NCBI RefSeq assembly: GCF_024228675.1 | Contig: NZ_CP100461.1 | Coordinates: 2,911,398-2,975,397 of the forward strand | DNA: 64,000 nt | Reading direction: 5' to 3' | Source: Salinigranum marinum | GTDB taxonomy: Archaea > Halobacteriota > Halobacteria > Halobacteriales > Haloferacaceae | Part shown: positions 1 through 64,000 of the stretch, one piece after another | Layout of the letters: each line of letters opens with the position of its first letter | How positions within the stretch are numbered: position 1 is the stretch's first letter | The notes under the pieces: generated by a model | The model's input: the letters and a program-made list of their open reading frames with translations, nothing else | Database searches by the model: none | What the model was told of the DNA's origin: nothing | Position numbers and translations under genes: made by a program

Positions 1-1945
1 CGCGGCGGCCCTGGATCTCACCGGACGCCGAGCCCATGTACTCCGAGGGGACGTCGATGCGGACGTCCTGGATCGGCTCGAGGAGGCGAATCTCGCCGTC
101 GATGAGCGAGCGGTGGACGGCCTCGCGGACGGCGGGGATGACCTGCGCCGGCCCGCGGTGGATGGTGTCCTCGTGGAGGCGGGCGTCGTGAAGCCGGAGG
201 AGCGCACCCTGGACGGGCTCGCCGGCGAGCGGGCCGTCCTCGAGCGCCTCTTCCATCCCCTCGATGACGAGCTCCATCGTCTCGTTGAGGTGCTGGATCC
301 CCTTCGTGTCGTCGATGAGGATGTTCGTCCCGAACATGTGCTCGACCTCCTGGGACGAGTCCTTGTCCATGCCGAGTTCCTGCAGCGCCTCGCGGCGCTC
401 CAGTTCGGGCATGTCCATCGCCACGTCGCCGAGCTTGATCGCCTCGACGATCTCGTCGGCGAGGGGCTCGACGGTGATGTAGAACTTGTTGTGGCGGTTC
501 GGCGAGACACCCTCGACCTCGCGGGACTCGCCAGTCGGCGCTTCGCGGTAGACGACGATCGGCTCACCAGTGTTGACCGGGATTCCCTGGTTCTTCTGGA
601 TGCGCTGGGTGATGACCTCCAAGTGGAGTTCACCCTGTCCGGAGATGAGGTGCTCGCCGGTGTCCTCGTTGATCTCGACCCTGATGGTGGGGTCCTCCTT
701 GGCGACCTGCTGGAGTGTCTGGATCAGCTTCGGCAGGTCGTCCATCCGGGTCGCCTCCACGCTCTTCGTGATGACCGGCTCGGAGATGTGCTCGATCGAC
801 TCGAACGGCGTCATCTCCACGCTCGAAACCGTGGAGCCAGCGATGGCGTCGCGGAGGCCGGTGACGGCTGCGATGTTCCCGGCGGGGACGCCGCGGTCGA
901 GTTCCTCGCGCTCGCCGCCCATGAACACGCCGACGCTTTGCACGCGGTTCTTGCCCGCGGTGCCGGAGACGTACAGCTCCTGGCCCTTGCGGATCGTCCC
1001 GGAGAAGACGCGTCCCGTGGCGATCTCGCCCGCGTGGGGGTCCATCGAGATGTCCGTCGCCATGAAGACGACGTCGCCGTCGTCGTCGACGTCGCGCATC
1101 TGGATCGCGAGTTCCGACTCGGAGTCACCGCGCCAGATGGTCGGGATACGGCGCGGCTGTGCCTCGAGCGGGTTGGGGAAGTGCTCGGCGACCATGTCGA
1201 GCACGACGTCAGAGAGCGGCGACTGCTCGTGGAGCTCCTGGCGCTTGTCGTCGCGCTCCATCTCGATGATCTCGGCGAAGCCGATGCCGGTCTCGGCCAT
1301 CGACGGCGCGGAGACGCCCCACTTGTACAGCGCGGAGCCGAACGCGACGGTGCCGTCCTCCACCGAGACGGTCCAGTCGCGGTCCTCGTAGTCCTGGGTC
1401 ATCCCGCGGATGAGCTCGTTGACGTCGGCGATGACGTCGAGGAGCCGCTCTTGCATCTCCTGGGGCCCCTCCTGGAGCTCGTTGATGAGGCGGTCGACCT
1501 TGTTGATGAACAGCGCCGGCTTGACGCCCTCGCGAAGCGCCTGCCGCACCACGGTTTCGGTCTGCGGCATCGCGCCCTCGACCGCGTCGACGACGACGAG
1601 CGCGCCGTCGACGGCGCGCATCGCGCGTGTCACGTCGCCACCGAAGTCCACGTGGCCCGGCGTGTCGATGAGGTTGATGAGGTGGTTCTCACCCTCCCAC
1701 TCGTGGGTCATCGAGACGTTCGCCGCGTCGATGGTGATGCCGCGTTCCTGTTCGTCTTCCTTCGTGTCCATCGCGAGCTGCTGGCCGGCCGTCTCGTCGG
1801 AGATCATGCCGGCGCCCGCGAGGAGGTTGTCGGAGAGCGTCGTCTTCCCGTGGTCGACGTGCGCAGCGATGGCGATGTTCCGGATCTGCTCCGGTTTGTC
1901 CATCAGTTTCTCGCACTCTTGTACGATCTTCTTTCGTCGGCCCAT
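1..1945 (-). CDS. fusA: Translation elongation factor aEF-2 (C-terminus outside window)
   Basis: GTPase that drives ribosomal translocation in the cytoplasm. The first 648 residues are present. The G1 motif AHVDHGKT lies at residues 28-35, followed by DTPGHVDF and NKVD; the switch stretch QERGITID is intact. Domain IV contains [12 protein letters not shown], and His596 just before RGP aligns with the histidine that archaea and eukaryotes convert to diphthamide. The ATG at 1945 gives the usual [12 protein letters not shown] start. The last part of domain IV and domain V are lost off the left edge. The gene is transcribed away from the DUF5781-like gene; a long open frame antisense to it on the plus strand is only a GC-rich shadow. 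Confidence 0.97.
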
Positions 1946-2133
1946 TACAGGCTCATACCGATAGGAGGGACAAAAGGGTAGTGTTTTGCCGGAGGCGAAA
2001 TCGCCGGTCTGGGGCCGCTCTTCCCGTCGTATGTGGGTGTTTCACACGTTCTCCCGCCGCCGCGTTCCCGTCGCCGCCACGCCTCGTCGCCGGCAGAAGA
2101 ATCATACTTCCGCAGATCGTGGTACGTTCACGC

Positions 2134-2886
2134 ATGGATATTCGAGTGCTTGGATCCGGACCGCCGGATCCGTTTCTGAGTGCAGCCGACCTGTTCGAGA
2201 CCGAGTTCTCGCTCGATCTCCCGGTGCGCGTCCACGTCCGTTCTGACCCCGACGAGCGGACCTGGGCGGGCCACTACCCCGACCATCACGTGCTCAACAT
2301 CTCACAGCAGGCGGCGACCAGCGCGATGGCCCGCGAACTCGCCCTGCACGAACTCGCGCACATGGCGCGCTACGAGGAGTCTCACCCCTCACACACCCAG
2401 CCCACCGAGGAAGCGCTCTTTCTCGCGCTCGCCGGCCGGTCGGTCGAGCGCCACAAGCTCGCCCACTGCTACCAGATCGCCAACCACATGAAGGACATCT
2501 ACGCCGACGACCTCACGCTCTCGGTCGCGCCCGCCGAGAAGCTCGTGCTCTTCTTCGAGTCGCAGTTGGCGGCGGCACTCTCGGACCGTCCCGTCGCGCC
2601 CCGTCCCGACTCCCGACGGATCTCCCCGGGGTCCGATCCCGACATCACCGCCGTCAACGCCGCGTTCGCCCTCGCGCTCTGTGAACGTCACAGTCTCCTC
2701 GACCCCGACCACCGCCTCTACGACCTCGCACACGCCGCCGACGACGACGCGCCGGGGGTCGAACTCGAGACGTTCAAATCGCACTTCGCGTCGCTCGCGG
2801 CCGACCCGACCGAGAGCGACTATCGTAAGACGCTCGTCGACGTCACCCGCGACTACTGCGTCCGGAGTCAACAGGCCGCCGACTGA
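2134..2886 (+). CDS. DUF5781-like haloarchaeal protein with an HExxH motif
   Basis: 250-residue soluble acidic protein, which I believe belongs to the haloarchaeal family catalogued as DUF5781. Residues 72-76 read HELAH inside a helical stretch (ARELALHELAHMARYEE), and a TEE acidic pair follows at about 91-93. This is the layout of a gluzincin-type zinc peptidase: two His ligands, a catalytic Glu and a downstream Glu. No signal peptide or membrane segment is visible, so any activity would be cytoplasmic. The ATG at 2134 is chosen because upstream codons in frame lack haloarchaeal character. The peptidase function is inferred from the motif alone. Confidence 0.85.
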   Translation: MDIRVLGSGPPDPFLSAADLFETEFSLDLPVRVHVRSDPDERTWAGHYPDHHVLNISQQAATSAMARELALHELAHMARYEESHPSHTQPTEEALFLALAGRSVERHKLAHCYQIANHMKDIYADDLTLSVAPAEKLVLFFESQLAAALSDRPVAPRPDSRRISPGSDPDITAVNAAFALALCERHSLLDPDHRLYDLAHAADDDAPGVELETFKSHFASLAADPTESDYRKTLVDVTRDYCVRSQQAAD

Positions 2887-3170
2887 GCTTCGGAGTCCGA
2901 GTCTCCCCGTCCCGGAGTCCGAGTCCGGCTGTCGCGCGAAGAAAACCACTACTCTCGTGCCGATGGACGGCCTCGCGGTGAGCGACCTCGTACGAGACGA
3001 CGTCATTGTGTGACGTGCCAACACACTTTGCTGTGAGTACCAACATCGCCTTGCCGATCGCCGTCCGCCCGGCGCGCCGCGGCGGCACGGCCCGCCGATG
3101 CGGATGCACGTGTACAGCCACGTCCACGGTGGCTTTCCCGACCGAGGGGCCCGGCGCGCCGCGGCGGCCG

Positions 3171-3542
3171 CTACGAGCGACAGCAGTCGTCCGCACGACA
3201 CGAGCCGCGGCTCCGCTCGATCCGCGTCGAGACCTGGTGTAACAGCCGTTCGAGCCGCGGTCGTTCGACCTCCCACCACGTCGGGCTGTGGTGGTACGTC
3301 GCCACCACGCCCTGCATCGCTTCGAGCTCCGCGAGGGTGTAGCGCCGCTCTCCGGCGTCGAGCGTCTCGAACGCCCGGCGGACCGCCGCGCCCGCGGGCG
3401 CACGGTCGACCCCGGTCGCCGCGGTCGCCGTCACGTCGCGTCCGAACCCGAGTCGGTCGAGCAGGACGTGGTGGAGCGTCCACTGTTCCTCGCGCGACAG
3501 CGACAGCGTCTCGACGGGACACGACGGTCGGTTCTCGGTCAT
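3171..3542 (-). CDS. Small haloarchaeal protein, possibly DUF7853-like
   Basis: 123-residue soluble protein of unknown function. The N-terminal pattern TLSLSREEQWTLHHVLLDRL resembles small haloarchaeal proteins I recall as DUF7853. The middle (AFETLDAGERRYTLAELEAM) looks helical, and the C-terminus is basic and Cys-containing. No catalytic motif or membrane segment is visible. It stands alone, divergent from the small membrane protein at 3578. The 284 bp between it and the DUF5781-like gene shows no convincing gene, only a short direct repeat (CGGAGTCCGAGTC, twice) near 2890-2930. Confidence 0.6.
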   Translation of the reverse strand: MTENRPSCPVETLSLSREEQWTLHHVLLDRLGFGRDVTATAATGVDRAPAGAAVRRAFETLDAGERRYTLAELEAMQGVVATYHHSPTWWEVERPRLERLLHQVSTRIERSRGSCRADDCCRS

Positions 3543-3577
3543 CTGCGATGTCTCGCGGCTGTTGTCCCTCGACAGTA

Positions 3578-3847
3578 ATGAACGTTAGCAATTGGCACGG
3601 CTCCCGCCATCTGACAGGACGGGTGGTATTAGTCCCCGTCGCGCTCGTCGTCCTCTCGGGCGTCGCCGCGGTCGGATCGGTCGCTGGCGGCCTGTTCGCG
3701 CTCACGCGCCTCGCGGTGCTCGGCGTCGCCGCCGCCACGGACGAGCGGACCGGCTCGGTCGCCGTCCCGGCGGTCGCGTACGCGACGCTCTTATTCGCCA
3801 ACTGGCTTGTCGTCTACCTCTTCGAGGCCGGGCTGCAGAGCTGGTGA
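3578..3847 (+). CDS. Small two-helix membrane protein
   Basis: 89-residue protein with two hydrophobic segments, roughly residues 14-47 (VVLVPVALVVLSGVAAVGSV and onward) and 62-80 (VPAVAYATLLFANWLVVYLF), joined by a short polar loop. No functional motif is visible. The ATG at 3578 is preceded by promoter-poor sequence, and the start is chosen because it puts the first helix near the N-terminus. It converges on the RarA-C-like gene at 3863 with only 15 bp between stops. Function unknown. Confidence 0.65.
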   Translation: MNVSNWHGSRHLTGRVVLVPVALVVLSGVAAVGSVAGGLFALTRLAVLGVAAATDERTGSVAVPAVAYATLLFANWLVVYLFEAGLQSW

Positions 3848-3862
3848 CCGCCGGCGCGTCGG

Positions 3863-4642
3863 TCAGTCGCGAAGGTCGCCGTCGCCCGGTTCGTCCCACG
3901 GCTCCTCGCCGGAGACCGGCGCGAGCGCGTGGTCGAGTTCGGCCTCGGAGTAGTCGACGTCCGAGAGCACCATCGCCAGCCGCTGCCAGCGGCGGCTCTC
4001 CTCGCCGTCCTCGTCGGGACCGACCCGCGCGCCGCGCGTCTTGAAAAAGCGCGTCCCCCGGCCCCGCCGAGCGCCCTCGCCCGTGTGCTGGTCGAAGATC
4101 ACGTCGAACTCCCCGTCGGGACCGAGGTCGCCCACGGGAAAGTCGACGGGCGGCTCCACCCCGTCGCTGGTGGCGTCGGCGCGGCGGTCGGCGATCCGTC
4201 CGAAGCACTCGTCCGCGTTGGCGGCCTCGCGCGACGAGCGAGCGCGAGCACAGGCCAGCGCGGCGTGGATGGCACAGAGCCGCCCCTTCCACGAATCGGG
4301 TTCCCAACGGTCGGTGGCGAGTTCCTCGTAGCGCTCGACGAGGAGCGCCACGTCTTGGCCGGCGCGGAGGTCCTCGACGACGTACAGGTTCAGCCGATCC
4401 CAGAGGTTCCACGCGTACCCCGACCGGGCGAGTTCCCACGCCGCCCACGCGGCCACGCGCTCGTCGGAGCGACGCACCGCCTTCTGGAGGAGGCTGGAGA
4501 CGTCGTACCGGTTGTAGCCGCCGTCGGTCTCGTGTTCGCCCTTCGGCTCCCCGCGGTCGGTCGTCCCCTCGCGCGCCTCGGGTGGCGTCTCCGTGTCGAG
4601 GCTCCCGTCGGCCCCGAACGTGGCCTGTCGATCCTCGGTCAT
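3863..4642 (-). CDS. Stand-alone protein resembling the C-terminal domain of RarA/MgsA ATPases
   Basis: 259-residue acidic protein. Residues about 55-95 (LLQKAVRRSDERVAAWAAWE, followed by LARSGYAWNLWDRL) resemble the helical oligomerisation domain at the C-terminus of RarA/MgsA/WRNIP1-type clamp-loader-like ATPases, in which a 'KS.RG.D...A..W..R....G' helix pair recurs. No Walker A or B motif is present, so it cannot be an ATPase on its own. The C-terminal half has a GTRFFKTRG stretch and an acidic tail. The ATG at 4642 is preferred over 4744 because the longer form adds an arginine-rich, non-conserved leader. A role in DNA replication or repair is only a guess. Confidence 0.7.
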   Translation of the reverse strand: MTEDRQATFGADGSLDTETPPEAREGTTDRGEPKGEHETDGGYNRYDVSSLLQKAVRRSDERVAAWAAWELARSGYAWNLWDRLNLYVVEDLRAGQDVALLVERYEELATDRWEPDSWKGRLCAIHAALACARARSSREAANADECFGRIADRRADATSDGVEPPVDFPVGDLGPDGEFDVIFDQHTGEGARRGRGTRFFKTRGARVGPDEDGEESRRWQRLAMVLSDVDYSEAELDHALAPVSGEEPWDEPGDGDLRD

Positions 4643-4806
4643 GAGCCGGTGAAAGGCGACCAGGGGTAGATGTGTTGCGGTCCCGGTGGCGCTCCGGAAC
4701 GCGTTTCTCCGACCCCGACTGTCGGACTGCGATATCGACGGCACGTGTTCTCAAAAAAGAGAAATTTCTTCGTAACCGTTATTTATCGTCACTCCTCCGG
4801 GACTGA

Positions 4807-5252
4807 CGAACACCCTCAATCGAGAGCCAGCAGCGGTCCGACGCGGACGTCATCGACGACAGCGATATCGGCACGTCGGAGACGGTGGCGGAACTCGCGA
4901 GCGCGCTCCGGGAACTCATGGAGGCATCCAACCAGGTCGCCTGGAGCTCACAGGAGATCAGCGACCTCGCGAACGAGCAGTCCGACAGCATGGGCGAGGT
5001 CACAAGCGAGGTTTCGAACCTCAGCGCGGCGGTCGAGGAGGCCGCGATGGGTGCGGAGGAGGTCGCCGACGCGACCGACCAGCAGGCCGCCTACACCGAA
5101 GAAGTGCTGCCACGGTCGATCAGACCGCAGCGTAGGCCGAGCGGGTCGCCGAGCGGATCACGGACGTCGCCGCCGCCAACGAGGAACAGGCGGCGAAGAT
5201 CGACGAGATCCAGCGGCTGCTCGCGGAGTTGGACCTCGCGGCGGCCGAGTGA
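4807..5252 (+). pseudogene. Decayed methyl-accepting (Htr-type) transducer, C-terminal remnant
   Basis: One reading frame from about 4807 gives a typical transducer coiled-coil with ISDLANEQSDSMGEVTSEVS and AAVEEAAMGAEEVADATDQQ. It ends in a frameshift near 5105-5110. The next frame continues with ATVDQTAA, an in-frame TAG at 5133-5135, and AERVAERITDVAAANEEQ with a tail ending at TGA 5250-5252, which is the normal extreme C-terminus of such proteins. The sensor, HAMP domains and signalling tip are missing, and no start codon with a promoter leads into it. This is a dead fragment with at least two lesions. An intact relative begins at 62481. Confidence 0.82.
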
Positions 5253-5301
5253 GCCCGCGTGACGACCCGGCCCGTGGGCGGCAGTCCGGTCTGACCGCCG
5301 G

Positions 5302-5829
5302 TTACACCCGGATGGCCATCTCGAGCTCGAAGCTCTCGGTGTCGCTCGTCTCGAACCCGACCGACTGGTAGAGGTTCACCGCCGGGTGGTTCCACCGCTC
5401 GACCGTGAGCCACACCTGCTCGACGCCCTCCGCGGAGCCGTAGCCGAGCAGGGCGTGCATCAGCCGTGTCCCGATGCCCGACCGCTGGTACGCCTGGAGC
5501 ACGAAGATGGCGAGTTCGTACGCGTCGCCGTCGGGGACGAGCGTGGCGTGCCCGGCGGCGGTGTCGCCGTCCCACGCGATCACGTTCAGACAGTCCCCGT
5601 CGAGGATGTTCGAGAGCCACTCGCGGATCCGTTTTTCCTTGCCCGGCGGGATGCCCTGGGCGCGGTCGGCGGGGTCGAACGCCTCGTACATCTCGACGAG
5701 CGCTTCCCGCTCCTCGTCGCTCCCGTCGTACGGTCTGATCTCGATCTCGCGGCCCTCGCCGTCCTCGAAGCCGAGCGGCGGTGCCTCGAACGGTCCCGAC
5801 GGCTCGTCCGGGTAGACTCTGTCGCTCAT
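5302..5829 (-). CDS. GNAT-family N-acetyltransferase
   Basis: 175-residue acetyl-CoA-dependent transferase of unknown substrate. Strand beta-4 and the acetyl-CoA pyrophosphate loop are clear: AYELAIFVLQAYQRSGIGTR carries the Q/R-x-x-G-x-G/A motif. WNHPAVNLYQSVGFE near the C-terminus is the usual GNAT end. An N-terminal extension of about 35 acidic residues precedes the fold. Its ATG overlaps the stop of the UspA gene upstream (TAATG), so the two are almost certainly cotranscribed and translationally coupled. The coupling suggests a stress-related modification role, which is inference. Confidence 0.92.
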   Translation of the reverse strand: MSDRVYPDEPSGPFEAPPLGFEDGEGREIEIRPYDGSDEEREALVEMYEAFDPADRAQGIPPGKEKRIREWLSNILDGDCLNVIAWDGDTAAGHATLVPDGDAYELAIFVLQAYQRSGIGTRLMHALLGYGSAEGVEQVWLTVERWNHPAVNLYQSVGFETSDTESFELEMAIRV

Positions 5830-6197
5830 TATCGGACCAGTGAGACCGTCACGTGTGCGTTCAGGAGGACGAACTCGGCGATGCCGCCGATCTTGATCTT
5901 GCCCATCGGGCTCCGCTGGCCGCCGCCGATCACGATCTTGTCGAACCCCTCCTCCTCGCTGAGGCGGACGAGCGCGCTCCCGGGATCGCCGTCGAGGTGG
6001 CGCACCTCGGCGTCCAGTTCGGCCTCGTCGACGACCGTTCGCACGCGGGATTCGACCTCCTCGCGAGACAGCTCCGTGGCCGGGTTGTCGACCACGCCGA
6101 TCGTGAGGTCGTCGCCGGCCTCGACCGCCCGGTCGACGGTCTGCTCCAGCGCCGCCAGCGAGTCGTCCGTCCCGCCGATTCCCAAGAGTACCTTCAT
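5829..6197 (-). CDS. Universal stress protein (UspA domain)
   Basis: 122-residue single UspA domain. It opens with MKVLLGIGGTDDSLAALEQT and ends with the nucleotide-binding loop IVIGGGQRSPMGKIKIGGIA, which fits the ATP-binding pattern G-x2-G-x9-G(S/T) loosely, since the last Ser/Thr is a Gly. It lies upstream of and overlaps the GNAT gene by one base and follows the kptA gene by 84 bp on the same strand. Usp proteins commonly sense or buffer stress in the cytoplasm; the specific role here is unknown. Confidence 0.93.
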   Translation of the reverse strand: MKVLLGIGGTDDSLAALEQTVDRAVEAGDDLTIGVVDNPATELSREEVESRVRTVVDEAELDAEVRHLDGDPGSALVRLSEEEGFDKIVIGGGQRSPMGKIKIGGIAEFVLLNAHVTVSLVR

Positions 6198-6281
6198 AAA
6201 CGGCGAATCGTCGGCCCAGGGCAAAAAGACGGGGGCTCCGCCTCCCGTCGTGCGATCCCGTCGCACACTCGGCCCGCGCGG

Positions 6282-6950
6282 TCACGTCGTTCCGGCGCGC
6301 GACAGGAACCGGGGTGGGACGCGGGCGACCGTGTAGGTCTCGCGTCCGCGCGTCCTGATCTCGAATCCGGCGGCGGCCAGCCCGTCCGCGTCGACGGCGA
6401 GCACGACCGACTCGGCGTCGGCGTGACGGCGGCCGACCGACGCGGCGGTCTCGGAGTCGCCCGAGAGGTGGACTTCCTGCCGACCCATCGGCCGCAGCCC
6501 CTCGTCGGAGATCGCGTCGAGGTTCCGGGCTGCCGTGCCGTGGTAGAGCGTCTCCGGGACGCCGTCGTCCGGGTCCCCCTCGCGGTCGCGGTCGAGATCG
6601 ACGTCGACCGAGTGGCCGTACGCCGCGCGGATCTTGGCGCCGTCGCCGGCGTCGCGGGTCTCGAACCGGCCCTTGGGGTCGGTGGCGACGACCGCCCTGA
6701 CCTCGCGGTCGCCGGCCCAGTCGTACTGGCGATCGACGGCGTCGACCAAGGCGTCGAGCGGGGTCCAGCCCGCCTCGTCGAGCGTGATGCCGGCGTCGTC
6801 GGGGAAATGCCTGAGCGCGCCCGAGCAGAACGTCGAGAGCCGGCGTCTGCGGCGGCCGCCGAGGAGTCGCTCCCCCCGGGCCCCACAGCGCGGGCAGACG
6901 GCCGTCGCGTGGGGGCCGTGGTCGGGGCAGACGGCGATCGGGTCGGTCAT
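6282..6950 (-). CDS. kptA: Probable RNA 2'-phosphotransferase (KptA/Tpt1)
   Basis: 222 residues. KptA transfers an internal RNA 2'-phosphate to NAD+, producing ADP-ribose 1'',2''-cyclic phosphate. An N-terminal zinc-finger-like segment (CPDHGPHATAVCPRCG, residues 8-22) precedes the catalytic fold. The fold keeps LSTFCSGALRHFP (the R/K-S-x-x-L-R-H block), AAYGHSV (NAD-binding GHS), ETLYHGTA and RQEVHLSGD. Start ATG at 6950; the divergent pepF gene begins 90 bp away. Archaeal tRNA splicing by RtcB leaves no 2'-phosphate, so the natural substrate is not obvious. Confidence 0.88.
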   Translation of the reverse strand: MTDPIAVCPDHGPHATAVCPRCGARGERLLGGRRRRRLSTFCSGALRHFPDDAGITLDEAGWTPLDALVDAVDRQYDWAGDREVRAVVATDPKGRFETRDAGDGAKIRAAYGHSVDVDLDRDREGDPDDGVPETLYHGTAARNLDAISDEGLRPMGRQEVHLSGDSETAASVGRRHADAESVVLAVDADGLAAAGFEIRTRGRETYTVARVPPRFLSRAGTT

Positions 6951-7040
6951 CGCCCGGAGTGGGTGTTCGACGCCCGTGTGTCTTTCCCACCGGATGCCGC
7001 GGGGACAACCCTTAGGCTCGCCCGCACCTTCCGTCCGCGC

Positions 7041-8831
7041 ATGAGTTCGGTTCCCGAACGATCAGAGATCGCGGCCGAGTACAAGTGGGACCTCGACTCC
7101 ATCTACGCCTCGGACGAGGAGTGGGAGGCGGCGTTCGCCGAGGTGAAAGAGCGCATCCCCGACCTCCGTGAGTACGAGAGCCGGGTGACGGAGGACGGCG
7201 AGACGCTCCTCGCGGCGCTCGAACGCGAGGAGGCGGTGATGCGCGAGCTCTCGAAGGTGGTCTCGTACGCCAACCTCCGCTCCGCGGAAGACACCCGCAA
7301 CCAGGAGTTCCAGGCGCTGTCGGCCCGCGCCCAGTCGCTCTCGGCGGAGGCACAGAGCGCCGTCTCGTACATCGAGCCCGAGCTCCAGGCGCTCTCGCGC
7401 GACGAGGTGGCCGACCTGGTCGACGAGGAGCCCGGCCTGGAGCCGTACGACCACTACCTCGACGACGTGCTCCGGATGAAGCCGCACACGCGCTCGACCG
7501 AGGTGGAGGAGCTCCTGGCGGACCTCTCGGAGGTGACCGGCGCGGCGAGCGACGTCTACACGATGCTCACCAACGCCGACATGGAGTTCCCGACGGTCGA
7601 GGACCCCGACGGGGATGCCGTCGAGATCACCCAGGCGAACTTCACGAAGCTCCAGAAACACCCCGACCGATACTTCCGGCGGCGGGTCCACGAGGAGTTC
7701 TACGACCGGTGGGTGGACGTCAGAAACACGGTCGGGTCGGCGCTGAAAAACAGCGTCACGAAGGACGTCAAGATGGCGAACGTCCGCGGATACGACACCG
7801 CCCGCGAGGCCGCGCTGAACGGCCCGAACGTCCCCGTCGAGGTGTACGACACCTTGCTGGAGACGGTCCGCAAGCACCTGCATCACCTCCACTACCACGC
7901 CGAACTGAAGCGCGACGCCCACGACCTCGACGACCTGCGAATGTGGGACCTGTACGTCTCGCTCACGGGCGAGGAGTCGCCCACCGTCGAGTACGATCAG
8001 GCGGTCGAGTACATCACGGACGCGGTCGCCCCGCTCGGAACGGAGTACCGAGAACGGATGGCCGAGGGGCTCGACTCGCGGTGGGTCGACGTTTACGAGA
8101 ACAGGGGCAAGCGCTCGGGCGCGTTCTCGGCGGGGACGTACGACACCCAGCCGTATATTTTGATGAACTACCAGGACGACGTCGAGTCGATGTTCACGCT
8201 GGCGCACGAACTCGGCCACTCGATGCACTCCGAACTCGCCAACGAGAGCCAGCCGTGGCAGTACGCGAGCTACGACATTTTTACTGCCGAGGTGGCCTCG
8301 ACGGTGAACGAGACGCTGCTGACGCACCACCTCCTCGACACCGTCGACGACGACGAGTTCCGGATGCACGTCCTCGACCAGTACCTCGAACGGTTCCGGT
8401 CGACGCTCTACCGACAGACGATGTTCGCCGACTTCGAGTTGCGGATCCACGAGGTCGTCGAGGAGGACGGCGCGCTCACCCCCGACCGCCTCGACTCGCT
8501 GTACGGCGAACTGAAGCGGGAGTTCTACGAACCCGCGGTCGCCGACGAGCGCATCGAGCGCGAGTGGATGCGCATCCCGCACTTCTACTATAACTTCTAC
8601 GTGTACCAGTACGCGACCGGTATCTCGGCTGCGGTCGCCATCGTCGAGCGGGTGCTCGACGAGGGCGAACCCGCGGCCGACGACTACCGCGAGGCGCTGC
8701 GGATGGGCGGCCGGGAGTACCCGCTCAAGGTGCTCCGCACCGCGGGCGTCGACCTCACAGAACCCGACCCGATCGAGTCCGCGCTGGCGGTGTACGGCGA
8801 CTACCTCGACGAGGTGGCCGCGCTGCTCTGA
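7041..8831 (+). CDS. pepF: Oligoendopeptidase F (M3 family)
   Basis: 596-residue cytoplasmic zinc metallopeptidase that degrades short peptides, likely downstream of the proteasome. The M3 active site HELGHSMHSE begins at residue 389, with the third ligand expected in YDIFTAEVASTVNE about 28 residues later. The N-terminal helical half (from KWDLDSIYASDEEWEAAF) and the C-terminal HFYYNFYVYQYATG block match PepF. The ATG at 7041 follows a TTAGG TATA-like element near 7010. The open frame extends far upstream antisense to kptA, but that extension is not coding. The pan gene follows on the same strand after 98 bp. Confidence 0.96.
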   Translation: MSSVPERSEIAAEYKWDLDSIYASDEEWEAAFAEVKERIPDLREYESRVTEDGETLLAALEREEAVMRELSKVVSYANLRSAEDTRNQEFQALSARAQSLSAEAQSAVSYIEPELQALSRDEVADLVDEEPGLEPYDHYLDDVLRMKPHTRSTEVEELLADLSEVTGAASDVYTMLTNADMEFPTVEDPDGDAVEITQANFTKLQKHPDRYFRRRVHEEFYDRWVDVRNTVGSALKNSVTKDVKMANVRGYDTAREAALNGPNVPVEVYDTLLETVRKHLHHLHYHAELKRDAHDLDDLRMWDLYVSLTGEESPTVEYDQAVEYITDAVAPLGTEYRERMAEGLDSRWVDVYENRGKRSGAFSAGTYDTQPYILMNYQDDVESMFTLAHELGHSMHSELANESQPWQYASYDIFTAEVASTVNETLLTHHLLDTVDDDEFRMHVLDQYLERFRSTLYRQTMFADFELRIHEVVEEDGALTPDRLDSLYGELKREFYEPAVADERIEREWMRIPHFYYNFYVYQYATGISAAVAIVERVLDEGEPAADDYREALRMGGREYPLKVLRTAGVDLTEPDPIESALAVYGDYLDEVAALL

Positions 8832-8929
8832 GGGCCACGGCGACAGGAGAGCGCGGACGTGTCTCGCTCCACGAAAGTTTCCCGCGACCCAAAGGCACAT
8901 TTACACCGCGTTCATAGGAACGGCAACTA

Positions 8930-10153
8930 ATGTCACGGAGCCCGTCGCTACCCGAGCGTCCGCACCTCGATCTGGACCCGGAGATGTCCGATGGGGAACG
9001 GCTCTCGGCGATCAGACAACACTACGAACGCATGCGCTCGGTCAACCAGGAACTCGACGAGCGCCTCGACGAAGCCGAAGGAGAGACCACGGCGTTGAAA
9101 GAGGAGGTCGACCAGCTCAAGCGCCGCAACGACACCCTCAAATCCTCGTCGCTGTACATCGCCACGGTCGAGGAACGGACCGAAGACGGCGTCATCATCA
9201 AACAACACGGCAACAACCAGGAGGTGCTCACGGAGGTGTCGCCGCGGCTCGAAGGCGAGGTCGAGGCCGGCGACCGCGTCGCCATCAACGACTCGTTCGC
9301 CATCCAGACCCGCCTGGCCGACGAGACAGACGCCCGCGCGCAGGCGATGGAGGTCGACGCCTCCCCGGACGTCACCTACGACGACATCGGCGGGATCGAC
9401 GACCAGGTGCGGGAGGTCCGCGAGGCCGTCGAGGACCCCCTCGAGAACCCGGAGATGTTCCGCGACGTCGGCATCGACCCGCCCGCGGGCGTGCTCCTCC
9501 ACGGACCGCCGGGGACGGGCAAGACGATGCTGGCGAAGGCCGTCGCGAATCACACCGACGCGACGTTCATCAAGATGGCCGGCTCCGAACTCGTCCGGAA
9601 GTTCATCGGCGAGGGCTCCAGACTCGTGCGTGACCTCTTCGAACTCGCCCACGAGCGCGAACCGGCCGTCATCTTCATCGACGAGATCGACGCCGTCGCC
9701 TCGAAGCGGACGGACTCGAAGACCTCCGGAGACGCGGAGGTCCAACGGACGATGATGCAGCTGTTGAACGAGATGGACGGCTTCGACGAGCGCGGCGAGA
9801 TCCGGATCATCGCCGCCACCAACCGCTTCGACATGCTCGACGAGGCGATCCTCCGCCCCGGGCGGTTCGACCGCCTCATCGAAGTGCCCCACCCCAACGC
9901 CGAGGGGCGCACACGCATCCTCGACATCCACACCCGCGACATGCGGCTCGCCGAAGACGTCGACACGACGGCCATCGCGAGCGACCTCGAGGGATACAGC
10001 GGGGCCGACATCGCCTCGCTCGCCACCGAGGCGGGGATGTTCGCCATCCGCGACGGTCGGACGGCGGTCAGTCACGCCGACTTCGTCGACGCCAAACAGA
10101 AGCTCAGCGAGGACGACAGCGTCGAGATCCCCGGCCTCGACTACCAGTACTGA
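8930..10153 (+). CDS. pan: Proteasome-activating nucleotidase PAN (AAA+ ATPase)
   Basis: 407-residue ATPase that unfolds substrates and feeds them into the 20S proteasome. An N-terminal coiled coil (about residues 25-75, NQELDERLDEAEGETTALKE) leads to an OB-fold, then the AAA domain with Walker A GPPGTGKT (192-199), Walker B FIDEID (249-254), sensor-1 AATNR and the arginine-finger region RPGRFDR. The last residues are LDYQY: the penultimate residue is Gln, so the classical C-terminal Hb-Tyr-X motif is not in its standard register. The start at 8930 follows a TTTACA element near 8899. Haloarchaea often carry two PANs; only one is in this window. Confidence 0.96.
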   Translation: MSRSPSLPERPHLDLDPEMSDGERLSAIRQHYERMRSVNQELDERLDEAEGETTALKEEVDQLKRRNDTLKSSSLYIATVEERTEDGVIIKQHGNNQEVLTEVSPRLEGEVEAGDRVAINDSFAIQTRLADETDARAQAMEVDASPDVTYDDIGGIDDQVREVREAVEDPLENPEMFRDVGIDPPAGVLLHGPPGTGKTMLAKAVANHTDATFIKMAGSELVRKFIGEGSRLVRDLFELAHEREPAVIFIDEIDAVASKRTDSKTSGDAEVQRTMMQLLNEMDGFDERGEIRIIAATNRFDMLDEAILRPGRFDRLIEVPHPNAEGRTRILDIHTRDMRLAEDVDTTAIASDLEGYSGADIASLATEAGMFAIRDGRTAVSHADFVDAKQKLSEDDSVEIPGLDYQY

Positions 10154-10248
10154 CGCCGGGCGCAGGTCGGGGGCGGCGTCCGAACCGGAACGTCGTCCAC
10201 GCGTCCGTATCGGAACCCATTATTCCCCGCGTCACGCTACTCGAACCG

Positions 10249-10731
10249 ATGAGCACCATCCACGTCGTCCGCGGCGTCGCCACGGCCGCGACGGCGATGG
10301 CCTCCTACGACGCTGCCCTCGCCGCGGCCAACGTCCACAACTACAACCTCGTCCGCGTCTCCTCGGTGATCCCCGCGGGCGCGACGGTCACGCCGGTCGA
10401 GACCGCGCCCGACCTCGGACCGGCGGGCAACCGCCTCACGGTCGTCGAGTCGCGCGCGACGGCCGCGGCGGGCACCGCGGCGCGGGTCTGTGCGGGCGTC
10501 GGGTGGTCCACCGGCCCCGGGCCGGGGCTGTTTTACGAGGCGTCGGGCGACGACCCCGAGACGGTTCGTGAGACCGTCGAGCGCGGCCTCGCCGAGGGCC
10601 GGCGACTGCGCGAGTGGACGTTCGACACCACCGAGGTGACGGTCGCCACCGCCGACGTGCCCGACGACGGCGACTCGTACACAACGGCGGTGGTCCTCGC
10701 CGCCTACGGCGAGAGTGAGCCGATCCTGTAA
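10249..10731 (+). CDS. pdaD: Pyruvoyl-dependent arginine decarboxylase
   Basis: 160-residue proenzyme that makes agmatine from arginine, the first step to polyamines or agmatidine. The self-cleavage site is the Ser-Ser pair at residues 38-39 in NLVRVSSVIPAGA; cleavage turns Ser39 into the pyruvoyl cofactor at the start of the larger chain. GVGWSTGPGPGLFYEASG supplies the trimer active-site segment. A TATA-like ATTATTCC lies about 30 nt before the ATG. The stop at 10731 is followed by a short spacer and the DUF5811-like gene on the same strand. Confidence 0.92.
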   Translation: MSTIHVVRGVATAATAMASYDAALAAANVHNYNLVRVSSVIPAGATVTPVETAPDLGPAGNRLTVVESRATAAAGTAARVCAGVGWSTGPGPGLFYEASGDDPETVRETVERGLAEGRRLREWTFDTTEVTVATADVPDDGDSYTTAVVLAAYGESEPIL

Positions 10732-10802
10732 TGTCAACTCGATCGCGTATATCACCGTCTCCGACGGCTTTTTGCGGCCGCTTTCCGTACTGTGGGTGTC
10801 TG

Positions 10803-11189
10803 ATGAACGGAAACAACCCCTACGCGGGTGCCCCGGGCGTGGTCGGTGCAGGGCAACCCTCGTCCGACGTCGACGACCTCTCCCCCGCGGAAGTACGGCG
10901 GCTCCGACAGGCCGTCTCCGGTATCGTCGCGGAGACGCGGACGTACCTGCCCGACAGCTACGCCATCGGGTCGGAACTGTCGCACGGCTCCGGCGGGCCG
11001 CGAGCCACCGTCGCGGTCCACCCGCCGGTCGGCCACCCGGTCAGCGCCGGACTCACGCCCGACGCCGACGACCTGGAGACGGGGCTCTCGGCGGAGGACT
11101 GCACCGAAGTCGCCCGCGGACTCGCCGCGAGCGCGGCGTTCCAGGTGATGTCGACCGTCGGCGACGATCTGACGCCGACCGCGCGATAG
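10803..11189 (+). CDS. DUF5811-like haloarchaeal protein
   Basis: 128-residue soluble protein of unknown function, which I recall as the DUF5811 family of haloarchaea. It begins MNGNNPYAGAPGVVGAGQPS and has a helical centre (LSPAEVRRLRQAVSGIVAET) followed by a beta-rich half (YAIGSELSHGSGGPRATVAV). I prefer the ATG at 10803 over 10731 because the longer form adds a Cys- and Pro-rich leader absent from family members. No catalytic motif is visible. It lies 71 bp downstream of pdaD. Confidence 0.75.
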   Translation: MNGNNPYAGAPGVVGAGQPSSDVDDLSPAEVRRLRQAVSGIVAETRTYLPDSYAIGSELSHGSGGPRATVAVHPPVGHPVSAGLTPDADDLETGLSAEDCTEVARGLAASAAFQVMSTVGDDLTPTAR

Positions 11190-11298
11190 CTCCGTTCCTC
11201 TCCGTTCGGTTCCGTCCCGTCGGTCGCCAGAACCTAGCGAGCCTCAAGCGACGCGTCCACGCCGGGCGCGGCCACCGTCGGAACCGTCGACGACCGGT

Positions 11299-11526
11299 TC
11301 AGTCGTCGCCGGGGGCCGACGGGCCGTCAACGAACAGGCCGTAGGCGAGCAAGAGGACGGAGGGGACCGAACCGAGGCCGGCACCGGCCGATAACGGCGC
11401 CGCGGTGGCCGTCGCCCCGACCAGCCCGAAAAGCACGGGCAACGGCAACAGCGCGAGGAACAGATCGTACCGGGAGAAGCGGCGGTCGTCCACGCTACGG
11501 CGTCCGTGGGTAGTTTGCGTGCTCAT
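11299..11526 (-). CDS. Small two-helix membrane protein
   Basis: 75-residue protein with a charged N-terminus (STQTTHGRRSVDDRRFSRYD) and two hydrophobic segments at about 22-42 (LFLALLPLPVLFGLVGATA) and 50-66 (LGSVPSVLLLAYGLFV). This is a common haloarchaeal small-membrane-protein plan. No functional motif is visible. The gene lies downstream of an AT-rich stretch that probably carries its promoter, and its 3' end points at the DUF5811-like gene. Confidence 0.68.
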   Translation of the reverse strand: MSTQTTHGRRSVDDRRFSRYDLFLALLPLPVLFGLVGATATAAPLSAGAGLGSVPSVLLLAYGLFVDGPSAPGDD

Positions 11527-11539
11527 ACCGTCTCACCTC

Positions 11540-11670
11540 GTTCCTTACTAGCGTGAGTTTCGACTAAAAATTTTCTGGAGGGTTCGTTCAAAGTCCACTC
11601 GTGAATCCACACGGGTTCATACGAACAGTCGAAAAATGTCCTCGTAACTTACAGGTGACCAAATCGGTGG
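11540..11670. other. AT-rich intergenic island between infB and the small membrane gene
   Basis: A conspicuously AT-rich patch in GC-rich surroundings. It holds AAAAATTTT near 11564-11573 and, read on the minus strand, a T5 run (ATTTTTCG) near 11633-11638, about 100 nt past the infB stop. A GTTC-ATAC-GAAC inverted repeat lies near 11616. Read on the minus strand, the T runs look like a U-rich archaeal terminator for infB, and the AAATTTTTAG block could be the TATA region for the gene starting at 11526. No gene is visible in it. Confidence 0.5.
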
Positions 11671-11738
11671 GCGTCTGACGCGGAGACAGGAGGGTTGCGT
11701 CGGTCGCTCCGGTGGTCTCGGGGCCGCCGGAGACGGCG

Positions 11739-13538
11739 TCACTTCCCCCAGAAGGGGTCCCGTCGGCGGTGTTTGTCGAGATACGACTGCAGGGCTTCGA
11801 GTTCGTCCGCCGGGATCTCGTTCGAGAGTTCCTGTTCGAGGATCTTCGCGTGTTTCTCGGGGAGGTCGATCCAGAGTTCGTCGCCCTCGTCGATCTGTCT
11901 CCCCACTGTCGGCCCGTCGATGGCGACGCTCACGCGTTTGCCGGCGCGGGCCTCGCTCACGTCGTCGCCCTGTTCTTGGATGCCGTTCAGTTGGCCGACC
12001 CGTGTCGGCTTGGCGCCGTCCCACTTGACGACATACTGGTTGTTCTTCAACGTGCCAGACATCACCTCGACGCCGACGACCGCCGGGTTCGACTGCCGGA
12101 AGACGTGGTCTTCGAGCACGCGGAACCGAGACGGACGGACGATCTTGTCGAGGATCGTCTCCTGCTGGGCGCGCTGCATCTCGTCGACGTACTCCTCGTA
12201 CTCCTCGACGAGCTGATAGATCACGTCGTCGTCGAACAGGCGGACGTCACTCACGTCGAGTTCCGCCCGGGCGTTCTTGAGCACGTCGACGTTGAACGCG
12301 AGGATCACCTTGTGTTTGGGCTCGTTGGCGGTCGAGGCGACGGCCACGTCCCGGGGGGCGACGTCCCCCACCTCGGCGCGGAGGATGGGCACCTCGGCTT
12401 CGTCGAGCGCGTTCGCCATCGCCTCTAAGCTCCCGAGCGTGTCGGCCTTGACCACGACGCCCTCCTCGGCGGTCTCGACCTCGATCTCGGCGAGTTCGCG
12501 CTCGACCTCGGCGACGACGTCGTCGACGTGTCGGTCGCGCACCACCCGGACCGGCGCGCCGGCCATCGCGTCTTCGAGGTCGGGAGCGGCGATCTTGACA
12601 CCGGACGCCGCCGTCACTTCGTCGACGCGCTCGAACCGCTTTTCGGTGCGGATCTCGGCGTTCGGTCTGGGTCTGAGGAGGGCCCGGACTTCGGTGACGA
12701 TGGGTTCGTTCGTCCCGCCGACGACGATCGTCTCGCCCTCGCGAACGGTGCCGTCGTACAGCACCACGTCGAGGGTGGTGCCGAAGCCCCGCTCGTCTTT
12801 CACTTCGAGCACCGTCCCCGCGCCGGGGCCGCCGACGTCGATCTGCATCTCCTCTTTCATGTACCGCTGGGAGAGTCCCATCAGGACGGCCAGCAAGTCC
12901 GGGACGCCCTCGGCAGTCATCGCGGAGGCGGGGACGACGCCGACGTTCTTCTGGAAGTTCTGGACGCGCCAGTACAGATCGGCCGAAAAGCCGTTGTCGG
13001 AGAGGTCGCCGATTATCTCGTAGAGGTTCTCGTCGAGCATCGAGCGCGCGCGAGACGACTGAGCTTCGTACGTCTGCTGGATGGGGGCGTTCTCCTGGGG
13101 GTTCCACCCCGGCGTCGTGTCGATCTTGTTCGCGGCGACGACGAACGGCGTCCCCGTCCGCTTGAGGATGTCGATCGCTTCGACGGTCTGGGGCTGGAAG
13201 CCGTCGTTGACGTCGACGACGAGGATGGCGATGTCGGCGAGCGCCCCACCCCTGGACCGAAGGGTGCTGAACGAGTGGTGGCCCGGGGTGTCGATGAAGA
13301 GGAGTCCGGGCAGGTCGAAGTCCTCGGGGTTCACCAGGCTGCCGGCCATCCCCGAGATGGTTTCGAGCGGGACGGCCGTCGCGCCGATGTGCTGCGTGAT
13401 CGCCCCCGCCTCGCCCTCGGAGACGGCCGACCCGCGGATCGTGTCGAGTAGGCTCGTCTTGCCGTGGTCGACGTGGCCTAACACGGCGACGATGGGGGTG
13501 CGGAGTGTGTCTGTGGGTTTGGTGTCGGATTCGGACAT
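11739..13538 (-). CDS. infB: Translation initiation factor aIF5B (aIF-2)
   Basis: 599-residue GTPase that promotes subunit joining at the end of initiation. G1 GHVDHGKT lies at residues 21-28, followed by IDTPGHHSF (G3) and AANKIDT (G4). Domain II begins near [20 protein letters not shown]. The C-terminal domain IV that contacts initiator tRNA is present, and the protein ends [12 protein letters not shown], as usual for the archaeal family. I use the ATG at 13538 (MSESDTKP); a second in-frame ATG three codons upstream is possible. Its long N-terminal eukaryotic extension is absent, as in all archaea. Confidence 0.96.
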
Positions 13539-13814
13539 GAGAGTCACCCCGGAAGAAGTTCCGTATGAGGGAGGTGCCGGGGGGGAGAGTTAAGTCCATC
13601 GTCACGCCGAACGCGGGCGCACGCCCGCCCGACGGCCCCGACGACGGGGCCGTTCGGGGCGGCTCCGGCCACCGCGCCCGACCGACGCGCGGGCGAACCG
13701 GGGCCCGTTCGTGCCCTCGGTCCCGGTGTGCTGGCCCCTGTCGGCGTCCGGTCGACGGCTCCGCGCGCACGCCGTCGTCTCGCCGTCTGACGCCCGTCAG
13801 CCACCCCCGTGGCG

Positions 13815-13820
13815 TTTATA
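13815..13820 (+). promoter_or_regulatory. TATA-like element of the PRC-barrel/nob1 operon
   Basis: TTTATA lies 24 bases before the ATG at 13845. This spacing places the transcription start at or next to the start codon, a leaderless arrangement typical of haloarchaea. Confidence 0.65.
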
Positions 13821-13844
13821 TCGCCGGGCGATAGTAGCGGGCGT

Positions 13845-14075
13845 ATGGTACTCGCGGAGAACCTCTCGGGGAAGGCGGTCATGGGTTCGGACGGAACCGA
13901 ACTCGGCACGCTGTACAACATCACGATGGATCTCAAGACGGGCGAACTGAACGACCTGCTGGTCGACCCGAACCTCGAGGTCTCGGGCGACTTCGAGACC
14001 GACGACGAGAACCTCATCCACGTTCCGGTCGGAAGCGTCCAGGCCGTCAAGGACTACATCGTCGTCAACCAGTAG
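13845..14075 (+). CDS. PRC-barrel domain protein
   Basis: 76-residue single PRC-barrel, a small beta-barrel used for protein or RNA contacts. The pattern NLSGKAVMGSDGTELGTLYN followed by KTGELNDLLVDP is typical. In archaea such proteins are found as stand-alone modules; homologues of the ribosome maturation factor RimM carry the same fold. The stop is only 10 bp before the nob1 start, so the pair is probably one transcript. That neighbour is an 18S/16S rRNA-processing nuclease, so a role in small-subunit maturation is a reasonable inference. Confidence 0.9.
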   Translation: MVLAENLSGKAVMGSDGTELGTLYNITMDLKTGELNDLLVDPNLEVSGDFETDDENLIHVPVGSVQAVKDYIVVNQ

Positions 14076-14085
14076 AGAACGCCCG

Positions 14086-14544
14086 ATGCGACTGTTGGAT
14101 TCGTCGGCGTTCATCAACGACTACCACACGGACGACCGGACCGCGTCGATCCCGGCCGTGCGTGCGGAGCTCGAAGCCGAGTCGTCGCTGCGGTTCGAGG
14201 CGATGGAGGGCGCGGGCATGCACATCCACATCCCGACGGACCAGAGCGTCGCGAAGGTCCGGCGGGCCGCCCGGGAGACGGGCGACGACGGCGTGCTCTC
14301 GGAGACGGACACGCGGCTGATCGCCGCGGCGTTCGAACTCGACGCGACGCTCGTCACCGACGACTACGCGATGCAAAACGTCGCCGATCACCTCGCCGTC
14401 ACCTGCGAGGTGATCGCCCAGGACGGGATCACAGAGCAGCGCCAGTGGCGCTTTCAGTGCCAGGGCTGTGGTCGAGAGTACGACGAACACCACGACCGCT
14501 GTCCCATCTGTGGGACGGAACTGACGCGCAAGAACCCGTCGTAG
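14086..14544 (+). CDS. nob1: rRNA maturation endonuclease NOB1 (PIN domain plus zinc ribbon)
   Basis: 152-residue endoribonuclease expected to cut the 3' end of pre-16S rRNA. The PIN domain opens MRLLDSSAFINDYH with the catalytic Asp at residue 5, and further acids lie in LSETDTRLIAAAFELDATLV and DDYAMQNVA. A C-terminal zinc ribbon follows: CQGCGREYDEHHDRCPICG. Both halves match archaeal Nob1 and the length is normal. It follows the PRC-barrel gene after 10 bp. Confidence 0.93.
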   Translation: MRLLDSSAFINDYHTDDRTASIPAVRAELEAESSLRFEAMEGAGMHIHIPTDQSVAKVRRAARETGDDGVLSETDTRLIAAAFELDATLVTDDYAMQNVADHLAVTCEVIAQDGITEQRQWRFQCQGCGREYDEHHDRCPICGTELTRKNPS

Positions 14545-14624
14545 TTCCGGGTTCGGCGTCCGGATCCGTCGTGTTCGGCTCGTTCGATGCCGAGCGGACA
14601 GCGACGGCCACACCCGCCCGTCGC

Positions 14625-15374
14625 TCACACCGCACCGGTCGCGCCGACGTACTGGATGACGAACAGCACCGAGTTGTAGACGCCGTGAGCGAGCGCCGGG
14701 GCGGCGATCGTCTCGGTCCGCTCGTACAGCACGCCGAGGACGATCCCCAGCGTTCCGGCGATGGCGACGTACGCGAGTTTCTCCGTCGGCCCGCCGGAGA
14801 CGGCGATCCAGTGCACCAGGCCGAAGAGCCCGCTGGCGACGACGATCCCGGCGCGGACGCCGAACGACCGCCGGAGCACGCCCTGGACGACGCCGCGAAA
14901 GAGCAGTTCCTCGATCGGGCCGACGAGCAACAGCGACACGGGGATCATGTAGAGGAAGTACACCGGTGCCTCCCGGCCCTGCGTGATGACCTGGTTCTCG
15001 CCGAAGGAGATACCAAGCGCCTGTAGGAGAAAACCTGCGCCGAACTGCGCCGCGAGGAGGACGACGACGGCTCCGGCGCTGAGTAACAGGGTTCGAGCCG
15101 TGAGCCGGCGGGTGTGGAGGAGGTGCCACGTGTCCGTGATCGCGAGGAAGCCGATGATCGCGATCACGAACCCGACGAACTGGAGGACCGTTCGGACGAC
15201 GTTGAGTGCGAGGCTCTCCTGTGCGAACACGCCCGCGTCGACGAGCAACGCCGAGGTCGGCGGGACAACCGCGCTCGCGACGAGGAAGGCCGCGAACACC
15301 GCGAGCACCGCCTGTCCGAGGCTGGCGAGGCGTCCCGTGATGGCCTCCTGTGTGCTCCGCGTGGTCGATTCCAT
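14625..15374 (-). CDS. CPBP/CAAX-type intramembrane protease homologue
   Basis: 249-residue integral membrane protein with about seven or eight hydrophobic segments. The CPBP signature is intact: motif 1 PIEELLFRGVVQGVLRR (EExxxR), motif 2 GLFGLVHW with its His, and motif 3 APALAHGVYNSVLF. These residues form the glutamate/histidine intramembrane active site of Rce1 relatives. The substrate is unknown; bacterial and archaeal members have been linked to prenyl-protein processing or bacteriocin immunity. It is a single gene converging on nob1. Confidence 0.9.
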   Translation of the reverse strand: MESTTRSTQEAITGRLASLGQAVLAVFAAFLVASAVVPPTSALLVDAGVFAQESLALNVVRTVLQFVGFVIAIIGFLAITDTWHLLHTRRLTARTLLLSAGAVVVLLAAQFGAGFLLQALGISFGENQVITQGREAPVYFLYMIPVSLLLVGPIEELLFRGVVQGVLRRSFGVRAGIVVASGLFGLVHWIAVSGGPTEKLAYVAIAGTLGIVLGVLYERTETIAAPALAHGVYNSVLFVIQYVGATGAV

Positions 15375-15493
15375 CGGCCGGAGATTCGGGCTACGTGGGA
15401 TTCAAGCCTCCGGTTTCGAGCCTCGATGGCGTACACTGTCTCCCCCAACGGCTCGAACACGGCGGCGATCAGCCACCCCCGGCCACTCCGGCG

Positions 15494-16780
15494 TCAGTCG
15501 ATCTCGAGCCGCGTCTTGTCCGCCACCGCGTCGGCTTCCGCGAACTCGCCGCCGCCGAGGAGTCCCCGGGCGGCGCGTTTGCCCCACTCGACGGCGGGCT
15601 GGGTGAACGTCGACACCGCGGCGAGTTCCCCGTAGAGGACACAGGCGGCCTCCATTCCGTACAACAGCTCCCCGAGAGCGTACTCGTCGACGTGGTCGAT
15701 CTCGATTCTGACGTTGGGGACGCCCGCGGCGGCGAGCGACGCCTCCGTCGCTTCGAACTCCGCGTCGAGGAGTTCGCCGAGCGACGACCCGCCGAGATAC
15801 GACAGCCCCTCCAGATCGGTCTCGGGGATTTCCCGGTCGGCGTACTCGCGGGGCCGGACGAGCGTCACCATCTTGTCGCGGGGCCCGGCGCGGTACAGTT
15901 GGAGCTGGGAGTGCTGGTCGGTCGCACCGAGGGCGCGGGCGGGCGTCTGTCCCAGTCCGTCCTTTCCCAGGGATTCGGCCCACAGCTGGGCGAACCACTC
16001 GGCGAAGTATTCGAGGGATTCGGCGTACGGCATCATCGCGTTCGTGAGCGCCCCACGCTCCGCGAGGGCGTAGGAGACGCCACCGTAGGCGTACGCGGGC
16101 GAGTCGAACAGCGACCCCGATAGCGACTCGGCGGCGTCGGCACCGCCGGCGAGAAGCGCCTCCAGGTCGTGGCCCTGGACGGCGGCTGCGGCCAGTCCGA
16201 CGGTCGACAGCGCCGAGAAGCGCCCCGGGACCCCGTCGGGAACCGGGAGCGACGGCAGGTCGTGTTTCTCGGCGAGCCGGCGGAGGTTCCCCTCCTCGCC
16301 CGTCGTGACGAGTGTCCGGTCGGTCCAGTCCACCCCCGCTGAATCCATCGCCTCGCGGACGACGAGGAACGTCGAGAGCGTCTCGGCCGTGGTGCCCGAC
16401 CGCGAGACGACGTTCACGACGGTCCGGTCGAGCGGGAGCGAGTCGATCACCGCCGCGGTGTGGACCGGGTCGACGTTGTCGAGGTAGTACGCCTCCACGT
16501 CGGAGTCGAGCGCCGCCGAGATGGTCGCCGCGCCGAGGGCGCTCCCGCCGATGCCGACGTTGAGGAACGCCTCGGCCTCCTCGAACGGTTCGACGGCGCG
16601 GTGGATCGCGTTCGTGTCGGTCGTCTCCGGGAGGTTCAGCGCCGCGTAGCCGTGTTCGGCGTTCGTTCGACCCTCCTCGATGCGTTCGTGTGCCGCCGCC
16701 ACGTGGTCGTCGAGCCGTTCGAGCGAGTCGCGAGAGACGCCGGGCGTCGTCTCCAGTGCGTTCCCGATGTCGACGTACAT
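15494..16780 (-). CDS. pgi: Glucose-6-phosphate isomerase
   Basis: 428-residue cytoplasmic enzyme interconverting glucose 6-phosphate and fructose 6-phosphate. SIS-fold motifs include FLNVGIGGSALGAATISAAL, NVVSRSGTTAETLSTF (phosphate binding) and GATDQHSQLQLYRAGPRDK. The catalytic Glu/His region and the C-terminal YGMEAACVLYGELAAVSTFT QPAVEWGK block are present. ATG 16780 (MYVDIG) is preferred over an ATG three codons upstream. It is a typical haloarchaeal PGI of the bacterial/eukaryotic superfamily rather than the cupin type. Together with the glucokinase at 19109 it provides the entry into glucose-6-phosphate metabolism, used mainly for gluconeogenesis in haloarchaea. Confidence 0.95.
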   Translation of the reverse strand: MYVDIGNALETTPGVSRDSLERLDDHVAAAHERIEEGRTNAEHGYAALNLPETTDTNAIHRAVEPFEEAEAFLNVGIGGSALGAATISAALDSDVEAYYLDNVDPVHTAAVIDSLPLDRTVVNVVSRSGTTAETLSTFLVVREAMDSAGVDWTDRTLVTTGEEGNLRRLAEKHDLPSLPVPDGVPGRFSALSTVGLAAAAVQGHDLEALLAGGADAAESLSGSLFDSPAYAYGGVSYALAERGALTNAMMPYAESLEYFAEWFAQLWAESLGKDGLGQTPARALGATDQHSQLQLYRAGPRDKMVTLVRPREYADREIPETDLEGLSYLGGSSLGELLDAEFEATEASLAAAGVPNVRIEIDHVDEYALGELLYGMEAACVLYGELAAVSTFTQPAVEWGKRAARGLLGGGEFAEADAVADKTRLEID

Positions 16781-16880
16781 ACGTGTCAACTCCCGTGAGG
16801 CGGCGACAAGTACGTGCCGGTGGGGCGACGGTCGGGACTAGCGCGAGACGGGGTCGATCAGACCCGACGGTCCGCCCCGC

Positions 16881-17207
16881 TCAGAAGTGGTCCGAGCCCT
16901 CGGTCGAGAACTGGAGTTCGCCGCCGCGCCCGCCCTCGACGGTGTCGGAGGTCATCTCGCCCGTGTCGGGCACCCGAACGACGACGTCGTCGACGTCGTC
17001 GAAGTCGCGGATGAGGTCGGCTTTGATGTTCTGGGCCGTGATGTTGCTGATCCCGCAGTGTGAGCACGTCCCCCCGAGTTCGACGACGACCTCGCCTGTC
17101 TCGGGGTTGGCCTCGCGGACGACGCTCTCGCCGCCGTGCATCTGGATGATCGGCATCTGCCCGACCATCCACGTCTCGATGCGCTCTTTCAGCGGTTCGT
17201 CGCTCAT
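16881..17207 (-). CDS. NifU-like C-terminal domain Fe-S protein
   Basis: 108-residue single NifU C-terminal domain. The cluster-binding cysteines are C48 and C51 in [20 protein letters not shown]. Such proteins bind a [4Fe-4S] cluster across a dimer and deliver it to apo-enzymes, alongside the SUF system. The N-terminal segment [20 protein letters not shown] is the usual opening helix and strand. The acidic tail (about 30 residues) is a haloarchaeal extension. It is oriented with pgi, which lies 100 bp downstream. Confidence 0.92.
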
Positions 17208-17320
17208 TGCCGGTGTTTGGGTGTCCAGCTATGCGTAGGTTACGGTTTCACAAGCCAAAGGACACGAAAGATGCAATCGAACCCGCACGATACACCGCCC
17301 GCCGAACCGACGACCGCCGG

Positions 17321-18769
17321 TCAGTCGTGGCTGCGCCGCCACAGCCACCAGCCACCGAGGCCGAACGCCGCGAGGCCAGTCGGCGGACGGAACCCGGGCA
17401 GCGTGACGCTCGAGTCGGCGGTCGGCGCCGAGGGGGTCTCCGTGGACGAAGTCCCGAGCGACGGAGGCGCCGACTGCGACCCCTGCCGGTCGGGGAACGT
17501 GTAGAGCCGGCCGGGGACGGGGTCGACACCGCGGCTCGCCGCGACGAAGAAGCCGTCCGACCCCGTCGTGACCGCCTGCGCGGTCCAGAAACTCGCCTCC
17601 CGGGGCGCGTGCCACCACGACTCCTCGACCGGACTCGCGGGGTCGGTCACGTCGTGCCGCTTCACCCCGCCCCGGTACCACGAGGTGTACAGCGTCCCCC
17701 CTCGGAGGTCGAGATTGTGCGCCGTCGTCCAGGTTCCCCGCCGCGTCGGGTCGTCGCTGGTCGGCGGGAGAACCGCCGCCTCCCTGACCGGGGCGGCCGG
17801 CTCCGAGACGTCCCAGAGGTCGACGCCGCTCGGGCCGCCGACGGTCCGGTCCCGGTAGCCGTCGCCGTCGTCGTCGACGCTGACCCCGAAGCTCTCCTTG
17901 CCGACCGCGAGGAGCGTCCCCGACCCGTCCAGCGTCGCGTAGTGGTGGTTTCCCGGTCCCGTGACCGCCGGTGCGGGCCCCTCCGCCGGGAGGCCGCCAG
18001 GAGTGGGTGCCTCGACACGCCCGACCACCGTCGTGTCGGCCGGCTCCGAGACGTCGACCAGCCAGGTGCCGGCGTCCCAGCACGCACAGACGGCGACGCC
18101 GTCGTGGACGGTCACGTCGTGGAGCGTCCGGCGGGCCGATTCGACCGACCCCCAGGCGGTGTCCTCGTTGAGCAACGACCACGAACCGAGTTCGACGGGG
18201 GAGTCCCGAGCGACGTCGACGATCACGAGCGCGTTGCGGTCGCCGTCGTTGCCGGTGAGGTACGCCCGCCCGTCGGCGACGTCGCAGTTGTGGACGGGGA
18301 AGTCGGTCGGGAAGAAGCCGCGCTCGCGGGGATCGGCGGGCTCGGAGACGTCGACGACGGCCACTCCGGCGAGCGCGTTCCGGCGGGGGTGGGCGGGCCC
18401 GGCGACGACGAGCGTGTCGCCGTCGACTTTCACGTCCTGAACGTTCACGAGCGGCCCGTCCTCCTCCGCGGATCGGAGGTCGGTCCGGCGCGCCAGCATC
18501 CGCGGCTCGGTCGGATCGGAGAGATCGACGGTCGCGTAGCCGTCCCCGGTGGCGACGTACGCGATCCGACCGTCGCCGACGACCGCCTCGCGTGCGCCGG
18601 GGACGTCAACCACGCCGAGCGGGTCGTACCCCTCGCTCGCCTCGCCGCCGACCGTGCCGTCGCCGTCGCCGCCTCCCTCGTGGGCGCTCGCGGCTCGGGT
18701 GGCGACGAACCCGGCGCTCCCGACGCCGAGACCGACCGCCGTCCCGCGGAGCACGTCGCGCCTGCGCAC
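17321..18769 (-). CDS. Secreted LVIVD-repeat beta-propeller with Tat signal and PGF-CTERM-like tail
   Basis: 482-residue exported protein. With the GTG at 18769 it begins MRRRDVLRGTAVGLGVGSAG, a twin-arginine signal ending near ATRAASA. At least six propeller blades carry the LVIVD signature, such as GVAVVDVSEPADPRERG, ALVIVDVARDSPVELGS and GTWLVDVSEPADTTVVG. A Ser/Thr/Pro-rich linker then leads to TLPGFRPPTGLAAFGLGGWW followed by RRSHD: a PGF motif, a short hydrophobic helix and a basic end, as in archaeosortase A substrates. The GTG is preferred because a TTAT element lies about 27 bp upstream. The ligand or function of these propellers is unknown. Cell-surface anchoring is an inference. 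Confidence 0.88.
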   Translation of the reverse strand: MRRRDVLRGTAVGLGVGSAGFVATRAASAHEGGGDGDGTVGGEASEGYDPLGVVDVPGAREAVVGDGRIAYVATGDGYATVDLSDPTEPRMLARRTDLRSAEEDGPLVNVQDVKVDGDTLVVAGPAHPRRNALAGVAVVDVSEPADPRERGFFPTDFPVHNCDVADGRAYLTGNDGDRNALVIVDVARDSPVELGSWSLLNEDTAWGSVESARRTLHDVTVHDGVAVCACWDAGTWLVDVSEPADTTVVGRVEAPTPGGLPAEGPAPAVTGPGNHHYATLDGSGTLLAVGKESFGVSVDDDGDGYRDRTVGGPSGVDLWDVSEPAAPVREAAVLPPTSDDPTRRGTWTTAHNLDLRGGTLYTSWYRGGVKRHDVTDPASPVEESWWHAPREASFWTAQAVTTGSDGFFVAASRGVDPVPGRLYTFPDRQGSQSAPPSLGTSSTETPSAPTADSSVTLPGFRPPTGLAAFGLGGWWLWRRSHD

Positions 18770-18907
18770 GACCGGGGTTGGAGACGGAGGCTCATAAGCC
18801 GTGGCTCGTCTCGGCTGACGTCGCTGGGGAGTACCCTCCGTCTCGAGTTCGTGGCGACCCGTCCATCCCAGAGGAGGAACGGTAGACGACAAGAGCAGCC
18901 ACTAGCG

Positions 18908-18960
18908 CGGGTATACCACACCCTCCCCAGCCGACTTGCTCACTCGTCCCTCGCGCGTGA
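18908..18960 (-). repeat. Dispersed intergenic element, copy C
   Basis: Read on the minus strand, this stretch runs GCGCGAGGGACGAGTGAGCA and then AGTCGGCTGGGGAGGGTGTG. It shares that core with copies at 33945 and 49829, but lacks about 26 internal bases. One end merges with the long hairpin at 18953-18991. It lies in a 339 bp gap (18770-19108) with no convincing gene. Confidence 0.75.
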
Positions 18961-18991
18961 GTCGCCGACTCCGGTCGGCGACGTCACGCGC
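18953..18991. repeat. Long hairpin (17 bp stem, one bulge, TCCG loop)
   Basis: Arms GCGCGTGA+GTCGCCGAC (18953-18969) and GTCGGCGAC+TCACGCGC (18974-18982, 18984-18991) pair perfectly around the loop TCCG, with only G18983 unpaired. It sits about 120 nt downstream of the glucokinase stop and touches dispersed-element copy C. It could be a transcript 3' structure or part of the element itself. Confidence 0.75.
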
Positions 18992-19108
18992 CACCGCGGG
19001 ACACAGCGCTCCCCGCGATCGTGCGGGGCGACCGTCGATTCCGCGCGGCCTCACAGCCGTGTGCGGTCGTCGATCCCGCCTGCGGAAACACGCACGAGCC
19101 TGCCAGAC

Positions 19109-20080
19109 CTACAGTCTGGCACGGTCGCCAGTCCCACCGGTCATCGCGCTCGCGACCGCCCCCTTCACGACGACCTCGTCCCCGAGCGACGTGAGCTGGA
19201 TGTCGGGGACGTTGACCATCACCATCTCCTCGACGCGCTCGCGGATCGGGTCGACCACGAGGTCGGGGTTGCGGAGCGCGACGGCCCCGCCGATGTAGAT
19301 GACGATGGGGGCGTACGCGTGGATGACGTTTGCGACGCCCATCGCGTTCCAGTGACAGAGTTGGTCGATCACGTAGTCGGCGAACTCGTCGTCCTCGGCG
19401 TGTTCGAACACGTCGACGGCGGAGAACTCGGGGTCGTCGACGGGCAGGGCCGTCTCGACCGTCGGATCCTCCTGATATAGTTCGTACGCGTACCGGGGGA
19501 TGTTCTTCCCCGAGCAGTAGCCCTCCCAGTGGCCGTCGTGGCCACAGCCACACGTCATGAACCCGTGGGGATCGACGGTCATGTGGCCGACCTCGCCGGC
19601 GTTGCCGTCCCAGCCCGAGAGGACGTGTCCGTCGATACAGACGCCGGCCCCGATGCCGGTCGAGACGGTGATGTAGACGACGTCGTCGGGGTTTCGCTCC
19701 GAGTGGAAGCGTTCGCCGATGACGCCCGCGGCCGTGTCGTTGTGGAGGTAGATGCGGTCGGTGTCGAGCAACACGGAGAGGGGGCCGGTCAGCGGGATGC
19801 GGTCGATCGTATCGGGGAGGTTCGCGGGGTTCTCGACGGCCCCTTCGGCGAGGTCGAGCGGGCCGATCGAACCGACACCCGCCGCGGCGACGGCTTCGGG
19901 GTCGACGCCGGCGTCGTCACAGGCACCCCGGGCGACTTCGAGAACGGCCTCCGTGACGGCGATGCCCGTCGGCCCGCGCGGCGTGCCACGCTTTGCGGTC
20001 CCGATGAGTCGCCCCTCCGAATCCGCGACGACCGCCCTGACGTTTGTCGCCCCCAGGTCGACACCAACGTAGTACGTCAT
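19109..20080 (-). CDS. glkA: ROK-family glucokinase
   Basis: 323-residue sugar kinase expected to phosphorylate glucose with ATP. The phosphate-1 loop is YVGVDLGATNVRAVVADSEG, substrate residues lie in YLHNDTAAGVIGERF, and YITVSTGIGAGVCIDGHVL is the second ROK signature. The zinc motif reads TCGCGHDGHWE: the usual third Cys of CxCGxxGCxE is His, which could still bind zinc. ATG 20080 (MTYYVG) is chosen because the DLGATN loop then starts at residue 8. The neighbour pgi (15494) acts on the product. Confidence 0.9.
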   Translation of the reverse strand: MTYYVGVDLGATNVRAVVADSEGRLIGTAKRGTPRGPTGIAVTEAVLEVARGACDDAGVDPEAVAAAGVGSIGPLDLAEGAVENPANLPDTIDRIPLTGPLSVLLDTDRIYLHNDTAAGVIGERFHSERNPDDVVYITVSTGIGAGVCIDGHVLSGWDGNAGEVGHMTVDPHGFMTCGCGHDGHWEGYCSGKNIPRYAYELYQEDPTVETALPVDDPEFSAVDVFEHAEDDEFADYVIDQLCHWNAMGVANVIHAYAPIVIYIGGAVALRNPDLVVDPIRERVEEMVMVNVPDIQLTSLGDEVVVKGAVASAMTGGTGDRARL

Positions 20081-20225
20081 TGTATCGAGTGGCACGCGCC
20101 GAGCACTTAATCAGGGTGGTTCCGACTATCGAATCCGGGAACCGATCGGCCGACGACTCCGGACAGACCCCTGACGTGGTGGCTGCCGTTTCGGGCCTGT
20201 ACCCTGCTGTGAGGGCCGACCGCGC

Positions 20226-20684
20226 TCACTTCGTGTCCGCGCGGACGAACGTTACCGGACACGGCGCGTCGAGCATCACTTCCTGTGCGGTGCTCCCGAA
20301 GACGGCCTTGCCGGCCGGCGATCGCTTGCGACCGCCGACGATGACGAGGTCGGCGTTGGTGTCGGTGGCGATCGAGACGATCTCCTCGCCGTGGTCGCCG
20401 ACCCCGCCGCGGACCTCGTAGGCCAGGCCCGCCTCGTCGAGCATCTTCCCGAGTGCGCGGGTCGTCGTGTGCCGGCGTGCGGCGTTGCCCGGTGTCGCCT
20501 CCTCGGCGTTCGGCTCGATCTCCAGTCTGTCCAGCGTCTCCGCGAACTGCTCTTCGGTGAAGACGTGTGCGAGGACGACGGTCGCGTCTGCCGGCCCGCA
20601 GATGTCGATCGCCTCTTCGCCGAGTCGCTCGTATCGGTCGGCGTCGGACGGCCCGACGGCCACCAGGACGGTGTCGAGGGTCAT
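20226..20684 (-). CDS. Universal stress protein (UspA domain)
   Basis: 152-residue single-domain UspA. It begins MTLDTVLVAVGPSDADRYER and ends with DLVIVGGRKRSPAGKAVFGS TAQEVMLDAPCPVTFVR, which holds the full G-x2-G-x9-GS ATP-binding pattern. It is somewhat longer than the UspA at 5829 because of an insertion in the middle (EEATPGNAARRHTTTRALGK). A TATA element at 20712 drives it from just before the start. The cellular stress it serves is unknown. Confidence 0.93.
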   Translation of the reverse strand: MTLDTVLVAVGPSDADRYERLGEEAIDICGPADATVVLAHVFTEEQFAETLDRLEIEPNAEEATPGNAARRHTTTRALGKMLDEAGLAYEVRGGVGDHGEEIVSIATDTNADLVIVGGRKRSPAGKAVFGSTAQEVMLDAPCPVTFVRADTK

Positions 20685-20711
20685 ACCCACCGTGCGATTC
20701 TCCTCCCTGAG

Positions 20712-20720
20712 TATTAAATT
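20712..20720 (-). promoter_or_regulatory. TATA-like element of the uspA gene at 20226
   Basis: Read on the minus strand, AATTTAATA lies 27 bases before the ATG at 20684. A GGAGGAG sequence sits between them, about 15 nt before the ATG, but with this TATA position the message would be largely leaderless. Confidence 0.6.
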
Positions 20721-20831
20721 CGACGGGGATTTACTCGTTTGCGAAGTAATAGTTATCCGAACCGGTCCACAGGGCGGCGGTCGGAGCGGCTGGGTGCGCG
20801 CTGGCGCCGACCTCGTTGCGAATGCGGGCGT

Positions 20832-21215
20832 TCAGTAGTCCGGTGCGTCGTCCTCGACGGCTCGTTTCATCGAGTCGCGGCGGGACTTCGCGTCGCGTCC
20901 CGTCACTTCGAGCAGGAAATCGTTCTTCGCGGAGACGGCGTCCTGTGCGTGGTCTTCGAGCCCCTTCTCCAAGATGGCCGCCGCCTCGTGCTCCTCGAAG
21001 TGGACGGCGAGTTGGTCCTTCTTGCCGCTGTACTTCGCCGCGCCGGCGACGATCCGCTTGAACACCGGGTTGTCCGGCTCGTCGACGACGTACAGTTCGT
21101 TGCCGTTCCACTCATCGGTGCCCGTCACGGGACCGAAGTAGCCCTCGATCGTCGCTTTGAGGTCCGGGGCGTTCTCCTCGAGCGTCTGCCCCCGACGCAT
21201 CTTGTACTCCTTCAT
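20832..21215 (-). CDS. DUF5611-like haloarchaeal protein
   Basis: 127-residue soluble alpha/beta protein, which I recall as DUF5611. It opens MKEYKMRRGQTLEENAPDLK and contains ELYVVDEPDNPVFKRIVAGA and KDQLAVHFEEHEAAAILEKG, a repeated strand-helix plan. No catalytic residues can be assigned. The ATG at 21215 is followed immediately by the basic MRRGQ segment conserved in the family. It is transcribed in the same direction as the DUF7093-like gene 59 bp upstream. Function unknown. Confidence 0.82.
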   Translation of the reverse strand: MKEYKMRRGQTLEENAPDLKATIEGYFGPVTGTDEWNGNELYVVDEPDNPVFKRIVAGAAKYSGKKDQLAVHFEEHEAAAILEKGLEDHAQDAVSAKNDFLLEVTGRDAKSRRDSMKRAVEDDAPDY

Positions 21216-21274
21216 GCTCCGTCGTTTGACAGGGGACGGTTTACCTGTTTCGTCACTCGGCGGCGGTGCGACCG

Positions 21275-22393
21275 TCAGCGCTCCCGCTCTGCGATGTAGC
21301 CCTGCTGGCACTCCGGACAGATGTCGCCGGAGCGGAGCGACGAGTCGGGCGGCCGGGCGTGGCCGCAGTTCGGACAGTAGTACTCCGTCTCGACGCCCGG
21401 GGCCGGCTCCGACGCGTCGGCGGTCCCCGCGCTGACGATCGTCCCGTCGCCGGTGCGCTCCTCGACGGTGTTGTCGAGGTAGGACGTCTCGTAGCCGTCG
21501 TCGGTGCCGGTCCGAGACTGGCTCTGGCCGTTCGTCGACTGGGGCGTGATCTCGTTTCCGTACGCGATCCCCGGCCCGCCATCCGTGGCACCCGTCGCCG
21601 CGAAGCCCTCGTCGGTGCCGTCGTGTTCGGGCCACGCCCCCCCGGCGTCCGGGCTGTCGTCGCCGGTCGCGGGGTCGTCGGGCTCCGTCTCGCCGTCGTC
21701 GGGACCACCGCCGATGAGTTCGGCATCCTCCTCGGCCGCGGTCTCGGCGACGGACCGCGCCGCGTCCTCGTCGGGCGTGTCGATCGTCGGGTCGTCGTCG
21801 GTCGGCGAGCCACCGGTGTCGGTGGTTTCGTCGCCCGTCTCACCGGGGCGGGCGTCCGGGGCCGGCTCGGCCGGGCCGGGGCCGGAGCCACCGTCGCCGC
21901 CGGGCCACTCGCCGTGGCCGCGCGCTGTCGGCTCGTCCCCGTCGTCGAGGATGACCGCGTCCTCCTCGTCGGGGTCCGTCGGCTCGTCGAAGCCCGCTTC
22001 GGCTCGATCGATGAGCGTCGTATTCGATTCGGCGTCCTCGGCCGCGTCGGGCGACGACCCCCCGGTGTCGTCGCCCGGGGCGGCGACCCCCTCGGCGGCC
22101 TCTCGCAACGCGGTCGTATCCGGAGCCGACTCCGTGTCGCCCACGGTCGCACCCTGGGTGCTGCTCGCGGGCGCGACCGCCTCGGCGTCCCGTCGGTCCG
22201 GTTCCATCCCCACGTCGGCCTCCGTGCGGATGGCTCTGACCTCGGTACTCTCCGACAACACCTGTTCCTCGCCGCACCGTCGGCAGCGCCGAATCTCGCG
22301 TTCGGTCACCACCATCTCGCTCCCATCCTCCTCGTGCTCGCGAACGACGCCGGACGGGCCGAAGTCGTGTCCGAGCAGGCACCTGAGTCCCAT
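21275..22393 (-). CDS. DUF7093-like protein: two zinc ribbons joined by a long acidic linker
   Basis: 372 residues. The N-terminus (MGLRCLLGHDFGP through CRRCGEEQVL) and the C-terminus (YYCPNCGHARPPD through GDICPECQQGYIAERER) both carry paired cysteines of zinc-ribbon type. About 270 residues between them are almost pure Asp, Glu, Gly, Thr and Pro and should be disordered. The first domain resembles the haloarchaeal DUF7093 N-terminus. No enzyme motif is present, so a scaffold or binding protein is likely. The DUF6432-like gene is divergent from it. Confidence 0.82.
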   Translation of the reverse strand: MGLRCLLGHDFGPSGVVREHEEDGSEMVVTEREIRRCRRCGEEQVLSESTEVRAIRTEADVGMEPDRRDAEAVAPASSTQGATVGDTESAPDTTALREAAEGVAAPGDDTGGSSPDAAEDAESNTTLIDRAEAGFDEPTDPDEEDAVILDDGDEPTARGHGEWPGGDGGSGPGPAEPAPDARPGETGDETTDTGGSPTDDDPTIDTPDEDAARSVAETAAEEDAELIGGGPDDGETEPDDPATGDDSPDAGGAWPEHDGTDEGFAATGATDGGPGIAYGNEITPQSTNGQSQSRTGTDDGYETSYLDNTVEERTGDGTIVSAGTADASEPAPGVETEYYCPNCGHARPPDSSLRSGDICPECQQGYIAERER

Positions 22394-22550
22394 TACCGTT
22401 CCCTACCCGAGTCGGCGGCAAAAAACTACCTCCGGCGTCGGACGGGCGTCTGACGCGGTTTACGTCGGGTTCGGCGCCACTCCATCGTCGGACGCCCGGC
22501 TGACGCGCGTCGGCCCGAGAGGCGAGTCGAGCGGCGCGGACAGCCAACAG

Positions 22551-22556
22551 TATAAA
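22551..22556 (+). promoter_or_regulatory. TATA element of the DUF6432-like gene
   Basis: TATAAA lies 24 bases before the ATG at 22581, the standard leaderless spacing. Confidence 0.7.
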
Positions 22557-22580
22557 CCATCCGCGCCCGATGCAACAGGT

Positions 22581-22880
22581 ATGAGAGCGCGTCGGGAGTT
22601 CCGGAAGCGAAAGGACATCGACGTCGCCGTCCTCGACGCCCTCGTGGACCGAGCCTCGGAGGGGATGACCGTCTACGAGCTCCGGGCCGCCGTCGACGCC
22701 GACATCGACACCATCGGCGAGGCGCTCGACCGGCTGAAGGCGGACGATCTCATCACCGCAGAGGGCGACGACGACCGCGTCCGCATCATGCCGGCCGACC
22801 GCGTCGTTCCCGACCCCGGCGAGACGCCGGACGACGACCGCGGTTTCCTCGGCAAGATCCGCGAGCGACTCGGCTTTTGA
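22581..22880 (+). CDS. DUF6432-like winged-helix protein
   Basis: 99-residue protein. After a basic start (MRARREFRKRKDIDVAVLDA) it shows a winged-helix pattern: LVDRASEGMTVYELRAAVDA, then DIDTIGEALDRLKADDLITA as recognition helix, and a beta wing (EGDDDRVRIMPADRV). It ends in an acidic linker and FLGKIRERLGF. I recall this as DUF6432. DNA binding is likely from the fold, but the targets are unknown. The start is set by the TATA element 24 bp upstream. Confidence 0.85.
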   Translation: MRARREFRKRKDIDVAVLDALVDRASEGMTVYELRAAVDADIDTIGEALDRLKADDLITAEGDDDRVRIMPADRVVPDPGETPDDDRGFLGKIRERLGF

Positions 22881-22968
22881 CCACTGACGGCGCGCCGCCC
22901 GCCCCGGGCGTCGAGACGCTCGGCCACGATTCCCTACCGTTTTCCCCTCCGCGTCCCTCCCGAGCGGT

Positions 22969-24087
22969 ATGACGCTCGTAGGCGACCTCCACGAGACACA
23001 TGGCGCGACGTTCACCGAGCGTGGTGGGGTCAACGTCGTCGACCACTACGGTCGGCCGGAACGCACCCACCGCGCCGTCAGAAACGGCGTCGGCGTCATC
23101 GAGATGGGGTACGGCGTGACCGTCGTCGAGGGGGACGACCGCGTCGACTTCGTCGACAACGCCGTATCGAACCGCGTCCCCGATTCCGATGGGAAGGGCT
23201 GTTACGCGCTGTTGCTCGACCCGCAGGGGCGGATCGAGACCGAACTGTTCGTCTACAACGCGGGCGAGCGCCTCCTGCTTTTCACCCCGCCGTCGCGGCT
23301 CGAACCGTTGCTAAACGACTGGCGCGAGAAGGTGTTCATCCAGGACGTCGAACTCCGCGACGCCTCCGCCGAGTTCGGCGTCTTCGGCGTCCACGGCCCG
23401 AAGTCGACCGAGAAGGTCGCGTCCGTACTCAACCACGCGAGCGCGCCCGAACCGCACCTTCGTTTCGTCCGTGGGTCGATGGCCGACGTCGGCGTCACGG
23501 TCGTCGCCGCGGACGCCCCCACGGGCGAAGAGGGGTACGAGATCGTCTGCCCCGCCGACGAGGCCGAGGAGGTGTTCGACACGCTCCTCGTTCGCGGACT
23601 GAACGCCGTCCCCGTCGGCTACCGGACGTGGGAGACGCTCACGACCGAGGCGGGGACGCCGCTGTTCGACACCGAACTCCGGGGCCGGATCCCGAACGTC
23701 GTCGGCGCGCGGTCGGGACTGGACTTCGAGAAAGGCTGTTACGTCGGCCAGGAGATCGTCTCGAAGGTCGAAAACCGGGGGGAGCCGAGCCAGCGGCTCG
23801 TCGGCCTCCTCCCGGACGAACTGCCCGAGGGCGACGCGGCGGTGTTCGCGGGCGACGCGGCGGTGGGCGAGGTGACCCGCGCCGTCGAGAGCCCCTCGCT
23901 CGACCGCCCGATCGCGCTCGCGTTCGTCGACTTCGACCTCCCCGCCCGCGTCGACGACGGCGTAACCCTCTCGGTCCGGGTCGACGGCGAGGAGGTCGCC
24001 GCCGGGCTCGCCACGCTGCCGTTCGTCGAGGGGAGCGACCTGTCGGGTCGACTGCCGCGGTATCCCGAAGGCGAGGCCGCGGAGTGA
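22969..24087 (+). CDS. ygfZ: YgfZ/GcvT-type tetrahydrofolate-binding protein
   Basis: 372 residues with the GcvT fold. The signature LDFEKGCYVGQEIVSKVENR (K-G-C-Y-x-G-Q-E) identifies the YgfZ/IBA57 branch, which helps maintain Fe-S enzymes, rather than the glycine-cleavage T protein. The N-terminus has GVIEMGYGVTVVEGDDRVDF, and the C-terminal beta-barrel ends with VRVDGEEVAAGLATLPFVEG. Many haloarchaeal members are annotated simply as aminomethyltransferase. It follows the DUF6432-like gene by 88 bp and stands alone from other glycine-cleavage genes. Confidence 0.9.
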   Translation: MTLVGDLHETHGATFTERGGVNVVDHYGRPERTHRAVRNGVGVIEMGYGVTVVEGDDRVDFVDNAVSNRVPDSDGKGCYALLLDPQGRIETELFVYNAGERLLLFTPPSRLEPLLNDWREKVFIQDVELRDASAEFGVFGVHGPKSTEKVASVLNHASAPEPHLRFVRGSMADVGVTVVAADAPTGEEGYEIVCPADEAEEVFDTLLVRGLNAVPVGYRTWETLTTEAGTPLFDTELRGRIPNVVGARSGLDFEKGCYVGQEIVSKVENRGEPSQRLVGLLPDELPEGDAAVFAGDAAVGEVTRAVESPSLDRPIALAFVDFDLPARVDDGVTLSVRVDGEEVAAGLATLPFVEGSDLSGRLPRYPEGEAAE

Positions 24088-24244
24088 GACGCCGCCACGG
24101 TCCCGTGGGGGGTGTGGCTCCTGTCGACGCGGCTCCGCCGGTGCCCGAACGAACGCGGGACCCGTTCCCGACGGAGCGCTCCGTCGACCGAAGCGGACGG
24201 TCGCCTCGGGTCGATCGGTCGCCGCGCGCGGTTGCTGAACCCGT

Positions 24245-25327
24245 TCAGCGGCTCACGAGCTTCCGCAACCCTTCCCTGGAAAAGAGCGTCGAGGGGCGGT
24301 CCATGTGGACGCCGATCTCGCCCGAGAGCGCCCGTAATCCCAGCTTCTGGACCGGTTCGGGCAACGAGTAACACCGCCGGACCCAGTGGCCGAGACTGAT
24401 CTCCCGCGAGAGGTCGGCGCGCCACGCCGACTCGTACGCGTCGAGCGTCTCGGGCGCGTCGGGGTCGATCGTCCGCATCGCGTGGTCCGCGGCCGACATC
24501 CCGTAGAGGATGCCGCCGCCGGTGAACGGCTTGGTCTGGGCGGCGGCGTCCCCGATCAGGAACGCCCGGTCGGTCGTCACGCGTTCGGGCGGGCCGATGG
24601 GGATCCCTCCGGAACAGAAGTGGTCGGTGTCGACGTCGTACGCGTGAGTCAGGACGTCGAACATCTCGTTCACCGACGCGCCCGGCGGCGCGGCGAGGCC
24701 GTACTCGACGCCCGCCTCTCCCCGCGGGATGCGCCACGCGAAAAAGCGCGGCACCGTGAGGTGGACGTCGACGTAGTCGCCGTGGTCGACCTCGTCGGAG
24801 AAGGCGAGCACGCCGTGGAGTGTCTCGGCGGGTTCGGGCAGGTCAAGCGAGCGCCGCACCCGCGAGACGGGCCCGTCACAGCCGGCGACCATCTTCGTCT
24901 CGACCGCCCAGGTCTCCCCGTCGGCCTTAACCGTCACGACGACCCGATCGCCCCGTTCGTCGAGGCCCGTGACCGTGTGGCGTTCGCGGACGTCCGCGCC
25001 CGCCTCCCGTGCGAGATCCGCGAGCGTCCGGTCGAGTTCGACGCGGTCGATGACGTTCGAGATCTCCTCACGCTTGTAAAAGCGGTGCGCTCCCGTGTCG
25101 GGGCCGCCGACGTGGAAGTTCGCGCCGTAGATCCGGTTCTGGAACAGTTCGTCCTTCGCTCGCTCGGGGACGTACTCCCAGACGTCCGTCGAGACGTGCC
25201 CCGAACACGCGAGCGGCGTCCCCACCTCCCCTTTCTCCAGTGCGAGGACGTCGTAGCCGGCCGCGGCGGCCCGACGGGCGAACCGGGCACCGGCGGGACC
25301 GACTCCCACCACGACGAAGTCGTACAT
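24245..25327 (-). CDS. Geranylgeranyl reductase family flavoprotein
   Basis: 360-residue FAD enzyme of the family that saturates the isoprenoid chains of archaeal lipids and of quinone or chlorophyll side chains. The dinucleotide-binding motif is YDFVVVGVGPAGARFARRAA, the GGR signature region PLACSGHVSTDVWEY lies near residue 40, and the second FAD motif is ITTDRAFLIGDAAAQTKPFT-like (VTTDRAFLIGDAAAQTKPFTG). Start ATG 25327 follows a TATA element at 25352. Haloarchaea carry several paralogues; I cannot tell which lipid this one reduces. Confidence 0.9.
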   Translation of the reverse strand: MYDFVVVGVGPAGARFARRAAAAGYDVLALEKGEVGTPLACSGHVSTDVWEYVPERAKDELFQNRIYGANFHVGGPDTGAHRFYKREEISNVIDRVELDRTLADLAREAGADVRERHTVTGLDERGDRVVVTVKADGETWAVETKMVAGCDGPVSRVRRSLDLPEPAETLHGVLAFSDEVDHGDYVDVHLTVPRFFAWRIPRGEAGVEYGLAAPPGASVNEMFDVLTHAYDVDTDHFCSGGIPIGPPERVTTDRAFLIGDAAAQTKPFTGGGILYGMSAADHAMRTIDPDAPETLDAYESAWRADLSREISLGHWVRRCYSLPEPVQKLGLRALSGEIGVHMDRPSTLFSREGLRKLVSR

Positions 25328-25351
25328 CGGTGATACCTATCGGGACCGCGA

Positions 25352-25359
25352 GTAAATAT
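25352..25359 (-). promoter_or_regulatory. TATA-like element of the geranylgeranyl reductase gene
   Basis: Read on the minus strand, ATATTTAC lies 24 bases before the ATG at 25327, consistent with a leaderless start. Confidence 0.65.
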
Positions 25360-25398
25360 CTTCTCGAACCGCGCGGTCACGGCCCGCCGGTCGTCGCG

Positions 25399-26425
25399 TT
25401 ATCGCCCGACGACCGCGAGACCGGCCGCCGCCGCGCCGTCGGGCACCGACAACGGGAGTCGTTCCCAGATCTCTCCCCCGGCGGACCGGAACAACCCCCG
25501 GTTCGACAGCGCGTACAACCCCTCGGTCCCGACGCCGAGGACGTACCGGGTGACGCCCGCACCCGTCGGGAGTCTGGTGACGCGCTCCCACGCCGTCTCG
25601 CCGCGTTTCCGGTACACGTAGCTGTCGGCCGACGCGGCCCGGTGTGCCGTCATCGCCCCCCGGGCGGCCGACACCAGCCGGTGGTCGGGGTCCGCGGGAT
25701 CGACGACGACGCTCCAGCAGTAGTGGTGAGCCAGCCCCTCCTGTAAGAGGGCCCAGGTCTCGCCGCCGTCGACCGTCTCCGCGTAGCCGTCGCCCGCCGC
25801 GCAGTACGCCCGCCCAGGGGCGTCGGCGTGAGTCGCCATCGAGTGCGTGTCGATCCGTGAGCCGGGCACGCGGTCCGTCCACGTCTCGCCCGCGTCGTGC
25901 GTCCCGACGAGCGCTCCCGCTTCGACGGCGACGTAGAGGCGTCGGGGGTCGTGGGGATCGACCTCGATCCAGCGGACGTGGTGGGTGCCGGGTCGCGGCG
26001 GGAACGCCCACGACGGCGATGACGGCAGCGCCGTCAGCCCGTCGCGTTCGTGCCAGGTCGCGCCGTCGGACGAGGCGTACACCCGACTCGGCTCCGTGCC
26101 CGCCCACCACGCGACGTCTCTCGGCCTGTCTCGCGTCTCCCCCAGCCCGTCCCCCGTCGCCGTTCGCGGTGGCCGCGCAGGTGACGCTCGTGACGCGGTC
26201 GTGTTCGATTCCCGCCGCGCGGTCCCAGCGCTCGCCGGCGTCGATCGACCGGAACAGTCCGTGGTCGGCCGTGCCACAACAGACGACGTCGGGATCCGTG
26301 GGCGAGGCGGCGACGCACTGGAGCGACCGCTCGGGCATCGTGCGTCGACGGCGAACCACCGCGTCCCCGGCGTCGACATCGACGACCGCGACGGCGTCGG
26401 GGAGCGCGGCGTACAGGCGGTCCAT
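25399..26425 (-). pseudogene. Asp-box (BNR/sortilin-type) beta-propeller with a frameshift
   Basis: From ATG 26425 one frame encodes MDRLYAALPDAVAVVDVDAG and RSIDAGERWDRAAG, then runs off frame near 26150. The next frame continues with WWAGTEPSRVYASSDGATWH, THDAGETWTDRVPGS, TVDGGETWALLQEG and SAGGEIWERLPL to the stop at 25399. At least five S/T-x-D-x-G-x-T-W Asp boxes are split over the two frames, so one single-base indel breaks the gene. The junction lies in G-rich runs (coding strand GGGGGACGGGCTGGGGGAG), where either a real phase change or a read error is possible. No signal peptide is visible. The role of these propellers in haloarchaea is unknown. Confidence 0.82.
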
Positions 26426-26520
26426 GCGTAACGGTACGCGCCCGAGGGGCAAACCGACGACGACGCGGCTGGTGGTTCAGCGACGACGGTGTGGCGGCGG
26501 CTCAGCGCGGCCCGGTCGAA

Positions 26521-26790
26521 TCAGTCGGCGGCATCGTCTGTCGGGCCACCGCCCCCGGAGACGGCGAGGTCGCCGAAGAGCGTCGTGCCGGCGACGAGGG
26601 CGACCGTACCGCCGGCCACCCCGCCGAGGAGGAAGACGAGGCCGCCGCGGTAGTCGGAGACGACGTGCCCGACGTTCGCGAGCACGACGAGGCCGAGACC
26701 GAGCAGGAACGCGACGGCTCGCAGCCAGCGACGGATCGACTGGAGCAGTTCGTGGCGTTGGGAGTGCATCGTCGGCCCTTGCGGTGCCAT
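26521..26790 (-). CDS. Small two-helix membrane protein
   Basis: 89 residues, or 82 if the ATG at 26769 (MHSQRHELLQSIRRW) is used, which would give a more usual amphipathic start. Two membrane segments are clear: FLLGLGLVVLANVGHVVS and GLVFLLGGVAGGTVALVAGT. The tail is acidic. The beta-lactamase-fold gene starts 66 bp away in the opposite direction, so the two share a promoter region. Function unknown. Confidence 0.65.
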   Translation of the reverse strand: MAPQGPTMHSQRHELLQSIRRWLRAVAFLLGLGLVVLANVGHVVSDYRGGLVFLLGGVAGGTVALVAGTTLFGDLAVSGGGGPTDDAAD

Positions 26791-26856
26791 CGCCCTGACC
26801 GTGTCGGTCCCGCGACGCCCCCAACGTATTTCGCGCTCGGTCCGGTCTCACACCAC

Positions 26857-27987
26857 ATGTCAGCCAGCCCGTTCGACGCGAGCGGTCCCGAGCGTCTCCA
26901 CCAGCTGTTCGACGCCCACCTCAACGCCGGCCTCCACCACGGCGCACAGCTAGCGGTGTACGACGGGACCGACCTCGTCGTCGACGTCGCCGGCGGGACG
27001 ACCGGCCCCGACGGGGACGCGACGACGGCCAGCCAGCGACACCTCCTGTTTTCGTGTACGAAGCCGTACGCGGGCGTCTGTCTCCACCACCTCCGCGACC
27101 GAGGCGCGGTCGACTACGACGACCCCGTGGTCGATCACTGGCCCGCGTTCGCGTCGGGAGGTCCGAAGGCGGACGTGACCGTCCGACACGTCCTCAGCCA
27201 CCAGGCGGGTCTCCCCACGACGGGGCTCGAAGCACGCCCCGAGGAGTGGGTCGACTGGGACGCCGCCGTGGCGGCGATGGAAGACGCCGACCTCGTCTTC
27301 GAGCCGGGGCAGACCGCGGCGTACCACTCGCTGTCGTACGGCTTTCTCGTCGGCGAACTCGTCCGCCGGATCGCGGGAACCGAGGTACAGGAGTACGCCC
27401 GCGAGCACGTCTTCGAACCCCTGGGGATGGACGAGACGACAATCGGCCTCCCCGACGACGTGGCGGCCGACGACGTCGCGACGCTCGTCGGCTTCGAACC
27501 GTACGACGCCTGCCGCGAGTCGGGCGTGGGGCTCGACACGACCACGAAGGACGCCGCCGCGCTGTTCAACCGCGAGGCGATCCAGCGCGCCGTGATCCCG
27601 GCCGCGACGGGCATCGGCACCGCACGGGACATGGCGCGTTTTTACGCCTGTCTCGCCAACGGGGGCGAACTCGACGGGGTTCGACTCCTCTCCGAGGGGA
27701 CCGTAACCGAAGCGACCGGGTGTCAGGTCGAGGTCGAACGCGACGGGACCATGGGCGTCCCCGGGCGGTACGCGCTGGGCTTCGGGCTCGGCGGGACGGC
27801 CTGGGACAAGTACGGGTCGCTCTCCCCACGCCGGGTGTTCGGTCACGGCGGCCTCGGGAGCATCGTCGGGTGGGGCGACGAAGAGGGGCTGGCGATGGCG
27901 TACGTGACGAACGGAGTCCGCCACGAGTACGAACACGGCGCGCGGGTGAACGCGATGGCCGACGCGGTGCGAACGGTGTTCGGGTGA
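26857..27987 (+). CDS. Beta-lactamase-fold serine hydrolase (EstB/LACTB-like)
   Basis: 376-residue class C beta-lactamase fold, most likely an esterase rather than an antibiotic-degrading enzyme. The nucleophile motif is LFSCTKPYAGVCLHHL (S-x-x-K). The second element TAAYHSLSYGFLVGELVRRI matches the Y-H-x-L-x-Y-G form of carboxylesterase and LACTB relatives. The third element FGHGGLGSIVGWGDEEGLAM carries the H-G-G. There is no signal peptide, so it acts in the cytoplasm. The ATG at 26857 puts the active serine near residue 68. The substrate is unknown. Confidence 0.9.
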   Translation: MSASPFDASGPERLHQLFDAHLNAGLHHGAQLAVYDGTDLVVDVAGGTTGPDGDATTASQRHLLFSCTKPYAGVCLHHLRDRGAVDYDDPVVDHWPAFASGGPKADVTVRHVLSHQAGLPTTGLEARPEEWVDWDAAVAAMEDADLVFEPGQTAAYHSLSYGFLVGELVRRIAGTEVQEYAREHVFEPLGMDETTIGLPDDVAADDVATLVGFEPYDACRESGVGLDTTTKDAAALFNREAIQRAVIPAATGIGTARDMARFYACLANGGELDGVRLLSEGTVTEATGCQVEVERDGTMGVPGRYALGFGLGGTAWDKYGSLSPRRVFGHGGLGSIVGWGDEEGLAMAYVTNGVRHEYEHGARVNAMADAVRTVFG

Positions 27988-28014
27988 GTTCGCCGCGCAC
28001 GAAGAGTGTCGGTG

Positions 28015-30969
<2,955 letters not shown>

Positions 30970-31177
30970 CTGGGTCGGCGTAAGGAATCAGTGGGGGAAT
31001 ACCCATCGGTTGCGGCGGATGCTCGCCGCCCGGCGCGTCGCGGAGATCGGCGCGTCCGACTCCGCTGGACCGCCGCGTCCGCACGGTGTAACACTGGGGA
31101 GGGCTCCGGAGTGCGGTCGCTCCCGGCGAGCGAAACGAGGAATCGAGGTGTGGCCTCAGTTCGGGGTCAGCGTGGAC

Positions 31178-31531
31178 TCAGGCGAGTTTGCGGCGGGAGA
31201 TGCCACAGCCCTGCGGGACGATGATGATCTGGTCGTCGCCCTTCTGGACGATGTCGCCGTCGACTTCGCGGGCGACCTGCTGGAGGTCGTCGATGATGTG
31301 TTCCATCGTGCTGTCGTTGATCCGCAGGCGCGTGACGTCGGCGATGACGATGTCGCCGTCGTAGACGGCGTCCTTGATGGCGATGACGTCGGGTTGGCCG
31401 CCGATCTCGGCGATGTGGACCTGGGTCCGGGCCTCGCCGCGGGCCGTGTCGAAGTCGTCCAGGTCGAGGGTGACGTAGTCGTCCGTGCTGTGGGTTTGCC
31501 CCCCACTCAGCAGCTTATTCATGATTCCCAT
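31178..31531 (-). CDS. sepF: Cell-division protein SepF homologue
   Basis: 117-residue protein. The short amphipathic N-terminus MGIMNKLLSGG is a membrane-targeting sequence, followed by an acidic linker and the SepF core: RTQVHIAEIGGQPDVIAIKD, VIADVTRLRINDSTMEHIID and GDDQIIIVPQGCGISRRKLA. Archaeal SepF anchors FtsZ to the membrane at the division site. The length is normal. A TAAG element about 28 bp upstream of the ATG suggests its own promoter. Confidence 0.93.
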   Translation of the reverse strand: MGIMNKLLSGGQTHSTDDYVTLDLDDFDTARGEARTQVHIAEIGGQPDVIAIKDAVYDGDIVIADVTRLRINDSTMEHIIDDLQQVAREVDGDIVQKGDDQIIIVPQGCGISRRKLA

Positions 31532-31789
31532 GATGGGTACAGCGGTGTCCGGGGGCTTAGTTCTACGTCAGACACTCGCATGACAGCGGTCGACTCGGTG
31601 GCCTGTGGGTGGCTGATCTCGGGTGTCGACCGTGTGTGGCTCTGGTACGCCGTTCCTCCGGAGCGGTCGATCCCCGCCGTCGTGCCTGCAGGAGCACCCA
31701 TGGGGGTGACACTCAGCCGGAGCGGGTTCGCTGCCCGCCCCGGTCACTCGAAGAGACGGGTTCATATCCGAATCGTCCGCAGGTCGGGT

Positions 31790-32707
31790 ATGAGCCTCGC
31801 GCCCGACACCACGGTGTACCTCCTTGCGCTCGTTCCGGCCGTTATCTGGGGGTTCACCCCGGTGCTCGACAAGCGAGGGATGTCGCTCGGCGGCACTGCC
31901 TTGCAGGCGTCGTTGGTGGTGGTGGTCGTCGACCTCTCGTTGTTCCTCGCCGCCCTGCTCACGCTCCGCGGAACCGATCTTCTCGCGGGGCTCGACCTGG
32001 CCGTTGCGGGTCTGTTCCTCTTTGCAGGGGCGACGGGGACGGCCCTGGGTCGTCTGGCGATCTTCGTCGGCGTCGACCGGGTTGGCGCGAGCATCAACAG
32101 CGCCGTCGTGAGCGCTCGGCCCCTGTTTGCGACTGCGTTCGCCTTCGGCCTGCTCGGAGAACCCGTCTCGCTCGAAACGGGCGTCGGTGTCGTCGTCCTG
32201 GTCGTCGGCTTGGTCGTACTCAGTCTCTCAAAAGGCGGGGACCTCGCCGGGTGGGACCCTTGGGACCTGCTTTACCCGCTCGCTTCGGGTGTGTTCTTCG
32301 CCTTCGGGAACGTCCTCCGGCGGTTCGGGCTGGGAACGGGTGGGGCGGATGTGCTCCAGGCGGTCGCGCTCAACGAGGCGGGTGCGCTGCTCGTCTTCCT
32401 CGGTTACGCCGCCGTCCGAGGAACCGTTGGCTTCCGTTCGGCTGACCGTCGGTCGTACGGGTACTTCGCTGTCAGCGGCGGGCTCACCGCCGTCGCCCTG
32501 CTTTCGGTGTTCGGCGCGCTCGCGCTTCCGGCGGGGCGGGTGGCTATCGTCGAATCACTAGCGTCGACCGCACCGCTGTTCACCACTGTCTTCGCGTACT
32601 TCCTCCTCCGGGACCTCGAACGGGTCACGCGTGGAATCGTCGTCGGGGCGGTTCTCGTGGCGGCCGGGGTGGCGCTGGTGACGCTTGGGCCAAGAATCGT
32701 GATCTGA
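31790..32707 (+). CDS. EamA/DMT-superfamily transporter
   Basis: 305-residue membrane protein with ten predicted helices in two repeated EamA domains: the first from TTVYLLALVPAVIWGFTPVL and the second from LLYPLASGVFFAFGNVLRRF. It should export a small metabolite, but the substrate cannot be read from sequence. Codon use is slightly less GC-biased than its neighbours, with more T-ending codons. An in-frame ATG at 31580 would add a 70-residue leader with no family character; I prefer 31790, which has a TTCATATCC TATA-like element about 27 bp upstream. Confidence 0.9.
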   Translation: MSLAPDTTVYLLALVPAVIWGFTPVLDKRGMSLGGTALQASLVVVVVDLSLFLAALLTLRGTDLLAGLDLAVAGLFLFAGATGTALGRLAIFVGVDRVGASINSAVVSARPLFATAFAFGLLGEPVSLETGVGVVVLVVGLVVLSLSKGGDLAGWDPWDLLYPLASGVFFAFGNVLRRFGLGTGGADVLQAVALNEAGALLVFLGYAAVRGTVGFRSADRRSYGYFAVSGGLTAVALLSVFGALALPAGRVAIVESLASTAPLFTTVFAYFLLRDLERVTRGIVVGAVLVAAGVALVTLGPRIVI

Positions 32708-32925
32708 CACCCCCAGCCGCGTCGCACATCCCGTCACGACGGGTCGCCCGTCGTGTGGCTGTGAAAGCGGGGTACTGGCTGGAGCAGGCGACGCAGTCCG
32801 GTGGTTCTCGTTAGGACGGAACTCGTCTCGACTGCTGGCCGCCTCCGACGGAGCGACCGACCACACCCGACGCTGCGGGTACTATCGACCCCGGTCACTA
32901 CGACCGACGGCACGCGTGCGTCGTG

Positions 32926-33810
32926 TTACGCCGCGTCGTCCGGCTCCGCCTCCCGACGCAACAGCACGGGCACGGACGAGCTCCGGAGGATCTTGGTGGT
33001 CACTCCCCCGAGCACGGCCCGGCTGAAGTCGGTCTCGCCGTGGACCCCGACGGCCACGAGGTCGATGTCGTGGTCCCCGACGTACGAGCGGATCTCCCGG
33101 TAGGGCCGGCCGTGTGCGACCGAGCGGGTCACCGAGTCGATCCCGGCCGTCTCCGCTGCGTCGACCGCTTCGGTCATGATCTCCTCCGCCCTCGCGTCGA
33201 GTTGGTCGCTCGCGACGACCGAGCGGACGTCGAACCCGAGGCTCGCCGTCTCGACGACGTGCAGGAGGTGTAGCTCCGCGCCGGTCTCGCGTGCGACGTC
33301 GATCGCCGACCGGAGCGCCAACCCCGCCGCGGGACTGCCGTCCGTGGGGACGAGAAGCGCCCGCGGCGGGTAGACGAACTCCCGGTCCTCGTCGGGCGTG
33401 ACGGCCACCACGGGCGCCTCGACGGCACCGATCACTCGCTCTGTGACGCTCCCGAGGAGGACGCGTGAGAGCCCACGTCGGCCGTGGGTCGGCATGACCA
33501 CGAGATCGATCGCGTACTCGTCCGCGTAGTCGACGATGGTCTTCACGGGGTCCCCCTGGAGCACCGCCGAGACGGTCGCGACGTCTCGTTCGGCCGCCCG
33601 GGCGGCCGCCTCGTCGACGATCTCCTGCCCCTCGCTCTCGAGCACGTCGACGACCTGCCCGCCGATCCGGGTGAGGCTGTCTTGGTTCGTGTCCGCGACG
33701 TTGAGCACGTGGAGCGTCGCGTCGTGTCCGGCCGCGACGTCGACGGCGTACGCCAGCGCCTCGGCGGCCACGTCGCTTCCGTCGGTCGGAAACAGTATTC
33801 GACTGTACAT
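32926..33810 (-). CDS. Universal stress protein with two UspA domains
   Basis: 294 residues made of two UspA domains. Domain 1 starts MYSRILFPTDGSDVAAEALA and ends at VVMPTHGRRGLSRVLLGSVT. Domain 2 starts ALLVPTDGSPAAGLALRSAI and ends at VAVGVHGETDFSRAVLGGVT. Both have the G-x2-G-x9-G(S/V/G) ATP-binding region, which is complete only in the first (GSVTE). The ATG at 33810 follows a TATA element at 33835. A 218 bp gap separates its stop from the EamA gene, with no gene visible. Confidence 0.93.
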   Translation of the reverse strand: MYSRILFPTDGSDVAAEALAYAVDVAAGHDATLHVLNVADTNQDSLTRIGGQVVDVLESEGQEIVDEAAARAAERDVATVSAVLQGDPVKTIVDYADEYAIDLVVMPTHGRRGLSRVLLGSVTERVIGAVEAPVVAVTPDEDREFVYPPRALLVPTDGSPAAGLALRSAIDVARETGAELHLLHVVETASLGFDVRSVVASDQLDARAEEIMTEAVDAAETAGIDSVTRSVAHGRPYREIRSYVGDHDIDLVAVGVHGETDFSRAVLGGVTTKILRSSSVPVLLRREAEPDDAA

Positions 33811-33834
33811 ACGATGACATGGCCGGCCGGCGGG

Positions 33835-33840
33835 ATATAT
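33835..33840 (-). promoter_or_regulatory. TATA element of the double-UspA gene
   Basis: ATATAT (same sequence on both strands) lies 24 bases before the ATG at 33810 and points into that gene. Confidence 0.7.
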
Positions 33841-33944
33841 CGACAGGGTGCGTCCGGTGTGAGGCGCGTCAGCGCGCGCCGAGGGACGACGAGCAATGAG
33901 GCGGTTGGCGTGTGCTGGCGCGGCTCCGACCGCGCCCAGGCGCG

Positions 33945-34010
33945 CGAGGGATGAGTGAACGAGCGAACGAAGTGAGCGAGTGAGCGAATCGGCTGGGGAG
34001 GGTGTGGCGT
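33945..34010 (+). repeat. Dispersed intergenic element, copy A
   Basis: GCGCGAGGGATGAGTGAACG, a purine-rich GAGCGA/GTGAGCGA tract, then AATCGGCTGGGGAGGGTGTG. A GCGCGG..CCGCGC hairpin-forming stretch precedes it near 33921-33938, and a GCCCTGGCGG palindromic stretch follows at 34014. The core recurs at 18908 and 49829. It occupies the 33811-34364 gap together with the 28 bp tandem array; no gene is visible in that 554 bp. Confidence 0.75.
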
Positions 34011-34045
34011 CACCGCCCTGGCGGCTGCCTCGCCGCACGCGTCTC

Positions 34046-34325
34046 GACCGATCTCGTCGTCCCCGGTGAATCAGACCGATCTCGTCGTCCCCGGTGAATC
34101 AGACCGATCTCGTCGTCCCCGGTGAATCAGACCGATCTCGTCGTCCCCGGTGAATCAGACCGATCTCGTCGTCCCCGGTGAATCAGACCGATCTCGTCGT
34201 CCCCGGTGAATCAGACCGATCTCGTCGTCCCCGGTGAATCAGACCGATCTCGTCGTCCCCGGTGAATCAGACCGATCTCGTCGTCCCCGGTGAATCAGAC
34301 CGATCTCGTCGTCCCCGGTGAATCG
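34046..34325. repeat. Tandem array of ten 28 bp units
   Basis: Ten head-to-tail copies of GACCGATCTCGTCGTCCCCG followed by GTGAATCA fill exactly 280 bp. The copies are identical except the last base of the last unit (G instead of A). There are no spacers, so it is not a CRISPR. The unit length is not a multiple of three and a TGA falls in frame every 84 bp, so it is not coding. ACCG at one end of the unit and CGGT further on are complementary and could form small stems. It lies between the double-UspA gene and the PUA gene. Confidence 0.95.
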
Positions 34326-34364
34326 GGCGAGGAACGCCGCCGATCTCCGAACGTCCGTCTCGGT

Positions 34365-34844
34365 CTAGATCGACAGTTCGAACAGGTCGTCGCCGACGTG
34401 GTGGACGCTCTCGACGACCTTGCCGCTGTCCCCGAGCATCTCCGACCCCGGAACCAGGGCGCGACCGATGGCCAGCACTTTCCCGTGGGTCTCCTCGGCG
34501 ATCGAGACCAGGTCGCCCCCGTCGATGGCCTCGTCCGCGTCGACGATGCCGGGCCGCATCACGTCCGCGCCGCCGGAGACGAACGAGACCGCGCCGGCGT
34601 CGACGGTGACGACGTGTTCGGTGGGCGGGTGTGCGTTCGCGCCGGTGACGGTGAGGAACGGCTCGTCGTCGACGTACATCACGGCGGGTGATCCGTCGAC
34701 GAGCACGACGTCGAACGCGCTCCCGGCGAGGTCGACCTTCTCGAACGTGTCGCCGTCGAGGTCCACGCCCGTGCGGCGCTCGATGGTCTCGCGTAGGTCG
34801 CGGATCTCGTCGCTGCGCAGGTGGTGGCGGGACTTGACTTGCAT
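34365..34844 (-). CDS. PUA-domain RNA-binding protein
   Basis: 159 residues. An N-terminal pre-PUA segment (MQVKSRHHLRSDEIRDLRET) leads to a C-terminal PUA domain: TEHVVTVDAGAVSFVSGGAD, VMRPGIVDADEAIDGGDLVS and HGKVLAIGRALV. This is the layout of archaeal MCT-1/TIGR00451-type proteins related to the PUA part of Tma20, which bind RNA or the ribosome. The ATG at 34844 is preferred over upstream in-frame codons because the MQVKSRHHL start is conserved in the type. The stop lies 40 bp from the tandem array. Confidence 0.88.
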   Translation of the reverse strand: MQVKSRHHLRSDEIRDLRETIERRTGVDLDGDTFEKVDLAGSAFDVVLVDGSPAVMYVDDEPFLTVTGANAHPPTEHVVTVDAGAVSFVSGGADVMRPGIVDADEAIDGGDLVSIAEETHGKVLAIGRALVPGSEMLGDSGKVVESVHHVGDDLFELSI

Positions 34845-35008
34845 GTCCGATGGTCGACCCCCCGCGCCGATAAAACGACCGATGCGGTGCGTCCGACCCA
34901 CGGGCGACGCCGAGTCCGCCGCCGAGGGGTCCGAACCCACCCGAGACGTGTGCTCCGCGTCAGACGCGGCCAACAAACGCTAAGTAACCCCCGGACATGT
35001 GACCCAGT

Positions 35009-35311
35009 ATGTGGCGCTCCCGGACCAACCGGGACCGAAAAACGGTGGTCTGCATCGCGTGTGGCGAGTCGGTGCTCCGTGCGGACGCACGCGAGTACGA
35101 CAAGGAGGGCAACCGATGGGACCGACACGGCAAGGAGTTCGAGCACCTCTGTAAGGACTGCTATCGGGAACTCTGTCACCAGCCTCGTGAAGACCTCGAA
35201 TCGCTCCTCCTCGGGATCGAACAGGACGGACTCACGCGCGAGGAGTTCCTCGACCGCTACTTCGGTGCCGTCGAGGAACGGTACGGCTCACCCGAAGAAC
35301 GCGAGCGGTAG
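35009..35311 (+). CDS. Small zinc-finger protein, DUF7562-like
   Basis: 100-residue protein with a four-cysteine metal site: VVCIACGESVLRADAREYDK followed by EFEHLCKDCYRELCHQP. The rest (REDLESLLLGIEQDGLTREE) is helical and acidic. I recall similar haloarchaeal proteins as DUF7562. A CTAAGTAA element about 27 bp before the ATG looks like the promoter. A truncated membrane gene follows 12 bp downstream. Function unknown; nucleic-acid or protein binding through the zinc site is plausible. Confidence 0.85.
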   Translation: MWRSRTNRDRKTVVCIACGESVLRADAREYDKEGNRWDRHGKEFEHLCKDCYRELCHQPREDLESLLLGIEQDGLTREEFLDRYFGAVEERYGSPEERER

Positions 35312-35323
35312 TCGGCCGTCCGC

Positions 35324-35563
35324 GTGGCGTTTCTCCCGCTGGCCGTCATCGGTCCCCTCGCTTATCTCCTCGGCCTGTTCGTGCTGTGGCACATCGTCCG
35401 TGGCTTCGGCGGCGCCGCCGTTCGGGCCCATCGCGTCTCCGTCTTCTCGCTGGCCGACGGGTTCGACGGGCAGGTCGCGCTCTCGGGGCGCGCTCGCCCC
35501 ACGGCGTCGGGCGAGCGCCTCCGCGCACCCGTCACCGGTGACGGGGCGCTCGTCGGCGGATAG
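35324..35563 (+). pseudogene. Truncated GIDE-domain-like membrane protein
   Basis: A GTG-started 79-codon frame. It has one membrane helix (FLPLAVIGPLAYLLGLFVLW) then VSVFSLADGFDGQVALSGRA and SGERLRAPVTGDGALVGG before a stop. Haloarchaeal GIDE-type proteins begin the same way, a helix then G-x-V-x-L-x-G-x-A-x-P...L-x-A-P-x-T-G, but continue for well over 100 further residues with the cytosolic domain. That domain is absent here. I read it as a 3'-truncated gene; a genuine short relative is possible. It starts 12 bp after the zinc-finger gene. Confidence 0.55.
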
Positions 35564-35608
35564 GCCCGCCCCGACACGACTAACTACCTCTCTCTGCTAC
35601 CTCACTGC

Positions 35609-36931
35609 ATGTCGAACGAAGATCAGGCGTACGCCGGGACCGCCGAGGGGCAGGGCCCGGTCGAGATCGACGCCGAGGTCGCCCGCCACCTCAAGAACAA
35701 GCGGGAGGAACTCTTCGAGGAGTTCGATCTCCGCGACGGCTTCCCCCGCGAGGTCCTCCGCGAGGCCGAAGAACGGACCGAGGACGTCCAGTCGGAGATC
35801 CAGGCGGAGGTCGACCAGCGCCAGGACCTCCGGGAGCTGACGACGTGGACGACCGACCCCGCGGACGCTCAGGACTTCGACGACGCCATCTCGATCGAGG
35901 AGGGCGACGAGGAGTACACCCTGTGGGTCCACATCGCCGACGTCTCCCACTACGTCCACCCCGAGTCGGCGATGTGGGCCGAGGCGGTCAAGCGCGGCAA
36001 CACCGTCTACCTGCCCGCCTACACCGTCCACATGCTGCCGCCGACGCTCGCCGAAACAGTCTGCTCGCTCGTCCCGAACGAGGACAGACTGGCACACACC
36101 GTCGAGATGCACATCGACCGCGAGACGCTCTCGTTCGAGTCGGTCGACATCTACAAGTCGGTGATCAACTCGAACGAGCGACTCACCTACACGCAGTGTG
36201 AGAACCGCCTCGACGACGCCGAGGCCCCGCTCCACGAGGAGAACGTCCTCGCCTTCGAACTCGCCGACAAGATGCACGAACAGCGCAAGGAGGACGGCTC
36301 CCTGGTACTGAACCCGAGCCGCGACCGCGCCCACACCATCATCGAGGAGTGCATGCTGAAGGCGAACAAGGCCGTCACACACGAACTCATGTGGGGTCGC
36401 GGCGTCGAGGCGATGTACCGCGTCCACCCCCAGCCCACCCCCGACCAGTGGGACAAGGCGCTGACGAAGATCATGGACCTCGATGGCGTCTCCATCCCGG
36501 GGGCGGCGTTCGACGACCCCCGGAAGGCGGTCAACGCGGCGCTCGAAGAGGCACCCCCGAGAGCGCTCAACAAGATCCAGCGTGCCGTCCTGCGCGTGAT
36601 GCCCCGCGCGAAGTACATGAACGACCCCTTCGGCGGCCACCACGCGCTCAACTTCGACATCTACGGCCACTTCACTTCGCCCATCCGACGGCTCTCGGAC
36701 CTGATCAACCACTGGATCGTCCACGAGAACGACGTGCCCGAGGACCTCGTCGCGCTCTGTGACCGGGCCTCGGACAGACAGAAGGACGCCGAGACCGCCG
36801 AACGGCTCTACAAACAGTTCATGGAGGAGATCGGTCTCGACCCGTACGCCGTGAACAACCGCGGCGTCGTCACCGTCGACGACGCAGGCAACGTGATCGA
36901 CGAGAACGGACTGCCGCCGGCCGAAGAGTGA
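35609..36931 (+). CDS. rnr: RNase R-type exoribonuclease (RNB domain only)
   Basis: 440-residue 3'-5' exoribonuclease. The catalytic block DPADAQDFDD (Asp83, 89, 91, 92) has all acids of the RNase II/R active site, and HFTSPIRRLSDLINHWI holds the arginines that clamp the RNA phosphate. The N-terminal cold-shock and C-terminal S1 domains of bacterial RNase R are missing, as known for halophile enzymes. Haloarchaea lack the archaeal exosome and are thought to rely on this enzyme for 3' decay. A CTAAC element lies about 30 bp before the ATG. Confidence 0.94.
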   Translation: MSNEDQAYAGTAEGQGPVEIDAEVARHLKNKREELFEEFDLRDGFPREVLREAEERTEDVQSEIQAEVDQRQDLRELTTWTTDPADAQDFDDAISIEEGDEEYTLWVHIADVSHYVHPESAMWAEAVKRGNTVYLPAYTVHMLPPTLAETVCSLVPNEDRLAHTVEMHIDRETLSFESVDIYKSVINSNERLTYTQCENRLDDAEAPLHEENVLAFELADKMHEQRKEDGSLVLNPSRDRAHTIIEECMLKANKAVTHELMWGRGVEAMYRVHPQPTPDQWDKALTKIMDLDGVSIPGAAFDDPRKAVNAALEEAPPRALNKIQRAVLRVMPRAKYMNDPFGGHHALNFDIYGHFTSPIRRLSDLINHWIVHENDVPEDLVALCDRASDRQKDAETAERLYKQFMEEIGLDPYAVNNRGVVTVDDAGNVIDENGLPPAEE

Positions 36932-36989
36932 TCGGAGGCCGTCGCCGGCGGCGACGAGTCGGGGGAGATTCCGAGGGATGTTCCGACGG

Positions 36990-37160
36990 CCCGACGGGGT
37001 ACTCGGCGGTCCGACCGTCGACGGGAGGCACTGGAGGCGGCCTCCCGGTCGGAATTCTTCGTCTGGTCGCGCACGACCACGGCCGAGGAAGTCGCGGCGT
37101 CGATGGACGTCGGTTCTCGACGCCTCACGGGCACCTCCGGAAAGCCGAGCGTGCCGTCCG
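36990..37160 (+). pseudogene. Remnant of a Bat-type HTH (HTH_10) regulator
   Basis: One frame gives REALEAASRSEFFVWSRTTT then AEEVAASMDV, and the next frame continues FSTPHGHLRKAERAV. Joined, they match the C-terminal helix-turn-helix of bacterio-opsin-activator proteins (compare LTERQLAALQAAYHGGYFER and AEDVAETMGISASTFHQHLR in the intact regulator at 60018). The frame changes near 37112 and again after AERAV, and no upstream domains remain. It fills most of the 276 bp gap (36932-37207) after RNase R, where nothing else is visible. Confidence 0.75.
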
Positions 37161-37207
37161 CTCGCGCTGTTCGACGCCCGGTCCTGGATCGGTGGTTCGC
37201 AACGGGG

Positions 37208-37552
37208 TCAGGGGCGCCCTCCCCGGGCGCTCCCGCCCCGAACGTTCAGGGTGTAATCCGGCTTCAACAGCGCACCCAGGGTCACGAACAAGCCCACCAG
37301 GAAGAGACTGATCAGGAAGAAGCCGGCCAGGACGAGCATCCCCAGCGAGAGCGTGGGCTCGGAGAACCCGGGGACCGGGGGCTGGAGCACGGGGATCACC
37401 GATTCGACGAACTGCTCGACGCCCGGGGGGAGCGGAACGTTGGCCGTCACAGCCCCCAGCACCACCCACATGCCGACGGCGGGAGCGACGAAAGCCAGTC
37501 CACCCGCGACACCGATCGCCCGAGCCACCACGCAGTCGATGGTCAAGGCCAT
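37208..37552 (-). CDS. Small membrane protein with two helices
   Basis: 114 residues from ATG 37552 (MALTIDCVVARAIGVAGGLA). Hydrophobic segments lie at about 10-38 and 72-96 (TLSLGMLVLAGFFLISLFLV). The loop between (PPGVEQFVESVIPVLQPPVP) is probably outside and is proline-rich. The C-terminus is basic and glycine-rich. No enzyme motif. A longer open frame upstream is not coding, since it runs arginine- and proline-rich across the intergenic stretch. Function unknown. Confidence 0.65.
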   Translation of the reverse strand: MALTIDCVVARAIGVAGGLAFVAPAVGMWVVLGAVTANVPLPPGVEQFVESVIPVLQPPVPGFSEPTLSLGMLVLAGFFLISLFLVGLFVTLGALLKPDYTLNVRGGSARGGRP

Positions 37553-37884
37553 GAACCGCTCTCTCGGCCACGGTCGAAAAGTCTTGGTCCTAGACACATC
37601 GCGTACCGCTCGTGTCGACCGCCAAAACCACGACAGCGGAGGCGTCCGACCAGTCCGGGCCCGAACCCGTGGAGAACCCGATTCGGTCCGCCGACCGAAC
37701 CGGGTCGTCTCGGCCGGCCTCGGATTCCCTTCAGGTGTGGGTCTGTCGACCCGTTTTTCGCCTCGATCATCACGCCGGACCGAGACGCAAACGAGAACGG
37801 TTGCGCGAAACAACCGATCTCCCCGCTGAATCCCCAGCGGAACGCCGCGAGCGACGAGTGAGCGGAGCGCGTCGAAAAGGGAAC
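37553..37884. other. Intergenic stretch without a visible gene
   Basis: 332 bp between two small minus-strand membrane genes. Both strands have open frames, but they are arginine/proline-rich shadows. Near 37825-37875 it holds CCGCTG..CAGCGG arms and a GAGCGACGAGTGAGCGGAGCG tract resembling the purine-rich interior of the dispersed element; this may be a decayed copy. Confidence 0.5.
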
Positions 37885-37983
37885 TCAGGGAGTCAGCGCC
37901 GTCGTCGACGCCAGCGACAACGCGACGGTGCCCGTCGCCAACAGCGCGAAGACGACCCGGTCGCGGAGCGTGAGCGTGTTCAT
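37885..37983 (-). CDS. Putative 32-residue membrane miniprotein
   Basis: Short frame reading MNTLTLRDRVVFALLATGTV and then ALSLASTTALTP. A basic RDR start is followed by one hydrophobic helix, a plan seen in many haloarchaeal miniproteins. The start codon is 60 bp from the thioredoxin stop on the same strand. There is no homology evidence here beyond the composition, so it could be chance. Confidence 0.4.
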   Translation of the reverse strand: MNTLTLRDRVVFALLATGTVALSLASTTALTP

Positions 37984-38042
37984 ACGCGACCCTCGCCACG
38001 GCTCGCACTTCAACCCTCCCCCCCAGATATCAAATATGAGAA

Positions 38043-38387
38043 CTACTCTCGGGAAGTCGACCGTGCGTCCTCGACGAACGCGAGGATGGCCTCGACCCCC
38101 TGGAAGCCGTCGGCGAGTCGACCGACCTCCACGCCGTCTTCGAGCAGGACGAGCGTCGGGACGCTCCCGAGTTGGAACCGTTCGGCGAGCGAGAGATCGG
38201 TCTGGGGGTTGCACGTCGCGACCACGACGTCGCTCGCGCGGGCGACGGTCCCCAGCACCGGTTCGAGCGCCTGGCACATCGCACAGCCGGCGGTGTAGAA
38301 CTCCAGGAGGACGAGCGGGTGTTCGTCGACGAGCGCGTCGAGGTCGGCCGCGGTGTCGACCGAGATGGGCCTGTCCGGGCTCTCCAT
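38043..38387 (-). CDS. Thioredoxin-fold protein with a CAMC active site
   Basis: 114-residue cytoplasmic thioredoxin. The active site is EFYTAGCAMCQALEPVL with Cys35 and Cys38; the usual WCGPC is replaced by GCAMC, which should shift the redox potential. The cis-Pro comes in LGSVPTLVLLEDGVEVGRL. The rest of the fold is normal. The CxxC redox pair is intact, so it should be an active dithiol protein. It lies head-to-tail 59 bp downstream of the lipoprotein gene at 38447; the natural partner is unknown. Confidence 0.92.
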   Translation of the reverse strand: MESPDRPISVDTAADLDALVDEHPLVLLEFYTAGCAMCQALEPVLGTVARASDVVVATCNPQTDLSLAERFQLGSVPTLVLLEDGVEVGRLADGFQGVEAILAFVEDARSTSRE

Positions 38388-38446
38388 ACGGTGAGTTGGA
38401 CGGCCGCGATCAAAAGCACGCGGATGGGCGGAGGTGACGGCGTGGG

Positions 38447-39451
38447 TTAGGAGACGTCGTCGTAGAGGTCGTCGGCTTCGGTGTACCGGTCGTCGGCGAC
38501 GGCGCGAAGGTCTTCGAGGAGGTCTTCCAGATCGTCGGCGTCGAGGTCGCCGGCGGTGTCGGCGGCGTCGTCGAAGAAGTCGTACGCCTCGTCGAACAGT
38601 TCGCGCGCCTCGTCGGCCTTGTCCTCGGCGTCGCTGTCGTCGCCGTCGTCCTGGTCGTCCTGGGCCTCGGAGAGTTCGTCGAGCCCCTGGATCATTCGGT
38701 TGAGGCCCGACGCGGCGTCGTCGAACGCCGAGCGGACGGACTCGAACATGGAGACGGTGTCGTCGTACGTCTCGTCGTCGAACGGTTCGGCGGCGGCAAC
38801 CGGGTCGGGTTCGATGTCGTTTTTGATCGTCGAGACGCCCTCGCTCCCGCGGTCGAGCGTCGACTCGAAGCGCGAGTCGGCGTCCTCGAGTTCGTCCTCG
38901 ACGTCGTCGATGTCGTCGACGTCCGCGGACAAGGCGCTGTGGGTCGCGTCGAGGCGGTCGGCGCTCTCGACGAAGTACGAGTGGACGAGCGCCGACTGCG
39001 TGAGGAACTGCTCGGCGACCTGCAGGTCGGCGACGGTCTCGCGCTGCTCGTCGGTCACAGCCGCGGACTCGGCGGTGACCAGTTCACGCTGGACGGTGTC
39101 GAGCGCGAGCAGGACGCTCCGGACGTCGAAGTCGGTGCCCGTGACCGACACCTCGGTCAGGGCGTCGTCGTCGTCGCCAGTGTAGGCTTCGACGGCGGCG
39201 GCGAACTCGGACTGGACCTGCGAGATGGCCTCGTCGCCCGCCTCGATCTTCTCGTCTGACGGCCCGGGTTCCGGCGTCTCCGTTGGTTCAGGCGTCGGTT
39301 CGGGGGTCGGAGTCGGCGTGTCTGTCGGCCTGGCGGTTCCCGACGAACCGCCTTCGGTGCGGACCCCACCCGAGGAGTCTGATTGCTTCGCTCCCAGACA
39401 GCCGGCGGGGAGGAGGACACCGAGCGCAGCGAGTACCTGGCGTCGTTGCAT
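38447..39451 (-). CDS. Secreted lipoprotein with helical domain
   Basis: 334 residues. The leader MQRRQVLAALGVLLPAGCLG has a twin-arginine-type start and a lipobox (LPAGC) at about residues 14-18, so the mature protein should be lipid-anchored outside the cell. A Thr/Pro/Glu linker (PTDTPTPTPEPTPEPTETPE) of surface-protein type follows. The remaining 270 residues are helical and very acidic, with coiled-coil-like stretches such as DDVEDELEDADSRFESTLDR. No binding motif is visible, and function is unknown. Confidence 0.87.
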   Translation of the reverse strand: MQRRQVLAALGVLLPAGCLGAKQSDSSGGVRTEGGSSGTARPTDTPTPTPEPTPEPTETPEPGPSDEKIEAGDEAISQVQSEFAAAVEAYTGDDDDALTEVSVTGTDFDVRSVLLALDTVQRELVTAESAAVTDEQRETVADLQVAEQFLTQSALVHSYFVESADRLDATHSALSADVDDIDDVEDELEDADSRFESTLDRGSEGVSTIKNDIEPDPVAAAEPFDDETYDDTVSMFESVRSAFDDAASGLNRMIQGLDELSEAQDDQDDGDDSDAEDKADEARELFDEAYDFFDDAADTAGDLDADDLEDLLEDLRAVADDRYTEADDLYDDVS

Positions 39452-39565
39452 ACCTCACACTCAAGCTGTCAGTTGTTAAAGTTAACGGAGCGAATTTTGC
39501 TTTCAAACAGCTTCTGAAGCCGTCAGACGGGCGTCTGACTATAATAATAGAACTGGTATTTCTTC

Positions 39566-40333
39566 TCAGAGGGCGCGGCTCGCACGGCCGCTCCGGCTGC
39601 TGTGAGCAGCGGGGCTCGACTGCGTGCCGAGTCGCTGGTACGCCTCCGTGGCGACGCCGAGCCAGGTCGACAGCACAGCGGCACCGACGAGAACGCCGAG
39701 GCCGAACTCGACGGTCGCGGGGAGCAGATACGAGAGGCTCGCGCCGACGACGACGACCGCGGCGGGGACGACGACCGCGAGCGCCGCGGCCGCCAGTTCG
39801 ACGCGGCTCCCGGCGGTTCGTTGCCAACTCTCCTGGAGCGCGGCGAGGACCCCGACGTCCTCGGCCGAGAGCACGCTCGGGACCAACAGGAGGTGTCCGG
39901 CGAGAACGACACCGGGGACGACGAGGAACGCGGTTCCGACCGTCACGGCCGCGACGACGACGACGCTGCCGACGAGGACGGAGACGGTAGCGGGGACGAC
40001 GCGGTGGGTGAGACACTCGACGGGGTCGGACCACCGGGACACCGAGTGCCCGAGGAAGGCCCGGGTACCAGCGACGATGGCGAACGCGCCGACGAGGAGG
40101 GCGAACAGGGCGAGGAGGGTGGCCAGCGCGGGAGGGACCGGCAGGGAGACACCGTACTCGGCGACCGCACCGCCCGTCGGGATCGGTGTTCCGGCGGCCG
40201 TCGTGAGGACGGTGTTCATCGCCGCGTTGAACGCCGCGAGCGTGAGGACGAACGTCGCGAAGAGTGCGGCTCCCGCGGGGGAGGCGACCCGTCGAACGCC
40301 CGAAACGACGAGTGTTCGTGCGTGGACTGACAT
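39566..40333 (-). CDS. Polytopic membrane protein of unknown function
   Basis: 255 residues with about six membrane helices, for example PALATLLALFALLVGAFAIV, SVLVGSVVVVAAVTVGTAFL and GLGVLVGAAVLSTWLGVA. The pattern resembles haloarchaeal DUF7847-type and glycerophosphodiester-phosphodiesterase membrane-domain proteins, with a VVPGVVLAGHLLLVPSVLSA segment after the fourth helix. No catalytic or transport motif is present. The 113 bp to the lipoprotein gene include an AT-rich TATAATAATAG stretch (39540-39551). Confidence 0.75.
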   Translation of the reverse strand: MSVHARTLVVSGVRRVASPAGAALFATFVLTLAAFNAAMNTVLTTAAGTPIPTGGAVAEYGVSLPVPPALATLLALFALLVGAFAIVAGTRAFLGHSVSRWSDPVECLTHRVVPATVSVLVGSVVVVAAVTVGTAFLVVPGVVLAGHLLLVPSVLSAEDVGVLAALQESWQRTAGSRVELAAAALAVVVPAAVVVVGASLSYLLPATVEFGLGVLVGAAVLSTWLGVATEAYQRLGTQSSPAAHSSRSGRASRAL

Positions 40334-40537
40334 CGGATCAATCCAGTCACTCCGGCGGTATAACTCTGCGTGCGACGGCCGTCAGACGCGCGTCAGAGAC
40401 CCGAGCGTCGGCCGTCGTCGGGGTCGCGTTTCGGGGCGGCCTCGTGGGACGCGACCCGACGGCGACCGCTCACACTCCGGCGGACCGATCGACCGCGAAC
40501 CCGAACAAACAAAGCCTCCGCGCGCGCCAGCGAACGT

Positions 40538-41410
40538 ATGTACGTCGACGCGGTCGTCCTCGACATCGACGGCGTCCTGGTCGACGTCGCCGACTCGTAC
40601 CGACGCGCCATCGTCGAGTCCGTCGAACGGGTGTACGACGCCTCCGTCGGATCCGACGCGGTACAGGCGTTCAAGGACGCGGGCGGCTTCAACAACGACT
40701 GGGAGCTCACGTACGCCGCGGCCCTCTTCGTCCTCGCCGGGCGCGAGGGGTACGACGGCGACGTCGGAGCGTTCACCGACGCGATCGCCGACGCCGGCGG
40801 CGGCCTCACCGCCGCCGAGTCGGTCGTCGAACGGACGTTGGATCCCGCCGCGCACGGTCGGGTCCGCGACGCGTGGGAGCCACAGCGGTTACGAGCCGTT
40901 TTTCAAGCACTGTATCTCGGTGCGGACCTGTACCGCGACCTCGAAGGTGACGAGCCGCCGTTCGACGCCCCGGGCTACATCCACGACGAGCCGGTGCTCG
41001 TCGCCGGCCGGACCCTGGAGACGCTCGGTGCGACCTCCGACCTCGGCATCCTGACCGGGCGGCCGGCGGCGGAGGCCGACATCGCGCTGTCGCGGGTCGG
41101 CCTCGCGCTCGACGACCGTCACCGTTTCACCATGGACGACTGGAACGAGGGCAAACCGCACCCGGGTGCGCTCGTGACGCTCGCCGAGCGGTTCGACGCC
41201 GATCGCGTCGCGTTCGCGGGCGACACGCTCGACGACGTCCGCACCGCGGTTCGGGCGGCGGAGACGGATCCGGCCCGGGAGTACCACGGTATCGGGGTGC
41301 TCACCGGCGGGCTCCGAGGCAGTGAGGGCCGCGAGAAGTTCGTCGCCGCGGGGGCCGACGCGGTGGTCGAGACGGTCAACGACCTCCCCGCCCTCTTCGG
41401 CGACGGCTGA
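40538..41410 (+). CDS. HAD-superfamily hydrolase (TIGR01548-like)
   Basis: 290-residue phosphatase-type protein. HAD motif I is [20 protein letters not shown] (Asp-x-Asp), motif [17 protein letters not shown], the motif III lysine lies in [20 protein letters not shown], and motif IV is [16 protein letters not shown] long helical cap (about residues 25-110) lies between motifs I and II. TIGR01548-type proteins have been found beside histidine genes, and hisE (43902) and hisH (49018) lie in this neighbourhood, but the substrate is unproven. Confidence 0.9.
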
Positions 41411-41529
41411 CGCCGGCGTCGGAAGTTGAAAGAACAGCGACCGCCGGTGAGCGACAGCCACGCACACCCACGCGGACACGGCGACGGAGCTTTGCCCACG
41501 GCGGGCGAGGTGGGCGACGAGACTGGACA

Positions 41530-41793
41530 ATGGGTCGCTTCCCGACGTACGTCGTCACGATGCTCGCCCTCGACCTCCTGGGCGTGTCGCTCGCCGCCGG
41601 ACTGCTCCCGCCCGACGCGGTCACACAGACGTACGCCCTCGGCCTCACGCTGGTGGCCGCGCCGGTCGTCGCGTACTGGCTCGTCTACCGCGAGGGGTTC
41701 GAGCGCTTCCAACTCGGGCGGCTGCTCGGGCGCAGCGAGAGCGAGGCGAACGACGGCGGACGAACCGACGCCGACGAGCCGAACCGCGACTGA
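41530..41793 (+). CDS. Small two-helix membrane protein
   Basis: 87 residues with hydrophobic segments at about 6-26 (TYVVTMLALDLLGVSLAAGL) and 36-52 (LGLTLVAAPVVAYWLVY), then an amphipathic stretch and an acidic tail. It resembles haloarchaeal DUF7534-type proteins as I recall them. It lies between the HAD phosphatase and npdG, all on the plus strand. Function unknown. Confidence 0.68.
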   Translation: MGRFPTYVVTMLALDLLGVSLAAGLLPPDAVTQTYALGLTLVAAPVVAYWLVYREGFERFQLGRLLGRSESEANDGGRTDADEPNRD

Positions 41794-41866
41794 CTCCGAG
41801 CGTCGCGAGCGCGGCAGTGTCCGCCGGTCACGCAACGCTTACCTCCCGTCCGTTCCGCGTTGGAGT

Positions 41867-42535
41867 ATGCGCATCGCACTCCTCGGCGGAACAGGCGACA
41901 TCGGGCAGGGGCTCGCGCTCCGCTGGGCCTACGATACGGACCACGAGATCCTGGTCGGTTCGCGCGATCCCGACCGTGCCCGCGAGAAGGTCGAAGAGTA
42001 CCTGACCGAACTGGACAGCCGCGGCGTCGAATCGAATATGAAGGGCTTCGCGAACGAGATGGCCGCCGACCGCGCCCGCGTCGTCGTGCTCGCGGTGCCG
42101 CCGTATCACGCCGGTGACACCGTCTCCGCGGTCGCGGACTCGCTGTCGGAGGGCGACATCCTCGTCTCCCCCGCGACGGGGATCAAGCGCGACGACGACG
42201 GCTTCCACTACCACCGCCCCGGTGCCGGCTCGGTCACCAAACTGGTCGCCGACGCCGCCCCCGAGGGCGTCCACGTCGTGGGCGCGTTCCACAACCTCGC
42301 GGCCGGCCGCCTCGCGGACCTCGACGCGGAGCTGGGGGTCGACACGCTCGTCGTGGGCGACGACCCCGACGCGAACGACATCGTGACGCGGCTCGCCGAG
42401 GAGATCGAGGGACTGCGGGCGCTCGACGCCGGCGGGATCGCCAACGCCCCCGAGATCGAAGCGCTGACGCCGCTTCTGATCAACGTCGCCCAGCACAACG
42501 ACGGGATGCACGATCTCGGCGTACGGTTCCGGTGA
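41867..42535 (+). CDS. npdG: NADPH-dependent F420 reductase
   Basis: 222-residue oxidoreductase transferring hydride between NADPH and coenzyme F420. The Rossmann loop is MRIALLGGTGDIGQGLALRW, followed by ILVGSRDPDRAREKVEEYLT (the S-R pair binds the NADP phosphate). VVVLAVPPYHAGDTV and GAFHNLAAGRLAD are typical FNO segments. Length and start at 41867 are normal. It is evidence for F420 metabolism in this organism. A T6 run 44 nt downstream of the stop may end the transcript. Confidence 0.93.
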   Translation: MRIALLGGTGDIGQGLALRWAYDTDHEILVGSRDPDRAREKVEEYLTELDSRGVESNMKGFANEMAADRARVVVLAVPPYHAGDTVSAVADSLSEGDILVSPATGIKRDDDGFHYHRPGAGSVTKLVADAAPEGVHVVGAFHNLAAGRLADLDAELGVDTLVVGDDPDANDIVTRLAEEIEGLRALDAGGIANAPEIEALTPLLINVAQHNDGMHDLGVRFR

Positions 42536-42578
42536 GTCGGTCCACCGCACGTCGCTCGCGGGCGCCCTGACCGACGGC

Positions 42579-42584
42579 TTTTTT
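42579..42584 (+). terminator. T-run downstream of npdG
   Basis: Six thymines 44 nt after the npdG stop, in otherwise GC-rich sequence, fit the U-rich terminators of haloarchaea. The extended TTTTTTATA could instead be a promoter TATA box, but no start codon lies about 25 nt beyond it. Confidence 0.45.
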
Positions 42585-42790
42585 ATACCGTGACCTGGCG
42601 GACGGCGTTCTCGATGGAAACGGCCTGACGACGGGGACGAGCGGCTTCACCGTCGGCCGACCGGGTGAGCCCCAATACTTAATCCGCAGAGCCGAGAATC
42701 ATCTTGATTAATGACGAGGGATCTGACACCGTCGACGACGGCAGCGAACGGGAACCCCGGCAGCGAGATCGCTCCGGCGGGGTGGTGGCG

Positions 42791-43894
42791 ATGAGCACCG
42801 GACTCGTCTGGGACGAGTGGTATATGTGGCACGACACGGGTAGTGCCGCGGCGTTTCTCCCGGCCGGGGGGCCGATCCAGCCCGACACGCACGCCGAGAA
42901 CCCGGAACCGAAGCGCCGGTTGCACAACCTCCTCGACGTGAGCGGCGTGCTCGACAGCCTCGTCTCGATCGATCCGCGGCCGGCGACCCGTGAGGAACTG
43001 CTCCGGTTCCACACGCCCGACTACGTCGACGAGGTCGCCGAGCAGAGCGAGGGGACCGGCGGCGACGCGGGTGAACTCACGCCGTTCGGTCCGGACAGTT
43101 ACGAGATCGCTCGGCTGGCGGCCGGCGGGGTGATAGCGGCGACGGACGCCGTCGTCGAAGGAGCGGTCGACAACGCCTACGCGCTCGTCCGCCCGCCGGG
43201 CCACCACGCCGAGGCCGACGTGGGGCGCGGGTTCTGTCTGTTCGGGAACATCGCGGTCGCCGCGATGCACGCCCAGGCCGAACACGACATCGACCGGATC
43301 GCCGTCGTCGACTTCGACGTCCACCACGGCAACGGCACGCAGAAGGCGTTCTGGGACGACCCGAGCGTCCTGCCGATCTCGATCCACCAGGACAACTTCT
43401 ACCCGCCCGGGGAGGGCGCGGTCGACGAGGTCGGCGAGGGTGACGGCCACGGCTACACCGTCAACGTCCCGCTGCCGCCCGGATCGGGCGTCGGCGCGTA
43501 CGAGACGACGTTCGAACGGGTCGTGTTGCCCGCGCTGGACGCGTTCGAACCGGACCTCGTCTACCTCGGGGCGGGCGTCGACAGCGGCGCGATCGACCCG
43601 CTGGGGCGCATGATGCTCCACTCCGACGGCTACCGGGAGCTGACCGGACTGCTGCTCGACGCGGCCGAAGAGCACTGCGACGGGCGGCTCGTCGCCGCCC
43701 ACGAGGGCGGCTATTCGAGCGCCTACGCGCCGTTTTCCGGACTGGCGATAATCGAGGAACTCCGTGGGGAGACGAGCGACGTCGAGGACCCGTTCATGCC
43801 GATCTTCGGCGAACTCGGCTACCAGGAGCTACAGCCGCACCAGGAAGCCGTGATCGACGACGCCGCCGGCAACCTCGACATCGCGCTTCGGTAG
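42791..43894 (+). CDS. Histone-deacetylase-fold amidohydrolase
   Basis: 367-residue zinc hydrolase of the arginase/deacetylase superfamily, class II HDAC or acetylpolyamine-type. LVRPPGHHAEADVGRGFCLF holds the catalytic His pair, AVVDFDVHHGNGTQKAFW the Asp and His zinc ligands, and LGAGVDSGAIDPLGRMMLHS the second ligand Asp. VAAHEGGYSSAYAPFSGLAI forms the lid. The ATG at 42791 is preferred; a TTG 29 codons earlier is in frame but gives a polar leader. Haloarchaeal homologues have been linked to lysine or polyamine deacetylation. hisE converges on it. Confidence 0.9.
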   Translation: MSTGLVWDEWYMWHDTGSAAAFLPAGGPIQPDTHAENPEPKRRLHNLLDVSGVLDSLVSIDPRPATREELLRFHTPDYVDEVAEQSEGTGGDAGELTPFGPDSYEIARLAAGGVIAATDAVVEGAVDNAYALVRPPGHHAEADVGRGFCLFGNIAVAAMHAQAEHDIDRIAVVDFDVHHGNGTQKAFWDDPSVLPISIHQDNFYPPGEGAVDEVGEGDGHGYTVNVPLPPGSGVGAYETTFERVVLPALDAFEPDLVYLGAGVDSGAIDPLGRMMLHSDGYRELTGLLLDAAEEHCDGRLVAAHEGGYSSAYAPFSGLAIIEELRGETSDVEDPFMPIFGELGYQELQPHQEAVIDDAAGNLDIALR

Positions 43895-43901
43895 GGGTGG
43901 G

Positions 43902-44267
43902 TCAGAAGCGCGCTTCGAGTTCGTCGCGGAGGTCGTCCACGTCAAGCTCTTTCGTCGACAACAGCACCAGCAGGTGGTAGACGAAGTCGGCCGACTCGTG
44001 CAACAGCTCCGCGTCGTCGTCGTCCTTCGCCGCCAGCACGATCTCGGTCGACTCCTCGCCGAGCTTCTCCAAGACAGCGTTCTCCCCCTTCTCGTGGGTG
44101 AACAGTGAGGCGGTGTACGACCCCTCGGGGAGGTCGCGCTTGCGGGCCTCGATCGTCGCGAACAGGGAGTCGAGGACGTCCGCGGTATCGTGGTCCGCGG
44201 CGTCGGGCGTCTCCCCACCGTCGGCGTCGACAGCGGAGTCACCGGCAGGGTCAGCGTCGTCGCTCAT
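43902..44267 (-). CDS. hisE: Phosphoribosyl-ATP pyrophosphohydrolase
   Basis: 121-residue enzyme of histidine synthesis, which converts PR-ATP to PR-AMP. A disordered acidic tail (about 30 residues) precedes the MazG-like core: DVLDSLFATIEARKRDLPEG, then EKLGEESTEIVLAAKDDDDA (metal-binding acids) and ESADFVYHLLVLLSTKEL. Only the pyrophosphohydrolase domain is present; the cyclohydrolase HisI is separate, as usual in haloarchaea. pdxT lies 52 bp upstream on the same strand, so the two may share a transcript. hisH is 5 kb away. Confidence 0.95.
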   Translation of the reverse strand: MSDDADPAGDSAVDADGGETPDAADHDTADVLDSLFATIEARKRDLPEGSYTASLFTHEKGENAVLEKLGEESTEIVLAAKDDDDAELLHESADFVYHLLVLLSTKELDVDDLRDELEARF

Positions 44268-44319
44268 GCACGGACCGAACCCGCCGAGAAGCGAAAAGCC
44301 TGCGTCTTCGATCGGGCGT

Positions 44320-44922
44320 TCAGTCGGACAGCTCCGCCGGGGTCGACTCGAAGAAGGCCAGCCGGTGGAGGCGAACGTCGTCGGTGAGTTCGGGGTGGAA
44401 CGACGTCCCGACGACGGGGCCGTCGCGGACGGCGACCGGGCGACCGTCCCACTCGGCGAGCACCTCGACGTCGGGACCGACGTCGTCGATGAGGGGCGCG
44501 CGGATGAACACCGCGGGGAACGGGTCGTCGAGCCCGTCGACGTCGATCGGTGCCTCGAAGCTGTCGATCTGGCGGCCGAAGGCGTTGCGGTCGACGGTCA
44601 CGTCGAGGAGATCGAGCGGCTCGACCCGGTCGTCCTTCGCGTCGCGCGAGGCGACGATGAGCCCCGCACACGTCGCCAGGACGGGTTTGCCGGCGGCGAC
44701 GTGCCGTTCGATCTCGGCCGCGATTCCCTCCTGGTGGAGGAGTCGGGAGATGGTCGTCGACTCGCCGCCGGGCATGAGCAACACGTCGCAGTCGGGGACG
44801 GTTCCCGACTGCCTGATCTCGGAGACCGTCGCCTCGGTGCCGTGGGCCGCCGCGGCGCGTTCGATCGCGTCCGCGTGTTCCGAGACGTCGCCCTGAACGG
44901 CGATGACGCCCGCGTGTAACAT
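44320..44922 (-). CDS. pdxT: Pyridoxal 5'-phosphate synthase glutaminase subunit
   Basis: 200-residue class I glutaminase that feeds ammonia to PdxS for PLP synthesis. The nucleophile is Cys85 in VLATCAGLIVASRD, and FHPELTDDVRLHRLAF carries the catalytic His-x-Glu. MPGGESTTISRLL is the PdxT-specific glutamine site. ATG 44922 (MLHAGVIAVQG) is chosen: a TATA element sits 21 bases upstream and the open frame above it is not coding. No pdxS is in the window. hisE follows 52 bp downstream. Confidence 0.95.
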   Translation of the reverse strand: MLHAGVIAVQGDVSEHADAIERAAAAHGTEATVSEIRQSGTVPDCDVLLMPGGESTTISRLLHQEGIAAEIERHVAAGKPVLATCAGLIVASRDAKDDRVEPLDLLDVTVDRNAFGRQIDSFEAPIDVDGLDDPFPAVFIRAPLIDDVGPDVEVLAEWDGRPVAVRDGPVVGTSFHPELTDDVRLHRLAFFESTPAELSD

Positions 44923-44943
44923 ATAGAACCGCTCGGTGGCGGA

Positions 44944-44953
44944 TTCATAAAAA
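44944..44953 (-). promoter_or_regulatory. TATA-like element of pdxT
   Basis: Read on the minus strand, TTTTTATGAA lies 21 bases before the pdxT ATG at 44922. This supports that start and a leaderless message. Confidence 0.65.
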
Positions 44954-45059
44954 GGGCGCGTCACGCGTCGAACGGTGGGCAATCGTCCAGTCGCACGCAG
45001 CCGTATCGGTGAAGAGAACGAACCGGGACGACGGGGATCGAACGGGAGTGACGCGGTCG

Positions 45060-45224
45060 CTACAGCGCGACGACGTTCAGCACCATCACGAGGACGCCGA
45101 AGAGGAGTCCGAACGCGACGACGGTCTTCGGGTCGATACGGATCGCGTTGCGGTCCTCCGCGTCGAAGTAGCGGACGAGCCCCGCGCTCGACATCAGGCC
45201 GCCGCTGTTTTGGCCGCTGCTCAT
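45060..45224 (-). CDS. secG: Preprotein translocase subunit Sec61-beta
   Basis: 54 residues. After a flexible Ser/Gly-rich start ([20 protein letters not shown]) comes [20 protein letters not shown], the conserved archaeal Sec61-beta motif, and one membrane helix ([16 protein letters not shown]) that reaches the C-terminus. It sits in the cytoplasmic membrane beside SecYE. The thioredoxin gene at 45328 is divergent, and GTTTAGG about 28 bp upstream of the ATG looks like its TATA region. Confidence 0.95.
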
Positions 45225-45327
45225 ACTCTCACCTGTGACGGTCGACCGCCTAAACGTTTCGTTCGCGACCGGCGCCGCTCGCGGTGGGAAATCCTTATGC
45301 GGTCGAATCGGCAATCGACGTGACGCA

Positions 45328-45597
45328 ATGAGCGTTCGACTCAAGGACTTTTACGCCGACTGGTGTGGGCCGTGCAAGCAGCAGGACTCCATTCTCGAGG
45401 AGATCGTCTCGGAGTGGGGCGACGGCCTCGAACTCGAGAAGGTCGACGTCGACGAGAAGCAGGACGTCGCCAACGAGTACTCCGTCCGCTCGCTTCCGAC
45501 GCTCGTCGTGGAGAACGACGACGGCGTCGTCGACCGGTTCGTCGGCGTCACCCAGCGCGAGGAGATCGAGGCCGCGCTCCGGCAGGCCGAGGCCTGA
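45328..45597 (+). CDS. trx: Thioredoxin (WCGPC)
   Basis: 89-residue minimal thioredoxin fold: [20 protein letters not shown] with Cys13 and Cys16, and cis-Pro in [14 protein letters not shown]. It lacks the first strand and helix of classical thioredoxins, as in many archaeal mini-thioredoxins. A CTTATG element about 33 bp before the ATG gives it its own promoter, divergent from secG. The rpl40e gene follows 67 bp downstream. Confidence 0.94.
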
Positions 45598-45664
45598 CCC
45601 CGTCTTCTCCGTCGTCCGTCGCCGTCTCGCAAGCGTTATGACGCCGAGTCGTGTAGCCGCGTGC

Positions 45665-45814
45665 ATGGCGAGTTTCGACGCGGCCGAGGAACGGACGCTG
45701 AGCAAGCAGATCTGTATGCGGTGTAACGCACGGAACCCCCAGCGGGCGACGAGTTGCCGCAAGTGCGGCTACAAGAACCTGCGACCGAAGTCGAAAGAAC
45801 GGCGCGCGGCCTGA
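45665..45814 (+). CDS. rpl40e: 50S ribosomal protein L40e
   Basis: 49-residue zinc-finger ribosomal protein. Cys17, Cys20, Cys31 and Cys34 lie in [20 protein letters not shown] followed by [16 protein letters not shown], the standard L40e sequence. It binds the large subunit and occurs in Archaea and Eukarya, where it is fused to ubiquitin. It follows the thioredoxin gene on the same strand. Confidence 0.96.
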
Positions 45815-45886
45815 GCGGCCGCGCGCGGACGCACGCGGCCCGTCGCTGGTTCTCTTTCGGGGTTCGACCGGGCCGTCGTATGTCGG

Positions 45887-46510
45887 CTACTCGGGGTACT
45901 TCGGCTGGCGCAGTTCCGCGCGCGACAGCGCCCGCTCGATCACTCCCCGGACGGTGTCGTCGTCGGCGTAGAAGACGTCGCCGTGACCGGCGTACATCGC
46001 CGTGACCGAGTCGGGCAACAGCTCCAGCAGCGTCCGGAGGCTCTGGATGAGTCGTTCGCGTGACTGGCCCGCCATGTCCGTTCGGCCGAAGCTCCCGTCG
46101 TCGTACGCGCCGTCGTCGTAGACGACGACGTCGCCGCTGAACAGCCGTTCGTGCGAGAGGAGCGAGACGTGGTCGGCGGCGTGGCCGGGCGTGTACACCA
46201 CGTCGTACTCGTCGTCGCCCATGGCAAGCGTGTCGCCGTCTTCGAGTTCGTGGGTTCGGCGGGGGTGGTCGGCGTAGGCGTACAGGTCGGCGTCGAACGC
46301 GTCCAGCACCTCGTCGAGCCGGCCGACGTGATCGGAGTGCTGGTGGGTGAGCACCACCCGGTCGAGCGTCTCGGTGTGGGCGGCGACGACGTCGGCGACG
46401 CCCGGCATCGTCCCCGCGTCGACCAGCGTCGGCGTCTCGCCACCGACGAGATAGGCGTTGCAGGTGAACTGGTCGGCCTCGGCTGTGACCGTGACCACGT
46501 CGTCGTTCAT
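45887..46510 (-). CDS. Metallo-beta-lactamase-fold hydrolase
   Basis: 207-residue glyoxalase-II-like MBL protein. The metal motif is VVLTHQHSDHVGRLDEVL (His56, His58, Asp60, His61), with further ligands in VVYTPGHAADHVSLLS and RLFSGDVVVYDDG, and a last His in MYAGHGDVFY. All ligands are present, so it should be an active di-metal hydrolase. The substrate is unknown; hydroxyacylglutathione-type or thioester hydrolysis is possible. It converges on rpl40e (73 bp). Confidence 0.93.
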   Translation of the reverse strand: MNDDVVTVTAEADQFTCNAYLVGGETPTLVDAGTMPGVADVVAAHTETLDRVVLTHQHSDHVGRLDEVLDAFDADLYAYADHPRRTHELEDGDTLAMGDDEYDVVYTPGHAADHVSLLSHERLFSGDVVVYDDGAYDDGSFGRTDMAGQSRERLIQSLRTLLELLPDSVTAMYAGHGDVFYADDDTVRGVIERALSRAELRQPKYPE

Positions 46511-46608
46511 ACCCGGCCGTACGCCGCCCGACGGTTAAAAACCAGGAGGTCACCGTGTGAAAACGCCCGTATGGTTTTTCACGCGGTACTCCGTATGTTC
46601 GAGACGAG

Positions 46609-46791
46609 ATGGGGTTCGGAAGCTACGACGAGTCCGAACAGGAAAACCAGGAGATCGAAGCGGACTACGACGAGGAAGACGCCGAACAGACCGCGAGACA
46701 CGTCCACGATGGAACCGTGGAGTTCGACATCGGGGCGTCGAACGACGAACTGCTCGATCGGCTCAAAGACATCAAAGAGACGGACGAATGA
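46609..46791 (+). CDS. DUF5786-like miniprotein
   Basis: 60-residue, very acidic protein: MGFGSYDESEQENQEIEADY, then VEFDIGASNDELLDRLKDIK. I recall this as DUF5786, present in most haloarchaea. The C-terminal half is a conserved helix. It is probably cotranscribed with the DUF99 gene, which starts only 7 bp after its stop. Function unknown. Confidence 0.88.
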   Translation: MGFGSYDESEQENQEIEADYDEEDAEQTARHVHDGTVEFDIGASNDELLDRLKDIKETDE

Positions 46792-46798
46792 ACGGCCG

Positions 46799-47368
46799 GT
46801 GAAGCCCGGCGTCCGCGCGGTCGGCGTCGCCGCGTCCGACGGGGCGCGCGAGGGCGACCCGAGCGTGCTCTGTGGCGCAGTCGTGCGCGCCGACCGGGTC
46901 GCCGACGACTTCTCCTTCGCCGCCTGTACCGTCGGTGGAACCGACGCGACGACCGCCATCGAGTCGATCGTCGCCGATCTCGACCGCGAGGACGCCCGCT
47001 ACCTCCTCGTCTCGGGCGTGGCACCCGCCTGGTTCAACGTCGTCGATCTCTCGCGGCTCGCCGACCTCACGGAGCGTCCGGTGCTCTCGGTCTCCTTCGA
47101 GGAGAGCGCCGGCCTCGAACCCGCCCTCCGCGAGGCGTTCGACGGCGACGCGCTCGACCGACGGCTCGGGACGTACCGGGCCCTCCCGCCGCGCCGTCGC
47201 GTCGACGTGAACGACGAGACCGTCTTCGTCCGCGCGGTCGGGTGTGACGACGACGAGGCCGCCCGTCTCGTCCGGGCGTTCACCCCCGAAGGTGGGCGGC
47301 CCGAACCGCTTCGCGTCGCGCGACTGGCCGCACGGGGGGCGCGACGGTGGCACGAGCGAAGTGGGTGA
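46799..47368 (+). CDS. DUF99 protein (endonuclease V-related)
   Basis: 189 residues from a GTG start seven bases after the DUF5786-like stop. The sequence KPGVRAVGVAASDGAREGDP followed by VADDFSFAACTVGGTDATTA matches the DUF99/UPF0215 family, which shares the RNase-H-like fold of endonuclease V; a family member has been described as acting on deoxyuridine DNA. LLVSGVAPAWFNVVDLSRLA and RPVLSVSFEESAGLEPALRE are typical. It lies upstream of a uracil-DNA glycosylase gene, which fits a role in uracil repair, but this link is inference. Confidence 0.88.
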   Translation: MKPGVRAVGVAASDGAREGDPSVLCGAVVRADRVADDFSFAACTVGGTDATTAIESIVADLDREDARYLLVSGVAPAWFNVVDLSRLADLTERPVLSVSFEESAGLEPALREAFDGDALDRRLGTYRALPPRRRVDVNDETVFVRAVGCDDDEAARLVRAFTPEGGRPEPLRVARLAARGARRWHERSG

Positions 47369-47403
47369 GCGATCCGCGCGACTGCTCGGCCACAACGGTC
47401 GGG

Positions 47404-47409
47404 GTTAAG
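47404..47409 (+). promoter_or_regulatory. TATA-like element of the UDG gene
   Basis: GTTAAG lies 23 bases before the ATG at 47433 and selects that start over the ATG/GTG-like codons upstream. Confidence 0.55.
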
Positions 47410-47432
47410 TGCGCGTAGGACCGCGGTCCGGC

Positions 47433-48053
47433 ATGGACACAGAGCCCGGTGTCGAGTTCGACGGGCGGTGCGTCACGGCGTGCGAGCGCTGCCCCGACCT
47501 CGTCGACTCCCGGAGCCGAATCGTCAACGGGGTCGGTCCCGACGACGCCGACGTAGTGTTCGTCGGCGAGGGCCCCGGCGCGACCGAGGACGAGGAGGGC
47601 GAACCGTTCGTCGGCCGGTCGGGGAGCGTCCTCGACGAGGCGCTCCGCGACGCCGGTCTCGCTCGGAGCAGCGTCCGTATCACCAACTGCGTGCGCTGTC
47701 GCCCGCCCGACAACCGCGACCCGACGACCGAGGAGTTGGCGAACTGCCGCGGCTTCCTCGAAGCCGAACTGCGGACGGTCGACCCCGACGTGGTCGTCAC
47801 CCTCGGGAAGGTGCCCTCACAGCACCTGCTCGGCCGGTCGGTCGCCGTGACGAAGGAGGCCGGGAGCGTCCACGACCTCCGAGTCGACGACACCTCGCTC
47901 CGCCTCCTCGTGTCGGTCCACCCCGCAGCGACGCTGTACGACCGGAGTCAGCGCGAGGGCTTCTTCGAGACGATCGCCGCGGCCGCACGGTTGGGCGGCG
48001 TCGACGTCGACGGGTCCGACGGCGGGGGGCAGGCGAGCCTCGGCGACTTCTGA
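47433..48053 (+). CDS. udg: Uracil-DNA glycosylase, family 4 type
   Basis: 206-residue base-excision enzyme that removes uracil from DNA. The Fe-S cysteines lie in CVTACERCPDLVDSR (Cys17, Cys20) and in ITNCVRCRPPDNRDPTTEEL followed by ANC. Motif A is VFVGEGPGATEDEEGEPFVG and motif B is LLVSVHPAATLYDRSQREGF. The acidic Gly-rich tail ends QASLGDF. The DUF99 gene is its immediate upstream neighbour. Confidence 0.94.
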   Translation: MDTEPGVEFDGRCVTACERCPDLVDSRSRIVNGVGPDDADVVFVGEGPGATEDEEGEPFVGRSGSVLDEALRDAGLARSSVRITNCVRCRPPDNRDPTTEELANCRGFLEAELRTVDPDVVVTLGKVPSQHLLGRSVAVTKEAGSVHDLRVDDTSLRLLVSVHPAATLYDRSQREGFFETIAAAARLGGVDVDGSDGGGQASLGDF

Positions 48054-48083
48054 TCCAGGTCGGGGGTCAGCCCACGTCGGGAG

Positions 48084-48818
48084 TCAGCCCGCGTCGATTC
48101 GCTCGCCCCGACGGTCGTCGACCGCGGTCCGTTCGCGCCGACGCTCGGCCGCGCGGTCGTGCTCTGTGAGGTGGGCGTAGAGGTCGGTCACCGTCTTCAG
48201 CCCGACGAGCAGGACGAGCGCGGCGACCGGCGCGCCGACCGCCGTGACAACGAACGCGCCGAAGACGATGGTGAGGTGGAGGACGACCACCCGGCGGTAG
48301 GGCTCTTTCATCTGGACGCCGGGCGAGGTGGCGCGGTACTCCTCGTTCCCGACGAAGTTCACGAGGAACGACCCGGCGTGGCTCACCACCATCCCGAGCA
48401 CCCCGGCGAGGATCGTCGCGAGGGCGAGCCCGCCGGAGCCGGGTGCGGGCGCGAACAGCGTGAAGACGAAGGCGCCGTGGACGAGCCAGAAGATCCCGTA
48501 GTGCATGACGAAGAAGCCGGCGACGGAGCCGTTTTCGGGGTAGAGGTGGAGGCCCTCGACCGGCTCCGCGGGGCCGGAGAGGTCGACCTGCCGGCCGTTG
48601 ACCGTTGCGGTGAAGCCGTCGGGAACCGCCGACCCGGACGCGAGCAGGATCTTCGGGACGTTCAACGCGCCGATGACCCCGCTTTCGAACCAGTAGATGA
48701 CGAGGATCGTCGAGAGGCTCCACCCCAAGAAGGCGACGCCGACGAGGGGGACGAGGTTGACCGCGACGAGGCCTGCGACGGCCAGCGACGACGACGTTCC
48801 GGATGGGCGCAGGCGCAT
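48084..48818 (-). CDS. DUF6498-like membrane protein
   Basis: 244 residues with about six helices. Segments include GLVAVNLVPLVGVAFLGWSL, TILVIYWFESGVIGALNVPK, FFVMHYGIFWLVHGAFVFTL and VAALVLLVGLKTVTDLYAHL. The family, which I recall as DUF6498, has the conserved W-F-E at the second helix and HYG-F-W-H-G-F at the fourth. It has no signal peptide or enzyme motif that I can assign. Converges on udg with 30 bp between stops. Confidence 0.85.
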   Translation of the reverse strand: MRLRPSGTSSSLAVAGLVAVNLVPLVGVAFLGWSLSTILVIYWFESGVIGALNVPKILLASGSAVPDGFTATVNGRQVDLSGPAEPVEGLHLYPENGSVAGFFVMHYGIFWLVHGAFVFTLFAPAPGSGGLALATILAGVLGMVVSHAGSFLVNFVGNEEYRATSPGVQMKEPYRRVVVLHLTIVFGAFVVTAVGAPVAALVLLVGLKTVTDLYAHLTEHDRAAERRRERTAVDDRRGERIDAG

Positions 48819-49017
48819 GGCCGAGGAAGGCTCCGGAGGGAGATAATCGTTGTCCGGAGAGGGTCAGACATCGGAGCAGGACGCCGACCGTCGCCGGTGG
48901 CGCGCGAGTCGCGGTCCGCGATCTGCGGCCAGTCGCCCGAGGCGGCGTTCGAGCGTGTTCGGCCGTGAGCGTCGCGGGAACGGAAACGCACTTGAGCGCG
49001 ACTGTCGAACGGCTCGT

Positions 49018-49686
49018 ATGAGCACATCGGAAGCCGCCGGAGCCGACGAGACCCTCGCGTCCGTGGTCATCGTCGACTACGGCCTCGGGAACCTCCGCTC
49101 GGCGATGCGCGGGCTCGAACGCGCGGGGGCCGACGTGACGATCTCCGCGGACCCGGCGACGTTCGACGATGCCGACGGCATCGTCCTCCCGGGAGTCGGC
49201 GCGTTCAGCGAGGGGATGGAGAACGCGGGGCCGTTCCGCGAGGCACTCGCCGACGCCGCCGACGCCGGGACGCCCGTCTTCGGTATCTGTCTCGGGATGC
49301 AGATGCTCCTGACGTCGAGCGAGGAAGCCGACCACGCCGGCGAGGGCGAAGTCGAGGGGCTGGACTTCGTCCCCGGCCGGAACGTCCGGTTCGACGAAGG
49401 GCAGAAGGTACCGCACATGGGCTGGAACGAACTCCAAGTTCGGAGAGAGCACCCGATCGTCGAGGGGGTCGACGGGGGGTACGCCTACTTCGTCCACTCG
49501 TACTACGCCGCGCCCGACGACCCCGAGAGCGTGGTCGCCACCACCGACTACGGGGTGACGTTCCCCGCCGTCGTGACCAATCGCGAGGGGAACGTCTTCG
49601 GGACGCAGTTTCACCCCGAGAAGTCCGGCGAGACGGGGCTTCGGATCCTCCGGAACTTCGTCGAACTCTGCGCCGAGACGGAGTGA
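49018..49686 (+). CDS. hisH: Imidazole glycerol phosphate synthase glutaminase subunit
   Basis: 222-residue class I glutaminase that supplies ammonia to HisF in histidine synthesis. The nucleophile is Cys91 in PVFGICLGMQMLLTSSEE. FGTQFHPEKSGETGLRILRN carries the His and Glu. The N-terminal VVIVDYGLGNLRSAMRGLER and KVPHMGWNELQ are HisH signatures. hisF is not in the window. After it lies a 345 bp gap that holds dispersed-element copy B. Confidence 0.96.
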   Translation: MSTSEAAGADETLASVVIVDYGLGNLRSAMRGLERAGADVTISADPATFDDADGIVLPGVGAFSEGMENAGPFREALADAADAGTPVFGICLGMQMLLTSSEEADHAGEGEVEGLDFVPGRNVRFDEGQKVPHMGWNELQVRREHPIVEGVDGGYAYFVHSYYAAPDDPESVVATTDYGVTFPAVVTNREGNVFGTQFHPEKSGETGLRILRNFVELCAETE

Positions 49687-49828
49687 GACGAGAGCGGCCG
49701 TCGCTGCGTGGAACCGTCCGGCGGGCGGGGTGCGGAGATCGTTCACCGACGGACGGTCTGCAGTGAATCGCCCTGGGAGCGGGGTGAAACGAGTCCACCC
49801 GACGGCCGGCTCTCGCCTGCGGTGCGGT

Positions 49829-49945
49829 GGCGCGCGAGGAGCGAGCGAACGGAGTGAGCGGGTGACCGCGCGAGGGATGAGCGACCGAGCGATCGCAGGG
49901 AGCGATGGAGCGAATCGGCTGGGGAGGAGGTGGCGGAACCACCCT
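49829..49945 (+). repeat. Dispersed intergenic element, copy B
   Basis: GCGCGCGAGGAGCGAGCGAA, a purine-rich tract, GCGCGAGGGATGAGCGACCG, then AGCGAATCGGCTGGGGAGGA and GGTGGCGGAACCACC. It shares the end segment AATCGGCTGGGGAGG with copies A and C, and the GGTGG..CCACC arms at its right end form a hairpin. It lies in the 345 bp gap 49687-50031, which has no visible gene. Confidence 0.72.
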
Positions 49946-50031
49946 GGCGCCCGCTTGACGACCGGACGCGCTATCGCTCACACGACGACCGGACCGGGAG
50001 TTATCCGGGTGGCCCGCGTGCTGTGACACGC

Positions 50032-51402
50032 ATGACGACAGCGGGGGACACGGGGGCGGTCGACGAACGCGACGGCCGAGACGACCGAGCCGGCGACGAC
50101 GAACCAGAAACAGGAACCGAAGTCCGAGAGCGCCACGTCGTGACGGTCTTTCTCCGCAACGGGGGCGAGGTGTTGCTCCTCCGGCGGAGCGACGAGGTGG
50201 GCACCTACGCCGGGCTGTGGGGTGGCGTCTCGGGCTACGCCGAGGGCGACCCCGACGCGGCGGCCCGGTGGGAGATCGACGAGGAGACCGGGCTGGGCGA
50301 CGCCGTGACGCTCGTGCGGCGCGGGGATCCCGTCGCGTTCACCGACGGGACGCTCGGGATCCACTGGGTCGTCCACCCGTTCCTGTTCGACTGCACGGAG
50401 CGGGCGGTCGACCCGAACGAGGAGGTGCGAGCGACGACGTGGGTGCCACCGACGGTGATCCTGCGCGGGGAGACCGTCCCCGAACTGTGGACCGCCTACG
50501 ACCGCGTGCGGCCGACCGTCGGATCGGTGGCGGCCGACACGGAACACGGCTCGGCGTGGCTCTCACTGCGGGCGCTGGAGGTGCTCCGAGACGAGGCGGG
50601 ACGCCGAGCGGCCGGGCGCGGGACCGACTGCGAGCCCGAGGGACCGGACGGCTGGGACGCGGTGGCGGCGACCGCACGGGAGTTACTCGACGCGCGGCCG
50701 AGCATGGCCGCCCTGGCGAACCGGGTGAACCGCGCGATGAGCGACGCCGACGAGGAGACGGCGGCCGCGGTCGAACGCGCCGCCCACGCCGGCATCGGAC
50801 GCGCGCTCGACGCCGACCGGGAGGCGGCGGCGGCGGCCGCGGAGCGGGTCGCCGGCGAGACCGTGCTCACGCTCTCGCGCTCCGGGACCGTCGAGCGGGC
50901 GCTCTCGTCGACCTCCTCCGGGCCGAACCGCGTCTACGTGGCGGAATCACGCCCCGCCCGCGAGGGCGTCGGCGTCGCCGAACGGCTCGCCAGCGAGGGC
51001 GTCGCCGTGACGGTCGTCACCGACGCGGCGGTCGCGCACGTGCTCGCCGAGCGGGCGATCGACAGGGTGGTCGTCGGCGCGGACACCCTCTTGCCCGACG
51101 GGAGCGTTCTCAACAAGACCGGCACCCGCGGGGCGGCCATCGCGGCCGCGAACGAGGGCGTCCCCGTCGACGCCGTCGCGGCGGCGGACAAGATCGCGAC
51201 GGCGGCGACCGTCGCCGGCGAGACCGGCCCCGGCGAAGCGGTGTACGACGGCGACGCCGCGATCGACGTGGAGAACCCGACGTTCGACCACACGCCCGCG
51301 GCGTTCGTGACGGGCGTCGTGACCGAGCGCGCCGTCCTCGACGCCGACGAGGTGTCGGAGGTGGCCGACGAGTATCGAGCGCTGTCGGCGTGGCAGGGGT
51401 GA
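50032..51402 (+). CDS. NUDIX hydrolase fused to an eIF2B-like domain
   Basis: 456 residues. The N-terminal NUDIX domain (about 35-190) has the box GYAEGDPDAAARWEIDEETG, in which the usual Arg before Glu is Trp but the metal-binding acids remain. The C-terminal half (about 215-456) is an eIF2B-alpha/beta/delta or ribose-1,5-bisphosphate isomerase fold, with TVLTLSRSGTVERALSSTSS and VVGADTLLPDGSVLNKTGTR. The catalytic Cys of the isomerase (expected where SRSGT stands) is missing, although the Asp region GADTLLPDG is kept. A TTATCC element lies about 33 bp before the ATG. Role unknown; nucleotide-sugar sensing is a guess. Confidence 0.9.
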   Translation: MTTAGDTGAVDERDGRDDRAGDDEPETGTEVRERHVVTVFLRNGGEVLLLRRSDEVGTYAGLWGGVSGYAEGDPDAAARWEIDEETGLGDAVTLVRRGDPVAFTDGTLGIHWVVHPFLFDCTERAVDPNEEVRATTWVPPTVILRGETVPELWTAYDRVRPTVGSVAADTEHGSAWLSLRALEVLRDEAGRRAAGRGTDCEPEGPDGWDAVAATARELLDARPSMAALANRVNRAMSDADEETAAAVERAAHAGIGRALDADREAAAAAAERVAGETVLTLSRSGTVERALSSTSSGPNRVYVAESRPAREGVGVAERLASEGVAVTVVTDAAVAHVLAERAIDRVVVGADTLLPDGSVLNKTGTRGAAIAAANEGVPVDAVAAADKIATAATVAGETGPGEAVYDGDAAIDVENPTFDHTPAAFVTGVVTERAVLDADEVSEVADEYRALSAWQG

Positions 51403-51538
51403 GCAGCGGAGCACCGAAATCGGTGGACCCGGCTGGATGCCGGTGGACACGACTGCTGAGGGGTCACGGCCGAACGGAACAGAACGGAACGGGCATCACC
51501 CGACGGCCTTTTGCCACCGACCCGAGAAATGAGCGATC

Positions 51539-52342
51539 ATGAGAGCCATCACCCTCGGTCCCGCGGGGACGTACTCCCACCGGGCCGCGCGGGCGGTCGC
51601 CGACGAGATCGAGTTCACCGAATCGGTCACGTCCATCGTCGAGGCGGTCGCCGACGGGACATACGAGCGCGGCGTCGTCCCGATCGAGAACAGCATCGAG
51701 GGTTCGGTCACCGAGAGTCTCGACGCCCTGGCGGAGTACGAGGTCGCTGTGACACAGGAGATCGTCACGCCGATTCGCCACGCGCTGTTGGCGCAGGGGC
51801 CCGACTTCTCGGTCGTGGCGAGCCACTCGCAGGCGCTGGCGCAGTGTCGCACCTACCTGGAGACGGAGTACCCCGACGTCAGCCTCGAAGCGGTGGCCTC
51901 GACCGCCCGCGGCGTCGAGCGGGCGCGGGAGGACCCGACGGTCGCGGGCATCGGGCATCCGGACAACGCGGGCGGCGAACTCCAGATCCTGGCCGAGGAC
52001 ATCCAGGACCGCTCGTCGAACGCGACGCGCTTCCTGGTCGTCGCGCCGCAGTCCGAGCGGTCCGAGGCCGGCGGCAAGAGCTCCATCGTCGTCTACCCGA
52101 ACGCCAACTACCCCGGCCTCCTGCTCGAACTGCTGGAGGCGTTCGCCGAGCGCGATATCAACCTCTCGCGCATCGAGTCGCGGCCGTCGGGGAACCGGCT
52201 GGGCGACTACCTGTTCCACATCGACTTCGAGGCGGGCCTCTACGAGGAGCGCACGGCCGAGGCGCTCGCGGCGGTCGAGGAGATCGCCGCGAAAGGGTGG
52301 GTCCGAACGCTCGGCTCGTACGACTCGCGCCACGTCGTCTGA
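51539..52342 (+). CDS. pheA: Prephenate dehydratase
   Basis: 267-residue enzyme that converts prephenate to phenylpyruvate. The catalytic domain starts MRAITLGPAGTYSHRAARAV; GVVPIENSIEGSVTESLDAL and RSSNATRFLVVAPQ (with the T-R-F catalytic motif) are intact. A C-terminal ACT domain (GLLLELLEAFAERDINLSRI) allows feedback inhibition by phenylalanine. No chorismate mutase is fused. The ATG at 51539 overlaps a base with the preceding GAT but is the only start giving MRAITLG. Confidence 0.95.
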   Translation: MRAITLGPAGTYSHRAARAVADEIEFTESVTSIVEAVADGTYERGVVPIENSIEGSVTESLDALAEYEVAVTQEIVTPIRHALLAQGPDFSVVASHSQALAQCRTYLETEYPDVSLEAVASTARGVERAREDPTVAGIGHPDNAGGELQILAEDIQDRSSNATRFLVVAPQSERSEAGGKSSIVVYPNANYPGLLLELLEAFAERDINLSRIESRPSGNRLGDYLFHIDFEAGLYEERTAEALAAVEEIAAKGWVRTLGSYDSRHVV

Positions 52343-52624
52343 GCGGGGCGGACGGGTCCTGCGTGTGACCCGGGATCGACTCGTCGATCGGTGTCTGGTC
52401 AGCGGACGGATACCGGAGCGAACGCTGAAGTGCCGTCAGCAGCGCAGCCGACGGGGATGCGACGCAGGCGAGACGAGCGCGTGAGCGCCAAGGCGGTGAG
52501 GTCGGTCGCTGATCGTTCACTCTCGTGCGCCGACCGTGATCGGCCGGGTGGGCGTGACACGGCTCTGCCCGACGGTCGAACCCGGGTAACGCTCAAATCC
52601 GTCGCCCACGTACCGACAGATGTG

Positions 52625-53050
52625 ATGCCCGACAGACCGAACCCATTCGAGGATATCGAACGGTTCTTCGAGCGCATGAACCGGAGCTTCGGCGACGTGG
52701 GGGTGAGCCCGCGGCTCCACGAGGTGGCCGTCGACGTCGCGGAGACGGACACGGAGATCGTCGTCACGGCCGACCTCCCCGGCTTCGAGACCGAAGAGGT
52801 CACCATCTCCCTGTCCGAGCGCGACCTCACCGTCGAGGCCGACCACGAGGAGGAAGTCGAAGCGCGCGAGGACGCCCGGTACGTCCGCCGCGAGCGGACC
52901 CACCGGCGACTGTCGCGGACCGTACGGCTCCCGGACGCAGTCGACGAGGACGCCGCGACCGCCGAGTACCGCAACGGCGTCCTCACCGTGACGCTCCCGC
53001 GCGAGACGGTCGAAGCCGAGGACGATACCCACACGATCGACATCAGCTGA
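52625..53050 (+). CDS. Small heat-shock protein (Hsp20)
   Basis: 141-residue alpha-crystallin protein. The N-terminal arm (FEDIERFFERMNRSFGDVGV) is followed by the ACD: EIVVTADLPGFETEEVTISL, LTVEADHEEEVEAREDARYV and RTVRLPDAVDEDAATAEYRN, then GVLTVTLPRETVE. The usual C-terminal I-x-I is absent; it ends DDTHTIDIS. It is the first of two tandem Hsp20 genes. The 282 bp before it hold no visible gene. Confidence 0.94.
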   Translation: MPDRPNPFEDIERFFERMNRSFGDVGVSPRLHEVAVDVAETDTEIVVTADLPGFETEEVTISLSERDLTVEADHEEEVEAREDARYVRRERTHRRLSRTVRLPDAVDEDAATAEYRNGVLTVTLPRETVEAEDDTHTIDIS

Positions 53051-53256
53051 CGCCGCCGCGTGGCGGGTGGAGCGCATCCCGAAGCCGGACCGGTCGGCGG
53101 GTCGTCGAGCCGACGCCGGCGGGTGTCGGGCCGGGCGCGGCGTCCGGCCGCCCGATCGGCTCGACGATCGGTGACAGACACCCGACACCGCTATTCGTCC
53201 GGAAAGCCGAAGTAGCGACCGTCTAGCGTGCGAATACCCATCACATGTCCTACAAT

Positions 53257-53266
53257 CTTTAATATT
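53257..53266 (+). promoter_or_regulatory. AT-rich promoter of the second Hsp20 gene
   Basis: CTTTAATATT ends 32 bases before the ATG at 53299. It is the strongest AT-rich promoter in this part, set in a larger AT-rich patch, so a short 5' leader of about 8 bases is likely. A heat-shock factor site cannot be recognised. Confidence 0.6.
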
Positions 53267-53298
53267 TCAGACGGCGTCTTAGCGTTCGATCCACAGTG

Positions 53299-53784
53299 AT
53301 GCGAGGTACCAACTTCGGTGACGACGCGTTCGACTTCCGATCGATGTTCGAGCGCATGAACCGCCAGTTCGAGGAAATGAACCGCCAGTTCTCCCAGTTC
53401 GCGGAGTCGACACCCGCGCTGGAGTCCGGCACGTCGCTCCCGGCCGTGATGAGCCAGGGCGGGATGCGGATCGACGTGGCCGACCACGACGACGAGATCG
53501 TCGTCACGGCTGACCTCCCCGGCTTCGAGAAAGCGGAGATCGACCTCTCGATCGCGGGCGGGGCGCTGACGATCCGTGCCGACCGCGATGTCGACGCCGA
53601 ACACGAGTCCGAGAACTACGTCCGCCGCGAACGACGCCGCCACTCCGTCCGCCGGACCGTCTCGCTCCCCGCGGCGGTCCGCGAGGCCGAGGCCGCCGCG
53701 TCGTACACGAACGGCGTCCTCACCGTGACGCTCCCCAAGGAGTCCGTCGCGGACGACGACAGCCACCACATCGACGTCGAGTAA
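53299..53784 (+). CDS. Small heat-shock protein (Hsp20)
   Basis: 161-residue alpha-crystallin protein, longer than its upstream paralogue. The N-terminal arm repeats the pattern FERMNRQFEEMNRQFSQFAE, then the ACD has EIVVTADLPGFEKAEIDLSI and RTVSLPAAVREAEAAASYTN, then GVLTVTLPKESVADDDSHHI. It shares the block ADLPGFE..EI with the gene at 52625, so the pair is a tandem duplication that has diverged mostly in the arm. It has its own promoter at 53257. Confidence 0.94.
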   Translation: MRGTNFGDDAFDFRSMFERMNRQFEEMNRQFSQFAESTPALESGTSLPAVMSQGGMRIDVADHDDEIVVTADLPGFEKAEIDLSIAGGALTIRADRDVDAEHESENYVRRERRRHSVRRTVSLPAAVREAEAAASYTNGVLTVTLPKESVADDDSHHIDVE

Positions 53785-53847
53785 GCGACCCGCCGACGCG
53801 ACCGTCGTCGCGCCAGATCGCCGCCCGGGGTCGGTGACCGCGGACCG

Positions 53848-53925
53848 TTCACTTCGTCTCGTCTCCGTCTCCCCCGTTTCGCTTTTCATCTTCGTCCGTC
53901 TTCGTCCGCCTTCGTCCGTCTTTGG
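53848..53925. repeat. Pyrimidine-rich tract with 10 bp repeat
   Basis: After the Hsp20 gene comes a nearly pure T/C tract with three copies of TTCGTCCGTC or TTCGTCCGCC at 53891-53920. On the plus strand such U-rich stretches can end transcription, so it may serve as the Hsp20 terminator. The following 80 bp to the oxidase-like gene show nothing further. Confidence 0.5.
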
Positions 53926-54012
53926 ACGCAGGTTCGTCCGGCGTCGGTTCCGCTTCCCGCCGCGCTGGAATCACCGGCCCGTCTTTTGTTCGTCCCGTCG
54001 AAACGAGTTCGT

Positions 54013-54465
54013 ATGTCACCAGACGCGAGTGTTCTCCAGGGACATATGATGCCTGAATCGGAGATCGACCAGTTGCTGACGGAGCGGGGGATTGGCGTCC
54101 TCTCGATGGCGAACGGGGGCGTTCCGTACGGGATTCCGCTCTCGTTCGGCTACGACGGGGAAGACCGGCTCTACTTCCTGCTCGTGGGCCACTCGGAGAC
54201 GGGGCGGAAGGTCCGCTACGCCGAGGAGGCGGACGAGGCGAGCTTTCTGGTGTTCGACGTCGAGTCGGACAGCCGGTGGCGAAGCGCGATCGTTCGGGGG
54301 CCGCTCAGCCGGATCACGCCGTCGGCGTGGGACGCGGCCCGGGAGTCGATGGCCGACAACGCGTACCGGCCCGACCTGCTCACGGACGTCGACGTCCGAT
54401 CGGACCCGCGGGTGTGGGTGCTCGAAGCCGAGCAGCGGTCGGGGCGAGCGATGGAGGGGACGTGA
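54013..54465 (+). CDS. Pyridoxamine 5'-phosphate oxidase-like FMN protein
   Basis: 150-residue split-barrel flavin-binding protein. MMPESEIDQLLTERGIGVLS, MANGGVPYGIPLSFGYDGED, RLYFLLVGHSETGRK and SFLVFDVESDSRWRSAIVRG follow the PNPOx-like order. Haloarchaeal members are commonly annotated this way, but many bind F420 or heme instead; true pyridoxamine oxidase activity is not shown. The ATG at 54013 is used; an internal ATG pair (MMPESE) eleven codons later is an alternative. Confidence 0.88.
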   Translation: MSPDASVLQGHMMPESEIDQLLTERGIGVLSMANGGVPYGIPLSFGYDGEDRLYFLLVGHSETGRKVRYAEEADEASFLVFDVESDSRWRSAIVRGPLSRITPSAWDAARESMADNAYRPDLLTDVDVRSDPRVWVLEAEQRSGRAMEGT

Positions 54466-54578
54466 GCCGCCTCCGAACGGTAGATGGATGAGGAGACGGT
54501 TCGGTGAGAGGTGACGACGCGGCCGAAGGCCGGGACCAGGGACCGAGACCGGACTCGGGCTCGAGAACCCCACCCAGG

Positions 54579-55553
54579 TTACGACGAGAGCCGGGCGAGC
54601 CTGGTCGTGACGTACGCGCCCGCCCGCCCTAGGACGCCCAGTGGGTCCGAGCGGAACCGCTTGAGGTGCCACTGGCTCTCGCGGCGGGCGACGGTGAGGC
54701 GGTCCTGGCGAATCATCTGGTCGTGCTCGACGCTGTACACCGAGCGGTCGGTGCGGCGGGCGATCTCCAGCGCCTGCTCGTGATCGCTCTCGACGAACAA
54801 CACCGCGTCACACTCGTTGTACACCGCCGCCTTGTACGCGGCGTGGGCACCGAGCCGCTGTCGCGTCTCCTTGTCCGGGAGGTCGAGCATGATCAACTCG
54901 CCGTACTCGATACCGTGTCGCGCCAGCCACGCCTCGGTCTCCGGGCGGTACTTCTCCAGCCGCGCGGTGACGATCCACCCGATCGGCTTCGACGGGACGA
55001 CGAGCGGGTCGACCGTCGAGACGAACTCGCGGTAGCGCGCGCCGTCGTCGTTCTCCTTCGGCGTGGGGTCCCGACAGAGCACGCCGTCGAGGTCGAAGCA
55101 GCTCTTCGGGACGACGCCCGGGTGGTGCATCAGGTTCCACCCGAAGACGCGGGGTTCCGCGACGACGTCCGCGTAGGTGTCGACGTGCTGTTTCCCCTGT
55201 GGGCTGACGTACACTGCGCCGAAGACGATCTCCGTCGTCGCGGGGAGCGTCGCCGCGTCGATCCGCGCCCGTGCCTCGGTCATCGCGGAGCCGGTCAGGA
55301 CACTGTCGTCCAGCACGAGCACCCGGTTCGGTACCCCGTCGGGGTCGGCGTCGAACCGGGCACCGGTCGCGAGGACGCGTGACTCGAGGAAGCCGTCGAG
55401 ATCGGTCAGCGGCACGTTGAGGTGCAACGAGAGGATCGTCCCGGCCAGGAGTCCGCTTCGGGGGACGCCGACGACGAGGTCGATGTCCCGCGGGAGCGCG
55501 GGGAGCCACCGCTTGATGTCGGCGTCCAGGTCCGCGATGCTCCGGTAGTTCAC
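54579..55553 (-). CDS. Phosphoribosyltransferase-HAD fusion protein
   Basis: 324 residues from a GTG at 55553. The N-terminal PRTase domain has LVVGVPRSGLLAGTILSLHL and the PRPP loop NRVLVLDDSVLTGSA (residues 77-90). A second domain starts near 150: SCFDLDGVLCRDPTPKENDD is HAD motif I (Asp-x-Asp-G), followed by IGWIVTARLEKYRPETEAWL (motif II) and a conserved VFVESDHEQALEIARRTDRS end. Fusions of this type are found in surface-glycan or nucleotide-salvage contexts; the substrate is unknown. The start overlaps the stop of the short frame at 55550-55660. Confidence 0.88.
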   Translation of the reverse strand: MNYRSIADLDADIKRWLPALPRDIDLVVGVPRSGLLAGTILSLHLNVPLTDLDGFLESRVLATGARFDADPDGVPNRVLVLDDSVLTGSAMTEARARIDAATLPATTEIVFGAVYVSPQGKQHVDTYADVVAEPRVFGWNLMHHPGVVPKSCFDLDGVLCRDPTPKENDDGARYREFVSTVDPLVVPSKPIGWIVTARLEKYRPETEAWLARHGIEYGELIMLDLPDKETRQRLGAHAAYKAAVYNECDAVLFVESDHEQALEIARRTDRSVYSVEHDQMIRQDRLTVARRESQWHLKRFRSDPLGVLGRAGAYVTTRLARLSS

Positions 55554-55660
55554 CGGCGTCCTCCGGGCGGCGTGCGCGCGATGTCGACGACTTCACCCCC
55601 ACGGTCCGCACGGTCCGCGCCGCGGGGCGAACGAACCGTTCTCCGAATCCAGTAACTCAT
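55550..55660 (-). CDS. Short upstream ORF overlapping the PRTase-HAD gene
   Basis: 36 codons: MSYWIRRTVRSPRGADRADR, then GGEVVDIARTPPGGRR and TGA. The stop (GGTGA) overlaps the GTG start of the PRTase-HAD gene by four bases, the classical layout for translational coupling. The ATG at 55660 lies about 25 bases after a TTATC TATA-like element, so this frame, not the PRTase, sits next to the promoter. It may be a leader peptide or simply the start of a longer conserved region. It is too short to recognise by homology. Confidence 0.5.
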   Translation of the reverse strand: MSYWIRRTVRSPRGADRADRGGEVVDIARTPPGGRR

Positions 55661-55754
55661 GAGAGACAGTATTCGTGAGACGAGATAACGATATCTGTCC
55701 GGGGGTCAATCCGCCGTGTTAGCGTTCGTCACTGCCGGCGCTCGTTTCGACGCG

Positions 55755-55763
55755 CTTTTTATC
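55755..55763 (+). promoter_or_regulatory. TATA-like element of rps6e
   Basis: CTTTTTATC lies 22 bases before the ATG of rps6e at 55786, giving a leaderless message. Confidence 0.7.
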
Positions 55764-55785
55764 GGCCGCCGGCAGAGTCCCACGC

Positions 55786-56175
55786 ATGGCAGACTTCCAG
55801 GTGGTCGTCGCGGACCCCGACTCCGGCGCGACCTACCAGACAGAGGTATCGGGACAGGACGCGAACCGGTTTCTCGGACGCGACCTCGGCGACGAGGTCG
55901 ACGGCGGGGCCGTCGGACTCGACGGCTTCACGCTCGAACTCACCGGCGGCTCCGACGCGGCCGGCCGACCGATGCGTGCGGACGTCTCCGGGCCGAGCCT
56001 GACGGAGATCCTCTCGACGGGCGGCGTCGGCCACAAGCCGACCCGCGACGGCGAGCGCAAGCGGATCACCGTCCGTGGCCGACAGATCTCCGACGAGACG
56101 GTGCAGGTCAACGCGAAGGTCGTCGCCGGCTCCGGCGACGTCGCCGCCGCGTTCGGCGCGAACGACGACGAGTAA
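55786..56175 (+). CDS. rps6e: 30S ribosomal protein S6e
   Basis: 129-residue archaeal/eukaryotic ribosomal protein of the small subunit. [20 protein letters not shown] and [20 protein letters not shown] are the S6e signatures, and the length is normal for archaea (the long eukaryotic tail is absent). It starts leaderless from the TATA at 55755. The DUF7112-like gene begins 4 bp after the stop, so they form an operon. Confidence 0.96.
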
Positions 56176-56179
56176 GGGC

Positions 56180-56617
56180 GTGCCGGAGCGCGTCCCCAGC
56201 GATCATCCGTCCGTCACGACGTACCGGACACACCTCCGACGGAGCGGCGGCACCCGCCGGCCGTGTCTCCGACTCCCCGCGGACGTCGCGGCCGAGGCGG
56301 GCGAGATCGTCCGGCTCGTCCTCGACGGCGACGAGCGCCACGCGCCCGTGACGAGCGACACGAAGGGACTCGTGATCCGGAGCGCCCACGACAACCGCCG
56401 GATGGCCCGCGAGCGCGACGGGGAGAACCGTCTCGTCGAGTGGGCGTCGGCCGTCGGTCGCGACCCCGACGATGCGGTCGAACTCGACGAGATCGAGGCG
56501 GGGACGCTGTACGGCCTCCGCGTGCCGGGTGTTCGGGCGGTGTACTCGGCGACCGAGACGCCGCGCGACTCGCTCAGCGCGATCGCCGAACGGCTCGAAC
56601 GCGACGACGACGCCTAG
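56180..56617 (+). CDS. DUF7112-like haloarchaeal protein
   Basis: 145 residues from a GTG four bases after the S6e stop. VPSDHPSVTTYRTHLRRSGG, CLRLPADVAAEAGEIVRLVL and SDTKGLVIRSAHDNRRMARE match a haloarchaeal family I recall as DUF7112. It is rich in beta strands and lacks catalytic motifs. Its tight coupling to rps6e suggests a link to translation, which is inference. The DUF5807-like gene follows 38 bp later. Confidence 0.8.
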   Translation: MPERVPSDHPSVTTYRTHLRRSGGTRRPCLRLPADVAAEAGEIVRLVLDGDERHAPVTSDTKGLVIRSAHDNRRMARERDGENRLVEWASAVGRDPDDAVELDEIEAGTLYGLRVPGVRAVYSATETPRDSLSAIAERLERDDDA

Positions 56618-56655
56618 TCAGACGGGCTTTTCAGCCTGGCCCGCCCACCCGAGGT

Positions 56656-57069
56656 ATGAGCAAACTCGACGAGTTCCTCGCGGGCGACCGCCTCGACGAT
56701 GTCGCGCTCTTTCTCACACACGAGTATCTGGACAGCGAGGGAAAGCTCGCGAACTACGGCGAGGAGGTCGACGACGGCGTCGTCCTCGTCGTCGAGGGCG
56801 AAAAGGGCCGCCGGATGTTCGCCTCGGGCACCGGGATGGACGCGATGGGGTTCGCCAAGCAGGCGATGGAGGTCGAGGGCCACATCGACCGCGACCTCGG
56901 CGGCGGCGACGCCCCGGACGGCGGCGACGTGCAGTTCGTCTTCGCCTTCGCCGAGGCGGAAAACGAGGAGGTCGGCGGCCGCTACGCCGACGGCGACGTC
57001 ATCCACGCGTACGCGTACTCGTCGGGCGGCACTGCCTTCTCGGACCGCTGGGTCGTCGGCGCGGAGTGA
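56656..57069 (+). CDS. DUF5807-like haloarchaeal protein
   Basis: 137 residues, acidic, with an alternating strand-helix pattern: MSKLDEFLAGDRLDDVALFL, VLVVEGEKGRRMFASGTGMD and GDVQFVFAFAEAENEEVGGR. I recall this as DUF5807, common beside rps6e in haloarchaea. No motif indicates an activity. It is third in the rps6e operon. A hairpin begins 16 bp past its stop. Confidence 0.84.
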   Translation: MSKLDEFLAGDRLDDVALFLTHEYLDSEGKLANYGEEVDDGVVLVVEGEKGRRMFASGTGMDAMGFAKQAMEVEGHIDRDLGGGDAPDGGDVQFVFAFAEAENEEVGGRYADGDVIHAYAYSSGGTAFSDRWVVGAE

Positions 57070-57085
57070 GCTACCGGGCGGCCCC

Positions 57086-57105
57086 CGAACGGCGTCTGCC
57101 GTTCG
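57086..57105. terminator. Hairpin after the rps6e operon
   Basis: CGAACGGC-GTCT-GCCGTTCG is a perfect 8 bp stem with a four-base loop, 16 bp after the DUF5807-like stop. No T-run follows, so it may be a 3' processing or stability structure rather than a classic terminator. The rest of the 215 bp gap to the M29 gene is empty. Confidence 0.4.
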
Positions 57106-57284
57106 AACGCCGTCCGTCCGACACGGACAGAAAGCTCATTACACACCCCGCATGAGCACCGGTGCCTTCGGGGTCCTCGGTCTGTCACACGCCCCGTGGT
57201 TTCGGGTCGTTTCCCCCCACGACCCTCCCCCGGTTCTTCCGAACACCCGGACGGAGAGCCCCGCCTCCGCGCGGCGGGAGCGAC

Positions 57285-58403
57285 TCAGGCCGCCTCGAAC
57301 CCGTCTTCCCACCGGAACCGGCCGTTTCGTTGGATCACCTCGCCGTCGACCGCGATGGTCGACTCCGACGAGACGTCCGTGATCATGTCGACGTGGACCG
57401 CGGAGTCGTTCGCCTCGTCCTCGTGTCCGGGTGGGAAGTTCGATTCGTACGCCCGCCCGACCGCGAGGTGGACCGTGTCGCCCATCTTCTCGTCGAACAG
57501 CACGTTGTCGGTGAAGCGGTCGATGCCGCGGTTCATCCCGATCCCCAGTTCGCCCAGCCGCCGCGCGCCGGGGTCGGTATCCAGGAGGTCCGCGAGCACG
57601 TCTTCGTTCGTGCCCGCGGAGAAGTCGACCACCTCGCCCGCCTCGAACGAGAGCCAGACGTCGCGGACGCGGCGGCCCTGGAGCGTCATCGGGACGTCGA
57701 AGAACGCCTCCCCCTCGGTGGCGTACGGCGCGGTAAAAACCTCGCCCGACGGGAGGTTGTGCGAGTCGTAGGCGACCGAGGCGGCGCTGTTGACGGCGAC
57801 GCGGCCGTCGATCGACATCGTGAGGTCGGTGCTGGGCTGGACGTCGCGCTCGGTCACGAGACGGACCTCACTCCCGTCGTCGAGCACCGCCTTCAGCCGG
57901 GCCATCTCCGCGGCGAGCGACTCCCAGTCGCGGAGGATTGCGTCGTAGGCGAAGTCGCGGTACTCCTCGAACGACATCCCGGCCTGCTGGGCGAGCGCAC
58001 GCGTCGGGTGGACGGTCGAGACCCAGCGGGTGTCGAGGCGGGCCTCGCGCGCGGCCTGGTGAGCGCGGGCGCGCGCCGCCTGCGTCTCGCCAGGCACGTC
58101 CGCCATGGCGGTCGTGTTCAGCGGCCCGCCCAGGCGGAGCACGACGTCGCTCTCCTCGTACAGCGCGCGTTCCGCGTCAGAGGCGGCGAACTCGCCATCG
58201 TGTGCGCGGAGGTAGGCGCGGTCGAGTTCCCCGGACGCGTACGTCGTGACGACGTTCGCGCCCCGTGCGCCGAGTTCGGCACAGACGGCGACCGCGAGGT
58301 CGTGCGCGCCCGCGCCGACGCTCACGACGACGTCGTCACCGCGTTCGACCCGGGCGCTCCAGTCGACGAGCGTCCGTGCGTGCTCAGTGATGCGTTCGTC
58401 CAT
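57285..58403 (-). CDS. Aminopeptidase T-type metallopeptidase (M29)
   Basis: 372-residue di-metal aminopeptidase. LPSGEVFTAPYATEGEAFFD has the first Glu ligand, LGELGIGMNRGIDRFTDNVL and FDEKMGDTVHLAVGRAYESN hold the next Glu and His ligands, and DSAVHVDMI the last His and Asp. The N-terminal domain (MDERITEHARTLVDWSARVE) is normal. It is a broad-specificity cytoplasmic exopeptidase, complementing PepF and PAN in peptide recycling. The CBS-domain gene lies 37 bp upstream. Confidence 0.94.
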   Translation of the reverse strand: MDERITEHARTLVDWSARVERGDDVVVSVGAGAHDLAVAVCAELGARGANVVTTYASGELDRAYLRAHDGEFAASDAERALYEESDVVLRLGGPLNTTAMADVPGETQAARARAHQAAREARLDTRWVSTVHPTRALAQQAGMSFEEYRDFAYDAILRDWESLAAEMARLKAVLDDGSEVRLVTERDVQPSTDLTMSIDGRVAVNSAASVAYDSHNLPSGEVFTAPYATEGEAFFDVPMTLQGRRVRDVWLSFEAGEVVDFSAGTNEDVLADLLDTDPGARRLGELGIGMNRGIDRFTDNVLFDEKMGDTVHLAVGRAYESNFPPGHEDEANDSAVHVDMITDVSSESTIAVDGEVIQRNGRFRWEDGFEAA

Positions 58404-58440
58404 GCGGGGGAGAGAGAGCGGGCGGGCAAAACGGCGGCGG

Positions 58441-58839
58441 TCAGGGGGTCGAAAACAGCGCGAACAGCGCGTCGAACTCGTCGGCGTACGTCGCGAGCAG
58501 GTCCCGGCGGGAGACGACCCCGACGAACTCGTCGCCGTCGTCGACGATGACGAGCCGTTCTGTGCCGGTCTCGCGGAAGCGCGAGAGCAGGCCCGCGCGG
58601 GAGGCGCGCTCGCGAATGGTGACCGGCTCGTCGACGAGCGCGGACACCGGCCGGGCGGCGAGGTCGTCGGTGCCGACGGCGAGGCCGACGGCGGCGGCCG
58701 ATACGAGCCCGAGGGGGTGCTGTTCGTCGAGCACGACGACGACCGACCGCCCGCGCGTCCGCATGGCGGCGACGATCTCGTCGACGGTAGAGTCTGGCGC
58801 GGCCGTCAGGACGTCCGTCCGGGCGATGTCGGTGAGCAT
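58441..58839 (-). CDS. CBS-domain protein
   Basis: 132 residues with two CBS motifs. CBS1 is LTDIARTDVLTAAPDSTVDE IVAAMRTRGRSVVVVLDE, and CBS2 RPVSALVDEPVTIRERASRA to ERLVIVDDGDEFVGVVSRRD. Pairs of CBS motifs form a Bateman module that binds adenine nucleotides or S-adenosylmethionine. No other domain is fused, so it should regulate a partner. It is oriented with the M29 gene. Confidence 0.92.
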   Translation of the reverse strand: MLTDIARTDVLTAAPDSTVDEIVAAMRTRGRSVVVVLDEQHPLGLVSAAAVGLAVGTDDLAARPVSALVDEPVTIRERASRAGLLSRFRETGTERLVIVDDGDEFVGVVSRRDLLATYADEFDALFALFSTP

Positions 58840-58964
58840 ACTGGAAGGAGGGGCTCCGACGGGGTAAGCGTGGCGTCGGCCGTGGTGGGGAGGGGCGCGC
58901 GACGCAGCGGCGGCGGGGTCGAGGAATCACAACCACTACCACCTCCCCTGTCGGACGGGGAGGT

Positions 58965-59855
58965 ATGCAACTGGGTGTCATCGGACTCGGCCGGATGGGA
59001 CAGATCGTCGTCGACAGAGTACTCGACGCGGGCCACGACGTGGTCGCGTTCGACCTCGATCCCGAGGCGGTGGCGACGGCCGCCGAGCGGGGGGCCGAAC
59101 CCGCGGACAGTCCCGTAGACGTACTCGACCGCCTCGGCGACGACCGCCGCGTCTGGCTGATGGTCCCCGCGGGCGAGGCGGTGGACGCGACCCTCGACGA
59201 ACTCGCCCCACACCTCGCGGCCGACGACGTGGTGGTCGACGGCGGAAACTCCCACTTTGAGGCCTCCGTTCGGCGCTCCGAGGGGATCGACGCGGCGTAC
59301 CTCGACTGCGGGACGAGCGGCGGCCCCGCGGGGGCCGAGTTGGGCTTCTCGCTCATGATCGGCGGCCCCGAGTGGGCCTACGAGGCGCTGACGCCCGTCT
59401 TCGACGCCGTCGCCACCGGTCCCGACGGCCACGCCCGGATGGGACCCTCGGGGGCGGGCCACTACGTGAAGATGGTACACAACGGCGTCGAGTACGCGCT
59501 GATGCAGGCGTACGGCGAGGGGTTCGAGCTCCTGTTCGAGGGGCGGTACGACCTCGATCTCGAATCGGTCGCGCGGACGTGGAACAACGGCGCGGTGATC
59601 CGGTCGTGGCTGCTTGAGCTCTGCGAGGAGGCCTTCCGCGAGGAGGGGACTGACCTCGGCGACGTCGCCGACCACGTCGCGGGCGGGTCGACGGGGACGT
59701 GGACAGTCCAGGAAGCGCTCGAACAGGAGGTGCCCGTGCCGCTCATCTACGGGGCGCTCGCCGAGCGGTTCGACAGCCGCGAGGAGCGGTTCGCCCGGCG
59801 GCTGGCGAACCGGCTCCGGTACGGCTTCGGCCGGCACGAGGTCGTCCGCGACTGA
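58965..59855 (+). CDS. gnd: 6-phosphogluconate dehydrogenase (short type)
   Basis: 296-residue decarboxylating dehydrogenase of the oxidative pentose phosphate pathway. The Rossmann loop is MQLGVIGLGRMGQIVVDRVL, and FDLDPEAV after the second strand has Asp, which suggests NAD preference over NADP. DGGNSHFEASVRRSEGI, LDCGTSGGPAGAELGFSLMI and KMVHNGVEYALMQAYGEGFE (catalytic Lys) are present. It is about two thirds of the classical length, as usual for the short GntZ type. Haloarchaea use this pathway to make pentoses. Confidence 0.95.
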   Translation: MQLGVIGLGRMGQIVVDRVLDAGHDVVAFDLDPEAVATAAERGAEPADSPVDVLDRLGDDRRVWLMVPAGEAVDATLDELAPHLAADDVVVDGGNSHFEASVRRSEGIDAAYLDCGTSGGPAGAELGFSLMIGGPEWAYEALTPVFDAVATGPDGHARMGPSGAGHYVKMVHNGVEYALMQAYGEGFELLFEGRYDLDLESVARTWNNGAVIRSWLLELCEEAFREEGTDLGDVADHVAGGSTGTWTVQEALEQEVPVPLIYGALAERFDSREERFARRLANRLRYGFGRHEVVRD

Positions 59856-59984
59856 ACGGCCCGACGCGGAGTGGCGGGCGACGTCCGAGGCCGAGGACGG
59901 CTCACGCGGGGGTGACACTGTTCGGCGGAGAGACGGTGTCGGACCCGTCAGGCCGGTGTGAGCGGTACACAACTGGACAACGAG

Positions 59985-59992
59985 AGTTTATC
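59985..59992 (+). promoter_or_regulatory. TATA-like element of the Bat-type regulator
   Basis: AGTTTATC lies 25 bases before the ATG at 60018. A second AT-rich block (CCTATACTA) between them could tune start-site choice. Confidence 0.6.
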
Positions 59993-60017
59993 AACACGTT
60001 AGATCCTATACTACCCG

Positions 60018-62324
60018 ATGACCGCCTCCGTTCGGGTACTGCACGTCGACGACGACCGTGAGTTCACCTCGTTGACCGCGGCGTACCTCGAGGAGGAACA
60101 CGAGGAGTTTACGGTCGAGGGCGAACCGGACGCGGCGCGGGCGCTCACGCGCCTCCGCGAGGAGGCGTTCGACTGCGTCGTCTCGGACTACGAGATGCCG
60201 CAGATGTCGGGATTGGATTTCCTCCGGGAGGCCCGCGAGGTCGACCCGGATCTGCCGATCATCTTCTTCACCGGCCGTGGCTCCGAGGACGTCGCCGCGG
60301 AGGCCATCTCGGCGGGCGTGACGGACTACCTCCAGAAGCGGGGGCACGAACAGTACGCGCTGCTCGGGAACCGCATCAGGAACTACGTGGCCAAGCGCCG
60401 GGCCGAGGAGGAACGGCTCCGCGGCTACGAGGCGATCGAGCGCGCCCGCGAGGGGATCAGTATCCTCGACGACGAGGGTCGGTTCGTCTACACCAACCGG
60501 GCGTTCGCCGACCTCGTCGGCTACGGTCGCGAGGAGTTGCTCGGCCAGCACTGGGAACTGCTCTACCGCGAGCAGGACAGAGAACAGGTGTACGAGGAGC
60601 AGTTGCCGGCGGCGACCGACGGGGGGTGGACCGGCCGAACCGTCTTCCAGCGCAAGGACGGCGACCTGGTGTTGACGAACCACTCGCTGTCGTACACCGA
60701 CGAGGGCGAACTCATCTCCGTCGCACAGGACATCACGGACGACGAGCGGCGGCGGCGGGAACTGCTGGAGGCGAAGCGGTTCGAGTCGCTCGTCGGCGCG
60801 GTCACCGAGTACGCCGTCTTCATGCTCGACACCGAGGGGCGGGTGGTCACGTGGAACGACGGTGCCGAGGAGATCGAGGGGTACACACAGGAGGAGGTCG
60901 TCGGCGAACACATCTCGCTGTTCCACACCGCCGACGAGGTCGACGCCGGCGCCCCCGACGACCTCCTCGAACGGGCGTTGGCGGACGGCAGCGCCGAAGC
61001 TGAGGGGTGGCGCGTCCGCCGCGACGGCGGACGGTTCTGGGCCCACGTCGTCGTCACGCCCGTGTACGACGACGACGGCACACACCAGGGGTTCGCGAAG
61101 GTGACCCGCGACATGACCGAGCGACGGGCGCGCGAGAACGAGCTGAAAGCACAGCGCGAGACGCTCGCGGCCGCCAACCGGATGAAAGCGGTCCTCCGCG
61201 ACGTGCTCCGCCGGATGGTCGACGACTCCTCTCGGGCGGACATCGAACGCGACGTCTGCGAGCGACTCACAGCCGAGGGGCCGTACCTCTTCGCCGTCAG
61301 CGGCGACTACGACGAGACGGGTCGGTTCGCGGTGCGACACGCGAGCGGGATCGACGCCGACGCGGCGACGTACGTGTTCGACCACCTCCCGGTGGCGACG
61401 ACGGTCGCGCGCGCCGTCGAAGGCGGAACGGTCGAGGTACAACACGTCGACAGCGAGGCTGTCGACCTCGATCACGAACTCGCAGAGGCCATCCGTTCCG
61501 TCGTGTTCATCCCGCTGACGTACCAGGACACGACGTACGGTCTCGTCGCGCTCTGTTCGACCTCCGCGAGCTACCTGACCGACGACGAGCGGAGCGCGCT
61601 CGAGGACGTCGGGTCGACCGCGGGCTACGGCATCCGCGCCGTCGAGACGGAGCGACTCCTCCAAGCCGACGGCGTGGTGGAGCTGGTGTTCGAGACGACC
61701 GACGCCGACGACCCGCTCGTCGGACTCGTCGACGGGGGTGGAGCCGCACGCCTCGACCGACTGGTCCCGATCAACGAGGGTCAGTATCTGGTGTACGCGA
61801 CGCTCGACGGGGTGTCGCCCGCGGCGACGGTCGCGGCGGTGACGTCGAACCCCGCCGCCACGGACGCGACTGTCGTCCACGAGGACGACGGCGGCGACGG
61901 CGGCGTGCTCGCGGTCACGGTGTGCCGGTCGCTCGTCAGCCACCTGGCGGATGCGGGCGCGAAGGTCCACACGACCGAGACGACGGACGACTCTCTTCGG
62001 GTCGTCGCCGATGTCTCCCCGACCGCCGACGTCGCGCGACTCGTCGACGGGGTCGGCACCGCGTTCCCCACGGCGCGACTCGTGTCCAAACGACAGGTCG
62101 CTCGACCGGTGAAACGGACGCGGGCCGTCGCCGAGACGGTCGAATCACAGCTCACCGAACGACAGCTCGCGGCGCTGCAGGCCGCGTATCACGGGGGCTA
62201 CTTCGAGCGCCCCCGCCGGCAGACCGCCGAGGACGTCGCCGAGACGATGGGCATCTCCGCGTCGACGTTCCACCAGCATCTCCGGATCGCCCTCGAAACC
62301 GTCCTGACCGAGCTGTTCGACTGA
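60018..62324 (+). CDS. Bat-type regulator: receiver, two PAS, GAF-like and HTH domains
   Basis: 768-residue cytoplasmic signal-responsive transcription factor. A receiver domain (1-120) has Asp56 in CVVSDYEMPQMSGLDF and the GVTDYLQKRG end. PAS1 (about 140-245, with GRFVYTNRAFADLVGYGREE) and PAS2 (about 262-370, with FMLDTEGRVVTWNDGAEEIE) follow. Next come a GAF-like domain (about 385-545), the Bat N-domain, and at 705-765 the HTH LTERQLAALQAAYHGGYFER with AEDVAETMGISASTFHQHLR. The layout matches haloarchaeal bacterio-opsin-activator relatives; the phosphate donor kinase and targets are unknown. It lies upstream of a transducer gene. Confidence 0.93.
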   Translation: MTASVRVLHVDDDREFTSLTAAYLEEEHEEFTVEGEPDAARALTRLREEAFDCVVSDYEMPQMSGLDFLREAREVDPDLPIIFFTGRGSEDVAAEAISAGVTDYLQKRGHEQYALLGNRIRNYVAKRRAEEERLRGYEAIERAREGISILDDEGRFVYTNRAFADLVGYGREELLGQHWELLYREQDREQVYEEQLPAATDGGWTGRTVFQRKDGDLVLTNHSLSYTDEGELISVAQDITDDERRRRELLEAKRFESLVGAVTEYAVFMLDTEGRVVTWNDGAEEIEGYTQEEVVGEHISLFHTADEVDAGAPDDLLERALADGSAEAEGWRVRRDGGRFWAHVVVTPVYDDDGTHQGFAKVTRDMTERRARENELKAQRETLAAANRMKAVLRDVLRRMVDDSSRADIERDVCERLTAEGPYLFAVSGDYDETGRFAVRHASGIDADAATYVFDHLPVATTVARAVEGGTVEVQHVDSEAVDLDHELAEAIRSVVFIPLTYQDTTYGLVALCSTSASYLTDDERSALEDVGSTAGYGIRAVETERLLQADGVVELVFETTDADDPLVGLVDGGGAARLDRLVPINEGQYLVYATLDGVSPAATVAAVTSNPAATDATVVHEDDGGDGGVLAVTVCRSLVSHLADAGAKVHTTETTDDSLRVVADVSPTADVARLVDGVGTAFPTARLVSKRQVARPVKRTRAVAETVESQLTERQLAALQAAYHGGYFERPRRQTAEDVAETMGISASTFHQHLRIALETVLTELFD

Positions 62325-62480
62325 GCGAGGCGGACGAGGACGATCCCGGGTGCGACAGACGAGCGACTGGCTCTCTCGCCGAGTCTTGCGGGAGTCACAC
62401 CCGTCGGGTATCAGTTACGATACCACGACACGACTCACTTGGGTACTACACCGAGGTGGCTGTGCGGCGTTTCAGTGTGC

Positions 62481-64000
62481 GTGAACGTACAGTCGATACT
62501 TCCGTCGTGGCTCGCGGAGAGTTACATGCGACAGTTCGCCGTCACGGTGCTCGTGATCCTCGTCGTGGTCGCGGGGGCCGGACTGTTCATTCAGGGGATG
62601 GTCGAAACGGAGCTGCGAGAGGACACACAGACAGAGATGCGGACGGTCGCCGAACTGCAGGCGGCCACGTTCGACGAATGGGTTGAAGAGAACCAGAACA
62701 TCGTCATGCTGCTCTCGGACCTCGAGGGAGTCGAAGGTGACGAGTCGACGGCGATCGCACAGTTGGCCGAAGAACAGGAGCAGTTGCCGGAGACGATCCA
62801 GTCGATCCACCTCGTCGACCGACAGTCGGGGGCCGTCCTGGAGAGCACCGGCGACGTACAGGAGGGGACGACCCTCGACGAACTGGGCGTCAACTGGATA
62901 GAGTCGTCGTTGACCGAGGCCGACAAGGGGGAGACGCTCGTCTCGAAAGGGTTCAAACAAGGTGACGAGGAACTCATCGCGTTCGCCAGTTCCGGGTCGG
63001 CGGACCGGGCAGTCGTCATCACGGTCGACGCGGCCGAACGCGCCGACGACTTCCACAACCCCATCGATGGCGGCTTCACTCAGGTCGTCGACAGCCACGG
63101 TGTCGTCGAGTTCGCCGAGGACGACGAGAACGCCCTCCGTGAGTACCGCGGTGGCCCCGACGCCGAGGCGCTCCAGCGCGGACTCGCCGGCGAGACGGGC
63201 GTGGTCGAAGCGGACGGATACCTCGTCGCGTACGCGCCCATCGAGGGAACCGACTGGGTCGTCCTGTCGCACGCGCCGGTGGGCGCGGCGTACAGCCTCG
63301 TCAGCAGCATCCAGCGAGACCTCCTGTTGCTGATCGGCCTCGTCACCGCTGGCTTCGTCGCGATGGGACTGACGATCGGCCGCGGAACGGTGCGCGCGCT
63401 GAAAGACCTCGAATCGACCGCTCAAGAGCTCGAAGGCGGCAACCTCGACGTCTCGGTCGAGACCGACCGCTCCGACGAGATCGGGCAACTGTACGGAGCG
63501 TTCGGGTCGATGCGCGACGCCATCCGCGAGCAGTTACAGGAGGCGAACGAACTCGCCGACCACCTCGACGGCAAGGCCGAGGAGTACGACGCTGCGATGC
63601 GGGAGGCCGCCGAAGGCGACATGACCGTCCGCGTCTCTCCCGAGAGCGAGAGCGAGGCGATGCGGAAGGTCGGCGAGGGCTTCAACCAGATGGTCGAGTC
63701 GGTTGAGTCTACCCTCGTGCAGGTGCGGGACTTCGCAGACAACGTCGCGAGCGCGAGCGAGGAAGTGACCGCCAGCGCCGACGAGGTGAACGAAGCCAGC
63801 GGCGAGGTCGCCGTCGCGGTCCAAGAGATTTCCGACGGCGCGGTCGAACAGGAGGAGGGCCTCGACGAGGCCGCCAGCGAGATGACCGACCTCTCGGCGA
63901 CGGTCGAGGAGATAGCCTCCTCCTCAGCAGAGGTGGCTCAGACCTCCAAGACGGCAGCCGATCGCGCCGAATCGGGGGCGGAATACGCGAACGACGCGAT
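62481..64000 (+). CDS. Methyl-accepting transducer (Htr), N-terminal 506 residues
   Basis: The gene runs off the right edge. From the GTG at 62481 it reads MNVQSILPSWLAESYMRQFA, the usual haloarchaeal Htr opening, which is why I prefer it over the ATG at 62526. Membrane helix 1 is about 16-38, then an extracellular dCACHE-type sensor (about 40-270, with AIEGTDWVVLSHAPVGAAYS-like APIEGTDWVVLSHAPVGAAY). Helix 2 is about 280-300, followed by HAMP (TVRALKDLESTAQELEGGNL) and a second HAMP-like unit, then VASASEEVTASADEVNEASG as the start of the signalling coiled coil. The tip that binds CheA/CheW lies beyond the window. The 156 bp before it hold only its promoter region. The ligand is unknown. Confidence 0.93.
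   Translation, partial: MNVQSILPSWLAESYMRQFAVTVLVILVVVAGAGLFIQGMVETELREDTQTEMRTVAELQAATFDEWVEENQNIVMLLSDLEGVEGDESTAIAQLAEEQEQLPETIQSIHLVDRQSGAVLESTGDVQEGTTLDELGVNWIESSLTEADKGETLVSKGFKQGDEELIAFASSGSADRAVVITVDAAERADDFHNPIDGGFTQVVDSHGVVEFAEDDENALREYRGGPDAEALQRGLAGETGVVEADGYLVAYAPIEGTDWVVLSHAPVGAAYSLVSSIQRDLLLLIGLVTAGFVAMGLTIGRGTVRALKDLESTAQELEGGNLDVSVETDRSDEIGQLYGAFGSMRDAIREQLQEANELADHLDGKAEEYDAAMREAAEGDMTVRVSPESESEAMRKVGEGFNQMVESVESTLVQVRDFADNVASASEEVTASADEVNEASGEVAVAVQEISDGAVEQEEGLDEAASEMTDLSATVEEIASSSAEVAQTSKTAADRAESGAEYANDA

What the first reader, a model, noticed from the sequence alone, without database searches (positions are those of the whole stretch)
34046..34325. Ten-copy 28 bp tandem array, near-perfect, in a haloarchaeal intergenic gap
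Seen: ten head-to-tail 28 bp units in exactly 280 bp, with only the last base of the last unit changed. Such identity implies recent expansion or active homogenisation. It has no spacers (not CRISPR) and no open frame. The left flank joins the unit at its exact first base, so the array seems to have grown from one 27-28 bp seed. Inference: a replication-slippage minisatellite, perhaps a protein-binding array or a partition-like iteron set. It lies beside dispersed-element copy A, so the whole 33.8-34.4 kb gap is repeat-rich.
Basis: partly seen in the sequence, partly recalled or inferred. Interest (0 to 1): 0.62.

Follow-up and report, generated by a model that had tools for sequence, protein, structure and literature searches.

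The report
Minisatellite abutting a mobile hairpin element
The ten-copy 28-base repeat is real and found only in this salt-loving archaeon; it is probably one of many unrelated short tandem arrays that grow, mostly on one side, next to copies of a mobile hairpin-forming DNA element in this genus, so it looks like a side-product of that element rather than a binding site or replication origin.

Summary
Confirmed: ten head-to-tail 28-bp units at 34046-34325, nine identical, the tenth differing only in its last base. They lie between a universal-stress-protein gene and a PUA-domain gene in a Salinigranum chromosome. The unit occurs nowhere else in this genome or in 391 other Halobacteriales genomes (3 mismatches allowed). 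The three congeners carry genes in this gap, and neither array nor element. The array starts 22 bp past the 3' end of a ~120-bp dispersed element that has covarying stems (not in Rfam), dozens of copies per genome, presence/absence differences between species, and head-to-head doublets. With this copy excluded, 14 of 99 Salinigranum element copies have an unrelated non-coding tandem array beginning within 60 bp of their 3' end (0.8 expected) and 2 of their 5' end; generic hairpins show no such excess. A second perfect 28-bp x 8.6 array sits at another copy's 3' end in the same genome. Best reading: a recent minisatellite produced by local tandem amplification at the 3' edge of a mobile structured repeat, with no host function. 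Slippage versus mobilisation-coupled duplication is undecided. Iteron, CRISPR and binding-array readings are not supported. The association appears limited to Salinigranum (1 array in 38 copies from two other genera).

The parts
34046..34325 (+). 28-bp x 10 tandem array, unit GACCGATCTCGTCGTCCCCGGTGAATCA; last base of last unit G
   Evidence: unique in own genome and in 392 Halobacteriales genomes
33905..34023 (+). dispersed structured element (copy A); its 3' end points towards the array
   Evidence: nhmmer E=1.8e-27; many copies per congener genome; covarying stem
34024..34045 (+). 22-bp spacer between the element's modelled 3' end and the first unit
   Evidence: dist 22; sequence
34326..34364 (.). 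39-bp right junction between array and PUA-gene stop
32926..33810 (-). universal stress protein gene (two Usp domains)
   Evidence: Pfam Usp 3.8e-61; orthologues 67-78% identical in congeners
33835..33840 (-). TATA-like box of usp, about 25 bp from the ATG, between usp and the element
   Evidence: similar sequence at the same place in G001 and G002
34365..34844 (-). PUA-domain protein gene
   Evidence: Pfam PUA 1.1e-15; 86-88% identical in congeners

Best explanation
The array is a recent, lineage-specific, non-coding minisatellite. It arose by local tandem amplification of whatever 28-bp sequence happened to lie just beyond the 3' end of a mobile, hairpin-forming dispersed element. In Salinigranum this element repeatedly seeds such arrays, with unrelated units mostly of 17-42 bp, preferentially at its 3' edge. 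SHOWN: the array; its uniqueness; absence of element and array at this locus in three congeners; covarying stem of the element; enrichment and 3' polarity of unrelated arrays beside it; lack of enrichment beside generic hairpins. INFERRED: that the element's 3' end provokes duplication (polymerase pausing or template slippage at its folded strand, or duplication during its mobilisation), that unequal exchange or slippage then raised the copy number and kept the units identical, and that the array has no host function.
For: Array exact and unique. In the independent set of 67 element copies, 10 have arrays within 30 bp against 2.7 expected, and 17 within 100 bp against 5.4. Pooled, finding excluded: 14 of 99 within 60 bp of the 3' end and 2 of the 5' end, 0.8 expected per side, sign test p=0.002. 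Non-coding space is alike on both sides. Second 28-bp x 8.6, 100% array at -2 bp from a 3' end in the same genome (L282). At one locus with the element in opposite orientations in two species, each has its array on the element's own 3' side, with unrelated units (L265/L247). Generic hairpins: 5 observed against 3.5 expected. Covariation at 9 of 16 pairs. By my count, array-bearing copies in the own genome point with the fork in 5 cases and against it in 6, so polarity follows the element, not the fork.
Against: Most element copies (about 84%) have no array nearby, so the element is not sufficient. Two other genera with the same core show 1 array in 38 copies, so the effect is not a property of the core alone. 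In the 1.6 Mb of this genome examined systematically the enrichment is modest once the finding is dropped. No strain series shows an array forming. The gene caller was home-made, and element copies are related to one another, so p-values are approximate.
Confidence: 0.68

Rival explanations
1. Mobilisation-coupled: the array belongs to a variable 3' tail of the element, and tandem copies are made when the element is copied or inserted (single-strand or rolling-circle intermediates, or reverse transcription of a transcript running past the element), not by later slippage.
For: 3' polarity; C-rich, G-poor tail for about 200 bp beyond the 3' end even in copies without arrays; extra DNA at occupied sites extends beyond the element on both sides; close pairs always head-to-head, making 3' ends the outer borders.
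Against: No transposase or reverse transcriptase is tied to the element; Y1 transposase and TnpB genes do not lie beside the copies by position. Arrays range from perfect to decayed, as in-place slippage would also give.
Confidence: 0.2
2. Ordinary replication-slippage minisatellite whose place next to the element is coincidence.
For: Unique-sequence satellites are common in prokaryotes: about 40% of archaeal satellites are unrelated to any other (PMC6749651). Only a small part of the genome's arrays lie beside the element.
Against: Independent enrichment and polarity, and a second 28-bp near-perfect array at another 3' end.
Confidence: 0.1
3. Functional protein-binding array controlling usp (or the PUA gene).
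For: It lies 235 bp upstream of usp; multimeric sites can tune promoters (general knowledge).
Against: Unit unique in 392 genomes; congeners keep usp and its TATA-like box without array; a structured element and spacer intervene.
Confidence: 0.05
4. Replication or partition iterons.
For: Direct repeats of this size and regularity occur as iterons (general knowledge).
Against: No Rep, Orc or Par gene near; Orc1/Cdc6-type matches on this chromosome are 220 kb or more away; no copies on the secondary replicons.
Confidence: 0.02
5. Assembly artefact in copy number.
For: 280 bp exceeds short-read length; reads not available.
Against: 4.9-Mb genome in 4 contigs; similar arrays in three other assemblies of the genus.
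Confidence: 0.04

Closest known systems
Prokaryotic minisatellites / VNTRs (Subirana & Messeguer 2019, PMC6749651)
   Same: Head-to-tail non-coding units, near-identical, unique sequence, recent expansion
   Different: Most haloarchaeal satellites in that survey have repeat lengths that are multiples of three, in coding regions; this one is non-coding with a period not divisible by three, and belongs to arrays polarised on a dispersed element
REPINs / BIMEs (REP doublets of bacteria; PMC3116915, PMC2817692)
   Same: Dispersed, intergenic, hairpin-forming, non-autonomous; pairs in inverted orientation
   Different: Core about 120 nt with alternating 2-bp and GA steps; no RAYT transposase linked; unrelated tandem arrays at the outer ends are not part of those descriptions as far as I know
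SMRs and PATEs of Haloquadratum (PMC3119063)
   Same: Transposase-free mobile repeats of haloarchaea; that paper also records opposite-orientation repeats at one site (SwitchRepeats), strain differences in tandem copy number, and deletion-coupled insertions
   Different: Sequence relation not tested; no tandem arrays tied to their ends in the passages read
Minisatellites inside or beside eukaryotic Helitron-type elements (from memory, not checked)
   Same: Arrays close to a terminal hairpin of a mobile element
   Different: No helicase or Rep protein here; different domain of life

Membership tests
Minisatellite / VNTR | Head-to-tail non-coding units of about 10-100 bp with high identity | tested here: met
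Minisatellite / VNTR | Copy number varies between strains | not testable with these tools
   only one genome per species held; congeners lack the array altogether
CRISPR array | Repeats separated by unique spacers | tested here: not met
   units contiguous at 28-bp steps
Iteron / partition array | Adjacent to replication or partition genes | tested here: not met
   flanked by Usp and PUA genes; Orc1/Cdc6-type matches 220 kb or more away
Iteron / partition array | Bound by a cognate initiator or ParB-type protein | not testable with these tools
   needs a binding assay
REPIN / BIME (for the adjacent element) | Hairpin repeats occurring as inverted doublets | tested here: met
   7 of 7 close pairs head-to-head; most copies are single
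REPIN / BIME (for the adjacent element) | Linked RAYT (Y1) transposase | tested here: inconclusive
   five Y1 matches in the genome, compared with element positions by eye only; none adjacent to a copy
Known structured RNA family (for the adjacent element) | Match to an Rfam model | tested here: not met

The most novel reading that the evidence does not exclude
The dispersed element is a mobile structured (RNA or single-strand DNA) unit whose mobilisation writes unrelated tandem duplications into the DNA just past its 3' end, an element-driven minisatellite generator that explains where many non-coding satellites in Salinigranum come from.
Probability: 0.25. Interest if true: 0.75.

Novelty: new variant of a known kind. 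Interest (0 to 1): 0.48.

Why it matters
The array alone is an ordinary minisatellite. Its setting matters more. If unrelated tandem arrays are repeatedly born on one defined side of a structured mobile repeat, the origin of prokaryotic satellites can be studied directly in a culturable archaeon, because the likely seed sites and the side are predictable. It also flags an apparently undescribed family of covarying dispersed elements shared across haloarchaeal genera.

Tried and rejected
(1) Relatives of the unit: none in the own genome beyond the array, 391 other Halobacteriales, plasmids or viral contigs. (2) Rfam match: none. (3) Transposase/TnpB next to element copies: none seen by position. 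(4) Generic hairpin effect: not enriched. (5) More room on the 3' side as the cause of polarity: rejected. (6) Fork direction as the cause of polarity: 5 against 6, no bias, with the origin placed at about 3.17 Mb from the best Orc1 match and the GC-skew sign change. (7) Same effect in two other genera: 1 array in 38 copies, not supported. (8) Array folding: less structured than shuffles. (9) Literature by sequence or concept: no haloarchaeal report found.

Full report
OBSERVATION. The array is exactly as described: TRF gives 34046-34324, period 28, 10.0 copies, 100% matches. A pattern search finds ten contiguous copies, nine perfect and the last differing only in its final base, with none expected in shuffles. 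It has no spacers and contains no ORF.

WHERE IT IS. The window is part of a 4.0-Mb chromosome in a 4.9-Mb, 4-contig genome. One congener, G003, coincides in contig length and position with Salinigranum salinum, so the genus is Salinigranum. The array lies between a two-domain universal stress protein gene (32926-33810, minus) and a PUA-domain gene (34365-34844, minus). A TATA-like box at 33835-33840, about 25 bp from the usp ATG, is matched by similar sequence at the same place in G001 and G002, so the array, 235 bp upstream, is outside the core promoter.

UNIQUE TO THIS GENOME. The 28-mer with up to 3 mismatches occurs only in this array in its genome and in none of 391 other Halobacteriales genomes. 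Plasmids and viral contigs hold none. In the three congeners the usp-PUA gap is filled by other sequence: about 1.0 kb with what looks like a PhzF-type gene in G001, about 1.5 kb with RidA-like and PhzF-like genes in G002, 7.7 kb with several genes in G003 (those gene names are from sequence recognition, not a database search). Neither array nor dispersed element is at that locus there. So the present content, element plus array, differs from all three relatives and is best read as a change in this lineage.

THE NEIGHBOUR. Directly left lies a copy (33905-34023, plus strand) of a dispersed element with 14-45 matches per Salinigranum genome at up to about 80-85% identity. In 45 aligned copies, 9 of 16 predicted pairs have both-side changes that keep the pair, up to 22 sequences at one pair. 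The best-supported stem has 2-bp steps alternating with GA/GA, for example GGCCACGAGCGAACGAAGTGAGCGAGTGGCC. No Rfam family matches. A single copy does not fold better than shuffles, so the structural evidence is covariation. Copies are present or absent at orthologous sites, and sometimes in opposite orientation at the same site. All seven close pairs are head-to-head. Matches occur in 16 of 25 Haloferacaceae genera sampled, some of them weak.

THE ASSOCIATION. Other copies also have unrelated tandem arrays at their ends. I tested this with TRF arrays in non-coding DNA, using a home-made hexamer gene caller. In 1.6 Mb of this genome, 4 of 32 copies (this one included) had an array within 30 bp against 0.56 expected (score >=50). 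In an independent set of 67 copies from four genomes, 10 had one within 30 bp against 2.7 expected, and 17 within 100 bp against 5.4. Pooled with the finding dropped (99 copies; score >=60), arrays begin within 60 bp of the 3' end in 14 and of the 5' end in 2, with 0.8 expected per side from element-free intergenic DNA (sign test p=0.002). Several thresholds and distances were tried; the direction is the same in all. Space is alike on both sides. Units are unrelated, mostly 17-42 bp, from 100% identical to decayed. The closest parallel is a perfect 28-bp x 8.6 array with a different unit, at -2 bp from the 3' end of another copy in this genome (L282). At the locus shared by L265 and L247 the element is in opposite orientation in two species, and each array lies on its own element's 3' side. 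Strong perfect hairpins outside the element show no excess (5 against 3.5). Counting by hand, array-bearing copies in this genome point with the replication fork in 5 cases and against it in 6, taking the origin at about 3.17 Mb.

LIMITS. In two other genera only 1 of 38 copies has an array. There the core is followed by a different conserved stretch with GGGACTGAAAGGGGC. The effect therefore belongs to the Salinigranum form or lineage. Most copies have no array. In Salinigranum the 3' flank is C-rich on the element strand for about 200 bp, also in copies without arrays, which may mean the real element has a long variable tail.

MECHANISM. Shown: position, polarity, element-specificity, uniqueness. 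Inferred: something about the element's 3' end provokes tandem duplication of the adjoining sequence, and slippage or unequal exchange then expands and homogenises it. Gene conversion in polyploid haloarchaea would help, but that is general knowledge, not tested here. Two versions remain: in-place slippage at a folded strand, and duplication coupled to mobilisation. I favour the first slightly because arrays span all stages of decay and occur at single copies, but the evidence does not separate them.

KNOWN KINDS. The array meets the definition of a minisatellite. The 2019 survey (PMC6749651) says satellites in Halobacteria are predominantly gene segments with periods in multiples of three. 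The array fails the CRISPR definition (no spacers) and the location criterion of iterons. The element resembles REPINs, SMRs and PATEs (PMC3116915, PMC3119063), but membership is not shown. No paper linking tandem arrays to the ends of such elements was found; the library lacks most subscription journals.

VERDICT. Observation confirmed; minisatellite reading right; iteron and binding-array readings not supported; the real interest is the polarised association with a structured mobile repeat.

Noticed in passing
window 49866-49949 (+) and 50061-50108: A second element copy with a weak 18-bp x 2.6 repeat about 110 bp past its 3' end; a further copy lies at 18901-18996 (-).
   Followed up: partly
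L282:3984-4348 (own genome C1, about 2.18 Mb): Element copy with a perfect 28-bp x 8.6 array (CGATCGACGTGCACGAGTCCAGTCACAC) directly at its 3' end, the closest parallel to the finding.
   Followed up: yes
L329-L388 (two other genera, G107 and G205): The element core is followed by a conserved stretch with GGGACTGAAAGGGGC and often a distal AAGCACCGCAGGAG, suggesting a longer structured element there that Salinigranum has lost or changed.
   Followed up: partly
L265/L247 and L252/L277: At orthologous loci in different species the element is present in opposite orientations.
   Followed up: partly
3' flanks of 117 element copies: C-rich, G-poor composition on the element strand for about 200 bp past the 3' end, also in copies without arrays; G-rich patch 160-220 bp upstream.
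   Followed up: partly
window 33811-34364 versus L129, L130, L131: The usp-PUA gap holds different genes in each congener (about 1.0, 1.5 and 7.7 kb), a site of gene turnover.
   Followed up: partly
own genome: 46 matches to the two-domain universal stress protein, a large paralogue set.
   Followed up: no
L275:4196-4336 (S. salinum C2): A perfect 33-bp x 4.3 array about 75-100 bp on the 5' side of an element, an exception to the 3' rule.
   Followed up: no
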